This document shows positions 1 through 47,449 of a stretch of 47,449 nucleotides of DNA, in pieces; position 1 is the first letter of the stretch, and every line of letters begins with the position of its first letter. Source of the stretch: Spirochaetes bacterium GWE1_32_154. Its GTDB lineage: Bacteria > Spirochaetota > GWE2-31-10. The notes under the pieces are model-generated. The model saw nothing but the letters and a program-made list of their open reading frames with translations, had not been told where the DNA came from and ran no database searches. The stretch spans positions 1 to 47,449 of the forward strand of contig MIAY01000029.1 of the NCBI GenBank assembly GCA_001829315.1. Direction: 5' to 3'. The position numbers were made by a program, and so were the translations under genes.

Positions 1-170
1 ATTTACAATGATTTTAAAAACTGTAAATTGACCATCGGGTTTCTTTAAATCCTTGCATTTTGAACCACCGAGTCGAACCACCGGATTTTCTAAAAGTGCG
101 TAGAAACGGTGTCTCATATAGACTTTAAAGAGTATTACAGAGACTAAAAGTACATTATAGACAGGATAGA
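1..170 (+). repeat. Left copy of 170-bp direct repeat
   Basis: Positions 1-170 match 17959-18128 base for base except position 100 (G here, A at 18058). Similarity stops abruptly after 170. The copy may extend left of the window. It holds a small inverted repeat at its start (ATTTACA...TGTAAAT) and an internal direct repeat GAACCACCG. Together the copies bracket the PPTase-PKS-kinase block, so they could be island borders or two copies of a dispersed repeat. Confidence 0.9.
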
Positions 171-215
171 GTGAAAACCTTCGGGTAGCAATTTACACGA
201 AGGACAAAAAAACAT

Positions 216-245
216 TTGTTCTATGATGAATATTTATTGTATACT
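216..245 (+). promoter_or_regulatory. Candidate promoter for the PPTase gene
   Basis: TTGTTC (216-221) and TATACT (240-245) are 18 bp apart and lie about 50 bp before the PPTase start codon. A GAGGA ribosome-binding site follows close to the ATG. A short hairpin (CCTTCG/CGAAGG, 179-204) lies just upstream. Assigned by eye. Confidence 0.4.
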
Positions 246-294
246 CAATAACACAGCACTCCCCAATCGATAATCTTAAAATAAATGAGGAAAT

Positions 295-1029
295 ATGTCT
301 ATACATACATCACTACTTTCACTAAATACTAATAATAAATCAGATAATGCGTATTTTACTCTCATACAAAATCATATTTTTAACGACCTGTATTTAGAAA
401 AAGAAAAAATACTGCATCAATCAGAGTTATTGTTTTTAAACTCCTTAAAGTTTGAAAAAAGAAAAAAAACATTTTTACTAGGAAGGTTCGCAGCAAAACT
501 ATCATTATCAAATTTATTTCAGTCAAATGAATTAAAATCAATTAATATTATCTCAGGAATATTTGGAAACCCTGTAGCTCAAACGAATATTTCCAATTCT
601 GCAGACATAAGTATTAGTCATTGTAAAAACTTTACTGTAGCGGTAGCATTTCCTTCTTTTTATATTCTAGGAATAGATATTGAAGCAATAAAAAAAAATA
701 ATGTCATAAAAAAATATATTACTAATTTGGAATGGAAAAGTTTAACCTCTTTTTTTCATTCGTTAGAAGAAAAAACATTATTAACAATAATTTGGACTGC
801 AAAAGAATCTCTATCAAAGGCTTTAAAATGTGGGTTAAATATTTCTTTTAACTTACTCGAAATAAAAAATATTACTTTAATTTCTGAGAATCACTTTTCC
901 TGTGATTATGTAAATTTTCCTCAATATAAATGTGAATTTTTTGTAGCCTCAAATCATATAGTTTCAATTGTGTTACCAAACATAACATCTTTACAGTTTG
1001 ATAACACAACTTTTACTGAAAAACTATAG
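295..1029 (+). CDS. Sfp-type 4'-phosphopantetheinyl transferase
   Basis: This 244-residue protein should transfer phosphopantetheine from CoA to carrier-protein serines, turning apo- into holo-ACP in the cytoplasm. The superfamily signatures are visible: GIDIE (the GxDxE metal/CoA motif) near the middle and WTAKESLSKA (the WxxKExxxKA motif) about 40 residues later. The length fits the Sfp/EntD class rather than the roughly 120-residue AcpS class. The ATG follows a GAGGA site. It converges on the giant PKS gene, and the two TAG stops overlap inside the 6-bp palindrome CTATAG (1024-1029), leaving no room for a terminator. The PKS has three carrier domains to activate, so a dedicated role is the obvious inference. 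Like the PKS it is strikingly A/T rich. Confidence 0.9.
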   Translation: MSIHTSLLSLNTNNKSDNAYFTLIQNHIFNDLYLEKEKILHQSELLFLNSLKFEKRKKTFLLGRFAAKLSLSNLFQSNELKSINIISGIFGNPVAQTNISNSADISISHCKNFTVAVAFPSFYILGIDIEAIKKNNVIKKYITNLEWKSLTSFFHSLEEKTLLTIIWTAKESLSKALKCGLNISFNLLEIKNITLISENHFSCDYVNFPQYKCEFFVASNHIVSIVLPNITSLQFDNTTFTEKL

Positions 1030-4000
1030 CTTATTATTATTTTTCGAAATAAAGTTAAAAAATTTATCAGAGAAATGATCAAAATGAGTTATATATGGAA
1101 AATGCCCTGCTGCTTCAATTTCACAATAACTAAAATCTTTTATTCTTTTAGAAAAGCACTCATTATCTGACTCATCGATAATTACTTTTTTTAAAGAATC
1201 TTTTCCACCAGTTATAAAAAACACAGGTTTACTAATATCATGAAGTTTTTCCCGTGTAGAAAAAGTTTTCATATTATCGACATAACTAAATATTGACTTT
1301 GTTTTAATATTTTGGCTATTTTCTAAAATCATTTCTTCATCAACAAATAGTTGACTATTTTCAACATCTTCTCTAATTGAGTTCATTTCATTTTTTATTA
1401 AATCCTTGAAAAAATAAAATGCTTTATCTCTATCAAGCTTTATAAAATTATCACTTATCATACTAAAACTATTTGATAACGAAAGTGTTAAAAACTGATC
1501 TGGAAATTCTTGAATGAGGCTTTGAGCAACCATTCCTCCTAATGAGGCTCCAACTAAATGTGCTTTTGTTGTTCCAATAATTTTCTTTATAGCTTCATAA
1601 AAGTGCTCTGTTAAAATTTCCAATCTTAATTCTGAAATTATTTCACTATTACCATGGCCTGGTTTGTGAAAAAAGATCATCATATAATCTGAAAAAATTT
1701 TGCTTTCAATTATCTTACTCCAGACAGTCATCCCCATCCCAAAAGGAGGAATAAAAATTATTGGAACACCTTCACCAACAATTATAGCTTCCAATTCGGC
1801 ATTAAATGATGTTTTTATACTCATTTTCTTAATTTTCATAGTTTTACTTATATTTTTATTAATATAATCATCAATAAAAGATGTTTTTTCATATTTATCA
1901 ATATCAAGAAAAGTTTGTAATTTTGATCTATCTGCAAAAAGTGGAGCCACTATAGGTTCTCGATATTTCAAGGTATTATTTAACATATCCAGCCCTAGAC
2001 TTGTAGGCAAAGGCATCATCCCTAAAGTCTTACATAACACTTCTCTAGTGCTTTTATCAACAATCATCCCACCATCTTCCCATAAAGGCCAATTAATACT
2101 TAATGTAACGCCATGTCTTTTTTTGCTATCATGCATACTATTTCTAAATTGTGAGAAATTATTAAGAAATGAATTTGCAAATGCATAATCTGATTGACCG
2201 AAATTACCTAAAATTGATGAAAAAGATGAAAACAATATAAAGTAATCAACAGCATTATACCTTGTAAAATAATCAATATTTAAAATACCATTAATTTTTG
2301 GAGCACAAACCTCTAAAAAGTCTTTATACTCTTTTTCCCTAATTAAAGAATCTTTTATTATACCAGCAGCATGAATAATTACATTAATATTACCAAAACT
2401 TTTATTAATATTCTTGATTACAGCTTTTACTTTTGAGCCATCTTCAATATCTACCTGGAAATATTTAACTTTATTGCCATTTAACCTTAACTTTTTAAGT
2501 TTATCTTCTTTATCCTTTGTTAACATTGACTTCCCAACAAGAAGTAGAGTAATTCCAGGGATTTCTAACATATCTTTTGCAACTAAATAACCTAACCCAC
2601 CTAATCCTCCTGTAATAAGAATTACACTATTTTCTTTAATCACTGATAAGTCTTTTTCATTTTTTTGCTTTAGTTCTGTATAACATTTTATAAATCTTTC
2701 GTTATTTATATATTGGATCTCTGTTTCTTTTGGCAAAAAGTTACATGCTTCAAACTTTACTATAGATCTAACATCATTTTTCATCGACTTGTGAAAAAAG
2801 ATACTTTTATGATTAAATTGATTATGCTCATATCCAATAGATTTTAAGAAAGATGGAATACTAGATTCAATAATATTGCTATGGAGCATTTTTTTCTCAT
2901 CAAACATACTGATAAACATCAAAGAAATTTTTTTATCTGAATAAATATTTATCAAGGACTTTAAAAAATAAAATACAGGTTTAACTTTTCTCAAAAATAT
3001 ATTACTTGAAATATTTACTCCATTAAATAACTGTTTTACATCACTATTAATAATAATTAATATTTCATCTGTGGTACATTTTAATTGTTTTAACATTTTT
3101 TTATAGTTATCTTCTTTATAAATATTAAAACAATATTCATTATTTTTTCTTTTAAAACCAGTAAAAGAGTGTGAAATCATTATTTCATTAAAGTTACTAA
3201 TTTCTGCTAAGTTATTTTTTGATTTTTCTATGTTCAATATAATTGTATCCACATTTAAATCATCTTGGTTTAATTCATCTATTTTGTTACTTTTTTTCCA
3301 GAAAGGAGCTAAATACATTGACTCGGAAACATCTTTATTTTCTAATGTATTAGAAAGTTTCTGCTGATCTTTTGACTCTTGACTTAAGTATTTTGCAATT
3401 GAAGAAATTGTATTATATTGAAAAAATAAAGTTGGATAAATCTTAATATTTATTTTTCTCTCTAAAAGCTCTGCTAATTTCAGCAAAGATATAGAGTCTA
3501 ATCCCAAGTCAAAAAAAGTATCATCATTATTTATTTCATGTATAATATTTTCTTTATCTATAACAAGCGCCTTAATTTTTCTAATAAAAAATTCTTCTTT
3601 TGATTTGCTATCCAAATTATTAATTTCAGCTTCCCATGTATCTGACAAAATATTTTCATCACCTGCTTTAAAAGAGTTTCCATTATAAACTTTATCTTCA
3701 TTTGAAATTAAATTTGTAATCAATTCTTTTTCTCTAATTTGCTTCGCATTGAACCTTTCTAAAAAAGCAATTATATTTCCATCAGTGTCTAAAATTATTA
3801 TATCTGAAAAAATTAATGAATCAGTACTTATCCCATTGTTTTGCTTTTCAACATAGACATAACATCTTTTTTTACTATAAGAACTAATAGTTAAATTATC
3901 AATATAAATTGGAATATAAGGCTTTATGCTATTCTCTTTAGCATTATAAATCTGAAAAAGACAAGATATTATAGTTGAACTATCAAGAAAAACTGGATGA

Positions 4001-7000
4001 AAATAAAAATCATTTGTAAATTGGCCAGCAAGGTCTCCCAACTCTAATTCAGCCAAAAAGTAATTTTCATTCTGATATACCTTTCCACGAGGCTTCATAA
4101 AATTATAGTGAGAAATATTAGCTGAGTTAGTAATTTTATATACATCTTCTAAATCAAATTCTTTTCCTGCCCCATCTTTTAACTTTTGAATATCATATTT
4201 TTGTACTATCTTGTGCTGACGATTTTTTATATAACAATTAAAATTCTCATTCCATTCTTCTGAATCTGTTACTTTAGTTTTTCCTATTACACTCCAACCA
4301 AAATCTGCACGATTTAGAGTGATTCTTAATTCAATAGTATTATCATTTATTGATACAGGTTTTTTGAAAATAATATCAGATAATATAATATCATTTGTAT
4401 CATAGTTTATTAATTTTAACGATTGATAAATTAAATCAATGAAAGTAACTCCTGGCATAATTTTTATTCCATGAACTCTATGATCCCTTAATATAGGATT
4501 TTCTATATTTATTAGAGTTTTAAAAACATATTCATCATTTCGTGTGGATAAATCTTCTAATAGATCAATACTAAAAATTGCCTTTTTTGTTACTTCATGA
4601 ACAGGCCACCATCTTTTTCGATTAAATATTGGAAAATTAACTTTGTCTTTTTTATGATTTTGTTCATTTCCTTTAAACTCACTAATTATTATATGGGCAT
4701 TAGTTCCTCCAAATCCAAATGAGCTTATACCTGCTCTACGAATATCAGAGGAAACTGTCCAATCTTTTAATTTGTCTATTATATAAAAAGGAGAGTCTTC
4801 AAATTTAAATCTTGGATTTGGTGTTTCACAATTAAGAGTAGGAGGCAACTGTTTATTCTGAATTGAAAGAATAACTTTAATTACACCAGCAATTCCAGAT
4901 GCACTTAATAAATGACCTATATTAGTTTTTACACTTCCAATTCCACAAACTTGTTTAGCTCCCCCTGTATATTCATCAAACACCTTTCTTAAAGCATTTA
5001 ATTCAATAGGGTCTCCTATCATTGTTCCAGTTCCATGGGTTTCAATATAACTTATAGAAGCAGGATCTATTTTAGCTTTATGTATTGTATTATTTATTAC
5101 TTCATATTGAGCATCAATATTTGGAGTAGTTATACCCATTGTATTACCATCATTGTTAACACCTATAGAATCAATTACAGCATATATATAATCTCCATCT
5201 TTAACAGCATCTTCTAAACTTTTTAAAATTATTACGCCACTACCTTCGCCAGGAACAAAACCGTTAGCTTTTTTATCAAAAGTATGACATTTTCCATCAG
5301 GAGATAGTGCATGAGATTGACTTAAAATCAAGTAAGGTTTTTCATCAAGTAAAATTTCTACACCTCCAGCTATAGCTATCGATGATTCATTTGCTAAAAT
5401 ACTTTGACATGCAGAATTAATACTGACAATTGAAGAAGAACATGCAGTATCAATCACCATAGATGGTCCTTTCAAATTAAAAAAGTGAGAAACATGTGCT
5501 GCAATAAAATTTTGTCCAATACCTGTAATTGTATGTTTATTGGCATCACTAATATAATTGGAAAAATTTGATGAACGAGCACCAACAAATACACCAACAT
5601 TCGTATTCCAAATATTTTCTTTTGAGTAACCCGCATCATAAATTGCATTAGTTGTTGTTTCTAAAAATTGTCTAACAAGAGGATCAAGGTGAGGAGCAGA
5701 GTCCCTACTAATATTAAAATAGCTTTCATCAAAGTATTCTATTCCATCAATAAAGCCACCCCATTTACTTGTACTTTTTCCAATTGCTATAGTATCTGAA
5801 AAATAATCATTAATTTTCCATCTATCACCTGGAACTTCTTTAATATTTGAAAGACCATTCTTTAAATTTTCCCAAAAAATCTCTTTATTTTTAGCTCCCG
5901 GAAAATTACAGGCAACCCCTATTATGGCAACTTTTGAGCTATGCTTATCTTCAACAATTTTATTTTGAGACAAGCGATTTGTACTAAAAAAATCTTTTTC
6001 AACTTCATTTTTTTCATGCATCAAACCATTTATATATTCACCTAATTTTTTTATTGTTGGATATTTCCAAAATGAAGTTGGATCAAAATCAATCATTAAG
6101 TCTTTTTCAATCTTTTTAATTATATCAACTAAAATAATTGAATCTATACCAAATTCGTTAAAGTTTATTTCACTATCTAAATCAGATGTAGGAATATGCA
6201 ACTCTTGCGATAAAATCTTTTTTAAGAAGAATTCATAGTCAGATTCTGTTACTAAAGTAGTTTGTTTTTCTTTACTCTTATGCAAAGCAATTTTCTGATT
6301 ATTATGTATATTCTTTTTAACCCTAAGTAATGATTGAACTTTTGATTCATATTCTGATCTAATTTTTAATGGGACGATCTCATGTTCTGTAGAACCAGAA
6401 ATTATATTAAGCAAAACATTAAGACCTTCTTCAAAAGAAATAGCCTCTAATCCCATATCAAAATATTTTGTATTTATTTTCTTTCCCATTCCTAGATTAC
6501 TCCAGCTAGGCCAAATAACAGACTTAATTAAAGAAAAATTATCTTTTTTATTATTTGAAATTGAATAATAATTCATGAAATCATTAGCTAGAGCGTAATC
6601 ACTTACTCCAACTCCCAGAGAAGGAAATAAACTTGAAATAGATGAAAACAATACAAAAAAATCTAGCTTCTCTTTTTGCAAAACATCATTAAGAACTTCT
6701 AAGCCAGAAATTTTAGGCTCTAAGACATCACCAACCTCTTTTAATGTTTTACTAATAAAAGCTGGAGTATTTTCATTTACTCTTCCTGCACAATGTATCA
6801 CTCCATTTATCTGACCAACTTCTTGCTTAATATTAGAAAAAAACTCTTCAAGTAAATTACGATTGGTTAATTTTCCTATATATATATCAACACTAATACC
6901 ACTTTTCTCTAAATCAACAATTAATTTAATTTTCTCTTTTATTGAGTTATCAAGGTCTAAATCTCTCAAATTATCCTTCCAGTATTTTTTCTCTGGTAAT

Positions 7001-10000
7001 GGAGTTACACCTGTTAATACTAGTTTTTTAATACCTTTTGTAGATAAAAAGCGTGCTATTTCAGCTCCAATCCCACTTAAGCCACCAGTAATTACAATTG
7101 TAGAATTTTTCAAAAAGTCTTCAGCTTCATTATTTATATAAATTCTTTCTAACTCTGGTAAATATCTAATATCACTTTTATATATTACTTCAGGAAAGTA
7201 CCCATCGTAGATATTATCTAAACTGTTTTGATATTCTACAGAAAGTATTTCTAATATATTATTTTCTCCAGATACATCAATAGTTTGACTATACACATGG
7301 TTATATTCAGCACCTAAAACTTTTATTATTCCAGACATTTTTGTACCAGACATCAAAAAATTATCATTTCTTGATGAAAGATGAAAAATAGCTAATTTTA
7401 AAAAATTATAACCTTTAATTAACATCTGTAATAATGTTATTCTCTCTTCAAAAGAGTCATTATTTGAATCTTTATAATCAATTGTATCAAAATAAATTAT
7501 GTTTTTTACTTCAGAAAAATCCAAATCATTAAAATAGGTATTGTTATCAAAGTCTTTTAACAAACTTAAAAACTCTTCATTATCCGTTTTTAAATTAGAA
7601 AACAGCTGCTCTGGAATAAAATAAACTTTAGCAGAAATATTTTTGAAGATATTATGAAATAATTCTAATTTTTCTTTCTTGCATAAAATTAAAAACACAT
7701 CACTTTCTAAAAATACATTTTGTCCTGTTAGTTTTGCACTTTCTTTCCATTTCTTTTTATAAATTGTTATTTCTGAATTTTTTTCCTGAAAAATAGAACT
7801 AAAATCATATCTTCCTATTCTATTTCTTTCAAAGCAATAAAATGGTAAAGATATATTAGACTTTATACCTGTCTTATATATATTATTCCAATCTATTGTA
7901 ATTCCATTAACCCACATTTGTGCAATTTCATGTAACTTATTGTTTTTAAATAATTGCATAACAAAATAATGAGCATCTTCATTTTCAAAAATCTTATTGA
8001 TTGTATTTTTTTGGGTACTAACATCATTAAAATAATAATCATTACCTTCATCAACATCATTTAAGAAAGAATCAAGTGAATGAATTAGATCTTTTACATC
8101 TTTCACAACACATGCAAAACGCACATTCATAACATCTTTTCGTCTTTGTAAATCCGACGAAATATTTGAAATTAAAGATTTTAATTCTTCATTATTCTTT
8201 ATTGGACTAATAGTAGTTTTTACAATGTTTAACAATTCTGCAACATATATTTTTAATGACTTTAAACTTTTAGCAGAAAGAACAATTATATTGTCTGAGT
8301 TATAATTAAGTTTTGTATCAATACCTTTAAACTCTTTTTCTTCCTCTAAAATCACATGTGCATTTGTACCCCCAAAACCAAATGCACTAACTCCAGCCCT
8401 TCTAAGTTTATTACTTTCCCAATTAAGTGTTTCTTTTGGGAAAAATAAATTATTTTTAGATGAAATTAAATTATTCAACTGCTTAAAATTTAAATTAGGT
8501 GTAATCTTTTTATTATGTAACATTAGAGCTGTTTTAATTATACTGGCAATTCCTGCGGCAGACTCCAAATGACCAATTTTTGTTTTCAATGCACCAACAT
8601 ATAGTTTATTTGTCCTATTTGAAGAATTATATATTTTATTTATAGCATTTAATTCTATAGGATCCCCAAGCGATGTTCCTGTTCCATGTGATTCAATAAA
8701 ATCAATAGATTCTGAAGAAATTTTTGAATTAAGCAAAGCTTGTGTAATTACATTTTCTTGAGAAATTCCATTAGGGGCTGTTAATCCATTAGTTTTGCCA
8801 TCTTGATTTACAGCACTCCCTTTAATAACAGCAATTATATTATCATTATCACGAATTGCGTCAGATCTTCTTTTTATTATTATGATCCCAACACCTTCAC
8901 CACGAACATAACCATCAGCTAACGAATCAAAAGATTTACATTTTGCATCTTCTGATAACATTTGAGCTTTCGAGAAAGCCAATGATGTATCTGGAGAAAG
9001 TATCAAATTAACACCACCAACTACTGCCATTTCACACTCGTTAGACTTCAAACTTTGACATGCGTAGTGTAAAACAACTAATGAAGAAGAACATGCTGTA
9101 TCTAATGTTAATGAAGGACCGGTTGTATCAAAATAATATGATAATCTGTTAGAAATAATTGAAGAAGAATTTCCTGTTGTAAAGTACGGTGAAGTATTTT
9201 TTAAATTCTTATCAGTATTTAGTCTTGCATAGTCATTGCTACTTGCCCCAATAAAAAAACCCATATTAGATTTTGCCAAAGACGAAGGTTTTATGCCAGC
9301 ATCTTCAAATGCATGCCAGCATACTTCGAGCAAAATTCTTTGTTGAGGATCCATATATTCTGCTTCTACTGGTGAAATATTAAAAAATTTATTATCAAAA
9401 GAATCAAAATTATCAATAAAACCACCTTTAGAAATATAACTTAATTCTTTTGGAATTAAAGATGAATACATTTTCCATCTATCATTTCTTATATCTACAA
9501 TACCATCTTCATCTGAAAGTAAAAAATCCCAGAATTTATATATATTCTCTGATTTTCCAGGAAATCTCGCACCCATACCTATTATTGCAATATCAGTTTC
9601 TAGACTATCCTTATTAGAATCAGATGTATCTTCTATGACTTCTGATTCTTTTATATTTTCATTAAAATACTTTTTCAGATAATTAGATAAGTGATTTATT
9701 GATGGGTAATTATAAAAAACAGTTGAATCAAGGTTTATACTAAATTTTTCATTGATATTATCTATTATAGAAACAGCATTAATAGAATCAATACCAAATG
9801 AATTAAAATCTAAATTTTCATCTATTTTATCAAGAGGGTAATTACATATACTAGAAATACTTTTTTTTAAAAAATTATTTATATTAACTTCAACTAACTT
9901 ATCCTGATTATTTTTTAATATTCTATTCTGATTTTCTTTTAAATCATTTTTATGATTCTCAAAGTTTTGAATATTCCATTCAGAAATTACTTCTAACTCC

Positions 10001-11700
10001 TGTAATATATACTTCTGTTTACATGCTTTTCTTTGAATTTTCCCGCTTGAAGTTTTTAAAATACTATATGGCCTGATTAAAATAATTGCATCTACTCTTA
10101 ATCCATGCTCGATAAATACCGCCTCTCTAATTGCAGTAAAAATTTCTTTAGAATTAAAAGACCTAAGTGATGTTCTTTTTAATTCTTGAATAATGACTAA
10201 ACGCTCATTATGAGTATCATCCTGAACAGTAAATGCAGCAGATGCATTTTCCTGTAGGTCTGAATGGCTTCTAGCTGCCGACAGTTCAATATCTTGAGGA
10301 TAATGGTTTCTTCCTCTTACTATTATTAAGTCTTTTAAACGACCTGTAACATACAGTTCATTATTATCAATAAAACCATAATCACCTGTTCTTAAGTAAG
10401 TTCCTTTTCTTTCTAAAGGGGATCCATTAAAAGTTTTTTCACTTTCTTCTATTTTATTCCAATATCCGTTTGCTACAGAATCACTTTGGATCCAAATTTC
10501 ACCAACAATATCATCTGCTTGTATCTCATTCGTTTCAGGATCAACTATTATCAAATCCACACCTTCAAGAATAGTCCCACATGAAATAATTTCTTTGCTA
10601 TTTCTTAAATGCTCTTCTTCCTGTATAAACCCCTTTTCTAATAGTGATTTATTTACTTTCTTTATTGTAGATTTTCTTTTTTTAGGCCCCCCTGTTACAA
10701 ATAAAGTTGCTTCCGCTAACCCATAACATGGAAACATTGCAATTTCACTTAAACCACACTCCTTAAACTTACTATAGAATTTTTTTATAGTTTCTACTGA
10801 AATTGGCTCAGCTCCATTATATGCTAAATCAAGAGATGTTAAGTCTAAATCTCCTAAATCATCTCTTTTTATCTTTTCTGTACATAAGTCATATGCAAAA
10901 TTTGGAGCACCACTAGTTGTACCTTTATACTTTGAAATTGCTTTTAACCATCTGCTTGGTTTCTGAAGAAAAGATTCTGGACTCATGAGAACAGCTAACA
11001 CACCTAAATATAATGGTTGAAGAGTATTGCCTATTAAACCCATATCATGAAACATAGGTAGCCAACTTACAAAAACTGTTGAACTAGAATGTTCAAAACC
11101 TTTTTTAATAAGCTTTTGATTATGTATCAAATTCTTATGCGTTATAACTACACCTTTGGGATTTCCTGAAGATCCAGAGGTGTATTGTAAAAATGCAATA
11201 GTTTCTGGCAAAATAATAGGCAAAGATTTCTCATCTAATTTTAGAGATGAATTTAGATTATTTGTATTTATCCATTCAATATTATTTAATATAGAAACAC
11301 TTTCTTCATTTGTAGATAATATTTCTTCAATATCTTCAGTACTTAATATGACTTTTGGATTACAATCATTTATAATATTTTCAATTCTAGATATTTTTTG
11401 ATTTTTCCTTGGAGGAAAAGCAGGAACAGCAATAACACCAGCATATAAACATCCAAAAAATGCAGCTATAAAATTTATACTTGAATTATATAACAATAAT
11501 GCTCTTTCACCAGTTAAATTATTGGAAAGTAAATATTCACTTATGGTCTTAGCCTTTTCATCTAACTCAGAAAAAGTTACTACTTCTTTTTCTACTTCAC
11601 CATCTTTTAAAAAAATATATGCTTTTTCATCTGATTTTGTGCGTGAATAGTATTTTAATACATCCACCATTGTTGTACATTCATTTATAGATTCTTTCAC
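1024..11700 (-). CDS. FAAL-initiated, AT-less (trans-AT type) polyketide synthase, 3558 aa
   Basis: This is a single-polypeptide lipid-polyketide assembly line. Order by residue: fatty acyl-AMP ligase 1-590 (YTSGSSGNPKG near 172, the FAAL-type GRLKDLIIVRGRN...YPQDIE 453-472); ACP1 (Ser639); KS1 702-1125 (Cys870, His1005, His1044); a KS-flanking linker 1125-1285; KR1 (GGLSGIG near 1535, SDYALAN with Tyr1702); ACP2 (Ser1854); KS2 about 1921-2340 (Cys2087, His2222, His2263); DH about 2390-2620 (HxxxGxxxxP at His2407, Asp2573); ACP3 (Ser2736); KR2 (GGLGGLG near 3030, Tyr3172); C-terminal alpha/beta-hydrolase thioesterase (GASLG Ser3386, Asp3501, His3533). Both KSs look active. No AT domain is present, and DH-ACP-KR is an order typical of trans-AT systems. 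The start is GTG, preceded by AGGA; an ATG 10 codons in is the alternative. The predicted job is to load a fatty acid, extend it twice, reduce it and release it. Confidence 0.93.
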   Translation of the reverse strand: MKESINECTTMVDVLKYYSRTKSDEKAYIFLKDGEVEKEVVTFSELDEKAKTISEYLLSNNLTGERALLLYNSSINFIAAFFGCLYAGVIAVPAFPPRKNQKISRIENIINDCNPKVILSTEDIEEILSTNEESVSILNNIEWINTNNLNSSLKLDEKSLPIILPETIAFLQYTSGSSGNPKGVVITHKNLIHNQKLIKKGFEHSSSTVFVSWLPMFHDMGLIGNTLQPLYLGVLAVLMSPESFLQKPSRWLKAISKYKGTTSGAPNFAYDLCTEKIKRDDLGDLDLTSLDLAYNGAEPISVETIKKFYSKFKECGLSEIAMFPCYGLAEATLFVTGGPKKRKSTIKKVNKSLLEKGFIQEEEHLRNSKEIISCGTILEGVDLIIVDPETNEIQADDIVGEIWIQSDSVANGYWNKIEESEKTFNGSPLERKGTYLRTGDYGFIDNNELYVTGRLKDLIIVRGRNHYPQDIELSAARSHSDLQENASAAFTVQDDTHNERLVIIQELKRTSLRSFNSKEIFTAIREAVFIEHGLRVDAIILIRPYSILKTSSGKIQRKACKQKYILQELEVISEWNIQNFENHKNDLKENQNRILKNNQDKLVEVNINNFLKKSISSICNYPLDKIDENLDFNSFGIDSINAVSIIDNINEKFSINLDSTVFYNYPSINHLSNYLKKYFNENIKESEVIEDTSDSNKDSLETDIAIIGMGARFPGKSENIYKFWDFLLSDEDGIVDIRNDRWKMYSSLIPKELSYISKGGFIDNFDSFDNKFFNISPVEAEYMDPQQRILLEVCWHAFEDAGIKPSSLAKSNMGFFIGASSNDYARLNTDKNLKNTSPYFTTGNSSSIISNRLSYYFDTTGPSLTLDTACSSSLVVLHYACQSLKSNECEMAVVGGVNLILSPDTSLAFSKAQMLSEDAKCKSFDSLADGYVRGEGVGIIIIKRRSDAIRDNDNIIAVIKGSAVNQDGKTNGLTAPNGISQENVITQALLNSKISSESIDFIESHGTGTSLGDPIELNAINKIYNSSNRTNKLYVGALKTKIGHLESAAGIASIIKTALMLHNKKITPNLNFKQLNNLISSKNNLFFPKETLNWESNKLRRAGVSAFGFGGTNAHVILEEEKEFKGIDTKLNYNSDNIIVLSAKSLKSLKIYVAELLNIVKTTISPIKNNEELKSLISNISSDLQRRKDVMNVRFACVVKDVKDLIHSLDSFLNDVDEGNDYYFNDVSTQKNTINKIFENEDAHYFVMQLFKNNKLHEIAQMWVNGITIDWNNIYKTGIKSNISLPFYCFERNRIGRYDFSSIFQEKNSEITIYKKKWKESAKLTGQNVFLESDVFLILCKKEKLELFHNIFKNISAKVYFIPEQLFSNLKTDNEEFLSLLKDFDNNTYFNDLDFSEVKNIIYFDTIDYKDSNNDSFEERITLLQMLIKGYNFLKLAIFHLSSRNDNFLMSGTKMSGIIKVLGAEYNHVYSQTIDVSGENNILEILSVEYQNSLDNIYDGYFPEVIYKSDIRYLPELERIYINNEAEDFLKNSTIVITGGLSGIGAEIARFLSTKGIKKLVLTGVTPLPEKKYWKDNLRDLDLDNSIKEKIKLIVDLEKSGISVDIYIGKLTNRNLLEEFFSNIKQEVGQINGVIHCAGRVNENTPAFISKTLKEVGDVLEPKISGLEVLNDVLQKEKLDFFVLFSSISSLFPSLGVGVSDYALANDFMNYYSISNNKKDNFSLIKSVIWPSWSNLGMGKKINTKYFDMGLEAISFEEGLNVLLNIISGSTEHEIVPLKIRSEYESKVQSLLRVKKNIHNNQKIALHKSKEKQTTLVTESDYEFFLKKILSQELHIPTSDLDSEINFNEFGIDSIILVDIIKKIEKDLMIDFDPTSFWKYPTIKKLGEYINGLMHEKNEVEKDFFSTNRLSQNKIVEDKHSSKVAIIGVACNFPGAKNKEIFWENLKNGLSNIKEVPGDRWKINDYFSDTIAIGKSTSKWGGFIDGIEYFDESYFNISRDSAPHLDPLVRQFLETTTNAIYDAGYSKENIWNTNVGVFVGARSSNFSNYISDANKHTITGIGQNFIAAHVSHFFNLKGPSMVIDTACSSSIVSINSACQSILANESSIAIAGGVEILLDEKPYLILSQSHALSPDGKCHTFDKKANGFVPGEGSGVIILKSLEDAVKDGDYIYAVIDSIGVNNDGNTMGITTPNIDAQYEVINNTIHKAKIDPASISYIETHGTGTMIGDPIELNALRKVFDEYTGGAKQVCGIGSVKTNIGHLLSASGIAGVIKVILSIQNKQLPPTLNCETPNPRFKFEDSPFYIIDKLKDWTVSSDIRRAGISSFGFGGTNAHIIISEFKGNEQNHKKDKVNFPIFNRKRWWPVHEVTKKAIFSIDLLEDLSTRNDEYVFKTLINIENPILRDHRVHGIKIMPGVTFIDLIYQSLKLINYDTNDIILSDIIFKKPVSINDNTIELRITLNRADFGWSVIGKTKVTDSEEWNENFNCYIKNRQHKIVQKYDIQKLKDGAGKEFDLEDVYKITNSANISHYNFMKPRGKVYQNENYFLAELELGDLAGQFTNDFYFHPVFLDSSTIISCLFQIYNAKENSIKPYIPIYIDNLTISSYSKKRCYVYVEKQNNGISTDSLIFSDIIILDTDGNIIAFLERFNAKQIREKELITNLISNEDKVYNGNSFKAGDENILSDTWEAEINNLDSKSKEEFFIRKIKALVIDKENIIHEINNDDTFFDLGLDSISLLKLAELLERKINIKIYPTLFFQYNTISSIAKYLSQESKDQQKLSNTLENKDVSESMYLAPFWKKSNKIDELNQDDLNVDTIILNIEKSKNNLAEISNFNEIMISHSFTGFKRKNNEYCFNIYKEDNYKKMLKQLKCTTDEILIIINSDVKQLFNGVNISSNIFLRKVKPVFYFLKSLINIYSDKKISLMFISMFDEKKMLHSNIIESSIPSFLKSIGYEHNQFNHKSIFFHKSMKNDVRSIVKFEACNFLPKETEIQYINNERFIKCYTELKQKNEKDLSVIKENSVILITGGLGGLGYLVAKDMLEIPGITLLLVGKSMLTKDKEDKLKKLRLNGNKVKYFQVDIEDGSKVKAVIKNINKSFGNINVIIHAAGIIKDSLIREKEYKDFLEVCAPKINGILNIDYFTRYNAVDYFILFSSFSSILGNFGQSDYAFANSFLNNFSQFRNSMHDSKKRHGVTLSINWPLWEDGGMIVDKSTREVLCKTLGMMPLPTSLGLDMLNNTLKYREPIVAPLFADRSKLQTFLDIDKYEKTSFIDDYINKNISKTMKIKKMSIKTSFNAELEAIIVGEGVPIIFIPPFGMGMTVWSKIIESKIFSDYMMIFFHKPGHGNSEIISELRLEILTEHFYEAIKKIIGTTKAHLVGASLGGMVAQSLIQEFPDQFLTLSLSNSFSMISDNFIKLDRDKAFYFFKDLIKNEMNSIREDVENSQLFVDEEMILENSQNIKTKSIFSYVDNMKTFSTREKLHDISKPVFFITGGKDSLKKVIIDESDNECFSKRIKDFSYCEIEAAGHFPYITHFDHFSDKFFNFISKNNNKL

Positions 11701-11783
11701 TTTTGCTTCCTGATATTAATTTATATAAAGCTTAAATAGCTACTGTCGATTATTTTTTACTAAAAAACATAAATCATCAGAAG

Positions 11784-13121
11784 CTAATAACTTAACTCTT
11801 TTATAGGATTTACTTTTTTCAAATTTTTTATCACATGATTGTAATGACGTCTTGTCCCAAGGTTCATTACAAGTGCTATAAATGCCTGATAAAATTGCCC
11901 CATTTTTATTTTTCTAAAAAAACGTCTAAATATTATAGGAAATCTTGTATTTTGCTTTAATAACCAGACATAACCTTTATGTAGTTCTTTTTGTGTCATA
12001 TTTTTTGGAATAAAATTAACACCATCAAAAATATAATTACTCCAGTCACTACTTGTTAACCTGTTATTTTTAATAAATCTTTCTCTTAATGCGGTTCCTG
12101 GATATGGGTACAAAATATTTAATTGAATACTATCTAACTTAGCATCTTCAATGAAATTATTAACATCCTTAAAAATATTTTCATCATCATAATCTAAGCC
12201 AAGAACAAAAGCACCATGAATATGAATTCCTTTTTTTTGTGCTTTTCTAATAATTTCTTTAAATAATTTTGGGTCATTTTGCTTTTTATTAGAATGTTTT
12301 AGTGCTTCTTCATTAGGGCTTTCAAATCCAACAAAATAAAAAAAGCATCCACTCTCTGCTGCTAATTCGATTGCTCCCTCTCTAAGTAAAGACTGAACAC
12401 CAGTTTGACTCGACCACTTAATTTTTAAAGGAATTAATTTTTCAAATAATTCTTTTTGATATTTTGGAATTGCACCAATATTATCATCTATAAAAAATAT
12501 TGGTTTTGTATTATCTAATGACTTAACTTCTTCAATTACTTCATCAACGGGTCTTTTTCTATATTTACTTCCCCATATTTGTGTAGCAGAACAAAATTCG
12601 CACTTAAATGGACACCCACGCGTGGTTTGTACAAATTGAAATGCGGTATATTTTTCAGGGTATTTAATTAAATCTAACCTCGGCCAAGGTAATGATTGCA
12701 TATCATGAAATTCATTGCTTTTATATATACCTTTCATCTTATTATTTTCTAAATCTTTTAGAACTTGCTCCCAAATCATTTCAGCTTCACCAACAACAAC
12801 CGCATCTGCGAAAGTTAATGCTTCATCTGGGTTTGAACTAACATGCAGCCCACCCATTACAACGGGAACTCCTTTACTTTTAAATTTTGCTGCTATTTCA
12901 TAACCACGATTAATAGAAGCTGTAAAACCTGTAATCCCTACAAGATCTACTTTCTGATTAAAGTCTATATCCTCGAGTAATTCATCAACAATTTCCACAT
13001 CATAATTTTTTGGAGTTAATGAGGCTAAAACGCACAGTGCCCAAGGTGGCAATCTAAATCTACTGCTATTTTTCCCATTTAATTTATGAGATTTTGGGTT
13101 AATTAATAATATTTTTTTCAT
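11784..13121 (-). CDS. B12-binding-type radical SAM enzyme
   Basis: This 445-residue protein has an N-terminal Rossmann-like cobalamin-binding-type domain (PPWALCVLAS, GITGFTASI, GGLHVSSNPDEAL, VGEAE) and a radical SAM core with CxxxCxxC cysteines at 170, 174 and 177. The classic DxHxxG cobalamin-ligand motif is not visible, as in the HpnJ/BchE-like and DUF4070-type relatives. A basic C-terminal tail may touch the membrane. I chose the ATG at 13121, not the longer frame from 13154: it overlaps the TAA of the upstream hot-dog gene by one base (TAATG, typical translational coupling) and has GGA just before it. The PKS gene starts 83 bp downstream, so the three form one operon. Tailoring of the lipid-polyketide (methylation, cyclisation or C-C rearrangement) is inference. 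Confidence 0.85.
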   Translation of the reverse strand: MKKILLINPKSHKLNGKNSSRFRLPPWALCVLASLTPKNYDVEIVDELLEDIDFNQKVDLVGITGFTASINRGYEIAAKFKSKGVPVVMGGLHVSSNPDEALTFADAVVVGEAEMIWEQVLKDLENNKMKGIYKSNEFHDMQSLPWPRLDLIKYPEKYTAFQFVQTTRGCPFKCEFCSATQIWGSKYRKRPVDEVIEEVKSLDNTKPIFFIDDNIGAIPKYQKELFEKLIPLKIKWSSQTGVQSLLREGAIELAAESGCFFYFVGFESPNEEALKHSNKKQNDPKLFKEIIRKAQKKGIHIHGAFVLGLDYDDENIFKDVNNFIEDAKLDSIQLNILYPYPGTALRERFIKNNRLTSSDWSNYIFDGVNFIPKNMTQKELHKGYVWLLKQNTRFPIIFRRFFRKIKMGQFYQAFIALVMNLGTRRHYNHVIKNLKKVNPIKELSY

Positions 13122-13555
13122 TATTTTTCCTTTACTATCTTTTGCACAAACCATGTAAAAATTGACTCAAAAACATTTATTCCATCTTCAGTAAAAAGCT
13201 CTACTTTAATATCCAAGATTACTCTACCTTTTTGATCAAGTTTGAGAATAATTTCATTACTATCAATGTTATTGAAAGTAGCCTTTGATAAAACAATACC
13301 TTTTGATGGCTTTTTATATTTTACATCTACTTTTCTTACTACAGGAACAACATTATCAATCAAACTAGAATCACTAAATGCAGATATCAAAAAAGTTCCA
13401 CTTGTAGCTTCTGCTAATGAAAATAATGCCGATGCATGAACTGTTTCAAGATGATTTAAGTATTTTGGCGAATCATCCAGTTGTAATATATACTCACTAT
13501 TTTCACTTTCTTTTATCCCTAAAAACAAATTATAGGGTAAATCTGTAATTTTCAT
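13121..13555 (-). CDS. Hot-dog fold thioesterase-like protein (PaaI/DUF4442 type)
   Basis: This 144-residue protein is the size of a single hot-dog domain. The segment HLETVHASALFSLAEA matches the helix that carries the active site in PaaI/YiiD-like thioesterases (the pattern xHGGxxxxLAE), but the usual second acidic or glycine residues are altered, so catalysis is not certain. It has a clear GGAGG site five bases before ATG and no signal peptide. It is first in the minus-strand operon and coupled by TAATG to the radical SAM gene. Plausible roles are editing of stalled acyl-ACPs, hydrolysis of acyl-CoA/ACP, or binding a PKS intermediate. These come from position and fold only. Confidence 0.7.
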   Translation of the reverse strand: MKITDLPYNLFLGIKESENSEYILQLDDSPKYLNHLETVHASALFSLAEATSGTFLISAFSDSSLIDNVVPVVRKVDVKYKKPSKGIVLSKATFNNIDSNEIILKLDQKGRVILDIKVELFTEDGINVFESIFTWFVQKIVKEK

Positions 13556-13700
13556 ACAACCTCCATTTTTGATTAAATGTAATAAAAAAAAGTATCTTAG
13601 AAATAAATACGACTATTTTCTATAAGATTGATTTTACTTTATTAGGAAAAATTAAGTTATAATGAAGTCGCTAATTCTTCATACATGATATTTACATATT

Positions 13701-13718
13701 AATCTTCATGAAGATTAC
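13701..13718. promoter_or_regulatory. 18-bp perfect palindrome, candidate operator of the PKS operon
   Basis: TAATCTTCATGAAGATTA reads identically on both strands and lies about 146 bp upstream of the first operon gene, in a non-coding leader. On the minus strand a TATAAC-like -10 candidate lies downstream of it; I could not find a convincing -35. The size and symmetry suit a dimeric regulator. Confidence 0.5.
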
Positions 13719-13740
13719 ATAAACAAAAACCATTGTACAT

Positions 13741-13780
13741 AAGCTTTTTCTAAGCTTCTCGATGTAAGCTTTTTTTAAGC
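13741..13780. repeat. Cluster of AAGCTT palindromes upstream of the PKS operon
   Basis: AAGCTT occurs at 13741, 13752 and 13766, with a partial AAGC at 13777; the spacings are 11, 14 and 11 bp. Short A/T tracts separate the units, so several alternative hairpins can form. The near-helical-turn spacing suggests cooperative protein binding or a structured 5' leader. The rest of 13556-13953 is A/T-rich non-coding DNA in which I see nothing else. Confidence 0.4.
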
Positions 13781-13953
13781 ATTGTATTTGTGGTAATTTA
13801 GATTAGAGTATTATTAATCAATTTAGCTATTTGAAAAATACAAACAATTTTTATATGAATATTACAAGTATACTTTCAAGATAAAAATGATTATAACAAA
13901 AGAGTGAATGACACATAATAAAAAATAGATTTTGATTATAGATGTACTTATCT

Positions 13954-15259
13954 GAATATGTCATAACTTAATCTGATGCGAAAGAATGAACTTTATTTCA
14001 TAACAGTTTCTTAAAGTGCATTTTATATAATTTGTACACACAAAAGCCCTGGAACGATTTTGAAAAAAAACTATAAATAAAAATGGTATTATTTGTAATA
14101 GTCAATACTTGATCTGACATTACCACCAAAAATTATACGGATATTTGTCTGTCATATCCGATCATTTTCAGGCGTGATAAATGGGCGAACTCTTTAAATG
14201 TTTGCATTGGTGTTCGTCCTCCACACCTCTTTCCGCTGTGCGGTCGTTTCTTGTTATAGTATTCCATCCATTCATCAACATCTTTCTGAAGTTCTTCAAT
14301 CGAAGTATACACTTTTTTCCTGAATGCTACCTGATAAAACTCATTCAGTATCGTTCTGTGAAATCTCTCACAGATACCGTTTGTTTGTGGAGATTTGGCT
14401 TTGATCAAAGTATGGTCAATATTCTCCAGAGCAAGGAATAGTTCATACTCATGCTGCTCTCTATTGCCTTTATACTCCGTCCCCCTGTCCGTAAGTATTC
14501 GTAATAGAGGAACCTTGTTTTCCTCGTAAAAAGATATAACTCTATCATTAAGAATATCGGCAGCAACCAGAGCATTCTTTCTATCATAGAGTTTCACAAT
14601 TGCAGTTTTACTGAAAGTATCAATGTAAGTCTGCTGATATATTCTACCGACACCTTTCATATTACCCACATAAAAGGTATCTTGAGAACCAAGATAGCCC
14701 GGATGTTCTGTTTCAATTTCGCCCTGAGCTATTTTTTCTTCTTTTGCTTTCTCTAATGCCTGCAACTGACTTTCGGTTAAAATCATATCTCTTTCGGCAA
14801 CTATTTTTTCAAGTGCTTTTAATCGTTTCTTAAATGTTTCCAGATCATGGCGTATCCAGATAGTTCGAACACCTCCGGCAGATACCGAATGTCCCTCTAA
14901 TTTAAGTTCATTCGACACTCTCACTTGACCTAATGCAGGATTCTCTGTTACCATTAGGATAACTCTTTCTTCGATCTTTGGATCAACACGATTTTTTAAG
15001 TTCGGCTTTTTCCTGCTTATTTCCTGTAATGCCTCTTCACCGCCTGTATCATACAGTTCCTTAAATCGGTAGAAACTGTCTCTTGAATAACCAAAAACTT
15101 TACACGCTTCTGATACATTACCGAGAAACTTAGCCAGTTCCAAAACTCCTAATTTGTTTTTATTACCTTTTGTTCCATAGTCATTTTGACACTCCTCAAA
15201 ACTTATGTGGATTATACCACATTTTATTATGATGTGTCAGATTAAGTTATGACATATTC
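13954..15259 (-). mobile_element. IS481-family insertion sequence
   Basis: The element is about 1.3 kb, with 23-bp perfect terminal inverted repeats at 13954-13976 and 15237-15259; the outer bases are GAATATGTCATAACTTAATC. One transposase gene on the minus strand fills most of it. About 155 bp between the left repeat and the transposase stop is non-coding. I found no convincing target-site duplication. It sits between the sensor kinase gene and the PKS operon leader, so it may have separated a once-contiguous cluster or altered operon transcription. Confidence 0.85.
14133..15143 (-). CDS. IS481-family DDE transposase, N-terminus possibly frameshifted
   Basis: An N-terminal helix-turn-helix (ACKVFGYSRDSFYRFKELY) is followed by an rve integrase core with acidic residues in SQDTFYVG, ILTDRGTEYKG and ICERFHRTILNEF. 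The conserved coding frame continues upstream of the TTG at 15143 (residues NKNKLGV precede LELAKFL) but has no start codon there. An ATG at 15184 with a GAGGAG site opens a different frame that stops after 11 codons. A -1 shift around CAAAAGG (about 15170) would join them. Either one base has been lost, a programmed slip is used, or translation starts at the internal TTG. The transposase may therefore be inactive or poorly made. Confidence 0.88.
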   Translation of the reverse strand: MELAKFLGNVSEACKVFGYSRDSFYRFKELYDTGGEEALQEISRKKPNLKNRVDPKIEERVILMVTENPALGQVRVSNELKLEGHSVSAGGVRTIWIRHDLETFKKRLKALEKIVAERDMILTESQLQALEKAKEEKIAQGEIETEHPGYLGSQDTFYVGNMKGVGRIYQQTYIDTFSKTAIVKLYDRKNALVAADILNDRVISFYEENKVPLLRILTDRGTEYKGNREQHEYELFLALENIDHTLIKAKSPQTNGICERFHRTILNEFYQVAFRKKVYTSIEELQKDVDEWMEYYNKKRPHSGKRCGGRTPMQTFKEFAHLSRLKMIGYDRQISV

Positions 15260-15283
15260 ATATTATTATTCCAACTTTATGCT

Positions 15284-17434
15284 TTATTTAAAAAAGGAAA
15301 TAATTTCTTTTTTCCCATATTTATCAATTTTTTTTCCAACATTTCTTATATGAGTTCCAACTGTTTTATGTGTAACGATAACTCCGTTATCACACATTTT
15401 TTTTGCTAAATCATAATTAGTATCTGAATAATTTTCAACAGCAAGTAGAATTACTTCTTTTTCAGTCTTCGTCAAATCATATTCTTTAAATTTATTTTCA
15501 ATTTTATCACGCATTGTTAAAATTATTCTATTTTTTATGTTTTCATCTTCTACTACTTTATAGTTCAATATATTTTTTACTCTAAAGATTAGATTTTCCA
15601 TATCAAATGGCTTATGAATATATTCGATTGCTCCAAACCTTAAAGCATTTTTGATAGACTCCTCTTCTTTCTTTGCAGTTAAGAAAATGAAAGGAATATA
15701 ACAAAACTCATCAGATTCTTTAATATATTTTAACAACTCAATCCCATCCATTTCATCCATCATTAGATCTGAGATAATCAAATCAGGTATATTTTTATCT
15801 AAAATATTTTTTGCTTCTTTACCATTAAATGCATAAAAAATATTAAAGTTATTGTTGTATAATGAATTAGTAATACTTACAAGTAAATCGTAATCATCTT
15901 CTACTACAAGAATAGATGGCCTATTTTCAATAAATTGTTTTTCAGTAATTTCCCGATTTAAAAAAACGCTAAAAGTAGTATCCTGTGATTTATAAAAAGC
16001 AATCTTATCAGAGTTATTTAAATCATATCTTTTTAACTTAACAAAAAATGTTGTATCGTGATTTTCTGTACTATTAAAATAGATTTCCCCATCAAGTTCT
16101 TCAACAGCATGTTTTACTATAGAAAGCCCCAATCCAAAACCTTGTCTATTGGACTTTTTAGATTCAATTTGATAGAATGGATTAAAAATTACATCGATAT
16201 ATTTCTCACTAATACCATCACCATTATTTACTACAGAAAATATAACCTCTTCACGATTTACTGCCAAGCTAATATCAATAAATGAGTTATCTGAACTATA
16301 TTTAATAGCATTTTCAATTATATTATTAACTATTCTATCAATTGCGTATGGATCAGCTAAAACATACACATCTTCTTCAATGCATAACTTAAAAACTTTT
16401 CCTTGTTTCTTTATGGTTGCTTGAAAAAGCTCAATTTTATCTTTTAGAATACTAGAAAAATTAGATATTTGATCATTATTATAATTCATTTGTTGCCTAT
16501 GAATTTTTTCAATATCCAAAAAGTTGTTTAAGTCTGTACAGATTTTATTAATATGCTTTTTTATTATTAATAGAGTATGATCGTTATCATTCTCTGCAAT
16601 ATATTGATCTAAATAATTCTTTATGTTACTTAATGGGTTTTTTGTTTCATGTGCTATGTTTAAAAAGAATTCTACTCTTTTGTCTTTTTCAGCTTTTAAT
16701 TCCTTTGTTCTTTCTTCTACTTTCATCTCTAAATTCTTTTTTAAAAGATCTAATTCAAGGTGTTCTTTATTAAATTTTTGTATTAATGCATAAGAAAACA
16801 ATAATGACTGAAATGGCAACATAATATAATTATTTTTAATAAAAACATTTTCTATTTTTAAAATCACAAAAATTTTCTCAAAAATAAAATTTATAAGCAT
16901 TACTCCAAAACCGAATGTTAAGTATTTAACAGTTTTATCTGAAATTATTTTTTTACTCAACACTAAAAAATATGTATATCCAACTAAAAAAAACATTCCA
17001 CCGCCAACTAGAGGAATCATAAAAAATCGTGTGTTAGAATTATAGAAATCAAAACCAAAAACAACTGAACTTACCCCATTTAAAACACCTAAATAAAGAA
17101 GCATAAAAGTCAACCGATACATTTTCTTTTCTTTACTAGTCAGGTTTAACAAAGAAAAAATCAATCTTATGTAAAAAAAAGATGAGGTTATAATAATTAG
17201 AACTGTAATAACTGGACTAAAATTTCTATGGATTTTACCTAATATTTCTTGACCATTAAAAAACACAGAATATATAACATATATTAAACTAAAAAATGTT
17301 GCCATTGAAAAGTATAAATTATATCTTTCTCCCTTAAATTTTATTCTCGTAAAAAATAAAAAAAGGTGATATAGGATAATTATAAATAGCATTGATACAG
17401 AAATAATTACAGAATAGTAAATAGCACTTAGCAT
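15284..17434 (-). CDS. Hybrid histidine kinase with receiver and LuxR-type HTH
   Basis: This 716-residue one-protein phosphorelay has seven hydrophobic N-terminal segments (residues 1-215, resembling the 7TM part of 7TMR-DISM sensors but with no large extracytoplasmic domain), a coiled coil, HisKA (FLNIAHETKNPL, His262), HATPase_c (NNIIENAIKYS, NGDGIS, GFGLGLSIV), a receiver (VVEDD, Asp556 in ISDLMMDEMDG, Lys in HKPF) and a C-terminal GerE/LuxR-like HTH (LTKTEKEVILLA...VTHKTVGTHIRNVGKKI). Having kinase, receiver and DNA-binding output in one membrane protein recalls Bacteroides hybrid systems, which end in AraC domains instead. ATG follows GGAGGG. It is on the same strand as the PKS operon and separated from it only by the IS, so it is a candidate regulator. 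Its signal is unknown. Confidence 0.88.
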   Translation of the reverse strand: MLSAIYYSVIISVSMLFIIILYHLFLFFTRIKFKGERYNLYFSMATFFSLIYVIYSVFFNGQEILGKIHRNFSPVITVLIIITSSFFYIRLIFSLLNLTSKEKKMYRLTFMLLYLGVLNGVSSVVFGFDFYNSNTRFFMIPLVGGGMFFLVGYTYFLVLSKKIISDKTVKYLTFGFGVMLINFIFEKIFVILKIENVFIKNNYIMLPFQSLLFSYALIQKFNKEHLELDLLKKNLEMKVEERTKELKAEKDKRVEFFLNIAHETKNPLSNIKNYLDQYIAENDNDHTLLIIKKHINKICTDLNNFLDIEKIHRQQMNYNNDQISNFSSILKDKIELFQATIKKQGKVFKLCIEEDVYVLADPYAIDRIVNNIIENAIKYSSDNSFIDISLAVNREEVIFSVVNNGDGISEKYIDVIFNPFYQIESKKSNRQGFGLGLSIVKHAVEELDGEIYFNSTENHDTTFFVKLKRYDLNNSDKIAFYKSQDTTFSVFLNREITEKQFIENRPSILVVEDDYDLLVSITNSLYNNNFNIFYAFNGKEAKNILDKNIPDLIISDLMMDEMDGIELLKYIKESDEFCYIPFIFLTAKKEEESIKNALRFGAIEYIHKPFDMENLIFRVKNILNYKVVEDENIKNRIILTMRDKIENKFKEYDLTKTEKEVILLAVENYSDTNYDLAKKMCDNGVIVTHKTVGTHIRNVGKKIDKYGKKEIISFFK

Positions 17435-17724
17435 ACATTCCCTCCGTTATATGTTGATAAAATATACAGTTTTTCTTTTAGAATTTCATTTGTGTAAATC
17501 TTTAAAATATCTTTGTGGAAATGTCAATATCAGTGCAGTCCCCAAATACCCGCTTTATGTCAAGAAAGATGACACCTTTTATATTTTTTTATCAACTCAC
17601 TTTTTTATCTGTCTTTGTCAGTCCATTCGAATTTCTTCGAGAAGGTTACCTTTTCTCATTGCCCGTATCACCGTCGAACGGGAATGCGTCTTACCTCTTT
17701 GTTCCAGTGCAATCATTATTCTGA

Positions 17725-17907
17725 CTATATCGGAAAGTATCAGAAAATACAGTCAAAAAATATGCACGATTGGTTGAAGAACTTCAGTCACACTTACCTG
17801 ATGATAAAAAGTCTGATACAGATATGCTCTGTCAGCAAATACGAACCATTAGAAAAACAGAGAAATACTCACCTAAAACTGAGAGGGGGGGGCAGTACAC
17901 CGATTAG
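17725..17907 (+). pseudogene. Possible decayed HTH/transposase fragment
   Basis: A short frame reads LYRKVSENTVKKYARLVEEL and then a charged stretch, resembling the start of a helix-turn-helix or transposase N-terminus, with no credible start and a stop at 17905. The sequence upstream (about 17500-17720) has only broken overlapping frames. An eight-base G run (17885-17892), rare in this AT-rich DNA, lies near its end. The family is not recognised with confidence. The rest of 17435-17958 shows no intact gene. Confidence 0.3.
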
Positions 17908-17916
17908 TGACATCAT

Positions 17917-17937
17917 ATTAAGTTGTGATATATTTAC
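17917..17937. repeat. Degenerate IS481-type terminal repeat without its element
   Basis: ATTAAGTTGTGATATATTTA closely matches the right end of the IS at 15240-15260 (ATTAAGTTATGACATATTCA), with three substitutions. No transposase is attached. It lies 20 bp before the right 170-bp repeat, suggesting that an older, related element decayed at the island edge. Confidence 0.45.
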
Positions 17938-17958
17938 ATAAATATCGACATATAAGCC

Positions 17959-18128
17959 ATTTACAATGATTTTAAAAACTGTAAATTGACCATCGGGTTT
18001 CTTTAAATCCTTGCATTTTGAACCACCGAGTCGAACCACCGGATTTTCTAAAAGTGCATAGAAACGGTGTCTCATATAGACTTTAAAGAGTATTACAGAG
18101 ACTAAAAGTACATTATAGACAGGATAGA
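17959..18128 (+). repeat. Right copy of 170-bp direct repeat
   Basis: Same orientation as, and 169 of 170 bases identical with, positions 1-170. It ends at the edge of a degenerate tRNA sequence. On the minus strand it gives a 68-residue open frame (17869-18075), which I regard as spurious. Confidence 0.92.
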
Positions 18129-18136
18129 CAGTAAAC

Positions 18137-18185
18137 CGAGACGCTCATAACCCGAAGGCCGTTCGTTCGAGTCGAGTCCCTGCTA
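18137..18185 (+). pseudogene. 3' half of a CAU-anticodon (Met/initiator-like) tRNA
   Basis: CTCATAACCCGAAGG reproduces the anticodon loop and 3' anticodon stem of bacterial tRNA-fMet. It is followed by a variable loop, a T-arm-like GTTCGTTCGAGTCGAGT and an acceptor-like CCCTGCTA, then a terminator. The 5' half does not fold: the base before the loop does not continue a stem with CCCGA and the D-arm is not recognisable. The end of the 170-bp repeat (CAGGATAG) can be drawn as a poor acceptor/D-arm start. It is most simply a tRNA gene whose 5' part was replaced during integration; a very divergent tRNA is less likely. Confidence 0.55.
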
Positions 18186-18192
18186 ATGATTT

Positions 18193-18227
18193 AAGGCACT
18201 TTCAGAGATGAAAAGTGCCTTTTTTTA
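18193..18227 (+). terminator. Rho-independent terminator of the tRNA remnant
   Basis: AAGGCACTTT pairs with AAAGTGCCTT, followed by a T run. It lies a few bases after the tRNA 3' end, where a tRNA terminator is expected. Confidence 0.8.
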
Positions 18228-18398
18228 TCTTCTACAAAACTGTTGTAAACGACTTTTGTAAGCGAGCGACTTTTTCTTGTTGCAATTAGTGAACGGGGTT
18301 GTTGTTTTATAAACGTATTATAAAAAAGAAATTTGAAGATTGTTGTACAACAACCGACCATTCAAATAATTTTTCGTGTTCAAGGTTATTTCTATCCA

Positions 18399-18883
18399 CT
18401 ATTTTTTAAATTTCCCCCTGGCATAATCTTCTAATTCAGAATAATCGTCATCGAACCTCCTCTACCCCACCGCAACTCAATAGAGCATAAACTTAGCCTG
18501 GATTGCACCGATGTATTTTAACTCATCAGAATAATGGTGTTCTTTTTCTCTATCCTCAGATCTGTTGTGCCAGAGTAGAGTTACAACCTCTTTTTCAAGA
18601 CCTTTGTATCTTTGGATGGTATTCAAAAAAATCTCTACTGGTTTTTTACAGCTGGATTTTTCCTTAATAGTAAAACTACCGATTTTTTCATTATCAGCGA
18701 AAATCGAGTTTACTATAGAACGGTTTGATTGTCTTTCTATAAATCCTATGCTTCATCTATGATTATTGCATCATACGTTTCAAATCCATCACCTTTCTGA
18801 AATATATCAAGCAGCGTACGAGGCAAATGGGAGTCATAGTAATCGAGGGTATCAGAAATTCTGTATAACAGCTTTTATTACAC
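18399..18883 (-). pseudogene. UvrD/SF1-like helicase remnant
   Basis: Broken frames on the minus strand carry helicase landmarks in the right order. One reads ...LPRTLLDIFQKGDGFETYD then AIIIDEA, followed by an amber codon where Q of the DEAQD Walker B motif is expected (near 18745). A second frame reads TIQRYKGLEKEVVTLLW, the motif V-like segment, and later FMLY-stop-VAV, matching the LYVAxTRA segment of motif VI. The N-terminal Walker A half and the middle are missing. It is clearly dead. It may have come from a phage- or island-type DUF2075/UvrD-like helicase. The 18228-18398 stretch before it holds only a palindrome (TTGTTGTACAACAA, 18340-18353). Confidence 0.6.
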
Positions 18884-18982
18884 ACTCCGGCGTATCCGGA
18901 CACTTATATAACCTTATCATACACCTGGTCGTTATTGAAGTGGTAACACCTTATGTGATATTACATTTTCATATATAATGAA

Positions 18983-19279
18983 TTACTTTAAGCTATTATT
19001 TTTTTTCTTAAGATACTTTTCAATTTCTACACCGATACTTGCAATCACACTTAAAATCACACCAACATCATCGATAAAACCACCGGGAATAAAATCAGGA
19101 ACAAGATCAACCGGACTTAAAAGATATATCAATGCAGTTATTGCCAGAACTTTTGCTACTTTTGATGCGTTAGAATCCTTAATCAGATCATACAACGCGA
19201 TTACTCTATCCCAGATTTCTTTTACAGGTCCCTTCTTAACTTTTTCTAAATCTACTCTATCATGTTTAAATAATATCAT
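18983..19279 (-). CDS. DUF1232 (YkvA-type) small membrane protein
   Basis: This 98-residue protein has the DUF1232 signature: a hydrophobic segment running into LLSPVDLVPDFIPGGFIDDVG, followed by a second hydrophobic helix. Family function is unknown; members are small inner-membrane-associated proteins. ATG follows a strong GAGGAG site. It stands alone between decayed sequence and a 450-bp non-coding stretch. Confidence 0.88.
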   Translation of the reverse strand: MILFKHDRVDLEKVKKGPVKEIWDRVIALYDLIKDSNASKVAKVLAITALIYLLSPVDLVPDFIPGGFIDDVGVILSVIASIGVEIEKYLKKKNNSLK

Positions 19280-19732
19280 AACTTTTCTCCTCGTATTTTA
19301 TCAATATATAGAAGCCTTTGCAAAAACAATTTAAATCGTTTCATATATATTATAGAATCAAAATATTCAGTTATAGCAATTTTTTCTGAATCATCTGATT
19401 GATCAATAACATTAAAAAAACTGTTTCTGCTCTGTTTGTATACTGAATGCCATATTATATAAATCGCTATGATTCAATATTAATCAAATTAACATAAAGT
19501 TTCAATATTTAAATTATAAACTTCTTAGAACAATCAGTGTACTGATACTATTGAATCTGGATATACAATGATAAAGATTCAATCACATGTCAATTGGCCT
19601 CTATATCTATTTTAGCACTTGTATAGTAGCCCAGATAGCGTTTAATAAATATTTTCGAGACATTAAAAATGCTCTTGACTTGACATAAAATATATGTTTT
19701 ATTACCTTTAAAAGTGCTTGAGGTGGTTTGTT
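19280..19732. other. Non-coding stretch with a likely promoter at its right end
   Basis: No supported gene. At 19676-19700 two overlapping -35-like boxes (TTGACT, TTGACA) precede an A/T-rich near-palindrome ATAAAA...TTTTAT, suitable as the promoter of the following lipoprotein gene. GCCTTTGCAAAAAC near 19310 resembles the inverted-repeat ends of the element at 26193-26311. Confidence 0.35.
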
Positions 19733-20197
19733 ATGTTAAAACGTATGGTAATAATTTCATTTTTGCCTCTGATCTTTGGGGTTTTATTCAGTTGTGAGTT
19801 AATAGGTGGAGATGAGTCAAAGGCCGATGAAATCACAAATGTCACCTTTATTATTAATGGTAATTTTAACTTTGGAAATATCACTACAGGCTACTATCCA
19901 ATTAAAGATAGTTACCTGACTGGTACCTTCAATAATTGGGCTGTTGCCGATTCTTCCTGTAAAATGACTAAACAATCCAATGGCAATTTTAGCATAACAA
20001 AAGAATTTAAAAAGGGATCAACTATCAAATTTAAGATACAATGCACAACAACTTATACCATTGAGAATGAAGAACCGCCTATTTGGATTTCCCAAATGGA
20101 TTCAGAATATGAAAATAGGTTTGTGCTTTCACCCTTGGATGTAACCTTCGAAGATGATGGTTTTGAAGGAATCAATGCCGTATTACTCGTTCCTTAA
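19733..20197 (+). CDS. Surface lipoprotein with CBM48-like glucan-binding domain
   Basis: A signal peptide of about 20 residues ends in the lipobox LFSC, predicting a lipidated 154-residue protein. The rest resembles a single glycogen-binding (CBM48/AMPK-type) beta-sandwich: YLTGTFNNWAVADSSCKMTKQ, then an F-K-rich strand GSTIKFKIQC. I chose the ATG at 19733, preceded by GAGGTGG, over an in-frame TTG five codons earlier. No catalytic domain is present. With the CBM21 lipoprotein and the GH13 enzyme nearby, a role in capturing starch- or glycogen-like glucan is inferred. The domain call is from pattern alone. Confidence 0.65.
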   Translation: MLKRMVIISFLPLIFGVLFSCELIGGDESKADEITNVTFIINGNFNFGNITTGYYPIKDSYLTGTFNNWAVADSSCKMTKQSNGNFSITKEFKKGSTIKFKIQCTTTYTIENEEPPIWISQMDSEYENRFVLSPLDVTFEDDGFEGINAVLLVP

Positions 20198-20281
20198 TGC
20201 TCTGCTTGGTTTGGGAATAAAACATGAGATTTCATCCACGTGTACATCTATATTTTTTTCTTGCACAAAAACTCCCTGCAT

Positions 20282-21045
20282 TTATTTTTGACTGATTAAA
20301 TCTTTAATCGAAATTCCCGGGTGAATATATCGTCCTTTTTTATCAGTATATCTATCATCGATTAAAATCGACTGATTGGGACATGCATTAAAACAGGCAA
20401 AACAGTAATAGCAGTTTGCATCTTTTTGCCATACCACCTTGTTATCCTTTATTTTTATTGTATCTGACGGACAGATTTTTTCGCATATTCCACAGAGATT
20501 ACAACTTGAATCAACAGAATACTTAATTACGCTTTTCATATTTTCGGTAATTTTATAAAAAAAAGCCCCTGCAATATTGTTAAGTAAATTTGAACCGCTA
20601 TTGATTTCATTATACGGTCAACGTTCGCAGGTGAAATTTTTTCGAGCCAGTTCTTATCTGCCGGTCCGGGTTTTAAACCTGTCGGTGTATTTTGAATCAT
20701 ATTGACTAAAAAAGAAGCACTAAGCTGCTTTCCCTTTTTCTTTAGTTCATAATTCACATTTGCTTCCGGAAAACTGAATGTTCCCTCTCTTGTTCCAACT
20801 GAAAAAATGTAATCAGCCGATTGCAGATCAATTTTTCTTAAAAATTCCCTGACCGGTTTTGGGAGTGTTGTCAAATAGATCGGGAAAACAAATCCGACTG
20901 TTTTTGCATGTGTGGTAACACTTTTTGATTTCATAGTGGAAATCATAGATTTAACATCAGTATCAGGTAATTTTTTTTGTAATTCTTTTGTTATGTACAG
21001 TGAATTACCGGTTCAGGTGAAGTAGTAGATTTCGATGTTTGCCAT
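20282..21045 (-). pseudogene. Broken EFR1-type flavodoxin-ferredoxin fusion
   Basis: From an ATG at 21045 (after GGGGG) the frame reads MANIEIYYFT-stop-TGNSLYITKEL. The TGA (21013-21015) replaces the first Gly of the FMN-phosphate loop TGTGNS. The flavodoxin fold continues (VGFVFPIY, FSVGTREG) to about 20610, where the frame must shift to join NNIAGAFFYKITENM and a 2x[4Fe-4S] ferredoxin (CNLCGICEKICP, CYYCFACFNACP) ending at 20282. EFR1 proteins are normally one chain of about 250 residues, so this gene carries one nonsense mutation and one frameshift. The ferredoxin part alone (20282-20539) could still be translated. Confidence 0.8.
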
Positions 21046-21062
21046 AATTTCCCCCGTATATT

Positions 21063-21731
21063 CTATTTTATTATTTCCCTGTTAAATCCAAACGGCTTCC
21101 CGTGTCCTGGATACACTTTTAGTATACTCATCTTTTGTAATTTATGGATCGACTCATTGTATTGCAGATAATTATCTATCATAAGACATTCCGGTTTACC
21201 CGTAATATTATACAATAAATCTCCGCATAAAAGTAAACCATCGTCAGTAATAATACTAATTGAGCCGGCAGAATGACCCGGGGTCTCAATAATCGTAGCG
21301 TCAAATCCATATTCTTTAAGTGAATATCCTGACTCAAGAAAAATATCAGGGGTAAAAAAATCAAATTGTTCTTTTTTCCCGCTTATTTTTGACAATACAA
21401 TGATTAACTTAAAAAAAAGTTTGATTTTATCGGGTTTATTTTTTCTGTTATAACTCATATCACCGTTAATAACCATCCCCTCATCATTTTTATTCATTGC
21501 AATGTTACTTTTATACTTTTCTTTAAAATACAGTGCGTTATCTGCATGATCAATATCACCATGAGAAAGAATAATTAAATTGAGATTGTTCTGATTTACA
21601 CCGGCATTTTCTAAACTATTTTCTATAAGTTTTCTTTTAGCTTTAAATCCGGTATCAAATAGAATAAACCCTGAGTTTTTCTTTAACAAATAACAATTTG
21701 AATCTGATAATATTGGTATAATTTCTATCAT
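21063..21731 (-). CDS. Metallo-beta-lactamase-fold hydrolase
   Basis: This 222-residue single-domain protein has the metal motifs in order: SHGDIDHADN (His57, Asp59, Asp61, His62, the HxDxDH variant seen in many members), TPGHSAGS, CGDLLY and YPGHG near the C-terminus. It is probably a cytoplasmic thioesterase- or glyoxalase-like hydrolase; the substrate cannot be read from sequence. ATG follows CGGAG. It lies between a broken EFR1 gene and the tail of another, so it may have belonged with that redox pair. Confidence 0.85.
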   Translation of the reverse strand: MIEIIPILSDSNCYLLKKNSGFILFDTGFKAKRKLIENSLENAGVNQNNLNLIILSHGDIDHADNALYFKEKYKSNIAMNKNDEGMVINGDMSYNRKNKPDKIKLFFKLIIVLSKISGKKEQFDFFTPDIFLESGYSLKEYGFDATIIETPGHSAGSISIITDDGLLLCGDLLYNITGKPECLMIDNYLQYNESIHKLQKMSILKVYPGHGKPFGFNREIIK

Positions 21732-21750
21732 AGTATGACTCCGTTATGTT

Positions 21751-21840
21751 TTATAATTCTCTTAAAGACTTCTGTTTTGCAATATCCTGAATTGTAACTC
21801 CCGGGTGTTTATATCTTCCCGTTTCTGTTGTATCTAACAT
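21751..21840 (-). pseudogene. C-terminal tail of a second EFR1 ferredoxin
   Basis: The 29-codon frame TETGRYKHPGVTIQDIAKQ is a clear relative of the last residues of the neighbouring ferredoxin (KKGRYIHPGISIKDLISQK). No iron-sulphur motif or flavodoxin remains. It is a 3' remnant left by deletion or unequal recombination of two EFR1 paralogues. The A/T-rich 21841-22032 before the next gene shows no further coding signal. Confidence 0.6.
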
Positions 21841-22032
21841 ATTTTTTCCATTCAATGACAATAGTATATAATAATTATTAATTTTAAATAAAAAAGATAC
21901 TATATATATAATCAATTCATTGAATTAATTATATTTATTATATATAATCATTATTTTCGGTGTATCAAAATAGTCTTTATATAGAGCTTCATGCAAAAGT
22001 CTCTATATATTAATTAATAGTTTGGAGGGTTT

Positions 22033-23535
22033 ATGAGGAAATTTATGCTTATTATATACGTCTTAATGACCGTAAATTTATTTTTTGGGGAGGTATTATT
22101 ATTAAAAGATGGCTCAATAATTAAAGGAAAGATTATTAAAATGGATGAAGATAATCTTGTTGTCCTATCAGCGTATGGCGAAATGCTCATTGAAAGAAGT
22201 AAAATAAAAAAAACATATTTTGCAGACTCTGAATACGAAAAAGAATTAGCTGAAATTGAAGCAGAAAAAAATAAGCAACCAGAAAAAACGGTCGTGAAAG
22301 AAACAGTCGTAAAAGAAATAGTAGTTGAAAGAGTGATTAATTCTACTGTACATACAGAAAAAATTGAAACCATATTATTTATGGATTTATTTGGTTCTAT
22401 TACAACCGAAGATGTTGCAACTGTACTTAATGATGCAAAAATCAATTATGTATTGAATTCAAAAACAGGTTTAATCAATGGATATAAGAATAATAAAAAA
22501 TTTGCAAAATTATCCAGATTATTAAATATTTCAAAAAAAACTAATTCTTTATATGATAAAAGAGAATTGTATTATCAGTTCTATGTTAATGAAGGGACTA
22601 TAAGAGATGCGTATTTTGTCATAAATAAAGCCGGTAATGAAATTGATATTATAAAACAAAATATTGAAAGTGCTACAGGTCTGACATTTAAAGCTGATAC
22701 AGAAAATGCAGGTGTTTATACTGCCTTAACAACGAATAATATTATTGTAGACATATATAAAATATCCAAACAGGGTAATGTCTCAAACGGTTTATGTATA
22801 TATATAAGAGACAAAGACTCAGAAAAAAGAGCATTTACTATTCCAACAGGTATTCTAGATTTCCACATTGGCATTGGCTATGCACATGGTGCTGAAGCAG
22901 GCTATCCGTATTATTTAAGTCATAACTATAAATTTGGTACTTTTAATGTAGGTTTAAGCGGTGTAGGTAAAAAAGGTTCATTTGGACTTATGTATATAAT
23001 CGGTCCTTCACTAAGTTTAAAATATAGTTTAATACCTCGATTAGATATTTCTAATCAATTATTATTTTCAGGAAAATGGGGTGGTATGTATGGAACGAAC
23101 TTATTTGTTTTTAATTTCGGTTTAAATTTTGGATATTCTGGAGCTCCATTATTTATTGGTTTTAATTCCGATTATAATTATAATAAAGACTATGATAATT
23201 CACCATATTATTACGAAAATAGCGAAAAGTATGCACCTGGCGCATTTTGGTATGCCGGTCCATCACTCTATTGGGGAGTAGAAGCAAGAACTAAAAAGAA
23301 AAAAAATTTCGCATATAATATCGGCGTATATATAGATTGGAAATTTAGTTCATATGTTAATAAATATCCATTATACCAGTACACTGGAACAGATACATAC
23401 CTATACTCCTCTTATGATAGTTCAGATATGTCAAAAACAACTCAATCAGGTTCTTATACAACCTTTGTAGCCCAGTGTAGTTGGGGTATACAGATGTCAT
23501 GGCAGGGTGTTGCCAGAAAAGTTCTTTATAAATAA
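22033..23535 (+). CDS. Secreted outer-membrane beta-barrel-like protein
   Basis: This 500-residue protein begins with a signal peptide (LIIYVLMTVNLFFGEV), then a short beta-domain (LLLKDGSIIKGKIIKMDE, VVLSAYGEMLIERSKIKK) of the kind found at the N-terminus of spirochaete envelope proteins. A charged linker rich in KTVVKET-like repeats (about residues 80-105) and a central alpha/beta region follow. From about residue 270 the chain alternates aromatic and polar residues with frequent Gly and Tyr (FHIGIGYAHGAEAG, FNFGLNFGYSG), as expected of barrel strands. TTTGGAGGG precedes ATG. A bidirectional terminator follows. Function unknown. Confidence 0.65.
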   Translation: MRKFMLIIYVLMTVNLFFGEVLLLKDGSIIKGKIIKMDEDNLVVLSAYGEMLIERSKIKKTYFADSEYEKELAEIEAEKNKQPEKTVVKETVVKEIVVERVINSTVHTEKIETILFMDLFGSITTEDVATVLNDAKINYVLNSKTGLINGYKNNKKFAKLSRLLNISKKTNSLYDKRELYYQFYVNEGTIRDAYFVINKAGNEIDIIKQNIESATGLTFKADTENAGVYTALTTNNIIVDIYKISKQGNVSNGLCIYIRDKDSEKRAFTIPTGILDFHIGIGYAHGAEAGYPYYLSHNYKFGTFNVGLSGVGKKGSFGLMYIIGPSLSLKYSLIPRLDISNQLLFSGKWGGMYGTNLFVFNFGLNFGYSGAPLFIGFNSDYNYNKDYDNSPYYYENSEKYAPGAFWYAGPSLYWGVEARTKKKKNFAYNIGVYIDWKFSSYVNKYPLYQYTGTDTYLYSSYDSSDMSKTTQSGSYTTFVAQCSWGIQMSWQGVARKVLYK

Positions 23536-23558
23536 TTATTATTTAAAAAAATAAAAAA

Positions 23559-23597
23559 AAACGGGGTGCTCATCATATTAATGAGACACCCCGTTTT
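23559..23597. terminator. Bidirectional rho-independent terminator
   Basis: AAACGGGGTG pairs with CACCCCGTTT around a loop that adds CTCAT/ATGAG, with A-run and T-run flanks. It lies between two convergent genes and can serve both. Confidence 0.9.
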
Positions 23598-23614
23598 ATT
23601 TAGACCTATAAAGA

Positions 23615-24475
23615 CTAATACTGTGTTTTAACCATTTTATAGTTGTTACCGTAATTATTATCCCATTGAGTAGAACCGTTTACATCATACGCAATAGCAT
23701 ACTCAAGATTTTCTACATCAGCAGGTACAGTTATAGATTTTCTCCATCGTTCAATATTATGAACATTTGGACTTTCAACAAACTGTGAATAACCAACCTG
23801 GTAAAAATCTGCAAAGTTTAGGTTTTCTGTGTATGTTGTTGCCCAATTATCAAAGGAATAAACCACTTTAACTGTTTTGTTATAACCAATGTTTCGCACA
23901 TCAGCATTAACATAAAAAGTAGACGGTGAAGTTCCAACGCCATAAAATGAAGCACCGGCTTGAAGTACATTAAGATTAGGATTTAAATAAGTTCCATCTA
24001 AATATCCCATTGAATAATTTTTTCCTGCATTATTATCCCAATATGTCTGACCATTCACAACATATTTTACAACAAATTCTTTACCAAGGATTTCGTCAGC
24101 ATAAGAAAAACTTCTGTAATCATTAAGAGCCCAAATCTCATATCCGGTCTCAGCAGGCCCAACATAATCTGCAGTCAAATCAACCCAGGGGCCAAGAGTG
24201 TTTATGCTGTGATGAATAACAACCTGTTTTTCGAAACCCGCATTTTTTACTTTAATAATAAATGAACGTGTATTACCGCCTGATCCATGGTAACTTGATG
24301 CAGAAGTGTACGCTTTAACAAGTTCAACCATAGCAGCTGTTGATACGATTGATTGCTCTTTGTTAATTGAAGAAGCATCTTCCTGGTAAGCAGTTTCAAA
24401 AGCAGCATCTGAACACGAGATAACTGTGAGTAATACGGTGATTACTGCAACAATTGATAAAATTTTTTTTTGCAT
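23615..24475 (-). CDS. Lipoprotein with two CBM21-like starch-binding domains
   Basis: The signal peptide ends in lipobox TVISC, giving a 286-residue protein from the ATG at 24475 (preceded by AAGGATG); a longer frame from 24565 lacks such a signal. Two tandem domains share the CBM21 plan: VKNAGFEKQVVIHHS...YVVNGQTYWDNNAGKNY and VRNIGYNKTVKVVYSFDNW...YDVNGSTQWDNNYGNNY. CBM21 binds starch and glycogen. No catalytic domain is present, so it probably displays glucan-binding sites at the surface. It is divergent from the GH13 gene with a 223-bp shared upstream region, consistent with coordinated expression. Confidence 0.8.
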   Translation of the reverse strand: MQKKILSIVAVITVLLTVISCSDAAFETAYQEDASSINKEQSIVSTAAMVELVKAYTSASSYHGSGGNTRSFIIKVKNAGFEKQVVIHHSINTLGPWVDLTADYVGPAETGYEIWALNDYRSFSYADEILGKEFVVKYVVNGQTYWDNNAGKNYSMGYLDGTYLNPNLNVLQAGASFYGVGTSPSTFYVNADVRNIGYNKTVKVVYSFDNWATTYTENLNFADFYQVGYSQFVESPNVHNIERWRKSITVPADVENLEYAIAYDVNGSTQWDNNYGNNYKMVKTQY

Positions 24476-24698
24476 TTTTAACATCCTTTTTTGTTTTTTT
24501 AATGGTGTTTCTTTTATAGAATACTTGAGAACAATTGTCAATAACATTAATATATGATTTTTCAAAAATGATCAGAATTAACAAAAAAATTACAAACTAT
24601 TTAATAAGTTAAACAATAAATAACACTAATTATTGCATTTTCTCACAATTGCCCGTATAATCAAAAATACTGTCACCATACATAAACAAGGATATACA

Positions 24699-26159
24699 AT
24701 GAGTTTTAAAAACTGTGTTATTTATCAGATTTTCCCTGAACGTTTTCATATTGGTAACGGTCTCACAATTGAGGATAAAATAAAAAACAATTTGTATCCC
24801 GAATACGCGGTTGCAAAAAAATGGGATGAATTACCTGAAATCAGTATGACTACTCAAGGTTTTCAGTTTTTTGGCGGTGATATTGACGGTATTATTGAGA
24901 AACTTGATTATATAAAGGAAATAGGCGCAAATTGTGTCTATCTGACCCCGGTTTTCCCTTCAAATTCTAATCATAAGTATGATGCAATTTCTTATACCGA
25001 TGTTGATAAAGCATTTGGCGGCATGAGTTCTTTTGACCGATTAATCACTAAGGCTCATGAGTGCGGTATTAAAATCTGCATGGACATTGCGTTAAATCAC
25101 GTTTCCAAAAATCACCCTTATTTTCAACAGGCAATTGCTGATCCGCATTCAAAATATCGTGATTACTTTGTTTTTACCGATTACCCTACGGTATATAACG
25201 GATGGTGGGGAAGTACCTATCTACCCGAGTTGAACTATAAGAACCCTGAAGTGATTATTGACTTAATCACCGGAGAACATAGTATCATAGATTTCTGGGT
25301 ACGAAAAGGTATTGATGCGATACGATTAGATTGTGCAAATGATCTCGGTCCGAAATTATGCAATATCATACGTGATAAAGCAAAAAGCATCAATCCTGAT
25401 GTGATGGTTTTTGGTGAAGTTTTTAATTATTCTGCAAAATGGCATGACTGCTTAGACGGTTTACAAAGTTATTTTTATACCAGTTCTATTTTTTCAACCC
25501 TCGAAGGTGCTATTACAACACGGCAGTTTGGAAAAAACATTTCAAAACTGATATCAGAAGCAAATGAGGAAGTATTACTTAATTCTTTTAATATTCTATC
25601 ATCTCATGATTATAAAAGAGCGTTGACCAATCTCAATGGGGAAATAAAAAAATACTTCATGGCATTAATTATGCAATTCACCCTGCCCGGCATTCCCAAA
25701 ATTTATTATGGTGAAGAAGTGGGCATGACCGGCGGTAATGACCCGATGAATCGCGCTCCAATGGTATGGGATGAATCGAAGTGGAATAACGAAATTATCA
25801 GTTTTTATAAAACACTATCACATATAAGACAGACAAAAAAAGAATTTCAGACCGGAAAGTTCATGGATTTTTCCGAGTGGATGGATAATGGTGTTATCGG
25901 TTACATGAGATATTGTGAGGATGACCCGAAAGAATATTCAATTGTGTTATTAAATATAGAAAATACTGACAAGAATTTCAGACTTTTCATACCGTATTCA
26001 TATATATTCTGTCAGCTTGACCTCAAAAATCTACTTTCTGATGAAATAATCAAAGCTGAAATCAGTTATATTGATGTTTCACTCACGGCTATGGAATATA
26101 AAATATATACGCCCCATAACCGTTCAAAATCGAACTATTCATTTTTTAAAAGGATATAA
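24699..26159 (+). CDS. GH13 alpha-glucosidase / cyclomaltodextrinase-like enzyme
   Basis: This 486-residue alpha-amylase-family enzyme has the conserved regions in place: MDIALNHVSKNHP (region I), GIDAIRLDCAND with nucleophile Asp211, VFGEVF with acid/base Glu240 and LSSHD with Asp304. NHKYDAISYTDVD resembles neopullulanase/cyclodextrinase (GH13_20) members, but the extra N-terminal domain of that subfamily is missing. There is no signal peptide, so it should act in the cytoplasm on imported maltodextrins. I chose ATG 24699 (AAGGAT upstream) over an in-frame TTG at 24633. It pairs with the divergent CBM21 lipoprotein. Confidence 0.9.
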   Translation: MSFKNCVIYQIFPERFHIGNGLTIEDKIKNNLYPEYAVAKKWDELPEISMTTQGFQFFGGDIDGIIEKLDYIKEIGANCVYLTPVFPSNSNHKYDAISYTDVDKAFGGMSSFDRLITKAHECGIKICMDIALNHVSKNHPYFQQAIADPHSKYRDYFVFTDYPTVYNGWWGSTYLPELNYKNPEVIIDLITGEHSIIDFWVRKGIDAIRLDCANDLGPKLCNIIRDKAKSINPDVMVFGEVFNYSAKWHDCLDGLQSYFYTSSIFSTLEGAITTRQFGKNISKLISEANEEVLLNSFNILSSHDYKRALTNLNGEIKKYFMALIMQFTLPGIPKIYYGEEVGMTGGNDPMNRAPMVWDESKWNNEIISFYKTLSHIRQTKKEFQTGKFMDFSEWMDNGVIGYMRYCEDDPKEYSIVLLNIENTDKNFRLFIPYSYIFCQLDLKNLLSDEIIKAEISYIDVSLTAMEYKIYTPHNRSKSNYSFFKRI

Positions 26160-26192
26160 AATCAAACTTCTTACAAAAATCCATTATTACTG

Positions 26193-26311
26193 AGGCTCTT
26201 GCAAAAATCATGAGTACATAATTCTTTGCTTCCACCATACGCAATAAAATTACGTTAGAGGTAACCTTATGCAAAAAATTGAAAAAAAAAGAGTATTTTT
26301 GCAAGAGGCCT
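26193..26311. repeat. MITE-like element with terminal inverted repeats
   Basis: AGGCTCTTGCAAAAAT at the left matches the complement of ATTTTTGCAAGAGGCCT at the right, apart from one extra C. The 119-bp interior has no gene. Related single ends occur near 31485 (ATTTTTGCAAGAGCCT) and 19310. These ends recall IS ends, so this is probably a non-autonomous derivative. Confidence 0.5.
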
Positions 26312-26345
26312 AATGAATTAGTTAATAAATGATAATAAATAATTA

Positions 26346-26401
26346 TTGACAAAAACTATATTTCAATGTAAAAAATCATATACCGATCGGTATATGATTT
26401 T
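26346..26401 (+). promoter_or_regulatory. Promoter and 30-bp TetR-type operator
   Basis: TTGACA (26346-26351) is a consensus -35 box. From 26372 to 26401 lies a perfect 30-bp palindrome with core TATACCGATCGGTATA, centred at 26386/26387. It overlaps the expected -10/+1 region and lies 29 bp before the start of the dehydrogenase gene. The ACCGATCGGT core is typical of TetR/FadR-like regulators of acyl-CoA genes. No TetR gene is in the window. Confidence 0.75.
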
Positions 26402-26430
26402 AAGTATATTAACTATAGGAGCTAATAAAA

Positions 26431-27309
26431 ATGTTAAAAGAAGTAAAAAGAGTTCTGATTATTGGATCTGGTACAATGGGAGAACAAATTGCCTTACAAA
26501 TATTAAAAAATAACTATACAGTATATTTATATGACAATTCAAAAGATAATTTATTTACGTGTAAAAGTAAAATAGAACAAAATACCACACTAGAGCAATC
26601 AGAAAAACTTTTTATTACTGAAAACCTTACTGAAATTTCAGATAAAGTTGATTTGGTTATTGAAACTGTTACTGAAAATCTGAAAGTAAAAAAAGAACTT
26701 TTCAGAAAATTGAATACACTATTTCCAAAAGAAGTAATTTTTGTTACCAATACATCTGATCTGTTGCCATCCTGGATGGCTAAAGATAGTGGCAGAGAAG
26801 AGTATTTTTGTGCTTATCACTTTCACGCACCCATGTATGGAGCAGATATAGTTGACATAATGCCACATTCAAAAACAAGTATTGATACGATAAAAAGTCT
26901 GAAAATTTTTACAAAGCGAATTAAACTTATTCCTCTTGTTCTGAAAAAAGAAAATCCCGGGTATATTTATAATACCATTTTAAATTCTATAATGGATAGT
27001 TCAATAAAGTTAGTTATTAAAGGAGTGGCTGAAATTGAAGATGTTGATAGAGCGTGGATGGGAAATACAGGAATGAAAATTGGTCCGTTTGGAATGTTGG
27101 ATTTGATAGGAATAGACACTGCTATGAACGTTTCAATAATCAAAGCTAAAAAGAATATACTATCGTATATAGGTGCTGCATTTTTTAAAAAGTTTGTAAA
27201 AAATGGAAAACTTGGCATAAAAACAGGAGAAGGGTTCTATAAGTACCCAAATCCAAAATATCAGGATGAAAACTTTTTAAGAGATGCTAAAAGTTACTTG
27301 AAGAATTAA
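26431..27309 (+). CDS. 3-hydroxyacyl-CoA dehydrogenase (3-hydroxybutyryl-CoA type)
   Basis: This 292-residue two-domain dehydrogenase has an NAD-binding Rossmann fold (VLIIGSGTMGEQIA, Asp after the second strand in VYLYDNS), the catalytic-His segment CAYHFHAPM and a C-terminal dimer domain (NPGYIYNTILN, GPFGMLDLIGID). It interconverts 3-hydroxyacyl-CoA and 3-ketoacyl-CoA in the cytoplasm. Length matches stand-alone HBD/PaaH-type enzymes. It stands alone behind a TetR-like operator, so acyl-CoA-responsive control is likely. A GGAG site precedes ATG. The usual thiolase and crotonase partners are not adjacent. Confidence 0.9.
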   Translation: MLKEVKRVLIIGSGTMGEQIALQILKNNYTVYLYDNSKDNLFTCKSKIEQNTTLEQSEKLFITENLTEISDKVDLVIETVTENLKVKKELFRKLNTLFPKEVIFVTNTSDLLPSWMAKDSGREEYFCAYHFHAPMYGADIVDIMPHSKTSIDTIKSLKIFTKRIKLIPLVLKKENPGYIYNTILNSIMDSSIKLVIKGVAEIEDVDRAWMGNTGMKIGPFGMLDLIGIDTAMNVSIIKAKKNILSYIGAAFFKKFVKNGKLGIKTGEGFYKYPNPKYQDENFLRDAKSYLKN

Positions 27310-27320
27310 GATTTAACCTG

Positions 27321-27360
27321 TTATATAGAAAAGTTTCTTAACAAAAACTCTTCTATATAA
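27321..27360. terminator. A/T-rich hairpin after the dehydrogenase gene
   Basis: TTATATAGAA (27321-27330) pairs perfectly with TTCTATATAA (27351-27360), with further pairing inside. There is no strong T tail. It is either a weak terminator or part of the array border, since the attC site starts inside its right arm. Confidence 0.45.
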
Positions 27361-27530
27361 CGCCCGATTAACCCGTGAGGCGTCCATTGGCGCATAAATT
27401 GCTGATTTCAGCCAAGTTCGTTGTGTTTAAACAAAAATCTCCCGGTTTAACCAAAAATTAGAATGTCTAAAAACCATTTCAGCAATTTGTGTGACAATAG
27501 CCGAGTCGGTGTTAAATCGTTTGTTAGGCA
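27358..27530 (-). other. Long (VCR-like) attC recombination site
   Basis: Read on the minus strand the site opens with GCCTAACAAACGATTTAAC and closes with GGGTTAATCGGGCGTTAT. The outer arms pair (TAACAAACG.TTAAC with the complement of GTTAATCGGGCGTTA). Inside, AAATTGCTGAAAT pairs with a later ATCAGCAATTT, so most of the roughly 170 nt can fold as one long hairpin, like Vibrio-type attC sites. It lies directly after the GNAT stop codon, where the attC of a cassette belongs. No coding frame is present. Confidence 0.75.
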
Positions 27531-27531
27531 C

Positions 27532-28008
27532 CTATTTATATTTTTTTTCATAATAAACTATATGCATATTTTCATTAATTTCTTCGATTTTTCCAGTTTT
27601 TATATAACCTAACTTTTCATATAAATAGCAATTACCAATTTCTTCTAATATCGTATCTAATATCCAATTATTTATATTCTTGTATTTATTTTCAATTAAT
27701 TCAAATACTTTTTGTGCTATTCCTTTATTTTGATATTCATCTAAAATAAATATTGGACTGATTCTGCATTTATTTTCATTTTCCATTGTAATTATTCTTA
27801 CAGCACCAACATTCTGTTCTTCAAATTTAATTAAATAATAATTTGTAAAACTTTGATTTAATTTTTCTATTATTCTTTCAAGTTTTTCAGCACCCGGACT
27901 TATTTCATAATCTTGATATTTTCCTAATAATTTTGCAAACGCTTTTATTTGCATTTCATATATTAAAATTGCATCTTCTATTGTTGCTTTTTTTAATTCT
28001 ATTTTCAT
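27532..28008 (-). CDS. GNAT-family N-acetyltransferase (integron cassette gene)
   Basis: This 158-residue single GNAT domain has motif A near the middle, ISPIFILDEYQNKGIAQKVF, in which QNKGIA is the acetyl-CoA pyrophosphate loop, then motif B with GNCYLYEKLGY. It transfers an acetyl group from acetyl-CoA to an unidentified amine. The stop lies just before an attC site and the gene points toward it, the normal layout of a gene cassette; GNATs are among the commonest cassette genes. A short A/T-rich leader lies upstream. Confidence 0.88.
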   Translation of the reverse strand: MKIELKKATIEDAILIYEMQIKAFAKLLGKYQDYEISPGAEKLERIIEKLNQSFTNYYLIKFEEQNVGAVRIITMENENKCRISPIFILDEYQNKGIAQKVFELIENKYKNINNWILDTILEEIGNCYLYEKLGYIKTGKIEEINENMHIVYYEKKYK

Positions 28009-28175
28009 AAAATCCTTTTATTTATCATAATACAAGGTACATATTTATCCAAATAAATTTCATTTCCATAATCAATTATATAGATTTTTTGAAAAATCGA
28101 TAAGAAAAAACAAATAAAAGCTAGCCGGTTAACCAAAAGTTAAATTGTAACAAATACAATCTAAACAAGATTTAT

Positions 28176-28262
28176 AACGGTAGTATCGTCCAGTTCATTA
28201 TTTCTGTAATCTTAAAAATAACAAACATCACAATATTTTTGAACAAGCTACTGTTCATTAAT
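28176..28262 (-). other. Weak attC-like sequence between cassette genes
   Basis: On the minus strand GAACAGTAGC near the start can pair with the complement of CTACCGTTATAA at the end (the AAC.GTAG core matches), and GTTCA segments also pair. Core boxes are poor. It would explain a cassette border between the GNAT gene and the membrane-protein pair. The rest of 28009-28263 is A/T rich with nothing else recognised. Confidence 0.25.
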
Positions 28263-28263
28263 A

Positions 28264-28872
28264 TTACCTCAATACAACATCAACTTTTATGTTTATCTTT
28301 TTATTCGATGTCTTATAAAAACCATTTATTTTATATACTAAATCTTCTTTTATTAAATTGTAATCTTTTATTCTAATACCAATAAATGCACAGTTAACAA
28401 TAAATAAAATGATTTCAACAACACTTCCCATTGCAAATATTCCACCAAATAAAAAATTTGTTGTTTCCCAAGTAGAATTTCTACCATTATTCATAGTATA
28501 TTCAATAGTATAGAAACTAGAAGCAATACCGGCTAATGATAGAGCAATAACACCATTGATTGACATCGCTCTAACTGAACTAAGTATTTTGGTGTAATGG
28601 TTACCTAAATTTATTATATCTTCTGTATTTAAAGTACCCTTAAAATTTTTACTTGTGTTATCTTTTACTCTATTATATAAATTACCAACACCTTGCCAGT
28701 AAGAAAAATATCCTTCTGTTGTTTTTTTTTCATAGTCAATTGGAAAAATATCATAGGCATTTAAATCCCCAATAATAGGTTTTACTCTGAAATCAGTAAT
28801 TACATTTGATCCATAACTATAAATAGATAGAAATAAAACAACAAAACTAAAAATATATTTTTTTATCATCAC
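28264..28872 (-). CDS. Membrane protein of unknown function, paralogue of its neighbour
   Basis: This 202-residue protein has an N-terminal signal or anchor (YIFSFVVLFLSIYSYGS), an exported segment, two central hydrophobic helices (INGVIALSLAGIASSFYTI and FLFGGIFAMGSVVEIILFIVNCAFIGI) and a C-terminal domain ending KINIKVDVVLR. It resembles the next gene upstream in layout and in the tail (KLNG...MKIRFDVVLK versus KING...INIKVDVVLR). The two are 5 bp apart and probably cotranscribed. Family not recognised. They lie within the attC-bounded region. Confidence 0.75.
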   Translation of the reverse strand: MMIKKYIFSFVVLFLSIYSYGSNVITDFRVKPIIGDLNAYDIFPIDYEKKTTEGYFSYWQGVGNLYNRVKDNTSKNFKGTLNTEDIINLGNHYTKILSSVRAMSINGVIALSLAGIASSFYTIEYTMNNGRNSTWETTNFLFGGIFAMGSVVEIILFIVNCAFIGIRIKDYNLIKEDLVYKINGFYKTSNKKINIKVDVVLR

Positions 28873-28877
28873 TTCCT

Positions 28878-29492
28878 CTACTTTAAAACAACATCAAACC
28901 TAATCTTCATACCATTTAGATATGAAACATCTATTCCATTTAGCTTATTAATAATTCCACGTTTTATCATTTTATATTCTTTCCCAGATTTAGCGGCCAT
29001 TACTATTGAAGGAATAAATAAAATTAGTCCAATAACAGAAAGGGTGGCAAAAATTGCTCCTGTAGAAAGAGTGAAAGCTGTAGTTGAATATCCCTTTTCA
29101 GTATTTAGATAATTTTCGGCGAGATAAGGCAAAGGAGTTATGCTAGCAAAAATCGCAAAAATTAGTCCGCTGGAGATTACCGAAGCAATGCTCGACTTAT
29201 ACTCAGTATATCTTGTACCAATTAGCCAAATATCTTTCCTATTTATTCTATTTTTTAGCTCATCACTTAAAGTATCTTCTGTTTTGTATTCATCTTCCAT
29301 ATTAGCAGAATTTGGAGGAATGTAAGAAAAACTCCCGCTATTAGAAGTAGATAAATTATCCACTAAATGAAATTTTACCTTAGTTGTTTCATTTTTAATT
29401 TTTTCGATTTCTAAATCAACAATTTCATTAGCTGTTGATAAAATTGTAATTGCAAATACATGCAATATAAGATAATATACTTTTTTATTCAT
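28878..29492 (-). CDS. Membrane protein of unknown function, first of a paralogous pair
   Basis: This 204-residue protein has a signal peptide (YYLILHVFAITILSTANE), an exported region of about 70 residues, two hydrophobic helices around residues 105-165 and a basic C-terminal part (YKMIKRGIINKLNG...MKIRFDVVLK). Shared layout, a shared xxRYTxxxSS / xHYTKILSS segment before the helices and the matching tail mark it as a paralogue of the adjacent gene. AAGGAG precedes ATG. Function unknown. A paired envelope complex is one possibility. Confidence 0.75.
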   Translation of the reverse strand: MNKKVYYLILHVFAITILSTANEIVDLEIEKIKNETTKVKFHLVDNLSTSNSGSFSYIPPNSANMEDEYKTEDTLSDELKNRINRKDIWLIGTRYTEYKSSIASVISSGLIFAIFASITPLPYLAENYLNTEKGYSTTAFTLSTGAIFATLSVIGLILFIPSIVMAAKSGKEYKMIKRGIINKLNGIDVSYLNGMKIRFDVVLK

Positions 29493-29541
29493 TTGATATC
29501 TCCTTGTTTATACTGTTACAATATTTTTTCTTACTTTTCAA

Positions 29542-29820
29542 TTATATTTTTGTATGTCTATTAAATATAACAAATATCAAGTGCGGACAAGATTTAACAT
29601 TGTTTTTAAATTTTTTTCCACAGTTCCGGCATTCTATTAGTTCTGAAAGAAAGTTTAAAACTGTATAAGTTATCCAGCCCAGTATAGGGTTACCTCCAAG
29701 CCACATCCAATGAGTAGATCGATTTTTATTAAGTGCAGTTTTTATTCCAAGAGTAATTGGTAACAACCAGAGCAATAAAATAAAAAAAAGAGCAGTAAAA
29801 AGTAATATTTTAATATTCAT
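29542..29820 (-). CDS. Small membrane protein with incomplete zinc ribbon
   Basis: This 92-residue protein has one strong N-terminal hydrophobic segment and a second around GNPILGWITYTVLNFL. A cytoplasmic tail starts like a zinc ribbon (CRNCGKKFKNNVKSCPH), but the fourth cysteine, expected as CPxCG, is replaced by Leu, and the end is hydrophobic. The C-terminus may be altered by a frameshift. Family not recognised. It lies in the cassette region, and no attC follows it directly. Confidence 0.6.
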   Translation of the reverse strand: MNIKILLFTALFFILLLWLLPITLGIKTALNKNRSTHWMWLGGNPILGWITYTVLNFLSELIECRNCGKKFKNNVKSCPHLIFVIFNRHTKI

Positions 29821-29929
29821 TTATCATTTCCTAAAATTACTGATGTTATACCAAATTTTTTTTCACGAGCGTTGGGTGTTGAATCCACTAAGGAAAATAT
29901 AAAATAATTTCTATACGCTCGTAGGATCT

Positions 29930-29990
29930 GCCTAACATTTTGTTAACTTGTGAGCCCAAAGGGCGAATCAAGTTGAACAATTTGTTAGGC
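29930..29990 (-). other. Canonical 61-bp integron attC site
   Basis: GTTAGGC (29984-29990) and GCCTAAC (29930-29936) are perfect inverse core sites at the ends. Inside, TTGTTAACTTG (plus strand) pairs with CAAGTTGAACAA, leaving one unpaired base, the extrahelical base typical of attC. The central arm is GAGCCC/GGGCGA. The extra base is on the side that makes the site point with the minus-strand genes. The stop codon of the 165-residue upstream gene lies inside the first core (GCCTAAC), a hallmark of gene cassettes. Confidence 0.9.
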
Positions 29991-30482
29991 ATTTCTTTTT
30001 ACTTCCATTTTATCATATCTTATTGTTATTATTGGATAATAAATTCCTGTATTTACTTTACTTCCTGGTTTGGTAAATATCAATATTGTTACATATTTTT
30101 GACCATTATATTCATAAAATTCATCATAACCATATTCATATGGCTTTATAGTTGTATTTTGTCTAGAAATATGTCCTGATTTTCTTATTTTATTCCACGA
30201 AACTATTTTTCCATTTTTAAATATCAGCGATGATTGTTCAAGTTTTTTTATTTCCGATTTCCAATATTCTAGTCGAATTTCTAATTGATTCTTAGTAATT
30301 TTAATATCAATTTTAGAGTCGTGAATAAATTTTTCTATTTCTAAGTATTCTTTGAATTCTTGTGTCTCAATTGTTTTGTGATATTTAGTAATTTTGTCAA
30401 TATATTCCTCTTGTGATACATCATCTAAAATTATGTATCTAAGTAATTTAGATTTTTTTATATTTCCATTATTAAGTATCAC
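29985..30482 (-). CDS. Integron cassette protein of unknown function
   Basis: This 165-residue, soluble, highly charged protein has a coiled-coil-prone middle (EYLEIEKFIHDSKIDIK...YWKSEIKKLEQ) and a C-terminal beta-rich part (YEYNGQKYVTILIFTKPGS, YYPIITIRYDKM). There is no signal peptide and no recognised family. The start is GTG with a strong AAGGAGG just before it. Its TAA stop is embedded in the attC core, and the GTTAGGC boundary lies 37 bp before its start, so cassette borders are clear at both ends. Cassettes of this kind often carry defence, toxin-antitoxin or unknown functions; nothing here selects among them. Confidence 0.8.
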   Translation of the reverse strand: MILNNGNIKKSKLLRYIILDDVSQEEYIDKITKYHKTIETQEFKEYLEIEKFIHDSKIDIKITKNQLEIRLEYWKSEIKKLEQSSLIFKNGKIVSWNKIRKSGHISRQNTTIKPYEYGYDEFYEYNGQKYVTILIFTKPGSKVNTGIYYPIITIRYDKMEVKRNA

Positions 30483-30518
30483 ATTTCCTCCTTTTTTTAC
30501 TTTTTGCCCGAAGGGTCT

Positions 30519-30550
30519 GCCTAACAGTGTTACAGTGTAACAGGATTCAA
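30519..30550 (-). other. Upstream border of the cassette array (attI-like or partial attC)
   Basis: On the minus strand GTTACACTGTAACACTGTTAGGC places a core site GTTAGGC (30519-30525) right before the first cassette, next to a small inverted repeat GTTAC/GTAAC. A full attC cannot be drawn with the flanking DNA, so this is either an attI-like insertion point or the half-site left when upstream cassettes were lost. No integrase gene lies beside it. Confidence 0.5.
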
Positions 30551-30587
30551 AAAATTAGAAATAAAAAAAATATTTTGACAAGAGAAT

Positions 30588-31355
30588 CTATTGTTTAATA
30601 ATATTCTCAATACGTTTAGGTAAATATGGATGTGTCATAAAAATACCGGCAAATTTTACAGCGGTAGTATAGTTTTCTTTAGCTTTACGTATATAAGTTT
30701 CCATGTTAACTTTTTTATATATATCTTTTCCGGCAGCAAGAACGAGTAATCCATTAATGCTATTTACCGGTGCTAATGAATGACCTATATTATCACAGGT
30801 GTATTCACAGCTTCTTGAATAAGCAGATTCAAGAAAGGGAATTATTAATGAAGGAAATGTCCAGAATCTTTTTTCGAGATGTTTTCTTTTAACATGTCCC
30901 AATTCGTGACCAATAACAAATTTTACAATGTCCTCATTTTCATCTATAATACCAAATATATCTGAATATATTGCGATATAATTTTTACCTGAAAATTTAA
31001 CGGCAAACGCATTGAGTAATCCCCCTTGCTGAATAATAAACAATTTTGGTTTCTTTTTAATATTTAATTTATCTGCCATGATTTGATAATTTGCATAGAA
31101 CTCAGAAAACTGTTCTTCACAGATTTCGATACCATTACCCTTTAAGTATGCAATAAGAAATATTTTCTGAAAAACAATAAATAACCAGATAAAAACAGCA
31201 TAGATAATGATTAACTGAATAGCAGGCACTAAACTACCTGTACTTATCTTTGATAAACTACTAAAAGTAGCAGCTAAAGCAAGAATTACCAGTAAGGTAA
31301 AAACTACTTTTAATATAAAGTAGAAATTTTCTTTTTTATTAACTTTGAAATTCAT
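30588..31355 (-). CDS. M48-family membrane metalloprotease
   Basis: This 255-residue protein has two N-terminal transmembrane helices (residues about 13-65), then a zinc-protease domain with HELGH (His150, Glu151, His154) and a downstream SCEYTCD segment supplying the likely third ligand Glu. The layout matches small M48 (HtpX/Ste24-like) proteases of the inner membrane, which act on misfolded or membrane proteins. GGAG precedes ATG. It is the first chromosomal-type gene beyond the cassette border. Confidence 0.88.
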   Translation of the reverse strand: MNFKVNKKENFYFILKVVFTLLVILALAATFSSLSKISTGSLVPAIQLIIIYAVFIWLFIVFQKIFLIAYLKGNGIEICEEQFSEFYANYQIMADKLNIKKKPKLFIIQQGGLLNAFAVKFSGKNYIAIYSDIFGIIDENEDIVKFVIGHELGHVKRKHLEKRFWTFPSLIIPFLESAYSRSCEYTCDNIGHSLAPVNSINGLLVLAAGKDIYKKVNMETYIRKAKENYTTAVKFAGIFMTHPYLPKRIENIIKQ

Positions 31356-31375
31356 AATTCAGTCTCCATCTTTTT

Positions 31376-31442
31376 AATTATAGGTAGCTTTTTGCAAAAT
31401 AATCTTTTTATCTCAATATTTTACAAAAAGCTACTTATAATT
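31376..31442. repeat. 67-bp inverted repeat between genes
   Basis: AATTATAGGTAGCTTTTTG (31376-31394) pairs with CAAAAAGCTACTTATAATT (31424-31442) with one mismatch. A second motif, ATTTTTGCAAGAGCCT, lies 40 bp further right and matches the ends of the element at 26193-26311. It is a hairpin, either a terminator after the hydrolase gene or a MITE remnant. Confidence 0.5.
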
Positions 31443-31512
31443 CTAGTATATTACATATAGTGAAAAAAAAATCAAGTACTGTTGATTTTTGCAAGAGCCT
31501 TATGAGTACGAA

Positions 31513-32439
31513 TTACTTTATAGCAGCTTTAAAAAAATCAACATCCCTTTTTAATACGGTATAAAAATATTTTTTCGCAAAATTATGATCATCAACATAC
31601 GAATGAAAAACGCTTTTAACATTATTTTTAATCAGTCTGTCATGTAAATCTACACTCCATTGATACGGGCAGGAATCATCTAAAGTACCGTGATGTATAA
31701 TAACCGGAGCTGAAATCTCACTGAAATAATCAGTAAATGACAGTTTCTTATAATCGATTTCACTAAACATCAGATCAAGCTTTTCTCTGATCTGTGTTGC
31801 ACTTTCGCTATTTCTTTTTCTCATAAAATATAATGAACTTTCAGGGTATTCAATTGAAACAGCAGCCCATAACGACGCAGCCCGTATCGTTTTCATAACT
31901 TCAAGAACGGTAAGCGTTACACCGCCACCCATAGAATGACCGAAAAGAAAAATATTATTCACATCCGCATTTTTGACTGAACGTACTGTATTTAACACAT
32001 TAAGTACATCAACAGGATAATACAATCTTTGCATTTCGTCATTAACAAGGATTTCGGATTTATCATGTCCTCTATAATCAGGCTTTAATACAATAAAACC
32101 ATTTTGAGCAAAATAGGTACTGATTAAACGGTATGATTTTATCGTAGAATATTCTTGTGGGGGAATATACCCATGATTAACAATGACTACAGGATATGTT
32201 TTTTTTCCGGTATCCGGGATATTTAATAGTGTATATAATTTTAAATTATCTGATTTGTATGATGCCACGAAACTCTTATATCCTTTATAATCACCGGCTT
32301 TATATTCAATAGTGAGTTTCCCGTCATTAAGCGGATAATTTTTTAAGTTTTCAATAAATAATTCATCATAATCACCGGAATAGACCAGCGAAACTATACA
32401 AAGAAATACAACAACACACATTTTTTTTAATCCGGTCAT
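31513..32439 (-). CDS. Secreted alpha/beta hydrolase (prolyl-oligopeptidase-like)
   Basis: This 308-residue protein begins with a signal peptide ending around VYSGD. The hydrolase core shows the oxyanion region VNHGYIPPQEYS, nucleophile elbow GHSMGG (Ser169), an acid residue in HHGTLDDSCPY and a catalytic His in DDHNFA. This pattern fits S9/dienelactone-type esterases or peptidases acting in the periplasm. Its ATG overlaps the stop of the upstream phosphatase gene (ATGA) and has GAGGTGG, so the two are translationally coupled. Substrate unknown. Confidence 0.85.
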   Translation of the reverse strand: MTGLKKMCVVVFLCIVSLVYSGDYDELFIENLKNYPLNDGKLTIEYKAGDYKGYKSFVASYKSDNLKLYTLLNIPDTGKKTYPVVIVNHGYIPPQEYSTIKSYRLISTYFAQNGFIVLKPDYRGHDKSEILVNDEMQRLYYPVDVLNVLNTVRSVKNADVNNIFLFGHSMGGGVTLTVLEVMKTIRAASLWAAVSIEYPESSLYFMRKRNSESATQIREKLDLMFSEIDYKKLSFTDYFSEISAPVIIHHGTLDDSCPYQWSVDLHDRLIKNNVKSVFHSYVDDHNFAKKYFYTVLKRDVDFFKAAIK

Positions 32440-34463
32440 TTTACCACCTCCATAACATCTATAACCATTATTGCAATATCATCGTGAAACGGCATATTTT
32501 CATTAAAAATCATAATATCTGAAATAAGGGTTTTAATACAATCACTACCATGTAAAGTTCTGTTCATTTTCATCTGACTCAATAACCGTTTTAGATCATA
32601 CAGTTCAGATTTTGAATTTTTTGCTTCTATTACTCCATCAGTATATAAAATTAATCGATCTTTTTCAAGAAGTTCAATTTCACCAAATCCATACGTCATA
32701 TCTTTCATCACACCGATTATCGGTCCGTTAGTTTTTAGCTGATGTAAACGACCATCACTGCGAAGTAAAAACATTTCACAATGACCTGCATTTGAATATG
32801 TTAATCGCATGTTTTTGGTATCAATTACACAAAAAAAGGCAGTGAGAAAATCTCCGGAACCGTGAATTGAATCATATAATTCGCTATTTGCAACTCTCAT
32901 AATTTCCTGCGGATCTGTTGATACTTTAACAGCATTATTAAAAACAATTTTCGCCATAGTTGTTATAAGAGCAGCAGCTACTCCATGACCGCAAACATCT
33001 AAAATCATACATCCTACTAAATCATCATTAATTGGATAAATATCAAATAAATCGCCACCCAACTCATCCATCGGTAAATAAAAACTTTCAAATTGTATGT
33101 TCTTAAATTGCGGAAATGAAGTGGGAATTAATTTACTTTGAATTGATTGTGCAATTGTTAAGTCTTTTTTATTTTTATCATTGATTTGCTGTAATTCATC
33201 AATTGCCAGATTTAACTCAGCGGTTCTTTTTTCAACAATTTTTTCGAGATTCAGATTAAGCTCTTCATTTTCAACAAATGCTTTTGAAAATCGAATTGAC
33301 AAAATACCCGACTGAAAAAGAATAAAAAGAAACATTCCATAATGAGCCATTTGAAATGTATCAATAACCTTCATATAAAATAATATATCATTGAGTGTCG
33401 CTAATACCAATAAGCTAATACCAAAGGAAAACATTCTAATTTCAGGACGTTTATAATATATTGCCCTTCCGATACCTGTGAAAACATAAACGATACATAT
33501 TAAAGTAAGAAATTGATTTATCCTGTTTAAATACGAAACTGCTGTCAAATTAAACGGGATGGTACATACAATCATCACACTATTAATGACGAGTATTACC
33601 CGATTAAAATAAATATTAAAATCCAGTGGATATAAGAAAAATACAAAATACAATGTTGCTGATAAAATAACAAAAAAAGTTATATATTCTATTTTTAATA
33701 TTAAGCCATAATTATTCGAAAACATTCTATACAAATACGTTTCTAAAGAAAGCGTTCTGATAACAACTGCAAATGCAATAATCGAAAAAACCAGCGATGA
33801 ATATTCTTTTCTACGCATAGTATATATGAGGAGATGATAAAAAATCATTACCATTATACCACCAATTAAAAACATATTAATTATCATTTTAATCAGAGTG
33901 TTTTTTCGGATTTTCTCAATATTTCCAATAATCGGGCTTTTACTGATGCCACCGGAAATCAGCTCATGATTTGAAAAATGAATTACTAAATGTATAATAT
34001 TTTCTGTTTCTTTAACCTCTGCTGTCTGGTAATAAAATGCCGGGACTGAATCTTTTTTATCAAGGGCCGGGTTACCTACTTTAAATAGTTCTTCACCATT
34101 TGCATAAAAAATGGCTGCCGTGTTTATATCCTTGTTAGTAATACCAAGTGATAAACCTTTTACTGATTCATTGAGAAGTATTTTTACATACCATGTTCCT
34201 GCGATTTCACCGCTAAAACTGCTCGTAACTCTAAGCATTTCATACTGATGGGTATTAAAATCTTCAAAGGTAATAAATTTGTCACGACAGAAAAGCCATT
34301 CACCAGAAATCTCTATTGGTTTTTCTTCCATTATATTGTATGTTGAAAGATCAATTACCCCATTGATTGCAGTATATTGTATTGCTCTCTGACATGAAAA
34401 CATCGTTACGATCACAATAAAAATAAATAGATACTTATGAACTGACTTACATTGAATATTCAT
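32436..34463 (-). CDS. 7TMR-DISM sensor with SpoIIE/PP2C-type phosphatase output
   Basis: This 675-residue protein starts with a hydrophobic segment ending in a lipobox-like TMFSC, then a 7TMR-DISM extracytoplasmic beta-sandwich (WYVKILLNESVKGLSLGI, about 40-180), seven membrane helices (about 190-405), a coiled coil (EKIVEKRTAELNLAIDELQQ) and a SpoIIE-type phosphatase (about 440-675). Phosphatase metal motifs are visible: MDELGGDLFD, DVCGHG, YSNAGH, LYTDGVIEA and FHDDIAIMV. Such proteins dephosphorylate anti-sigma-factor antagonists in partner-switching cascades, a common arrangement in spirochaetes. No anti-sigma factor or antagonist is nearby. It is coupled to the secreted hydrolase downstream. 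Confidence 0.9.
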   Translation of the reverse strand: MNIQCKSVHKYLFIFIVIVTMFSCQRAIQYTAINGVIDLSTYNIMEEKPIEISGEWLFCRDKFITFEDFNTHQYEMLRVTSSFSGEIAGTWYVKILLNESVKGLSLGITNKDINTAAIFYANGEELFKVGNPALDKKDSVPAFYYQTAEVKETENIIHLVIHFSNHELISGGISKSPIIGNIEKIRKNTLIKMIINMFLIGGIMVMIFYHLLIYTMRRKEYSSLVFSIIAFAVVIRTLSLETYLYRMFSNNYGLILKIEYITFFVILSATLYFVFFLYPLDFNIYFNRVILVINSVMIVCTIPFNLTAVSYLNRINQFLTLICIVYVFTGIGRAIYYKRPEIRMFSFGISLLVLATLNDILFYMKVIDTFQMAHYGMFLFILFQSGILSIRFSKAFVENEELNLNLEKIVEKRTAELNLAIDELQQINDKNKKDLTIAQSIQSKLIPTSFPQFKNIQFESFYLPMDELGGDLFDIYPINDDLVGCMILDVCGHGVAAALITTMAKIVFNNAVKVSTDPQEIMRVANSELYDSIHGSGDFLTAFFCVIDTKNMRLTYSNAGHCEMFLLRSDGRLHQLKTNGPIIGVMKDMTYGFGEIELLEKDRLILYTDGVIEAKNSKSELYDLKRLLSQMKMNRTLHGSDCIKTLISDIMIFNENMPFHDDIAIMVIDVMEVVK

Positions 34464-34567
34464 ACGTTATTATCCTTATAATCTAATATAGTGTACTACA
34501 AAACCTTAAAAGTCAAATTAATAATTTGTATCTTGATTTTTTTTTAAAGATACACTAAAAGTGAGAT

Positions 34568-35272
34568 ATGAATCTAATACTGCTTACAAACGATGAAATT
34601 ATTAATAATATAACAGAAATAACCGGCGATAAACTAAAACATATTCTTACATTTATAAAACCAGTTGCCGGTGACACGCTCAAAGTCGGTCTTGTAAACG
34701 GCATGACTGGTGATGGTATCGTCACCGCTATTAATGCACACAAACTTGTAATGACTGTTCAATTATATAAAAAACCGCCGGAAAAATTACCGCTGACACT
34801 CATTTGTGCCATGCCCCGCCCGAAAGTTTTAAACCGGATTATTCAGCATGCTACAACAATGGGTATACAAAAAATATATATTATTAAAACATGGCGTGTT
34901 GAAAAAAGTTACTGGGAAAGCCCGATGCTCGAAGATGAAAACCTCTATAACCAGATGATTCTCGGACTTGAACAGGGAAAAGATACAGTTCTGCCTTTCA
35001 TAGCGATACGCAAACTTTTTAAACCATTTGTTGAAGATGAACTACCGGAAATCATTCGAGGTTCAACAGCACTTGTTGCTCACCCGACAGGAGAGACCCA
35101 ATGTCCTTTCGACATCGGATCTCCGGTTACCCTTGCAATTGGTCCTGAGGGAGGCTTTATACCCTATGAAATTGACTCGTTACAAAAAATCGGGTTTACA
35201 ACCGTTTCACTTGGGCAGCGTATTCTCCGCGTTGAAACAGCAATTCCTTATCTGACCGGTCGATTATTCTAA
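34568..35272 (+). CDS. rsmE: 16S rRNA (uracil(1498)-N3)-methyltransferase
   Basis: This 234-residue SPOUT-family enzyme methylates U1498 of 16S rRNA with SAM. The N-terminal PUA-like part (DKLKHILTFIKPVAGDTLKVG) and the C-terminal knot with AIGPEGGFIPYEID and LGQRILRVETA are hallmark RsmE sequences at the family's usual length. The ATG follows GTGAG. It converges on the CotH gene, overlapping it by 9 bp (35264-35272), again with no terminator between. Confidence 0.93.
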   Translation: MNLILLTNDEIINNITEITGDKLKHILTFIKPVAGDTLKVGLVNGMTGDGIVTAINAHKLVMTVQLYKKPPEKLPLTLICAMPRPKVLNRIIQHATTMGIQKIYIIKTWRVEKSYWESPMLEDENLYNQMILGLEQGKDTVLPFIAIRKLFKPFVEDELPEIIRGSTALVAHPTGETQCPFDIGSPVTLAIGPEGGFIPYEIDSLQKIGFTTVSLGQRILRVETAIPYLTGRLF

Positions 35273-37249
35273 AACAATAGTAGATGCAACGTAAACTCTC
35301 TTTTTCTTTCCACCGGAATTATCACCACCGTATGAGTCTGTGACGTTCCCGTCTTTGTCTGTTATAACCACACCAATTGATACGGCTTTACCGGGTTCTT
35401 CGGCATGAATTGACTCTCTCGAAATCATCATTTCAAACCCCTGTTCACCAAAAGCTGCAAATGTTCCTTTTGTATTACTTGATACACCCCATGTTTTTAA
35501 TGCAGCGTCATAATAATTTTTTTGTATCCCAACAGAGTTTGTGTCGCCTTCCTGTGAAAATGCATCATAGACATAGTAAATATCGGCTTCAGGATATCGT
35601 GCATTCCAGCTTTTATCTTTTACTATTTCAATACCTGATGGAATTGTTTTAAGCATCATCTTTACAGTATTTTCAGGATTACTTATAAGAACACTAAGCT
35701 GTCTTTTTTCACTTTCAATCGTATTGAGTGGAACAAAAATATAAATATACTGAGAGTCTAAACCTGTATAAATTGCTTGAGGTGCGTCAAACGGTCCTTT
35801 GACACCATCACCGGCAGGTTCATTATTTCCCGCAGTCATTTTTTCATTAAGTACGCCGTCAACAAGTGACAGTTCGGCATTACCGCCTTTTGATTTATCA
35901 GAGTCATCATATATTTCACCGATTTCATACAAAACAGGATTAAGATTAAGTTCTTTTACAACACTTAAAGTTCTTTTATAAAAATAATTACGAACAGCGT
36001 CCTCTTTAACCATAACCTGACCTTCGCCGGTATCATTCTGAAGATATGGTTGATAGATTTTTTTTAGAGCATCAAACCGGGCTTCATAATCGCTATAAAC
36101 AAAAAGTTTATTTGCAGGATCAATAAGATATTTACAATTTTCAATATACTGCTCTCTCCATTCCGGCACTTCAAGGATTTTCATAAGCGGTCTGCCGAAA
36201 TCTTTCTGTGCATATTCTTTAACCAGATCAGCCCAGGAAAACAAGCCGGCATTTGCAATATCAAACGGATACCAGCCGCCACCGAGTGCATTATCATAAT
36301 CATAGGGTAAAAACTCAACCTTTCCATTTTTCTGTAAATATAAGTAATAATTATTCCCCATTGCCCAGTAATCATCAGGCATACCAAGAAGAACATTAGC
36401 TGATAACCACTTTAAAAATGAGTCAACTTCAAAATTGTTTGTTATATACTGCTTAAAATCATCACCTTGAAGTTCAGTGATGTTTTTAACAAAATCAATA
36501 AACCGTTCTTTATCAAATTTTTTGGAATTTGTTTTTGCATCATACGATGGAGAATACTTTTCTTTCCACTTTTTAACCCCGATTCTGTGTTTAAGCGCTT
36601 TATTGTATTCTAAAACAGCAGGCCCCTGACTTTGCCATAAGCATTTATACAAATCACCTTTATTGCCTGATTTGCCATATCTTTTTGTCAGAAAACCTTT
36701 GTTAATCGGCTCAATTGCTGTATAAATACCATAATATACTTTTTTATTACCGACTGTGATCGTTAACCGTGTAGAAGCAGTTTGAGGGGCCTTAACGCCT
36801 GCTCTATTTAAGAAATCATAATTATATAATTCTCTCATCTGTGAATCATCTTTGTCTAAATTCCATTTGAGATTTAAGGTATTTAATCCGGCAAATTTGG
36901 TTTTATCTTTTTCATTAAACTTTATCTTAAAATGATCCCTGTTATATTTCTTTTTTAAAACATCATAAGGAATTCGCCTTGTAGTATTTCCCCGTATTCT
37001 AAAACCAACATCTTTAATAATAGTATCACCACTGGTATCGTGATAAATAAAATCGGCTTTTCTATACAAACCATCTTTTGGATTGGCTTTTAAATCGATA
37101 AGCATTTGTTTCCATTCAGTTGCTGATATCCTGATTTCAATATCATGAAGTATTTGAGAATCAAAAAAGTCGTTGTATGAGATTTTATCTTTTGCACATA
37201 CTATCGAGACTGAAAAAAACAAAATAACACCAAGTAATTTTATATTCAT
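35264..37249 (-). CDS. Exported CotH-family protein kinase-like protein
   Basis: A 661-residue protein with a signal peptide (LGVILFFSVSIVCAKD). The CotH domain spans about 30-420, with the family's early FRIRGNTTR, then YGIYTAIEPINKGFLTKRYG and the catalytic-type FLPYDYDNALGGGW. CotH proteins are atypical kinases, best known from Bacillus spore coats and fungal surface invasins. The last 220 residues form a separate beta-rich region (YIFVPLNTIESEKRQLSVLIS) resembling pullulanase/CBM-like C-terminal domains. It lies 15 bp downstream of a second CotH gene, so the pair is an operon. In this organism the substrate is presumably an envelope protein. Confidence 0.85.
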   Translation of the reverse strand: MNIKLLGVILFFSVSIVCAKDKISYNDFFDSQILHDIEIRISATEWKQMLIDLKANPKDGLYRKADFIYHDTSGDTIIKDVGFRIRGNTTRRIPYDVLKKKYNRDHFKIKFNEKDKTKFAGLNTLNLKWNLDKDDSQMRELYNYDFLNRAGVKAPQTASTRLTITVGNKKVYYGIYTAIEPINKGFLTKRYGKSGNKGDLYKCLWQSQGPAVLEYNKALKHRIGVKKWKEKYSPSYDAKTNSKKFDKERFIDFVKNITELQGDDFKQYITNNFEVDSFLKWLSANVLLGMPDDYWAMGNNYYLYLQKNGKVEFLPYDYDNALGGGWYPFDIANAGLFSWADLVKEYAQKDFGRPLMKILEVPEWREQYIENCKYLIDPANKLFVYSDYEARFDALKKIYQPYLQNDTGEGQVMVKEDAVRNYFYKRTLSVVKELNLNPVLYEIGEIYDDSDKSKGGNAELSLVDGVLNEKMTAGNNEPAGDGVKGPFDAPQAIYTGLDSQYIYIFVPLNTIESEKRQLSVLISNPENTVKMMLKTIPSGIEIVKDKSWNARYPEADIYYVYDAFSQEGDTNSVGIQKNYYDAALKTWGVSSNTKGTFAAFGEQGFEMMISRESIHAEEPGKAVSIGVVITDKDGNVTDSYGGDNSGGKKKRVYVASTIVLE

Positions 37250-37264
37250 TTTACACCTTTATTA

Positions 37265-38647
37265 TTACGGATTTATCTCATTATTAATAACTTCAAGTCT
37301 TTCCTTAAAATATTCTTTCACCCCCAAACCACTTCGGTATTGTTCCATTTTCTGATTTTTAAAAGCATCTTTTGCCGGAAGTTTATCATAACTTTCATAA
37401 AATGACTGATAATCCAGTAAAAACGGGTCTTTAAATACTTCATCTTTAATTAAATCACGAATCCTGTCTGCTTCATTTTCTAAAACATTTTTATTCATGT
37501 ATTTAGTTAATAATTCTTTGAAAATTGCTTTTAATTCAGGTTCGGCATATTGAACCGCTTTTTTACAGAATAAGGCAGATTGTGAACTTCTTGAATTTGT
37601 TAAATAATATGGCAGATTTAAAGTATTACCAATCCAGTCACTTCCAAAACTATTATCAGTATCCCATGCAACAACATACCACTTATTATCTGCAGGATTG
37701 TGATACACATAATCATTATTGTAATTACCGGACAAACTATCCCAATGACCTGTAATTGATGATACTGCTATATAATTAAGAACATTAGTAACATCAAAAT
37801 ATTGAGCTAATGAATCTTTGCTGTCAACTGCTGATAATGAGCTTAAAAGAGTTTGTATATCAGAAACATCACCGGTTTTTTTATTGGTAGCTAATGAATA
37901 TCGACCCGCATCATATGTGTATGCATTAAATGTTGCACCACCACTTCCACTATATCCGCATTTATAGAGGTTACCGTCATTATTTTCAAAATGTTTTTTC
38001 AAAAGTCTTTTATCAACTTCTTCAACCAGTAAATATACACCCAGAAATATTTGATTCAAATATACACTGACTGTTGACACTCTCGGAGCCGGAACGCCAT
38101 TTTCACGATAAATTTTATATGATAACATTTCACGAATAAGACTCGGGTCATTTGGTGATGTTCGTAAATTTATTTCTTTCTCACCATAAAACTTTCTATC
38201 ATCATTACCTGACAAAAAGGCTCTTTTATTCGCCGAAGCCGGGTCTGCTGTATTGAGAGGGTCAGTACAATCAAAAGCAATTACATAACTTTTTTTATTC
38301 GTCCCGTCTCCGCCATTATCATTATTACTTGTTGTATTACCACGACATTTAATAGCAACCTTATCCATTGTCACATCATCAAAACTGAATAAAGTAACAA
38401 GTCTGAATTGATTATCAAAATCATAATTATGTTCTTTTGCCATTGTTGTATATACTGCCTGATCCATTGTAATTCTGATCACATGATGTTTTGTATCATC
38501 AAACCATAAATCATCAGAACCTTTAACACTTTGTACGTTAACATTTATTGTTTCATCAGTATTTTTTTTAGTATCAAGATCGATACCGGGGCATGAAAAA
38601 AGAGTGAAAATAATACCGGTTATTAAAAATTTAAAAAATATATTCAT
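37265..38647 (-). CDS. CotH-family lipoprotein
   Basis: This 460-residue protein runs from an ATG at 38647 preceded by GGAG; a longer frame to 38692 has no signal peptide. Its N-terminus MNIFFKFLITGIIFTLFSCPG has a lipobox, so it should be membrane anchored. The CotH domain shows VAIKCRGNTTS, KEINLRTSPNDPSLIREML, FLGVYLLVEEVDKRLL and WYVVAWDTDNSFGSD, the last with the catalytic-type D-x-D. It shares the domain plan, but not the C-terminal extension, with the gene 15 bp downstream. Confidence 0.87.
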   Translation of the reverse strand: MNIFFKFLITGIIFTLFSCPGIDLDTKKNTDETINVNVQSVKGSDDLWFDDTKHHVIRITMDQAVYTTMAKEHNYDFDNQFRLVTLFSFDDVTMDKVAIKCRGNTTSNNDNGGDGTNKKSYVIAFDCTDPLNTADPASANKRAFLSGNDDRKFYGEKEINLRTSPNDPSLIREMLSYKIYRENGVPAPRVSTVSVYLNQIFLGVYLLVEEVDKRLLKKHFENNDGNLYKCGYSGSGGATFNAYTYDAGRYSLATNKKTGDVSDIQTLLSSLSAVDSKDSLAQYFDVTNVLNYIAVSSITGHWDSLSGNYNNDYVYHNPADNKWYVVAWDTDNSFGSDWIGNTLNLPYYLTNSRSSQSALFCKKAVQYAEPELKAIFKELLTKYMNKNVLENEADRIRDLIKDEVFKDPFLLDYQSFYESYDKLPAKDAFKNQKMEQYRSGLGVKEYFKERLEVINNEINP

Positions 38648-38780
38648 ATAATCTCCATTTGTTTGATAATAAAAAAATCTAACAGAATACACGTCAAAAG
38701 TAAACAGGAAAAAAATTATTATTTCTTTTCCACGGTTACTGTGATATAAATTATTATCAATTCGTTTTTTGGAGGTTTAA

Positions 38781-39152
38781 ATGAAAGTAGCAATACTTGG
38801 TGCAAGTGATAAACCGGATCGATATTCATATAAGGCATTACAAATGCTTAAAAAATATGGTCATGAAGTGTTTCCGATTAATCCGGTTAAGGATTATATC
38901 GATGGAGTTAAAGTATATAAATCATCAATTGATATTGATACTGAAATTGATGTGTTGACCCTGTATATTGGCAGTGACCGTCTCGGAGCATTGACTGATG
39001 AAATAATTGCACTTAAACCGAAAACAGTGATTTTTAATCCCGGAACTGAAAATCATGACGTTATGACAACTCTTACATCTGAAGGAATTAAAACAATTGA
39101 AGCTTGTACACTGGTTTTATTACGCACCGGTCAATTTACAAGTATTGTTTAG
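38781..39152 (+). CDS. CoA-binding Rossmann protein (YccU/CoA_binding_2 type)
   Basis: This 123-residue single Rossmann domain has VAILGASDKPDRYSYKA at the nucleotide loop, GHEVFPINP after the second strand and KTVIFNPGTEN...IEACTLVLL at the end, matching stand-alone CoA-binding proteins at the usual length. It binds CoA or a related nucleotide; its role in the cell is not established. A strong TTGGAGG precedes ATG. It is monocistronic and divergent from the CotH operon. Confidence 0.88.
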   Translation: MKVAILGASDKPDRYSYKALQMLKKYGHEVFPINPVKDYIDGVKVYKSSIDIDTEIDVLTLYIGSDRLGALTDEIIALKPKTVIFNPGTENHDVMTTLTSEGIKTIEACTLVLLRTGQFTSIV

Positions 39153-39272
39153 TATCAGTCGGGAACGTCGAAAAATCTAAAAGTTTTATACTTTTTCTTT
39201 GTATTTTCTGATTGATTTAACCATAATTTCCGGTTAATATAAAATAACATTTTAGATTAACCGGAGTTCATC

Positions 39273-40487
39273 ATGTATATACAAAGACATCTTGAGAATA
39301 TAATTAAAGAAACCACAGCCGTTTTTCCTATAGTTCTCGTAACAGGCCCGAGACAAGTAGGGAAAACTACTATGCTTAAAAAAATATCAGAAAAAAATAG
39401 AACTTATGTAACTCTTGATAATCCACTCATCAGAGAACTTGCAGTGAAAGCCCCTTCATTATTTCTCCAGCGCTACACTCCACCACTTCTTATTGATGAG
39501 ATTCAATACGCACCTGATTTACTTCCGTATATAAAAATGTATGTTGATGAAAATAAAAAAAAAGGTGATTTCTGGTTAACCGGTTCACAGATGTTTCATC
39601 AGATGAAAAATGTAAGTGAAAGTCTTGCCGGGCGGGTGGCCGTTATTCAGATGTCGGGTTTATCCGCAAGTGAAATTAAAAATGAAACAAGTCAGATATA
39701 TACAACCGGTTACGGGTCACTCTCTGCAAAATTGAAAAGTAAAAAAAAAGAATCACTACAGGATGTTTATAAAAGAATATGGAAAGGTTCAATGCCTGCT
39801 TTGTATGAAAATGAACAGAATATTGAGATTTATTATTCATCGTATGTTAATACTTATTTACAGCGGGATATAAAAGATCTGACTCAAATAGCTGATGAGC
39901 TTACTTTTATGAGATTTATGACATCCTGTGCTGCAAGAACCAGTCAAATGGTAAATTATACCGATCTTGCAAAGGATATTGGCATCAGTTCTCCAACTGC
40001 TAAACAGTGGCTTTCAATTTTAGTCTCTTCAGGTGTTATTGTACTTATTGAACCGTATTTTAACAATGCCCTAAAACGAATTATTAAAGCACCAAATATG
40101 TATTTTATGGATACCGGGCTATGTGCTTATTTAACCCGATGGACCAATCCTGATGCACTCGAAGTATCGACAATGGCCAGGCCTTTTTTTGAGACATACA
40201 TTGTCAGTGAAATAGTAAAAAGTTATTATAATTCAGGTATCTGTCCTGCTTTATTTTATTATAGAGATAGTGATAATAAGGAAATTGATTTATTAATAGA
40301 GAATAATAATATCCTCTATCCGATAGAAATAAAAAAAAGCGGTACTCCAAAAAAAGAGTTTATTAAACATTTTGCGGTTCTTGAGAAAACCGGTAAAGAG
40401 ATCGGTACCGGTAATGTGATTTGTTTTATAGATGATTTACTGCCAGTGGATAATAATAATTACTATGTCCCCGCATGGCTTGTATAG
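39273..40487 (+). CDS. DUF4143 AAA-type ATPase (first copy)
   Basis: This 404-residue protein has an N-terminal AAA_14 ATPase with Walker A GPRQVGKTT, Walker B LLIDEIQYAP and sensor-like WLTGSQMFH...SLAGR, then a winged-helix segment and a C-terminal DUF4143 domain with FFETYIVSEIVKSYY and a PD-(D/E)xK-like core (DNKEIDLLIE...LYPIEIKKS). Such proteins are abundant in anaerobes and often present in many copies; their function is unresolved. Another member lies 1.1 kb downstream. Confidence 0.88.
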   Translation: MYIQRHLENIIKETTAVFPIVLVTGPRQVGKTTMLKKISEKNRTYVTLDNPLIRELAVKAPSLFLQRYTPPLLIDEIQYAPDLLPYIKMYVDENKKKGDFWLTGSQMFHQMKNVSESLAGRVAVIQMSGLSASEIKNETSQIYTTGYGSLSAKLKSKKKESLQDVYKRIWKGSMPALYENEQNIEIYYSSYVNTYLQRDIKDLTQIADELTFMRFMTSCAARTSQMVNYTDLAKDIGISSPTAKQWLSILVSSGVIVLIEPYFNNALKRIIKAPNMYFMDTGLCAYLTRWTNPDALEVSTMARPFFETYIVSEIVKSYYNSGICPALFYYRDSDNKEIDLLIENNNILYPIEIKKSGTPKKEFIKHFAVLEKTGKEIGTGNVICFIDDLLPVDNNNYYVPAWLV

Positions 40488-40502
40488 ATAGAAAATAAAA
40501 TT

Positions 40503-41330
40503 TTATTCGTAATATGTATATTGATATTCTATAATAGCTTTTAAAAAACCGGATGGAGTATATTCGGCATCTTCAATCATATTACCTATGGTGTCATATT
40601 TATATATTACATTATATCGTAATGCACCTGTGGGGTAATAACAGGACATTTCAATAATATTGTCATTTTCATCGTATTTATAGGTAAATTTCCAATCAAA
40701 ATTGCCTTCCTCATCAAATAGTAACTGTTCGATCATTTTACCTTTACTATTGTATATATAGGTATAACTGTCTTTTTCCTGAAAAGAACCATCGGATTCG
40801 TACTCAATTTCTTTAATCTTGTTACCGTTTTCATCGTATTGATACACTGTCTTATAATTTAAAGATCCGCTATTATTAAAATTTGCCAATTCAATCAAAT
40901 TATATTTATCATCATATTTATACAAAATTTTATAATCCAAAGCTCCATCTGAATCAGGCCTTATCATTTCAATTACATCACCGTTACTATTGGTTTTATA
41001 GATATTTTTATAACTAAAAGATCCGACTGAATCATAACTTTCTTTTTCAGCAATATTGCCATTGGTATCATACTGATAAATAAATCTGTCACCTAAAGAA
41101 CCGTCAAAATTATAATACCACTCAATTTCTGTTGGATTACCTTTATCATTGAATTTTGAAATAGTTTTCTCATCTAAAATTTTTATTTTCTTTTCAAAAC
41201 GGTAAATAAATTGAATTTGTTCTTTCACTTTTCCTTTTAACCCACCTTTCTGCCACCCGGTATTTTTTATGTCCGGGTTCACCAATACTACACAAGTAAG
41301 TAACAAAAAAATTAAAAAAATTGTTTTCAT
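40503..41330 (-). CDS. Secreted YD-type repeat protein
   Basis: This 275-residue protein from the ATG at 41330 (GGAG upstream) has a signal peptide (TIFLIFLLLTCVVLVNPD). The mature part consists of about six tandem units of roughly 31 residues with the theme YKYDxxGNxIExxxYxxxGxLxYKxxY, the YD/RHS-style beta-repeat. There is no toxin-like C-terminal domain or RHS core PxxxxDPxG motif. It is probably an exported or surface repeat protein. Confidence 0.75.
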   Translation of the reverse strand: MKTIFLIFLLLTCVVLVNPDIKNTGWQKGGLKGKVKEQIQFIYRFEKKIKILDEKTISKFNDKGNPTEIEWYYNFDGSLGDRFIYQYDTNGNIAEKESYDSVGSFSYKNIYKTNSNGDVIEMIRPDSDGALDYKILYKYDDKYNLIELANFNNSGSLNYKTVYQYDENGNKIKEIEYESDGSFQEKDSYTYIYNSKGKMIEQLLFDEEGNFDWKFTYKYDENDNIIEMSCYYPTGALRYNVIYKYDTIGNMIEDAEYTPSGFLKAIIEYQYTYYE

Positions 41331-41652
41331 AAACAACTCCACTATTCAAATAAAACAAGTATAAATACAACCTGTGTTTTTGTCAAATTTATTTCCGGAA
41401 ATAAATTGTCAGCACCGCCAAATCCACACGTCTTAGTATCATAGAGTAAACTGATTTTCATGGCTCCTTCAAAAATCATACATACCTGCTACTTATCAGA
41501 ATACCGCTTTAATATATCAAAAGCCTGATATCTGAACTCGTAAACCATGACTAAAACTACATTACATGTAATATATTACTTGACTAAAACAACATTCAAT
41601 GCTATTTTAATCAAGCAATAAATAATAAACTTTCTTGCCGGAGAAATACAAA
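41331..41652. other. Non-coding stretch
   Basis: The 322 bp before the second DUF4143 gene contain no supported gene and no clear structure. The only regulatory sign is the GGAG site just before the ATG at 41653. Confidence 0.5.
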
Positions 41653-42807
41653 ATGAGAGCTGGAACGAAACAGTTATTAGAACATTTTACAATATACAAT
41701 AAAGTTCTTATTCTCCTTGGTGCAAGACAGGTTGGTAAAACCACGCTTCTACGAAAAATATTTCCTGATGCACTTTATTACTCGGTTGATAATGAACCGG
41801 TACGAAAAGCACTGGAATCGTATGATATTGATGTATACCGTGCGTTAATCGGTACAAAACGACAGATTATACTCGATGAGATTCATCAGATCAATGACCC
41901 CGGGCGATGTGCTAAAATTATATTTGACCACCTTCCTGATATACAACTCATCATTACCGGTTCATCAAGTTTCCATATCAGAAACAAAACAACAGAAAGT
42001 CTTGCCGGCAGAAAAATTGACTATTACATGTATCCTCTGACTATCCAGGAATATCTCTATCAGAACAAAACTCTGGATACACTTGAATCAGGTTATTTTC
42101 AGAAACTGTTCGCTAATGATTTTAAAAAATTATACTACCATTTTGATACAGCGTATTTCATCAATGATTTTATGATATACGGACAGTATCCTGACATTCT
42201 GAATATGCCGAAAGATACTGTATTTTTAAAAAACCTTGCAGACAGTGTGATATTTAAAGATATCATGGAGCTCCATCTCATAGAAAACAGACAGCTTGCA
42301 GCGAACCTCCTGAAGCTGCTTGCACATCAAATCGGGAGTCTCGTGAATATCGCTGAACTTTCGGTCAGTTTAAAGGCTGATCAGAGAACTATCAAAAGGT
42401 ATATCGAAATATTTGAAGACAGTTACATTATATTTAAACTCTATCCGTTTACGACAAATAAGCGGGATGAAGTAACAAAGGCATTTAAGGTGTATTTTCA
42501 TGATACCGGCCTTCGGAATGCAGTAATTAATGATTTTTCAGCTATTGAAACCCGCTCTGATAAAGGTGCACTTTTTGAAAACCTCGTTATAGCTGAATAT
42601 ATGAAATGTAATTACTATTCTAAAAGCGATTGCGAATTTTACTTCTGGCGTACTAAAAATCAGTCTGAGGTTGATCTTGTTATGAAACAGGGTGATACAA
42701 TTACCGGCATTGAGATCAAATACACGAAATCACGGGTAAACCGTTCATTTTGTAACCATTATCCCGAAGCACGGTTTATATCGGTGAATGCTGATAATTT
42801 TTTGTAG
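41653..42807 (+). CDS. DUF4143 AAA-type ATPase (second copy)
   Basis: This 384-residue protein has Walker A GARQVGKTT, Walker B QIILDEIHQIND, sensor LIITGSSSFHIR...SLAGRK and a DUF4143 C-terminus (GALFENLVIAEYMKCNYY, FYFWRTKNQSEVDLVMKQG, GIEIKYTKS). It belongs to the same superfamily as the gene at 39273 but to a different branch, judging by the different middle. I chose the ATG at 41653, preceded by GGAG, rather than the in-frame TTG at 41635. It converges with the PLD-like gene 8 bp away. Confidence 0.87.
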   Translation: MRAGTKQLLEHFTIYNKVLILLGARQVGKTTLLRKIFPDALYYSVDNEPVRKALESYDIDVYRALIGTKRQIILDEIHQINDPGRCAKIIFDHLPDIQLIITGSSSFHIRNKTTESLAGRKIDYYMYPLTIQEYLYQNKTLDTLESGYFQKLFANDFKKLYYHFDTAYFINDFMIYGQYPDILNMPKDTVFLKNLADSVIFKDIMELHLIENRQLAANLLKLLAHQIGSLVNIAELSVSLKADQRTIKRYIEIFEDSYIIFKLYPFTTNKRDEVTKAFKVYFHDTGLRNAVINDFSAIETRSDKGALFENLVIAEYMKCNYYSKSDCEFYFWRTKNQSEVDLVMKQGDTITGIEIKYTKSRVNRSFCNHYPEARFISVNADNFL

Positions 42808-42815
42808 TTTTTTTT

Positions 42816-43334
42816 TCAATTTTCCAAGCTCTCTGCACAATATGATTTTCGCCGGCAGCTTTTACAGTGACTGCCCATCCAGAGATTGTCATATATGTCA
42901 GAGATTTCTTTTACCTGCTCTTTGTCATCGGTATAAAGACCGGTTTCAAAGTTCCGGGTGTTTTTACTTTTCATTCCCATACCGGCTCCAGTTAGATTGG
43001 CAGACCCCATGAATGCTTTTTTACCGTCAACTATGATAAGTTTCATGTGATTCCGGGGGCAAAGCATTCTCTCTAAGCTGTGAATCAATTCGGGGTGGCG
43101 GTCAAAATCTTTTCTGAATTGCGGTCCCGGTTCTTTTGCATGTATAAGTCGGACAAGAACCCCGCTTTTTATTTTATCCGACAGAACATCGAGAAATGGA
43201 ATCATTCCTCTGCCTTGTTTTACATACAGATCTTTTATATCAGCTGTGGCGATCCATATATATTTCTTTGCCGAGGGAATCATTTCTGTGAAAATAGTAT
43301 CATATATTTCTTCATGTTTAAGTATGTTTATCAT
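42816..43334 (-). CDS. PLD-superfamily nuclease-like protein with one HKD motif
   Basis: This 172-residue protein has one phospholipase-D motif, HMKLIIVDG...FMGSANLTGAG, and an N-terminal strand-helix region (PSAKKYIWIATADIKDLYV). One-motif members such as Nuc act as dimers, each supplying half of the active site, and cut DNA or RNA. There is no signal peptide. Four Cys near the C-terminus (SHCKSCRRKSYCAESLEN) might bind a metal. It lies 16 bp downstream of the RhuM-Fic gene on the same strand, so the two may be cotranscribed. Confidence 0.8.
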   Translation of the reverse strand: MINILKHEEIYDTIFTEMIPSAKKYIWIATADIKDLYVKQGRGMIPFLDVLSDKIKSGVLVRLIHAKEPGPQFRKDFDRHPELIHSLERMLCPRNHMKLIIVDGKKAFMGSANLTGAGMGMKSKNTRNFETGLYTDDKEQVKEISDIYDNLWMGSHCKSCRRKSYCAESLEN

Positions 43335-43350
43335 AGTCTAAATTCGCTCA

Positions 43351-44328
43351 TTAAATATTTCTGTTTAAAATGGAAATTATTACTTTTTTCACCGTTTCCA
43401 TCTCATCGGGTTTGCTCACCGCTATAAATAAAGTAAGTGAAGCCAGTGCATCATTACTGATTATGACATCACCGGATGGCATAAATAACAACCCGTTCCG
43501 GTCAAGAAAATAGATAAAACAAGCAGCTGCAATCCGTTTATTTCCGTCGATAAATGAGTGATTTTTGACTATCAAATACAACAGCATTGCTGCTTTTTCC
43601 TCCAGAGTCGGATAAAGTTCATTTCCTCCGAATGATTGATATATCTGGTATATTGAACTGTCAAAACCCGAATCTTTCGGCTTACCAAAAATTTCCGATG
43701 AAAATTCGTTCCGCATCGAATCGATCAATTTGATGTAATGCTCTTTGCTTATCTGTACCGTTTGACGATTAGTTTTTCCCTTAGCATCAAGAGTTTCATG
43801 ATCATAATCATCGAGTAACAAAAGCCCTGCTGAAAACTGAGTTAGCAGTGTTGCAAGATTACCGACATCAGTTAATGTCTGTGTCTGATTCTCAATAGCT
43901 CTTTGCAGAATTGAGATACCTTCATGAAGATGTTTAATTTCAAGATTACGTTCTTCGAGTCGTTTTCGGTTAACTGCATAACCTTCAACGAGATAATCTT
44001 TTAATCGTTTTGTTGCCCATTGTCGAAATTGAGTACCACGTTTGGAATTTACCCGGTAGCCTACTGATATTATGACATCAAGGTTATAATATTTTGTTCG
44101 ATATTTTTTGCCATCTGTGGCAGTTGTCAAGGATTCCTTGACAACTGATTCTACAGCTAATTCACCATCTTTAAAGCAATTATTAATATGCAAACTTATG
44201 TTTTGCTTCGTCTGTTCAAAAAGTGAAGCCATTTGCTGTTGTGTAAGCCATACAGAATCGTCTTGAAACTTAACCTCAACTTCAATGTCCGTATCATTAG
44301 TTTTGTAAATTTCAATCTGGTTATTCAC
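43351..44328 (-). CDS. RhuM-Fic/Doc fusion protein
   Basis: This 325-residue protein joins an N-terminal RhuM (virulence-associated KilA-like) domain (VWLTQQQMASLFEQTKQNISLHI, YNLDVIISVGYRVNSKRGTQ, FRQWATKRLKDYL) to a C-terminal Fic/Doc domain with HSFIDGNKRIAAACF. The HxFxDGNKR motif resembles Doc (HxFxDANKR) more than AMPylating Fic (HxFxEGNGR), so NTP transfer of another kind is possible. No separate inhibitory helix is visible. Such fusions often occur with mobile or toxin-antitoxin modules; the neighbouring 76-residue gene might be a partner. Confidence 0.88.
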   Translation of the reverse strand: MNNQIEIYKTNDTDIEVEVKFQDDSVWLTQQQMASLFEQTKQNISLHINNCFKDGELAVESVVKESLTTATDGKKYRTKYYNLDVIISVGYRVNSKRGTQFRQWATKRLKDYLVEGYAVNRKRLEERNLEIKHLHEGISILQRAIENQTQTLTDVGNLATLLTQFSAGLLLLDDYDHETLDAKGKTNRQTVQISKEHYIKLIDSMRNEFSSEIFGKPKDSGFDSSIYQIYQSFGGNELYPTLEEKAAMLLYLIVKNHSFIDGNKRIAAACFIYFLDRNGLLFMPSGDVIISNDALASLTLFIAVSKPDEMETVKKVIISILNRNI

Positions 44329-44393
44329 CCATACTCTCCCGATTTATCGATTATATCATTTTTTCATTATAATTAACCGCAGATAATCTCACG

Positions 44394-44624
44394 CTATTTA
44401 AGTTTTTCAAGTATCTTTCTCTTAGTCTGCCCATCAAAATCATCTTCATAAAAACGGAGGAATAACTCCTGCCGGGTATTTTCATCATGATCTATAGATG
44501 CTATAACCATTTTTTTCGCCATACTTATCATAGCAAATGTATCTTTAACCCGCTCTTCAGGAGTTTTTGCCATGATTTTTTGGTCATATAATTCTTCCAT
44601 AATTTTATTTGTATCTTTACTCAT
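44394..44624 (-). CDS. Small conserved-looking protein of unknown function
   Basis: This 76-residue acidic-to-basic helical protein has segments MEELYDQKIMAKTPEERV, AMISMAKKMVIASI and LFLRFYEDDF. I recall similar small proteins in spirochaetes and cyanobacteria, but I cannot assign a function. ATG lies 65 bp upstream of the RhuM-Fic gene on the same strand, with a weak GGATC-like upstream sequence. It may be a partner or antitoxin, which is inference. Confidence 0.6.
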   Translation of the reverse strand: MSKDTNKIMEELYDQKIMAKTPEERVKDTFAMISMAKKMVIASIDHDENTRQELFLRFYEDDFDGQTKRKILEKLK

Positions 44625-44720
44625 TATCTGATCCTTTTATACAAATCTAATAGATTATCGGATAATTATAAAATATTCAGGTATTTTACAACCTTTTCCC
44701 GGTATAATTAATATCTGTAT

Positions 44721-44949
44721 TTATTCAAGCGGGGTATCTGCCAATGTGAGGTTTATATGGCAAAAACAGCCGGCCACAAAATATGCCTTTTCATACAATT
44801 TTTCTGCCATGATGAGGTCTTTAAAAAGGGAAAGATAGATGTATATCAATATATATGCCCGGGTGTTTATTATCCCGGTAATCATTAGCAAACGGCGGCT
44901 CAGTACCGTTTTCACGGGTCACTTTGTATTGAAGAGGTGTCAGTTTCAT
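44721..44949 (-). pseudogene. Truncated methionine sulfoxide reductase (msrB/msrA) remnant
   Basis: From an ATG at 44949 the frame reads [18 protein letters not shown] and [15 protein letters not shown], the unmistakable N-terminus of MsrB, and stops after 42 codons (44821). A shifted frame continues with EKLYEKAYFVAGCFC, resembling the start of MsrA (AxFxGGCFWC), and stops at 44721. The MsrB zinc and catalytic cysteines are gone. It is probably the scar of an msrB-msrA fusion after large deletions. Confidence 0.65.
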
Positions 44950-45171
44950 AGTATGTTTCCTGCAGGGTATATCAAATACCCTTCTTTAGTTTTCAAGCAA
45001 GTAATAATATGATTTTACTTTAAAAATAAAAAAGAGTAAACATTAAAAAATTTCAAAAAAAGAATTGATTCTAAAGATTATTTTTAACTGTGGTTATATG
45101 ATAAATAACTTTTTTCCCGCCTATTTAAAAAGTTGTATTTTTTCTGTAATTTTAATCACAACTGCTTGTGG

Positions 45172-45203
45172 TTTATAATGATTCTTTGCTAAATCATTAT
45201 AAA
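45172..45203 (+). promoter_or_regulatory. Promoter with inverted repeat upstream of purC
   Basis: TTTATAATGATT (45172-45183) pairs perfectly with AATCATTATAAA (45192-45203) across 8 bp; the left arm contains a consensus TATAAT. An operator overlapping the -10 box is plausible. No purine-riboswitch core was seen. The remaining 44950-45248 is T-rich leader. Confidence 0.45.
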
Positions 45204-45248
45204 TCTGCACTTTACATAACACATAAACTACACTGAGGAGAAATTAAT

Positions 45249-46346
45249 ATGTCAGCATACAAAGTTCTTGAAATGAGTAACAACCTTCCAATCCGTACAA
45301 ACAAACCGGTTCACAGCGGTAAGGTTCGATCTGTCTACTGGCTCACTGCGGAAGACAGTCGCCGGTTGATAAAAGAAAAAAAATACAATATTCCTGAATC
45401 ATCGGAACTCGGTATAATGGTAATCAGTGACCGTATCTCTGCGTTTGAATGTATCTGGCACGGTGAAGGCGGTATGAACGGGGTTCCGGGTAAAGGTGCA
45501 TCGCTTAATGCTATCTCAAACCACTGGTTTAAACTATTCCGTGAAAAAGGTCTTGCGGATAATCACATTCTTGACACTCCTCATCCGCTTGTATGGATTG
45601 TGCAGAGGGCACGCCCGGTTATGATTGAAGCAATTGCGAGAAATTATATTACCGGTTCAATGTGGCGTTCCTATACGAAAGGGGAACGTGAGTTTTGCGG
45701 TATCAAAATCGCCGAAGGACTTACGAGAGATTCAAAACTACCTGAACTGCTTATTACTCCTTCAACGAAAGGTATTATGACCGGCACCCCCGGGATTCCT
45801 GAAATTGATGATGTGAATGTTTCACGTACTGATATCGAAAATCATTTTAAAGCATTCCAATTTAACAGTAAAGAGGATATTGTATTGTACGAAAAACTCC
45901 TCACTGAAGGGTTCAGAGTTATTGAGTCTGCACTTGCATCGACCGGTCAGATTTTCGTTGATACGAAATTTGAATTCGGGTATGTTAAAGATGTCAGCGG
46001 CAATGATAAACTGATCTATATGGATGAAGTAGGCACACCGGACAGTTCCCGTCTCTGGGATGCCAAAGAGTATGCTGCGGGTAATATCGTTGAAAATTCC
46101 AAAGAGGGATTCCGTAAAATGCTGATGGCACATTTCCCTGATCCGGATATTCTTACAAACAAGGATCGTATGGCTGAGAGGGTTCTGCTTGCTAAGAATT
46201 TACTTCCGCAGTCGATTCTTCTCGATGTTTCTAAAACATATACCGGCATTGCAGAAACAATCACGGGCAGAAAGATAGAAATTTCAGATGATCCTAAAGG
46301 TGAAATAATTGCGATTCTTAAGAATCAGTATGATCTTATTGACTGA
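45249..46346 (+). CDS. purC: Phosphoribosylaminoimidazole-succinocarboxamide synthase, long form
   Basis: This 365-residue enzyme ligates CAIR and aspartate with ATP to give SAICAR in purine biosynthesis. Characteristic segments are [10 protein letters not shown] at the N-terminus, [45 protein letters not shown] and [14 protein letters not shown]. It is longer than the roughly 240-residue classical form and fits the 365-370-residue branch. GAGGAG precedes ATG. It ends in TGA, showing that TGA is a stop here, and is followed by a terminator. It is monocistronic. Confidence 0.95.
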
Positions 46347-46368
46347 TTTCAGACTGAATCAGCTTATC

Positions 46369-46404
46369 AAACGGCTACTCATGAAAAAGGGGTAGCCGTT
46401 TTGT
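46369..46404 (+). terminator. Rho-independent terminator after purC
   Basis: AAACGGCTAC pairs with GTAGCCGTTT, followed by T-rich sequence, 23 bp after the purC stop. Confidence 0.88.
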
Positions 46405-46565
46405 ATGGGTACTTTCAATTAATTAAACCCGATTTTCCTCTTTATAACCCCCGCTTTCAAAAGTTCTTCGCTTTTTAGCATATCTATAATCATACCAGAA
46501 TCTATACGTTTTCTGTCCATAAAAAATAGTTTCTGATATACTGATTTAAAGTCCGCCGGAGTAAG

Positions 46566-46982
46566 ATGCTGAAAATGACCATAGAAAGATCAGATAATCC
46601 TATGGCAATGGTTGTTTTAGCATCTATTGAAAACCAAAAAGCTAAGGATGCCGGTGAAAGATATAATATCAAGTTATCATTAATGAGAAAGTTATATACA
46701 AAAGGGTTTGATAAGAATAGAGCATTGTCTGTTTTGAAATTTATTGATTGGGTGATTACATTACCTGCAATATTTGAAGAAAAACTTAAACAAGAAGTAG
46801 ATAAAATGGAGGTTGGAACTATGGCTTATGTAACAAGTTTTGAAAGATTAGCAAAAAAAGAAGGTAAAGTTGAAGATGCTTTAAAAATGCTTGAAAAAAA
46901 TTATTCAATAGAAGATATTTCTGATATTACCGGGTTATCAACAGAAGAAATCAGTAAATTAAAAGTTGCCGAAAAAGCATAG
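46566..46982 (+). pseudogene. C-terminal fragment of an Rpn-family (PD-(D/E)xK) nuclease/transposase
   Basis: The 138-codon frame covers only the C-terminal half of Rpn-like proteins: SDNPMAMVVLASIENQ, RYNIKLSLMRKLYTKGF, FIDWVITLPAIFEEKL, YVTSFERLAKKEG and a tail LEKNYSIEDISDITGLSTEE. The N-terminal nuclease domain with its PD-(D/E)xK residues is absent, and the 160 bp before it hold no matching frame. It is therefore probably a truncated gene. The tail is related to the end of the gene at 47146. Confidence 0.7.
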
Positions 46983-47145
46983 TATATATTTTAATTTTTC
47001 GCCATTTCATCATCAAAAAACATACAAGGTTATACATTATGTATACACAAGTAGACGTAATGTAGATTATCGGATGTTGGGTAGCTGCCACAAAATATCG
47101 CAAAATAGCGGTTTTTTACACGATTCGTTGCTGTATACCATAACA

Positions 47146-47449
47146 TTACACTTTCTGTGGTACTTTCAAACTTTTGATTTCTTCTATGGAGAGTCCCGTA
47201 TATTTTGATATTTTATCTATGGAAAGATTATCTGCTAACATATTCTTCGCTGTCTCGTTTTTTTCTTCTTTTCTACCTTTAATCTCAAGTTTATTTCCAT
47301 ATTCTTTTAATCTGGTTTCAAACATAGTTTTTACCCCCTGTAAATCTTCTATCTTATCCTGTATTTCTTCTTTATCATCATTGCCAAGATACGAAAGATA
47401 ACTATTAACCCATGATGCAAAAGCATTCAATACTTCCGTATTTTCTTCT
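47146..47449 (-). CDS. Rpn/YadD-family nuclease C-terminus (cut by window edge)
   Basis: This open frame runs off the right end of the window, so only the last 100 or so residues are visible: a helical region (VNSYLSYLGNDDKEEIQDKIE), a charged segment with KIEDLQGVKTMFETRLKEYG and a tail LADNLSIDKISKYTGLSIEEI. The tail matches the final repeats of Rpn-family recombination-promoting nucleases. An in-frame TTG at 47430 is not a credible start because the frame stays open to the edge. Orientation is convergent with the truncated copy at 46566. Confidence 0.65.
   Translation of the reverse strand, partial: EENTEVLNAFASWVNSYLSYLGNDDKEEIQDKIEDLQGVKTMFETRLKEYGNKLEIKGRKEEKNETAKNMLADNLSIDKISKYTGLSIEEIKSLKVPQKV

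Follow-up and report, generated by a model that had tools for sequence, protein, structure and literature searches.

An integron-type cassette array in a spirochaete genome, set apart from the integron integrase gene

On the minus strand of contig C29 of Spirochaetes bacterium GWE1_32_154, a run of small genes is punctuated by candidate attC hairpins, with no integrase gene in sight. Is this segment a genuine integron-type cassette array and, if so, how might its cassettes have come to lie there? The question bears on how such loci are surveyed, since an integron whose integrase sits elsewhere can go unnoticed when only a single window is examined. The window analysed here (the whole 47,449-nucleotide stretch of DNA) was therefore considered together with the rest of the 4.03-Mb genome.

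Two cassettes and their attC sites

The segment is an integron-type array of two cassettes, both on the minus strand. Cassette 1 (29936-30524, 589 bp) starts at the GTTAGGC at 30525, which is the reverse complement of its R'' box, GCCTAAC at 29990. Cassette 2 (27361-29935, 2575 bp, five ORFs), the last of the array, starts at the GTTAGGC at 29936, again the reverse complement of its R'' box, GCCTAAC at 27529. In a cassette that was formerly circular, R'' must be the reverse complement of the cassette's own first seven bases. Both window cassettes obey this rule; genome-wide, 13 of 21 attCs do so against 6.4 expected, some of these 13 being chance matches, with AT-rich 7-mers common. From the G/TTAGGC at 30525, cassette 1 proceeds through the leader motif AGACCCTTCGGGC, a GGAGG sequence and a GTG start into a 165-aa gene. 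Cassette 2 leads from the second G/TTAGGC through genes for 92-, 204- and 202-aa proteins and a GNAT protein to a long attC (27529-27355), and also holds a small 43-aa ORF. The boundary at 30519 (30519-30525) is real: as a bare 7-mer GTTAGGC is not enriched (4 in the window versus 2.15 expected), but the bases that follow it recur at other cassette starts of the genome, to which the boundary and leader motif (30506-30525, minus strand) are common. Directly after the crossover, about half of the cassette starts (30506-30525 and others) carry the motif GTTAGNCRGACCCT..CGGGC, and CGAC/GGAC sequences resembling the leader motif were seen in three Acidobacteriota cassettes (L088). A stable leader hairpin was considered as a general rule and rejected; the motif recurs and its fold is mostly not unusual.

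The attC of cassette 1 (29930-29990, minus strand, 61 bp) was characterized by its fold, by shuffling and with an independent covariance model. Its R boxes, GCCTAAC and GTTAGGC, are perfect over 7 bp and form the sole pair of these sequences with such a span in the genome. The DNA folds at -16.5 kcal/mol, compared with -4.9 ± 1.8 for shuffled sequences (z = -6.4), and none of 200 dinucleotide shuffles equalled it. The extrahelical base falls on the R''/L'' side of the window's plus strand, the expected bottom strand. Taken alone, the plain short-attC rule is only suggestive; when one strand of the window was dinucleotide-shuffled 200 times, 4 of the shuffles contained a site conforming to it. 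Five attC sites, all from other spirochaete genomes, went into the covariance model; these replaced a first set, including Acidobacteriota sites, that had aligned badly. Run on both strands of the window, it scored the short attC at 36.5 bits on the minus strand (E 1.5e-7, a rough value from a short calibration) and nothing else below E 0.5. A weak match on the plus strand (29592-29670, E 0.58) is perhaps a decayed site, for which no claim is made. An Rfam search of the window gave zero matches.

The attC of cassette 2 (27355-27529, minus strand, about 175 bp) combines R'' GCCTAAC (27523-27529) with a chromosome-derived R', GTTATAT (27355-27361). Its single-strand fold is by itself only mildly unusual (z = -2.2), and what identifies the site is its alignment to 16 further copies, which preserve the arms AACCGATT.AAC and GTTAATCGGGC. 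Searches with blastn and nhmmer gave, by our count, 22 near-complete copies scoring above 100 bits on 11 contigs, most of them 80-90% identical to the window's long attC, in addition to fragments and two short-loop variants. A search of 393 genomes of the phylum gave nothing elsewhere but short and weak matches; one of these (L163) resembles an attC in which the inner arms are the same. The two attC types of the window differ strongly, and cassette 1 may accordingly have originated in another integron. A further stretch of cassette 2 (28109-28197, minus strand) is a possible, weak remnant of a decayed long attC: its local alignment exceeded all 200 shuffles for three of seven attCs, but not for the others.

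These results largely bear out the preliminary description of the window, which had proposed an integron-type cassette array from a short canonical attC with an extrahelical base, a long attC and a GTTAGGC boundary. The short site is exact and the other coordinates are correct to within a few bases, the long site, with its roughly twenty relatives, ending at 27355 and 27529 rather than at 27358 and 27530. The high attC-model scores that had been anticipated for the sites were obtained for the short one; the long one had no significant score. The hairpins might otherwise be chance palindromes or other repeats lying among ordinary genes, as could be argued from the shuffles that reproduce the bare attC rule and from the lack of enrichment of GTTAGGC alone. 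Such a coincidence is vanishingly improbable. It is refuted by the independent attC model together with the family of attC copies, and the cassette boundary rule likewise speaks against it.

Cassette genes

All five named cassette genes lie on the minus strand. That of cassette 1 (29985-30482) encodes a 165-aa protein with no family assigned; its GTG start follows GGAGG and its TAA stop is embedded in R'' (GCC-TAA-C), making it the gene whose stop codon had been noticed inside an attC core. In cassette 2, the 92-aa small protein (29542-29820) has an N-terminal hydrophobic stretch and a CxxC motif, with zinc-ribbon matches that are all sub-threshold. It is followed by two paralogues of no family (28% identity over 186 aa), of 204 aa (28878-29492) and 202 aa (28264-28872); a plasmid homologue of the 204-aa protein was searched for and none was found. 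The last gene (27532-28008) encodes a putative GNAT N-acetyltransferase of 158 aa (Pfam PF13673/PF00583/PF13508, E ~4e-8), the stop codon of which lies just upstream of the long attC's R'', outside it. This is the sole window cassette protein with a family match; the other four of the five gave nothing significant in PADLOC, NCBIfam, PHROGs or Pfam. The cargo was thus rightly described beforehand as mostly of unknown genes, whereas its candidacy for defence functions finds no support, no PADLOC defence model matching the window cassettes.

Six other genomes, spirochaetes among them, encode homologues of the 165-aa protein. In a Treponema-like genome (L189), attC-like sites at 1405-1468 and 2225-2291 flank the homologue (44% identity). 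Applied to shuffled sequence, the scan used on this locus returns one or two sites per locus by chance; the weaker sites are accordingly tentative, while that at 1405-1468 is strong, folding with z = -7.8. From these sequences, it is very probable that the 165-aa gene exists as a cassette in at least two spirochaetes.

The integrase, the host and the other arrays of the genome

No tyrosine recombinase or IntI match was found on C29, in keeping with the earlier remark that the array has no visible integrase. This holds for the window but not for the genome. A single full-length IntI, its frame open and free of stops, is encoded at C2:45444-46364 (398.7 bits with model TIGR02249, cut-off 265 bits) and belongs to a complete integron (C2 45444-54309; L020) that also comprises three cassettes and an attI-like site. 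The site, G/TTAGAC at C2:46816, lies upstream of intI and may be termed attI-like on account of its sequence; its GTTAGAC matches the R'' box, GTCTAAC, of the first C2 attC. The array is divergent from intI, whereas typical Spirochaetota IntIs have the reverse orientation (PMC9668308). Its first cassette encodes a KAP NTPase (PADLOC PDC-S49) and ends in an attC of the long-attC family. The second encodes an SH3 protein and an ion channel, followed by another attC; the third, a large one with a type I methylase and specificity subunit, closes with a short-loop attC close to where the contig stops. Unlike those of the window, the cassettes adjoining intI match defence models. CALINs (cassette arrays with no neighbouring intI) have been described as mobilisable in trans by IntI (PMC12444791, PMC9668308). 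Given that C2 holds an intact IntI, an attI-like site and the same attC family, its IntI should be capable of acting in trans on the window array, and may do so at present. Of the other intI loci scanned with strict structural criteria, only one proved to have arrays.

The RpoB protein of the host is 65% identical to those of two Spirochaetales/Spirochaetes MAGs, compared with 51% for a Nitrospirae and 47% for a deltaproteobacterial sequence, and the host is therefore a spirochaete. Treponema had been put forward as the known exception to the rarity of integrons outside proteobacteria. The phylum fits, but the host's family code (f1) differs from that of Treponema-like integron carriers (f19, presumably Treponemataceae). 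In a quick tree, the C2 IntI grouped with environmental IntIs of Spirochaetota, Nitrospirota and Myxococcota, in a set of 12 rows (SH-aLRT 99) that leaves out L146 and L147, probably from Treponema; it fell outside the Treponema-like (f19) clade. A 2013 survey reported integrons among spirochaetes in Treponema only (PMC3607928), and later work found them across Spirochaetota more broadly (PMC8352920, PMC9668308). A limited literature search turned up no earlier integron report for the host's family.

Two further arrays, at C10:1572 (L061) and C17:41609 (L058), have attI-like 5' flanks that are homologous to each other and no neighbouring intI. The C10 flank resembles the attI region of C2 (63 versus a shuffle maximum of 56), and the C17 flank resembles that of C10 (119 versus 66). 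Resemblance to attI was considered for insertion sites in general: it is true for C10, and for C17 by way of C10, but not for the window. Several smaller features accompany attC sites in this genome. Repeats of about 95 bp with inverted ends (GAGRCTGTAGAAAAACC), possibly a small transposable element, are found at or near an attC end at C1:281754, C34:122686 and C36:1319. A PDDEXK_2 (PF12784) gene adjoins an attC in four places (C39:145870, C40:6752, C36:1534 and C28:97606), the DNA being 78-91% identical. The cassette at C34:121709-122686 (L059) encodes a protein weakly like the metallo-beta-lactamase fold (Pfam E 0.18, below cut-off) and is followed by a second short attC.

Five contigs (C2, C39, C34, C10 and C36) terminate within or close to attC arrays, showing that the assembly breaks at attC repeats. 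One might thus imagine that the window array is part of the C2 integron, set apart only by misassembly of near-identical repeats. This seems most improbable, as tens of kilobases of ordinary genes lie on both sides of the array in one contig, the attC sites of the window are internal, and both cassettes conform to the boundary rule inside the contig.

The probable insertion site and the relation to known systems

The array is flanked by convergent chromosomal genes for a 3-hydroxyacyl-CoA dehydrogenase (3HCDH; 26431-27309, plus strand; PF02737, E 2.4e-34) and an M48 peptidase (30588-31355, minus strand; PF01435, E 2.3e-19), about 65 bp or less from either end. When the flanks are rejoined at G/TT, one uninterrupted 18-bp hairpin forms between the two genes. 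This chromosomal hairpin (27318-27361), the edge of which holds the R' box GTTATAT, is the probable insertion target. No attI-like sequence lies beside the window array, in contrast to the C10 and C17 arrays, and this, together with the rejoining of the flanks into a hairpin, leads us to read the locus as an insertion at an attG-type site. No close homologue of either flanking gene was found among 20 related genomes, which leaves no synteny for an empty-site comparison. Farther along the window, positions 1024-11700 hold a very long minus-strand ORF (3558 aa).

The array is thus most likely a CALIN whose cassettes were inserted in trans by the C2 IntI at a non-attI, attG-like chromosomal site. 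Each cassette would once have been a circle closed at its attC. The C2 IntI probably bound the folded attC bottom strand (the plus strand of the window) and would have recombined the attC with a short chromosomal site, neither attI nor attC, in the gap between the 3HCDH and M48 genes. The target would have read ...TTACACTGTAACACT-G/TTATATAGAAGAG..., and the resulting ends would be the G/TTAGGC at 30525 and, at 27361, a long attC with R' GTTATAT. Transcription of the cassettes, which follow the M48 gene downstream and share its direction, probably comes from read-through or from weak internal promoters.

The main competing explanation is that the array is what remains of a second complete integron, its intI and attI having been lost in place. 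The C10 and C17 arrays, which keep attI-like flanks with no intI beside them, provide a precedent, and cassette 2 may contain a decayed attC. Decay in place is nonetheless unlikely: no attI-like sequence or intI fragment lies beside the window array, chromosomal genes closely abut both of its ends, and the flanks rejoin into one clean hairpin. Even under trans insertion by the C2 IntI, the array may not be freshly inserted, given the unusually large size of cassette 2 and its possible decayed attC. It is conceivable, though rather doubtful, that one integrase serves many platforms: the C2 integron itself, the C10 and C17 arrays at attI-like copies that lost or never had an intI, and other cassettes, those of the window included, at scattered attG-like sites, with cassettes shuffled throughout the genome instead of within a single array.

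Judged by definition, the locus corresponds to IntegronFinder's CALIN class (PMC9024848), in which cassettes come with two or more attC sites and intI is absent from the neighbourhood. It departs from that class in that the genome also has a complete integron with the same long-attC family. Xanthomonas CALINs outside the ilvD locus (PMC12444791) are similar, being separate CALINs with intI retained elsewhere in the genome; the phylum and attC family differ, and the present genome also has attC sites standing singly and attI-like sites that lack an intI. Treponema chromosomal integrons (PMC3607928) share the phylum and the occurrence of both short (63-68 bp) and long (>100 bp) attC sites, and a Treponema-like genome has the 165-aa homologue flanked by attC sites, whereas the host family and the IntI clade are different. 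In attG-mediated insertion (Loot et al. 2024, doi 10.1038/s41564-023-01548-y), as related in PMC12444791, cassettes likewise enter the chromosome at sites other than attI or attC; that account is of experiments in E. coli, while the present reading draws on one genome.

The array is therefore a known kind of system in an unusual, little-studied host, with an unusually wide dispersal, and the genome as a whole does not lack an integrase. The spread of cassettes outside integrons has been shown in the laboratory; one intact IntI with about twenty related attCs on 11 contigs offers a natural case, in which the attC, attI-like and attG-like sites are concrete candidate substrates for movement in trans.
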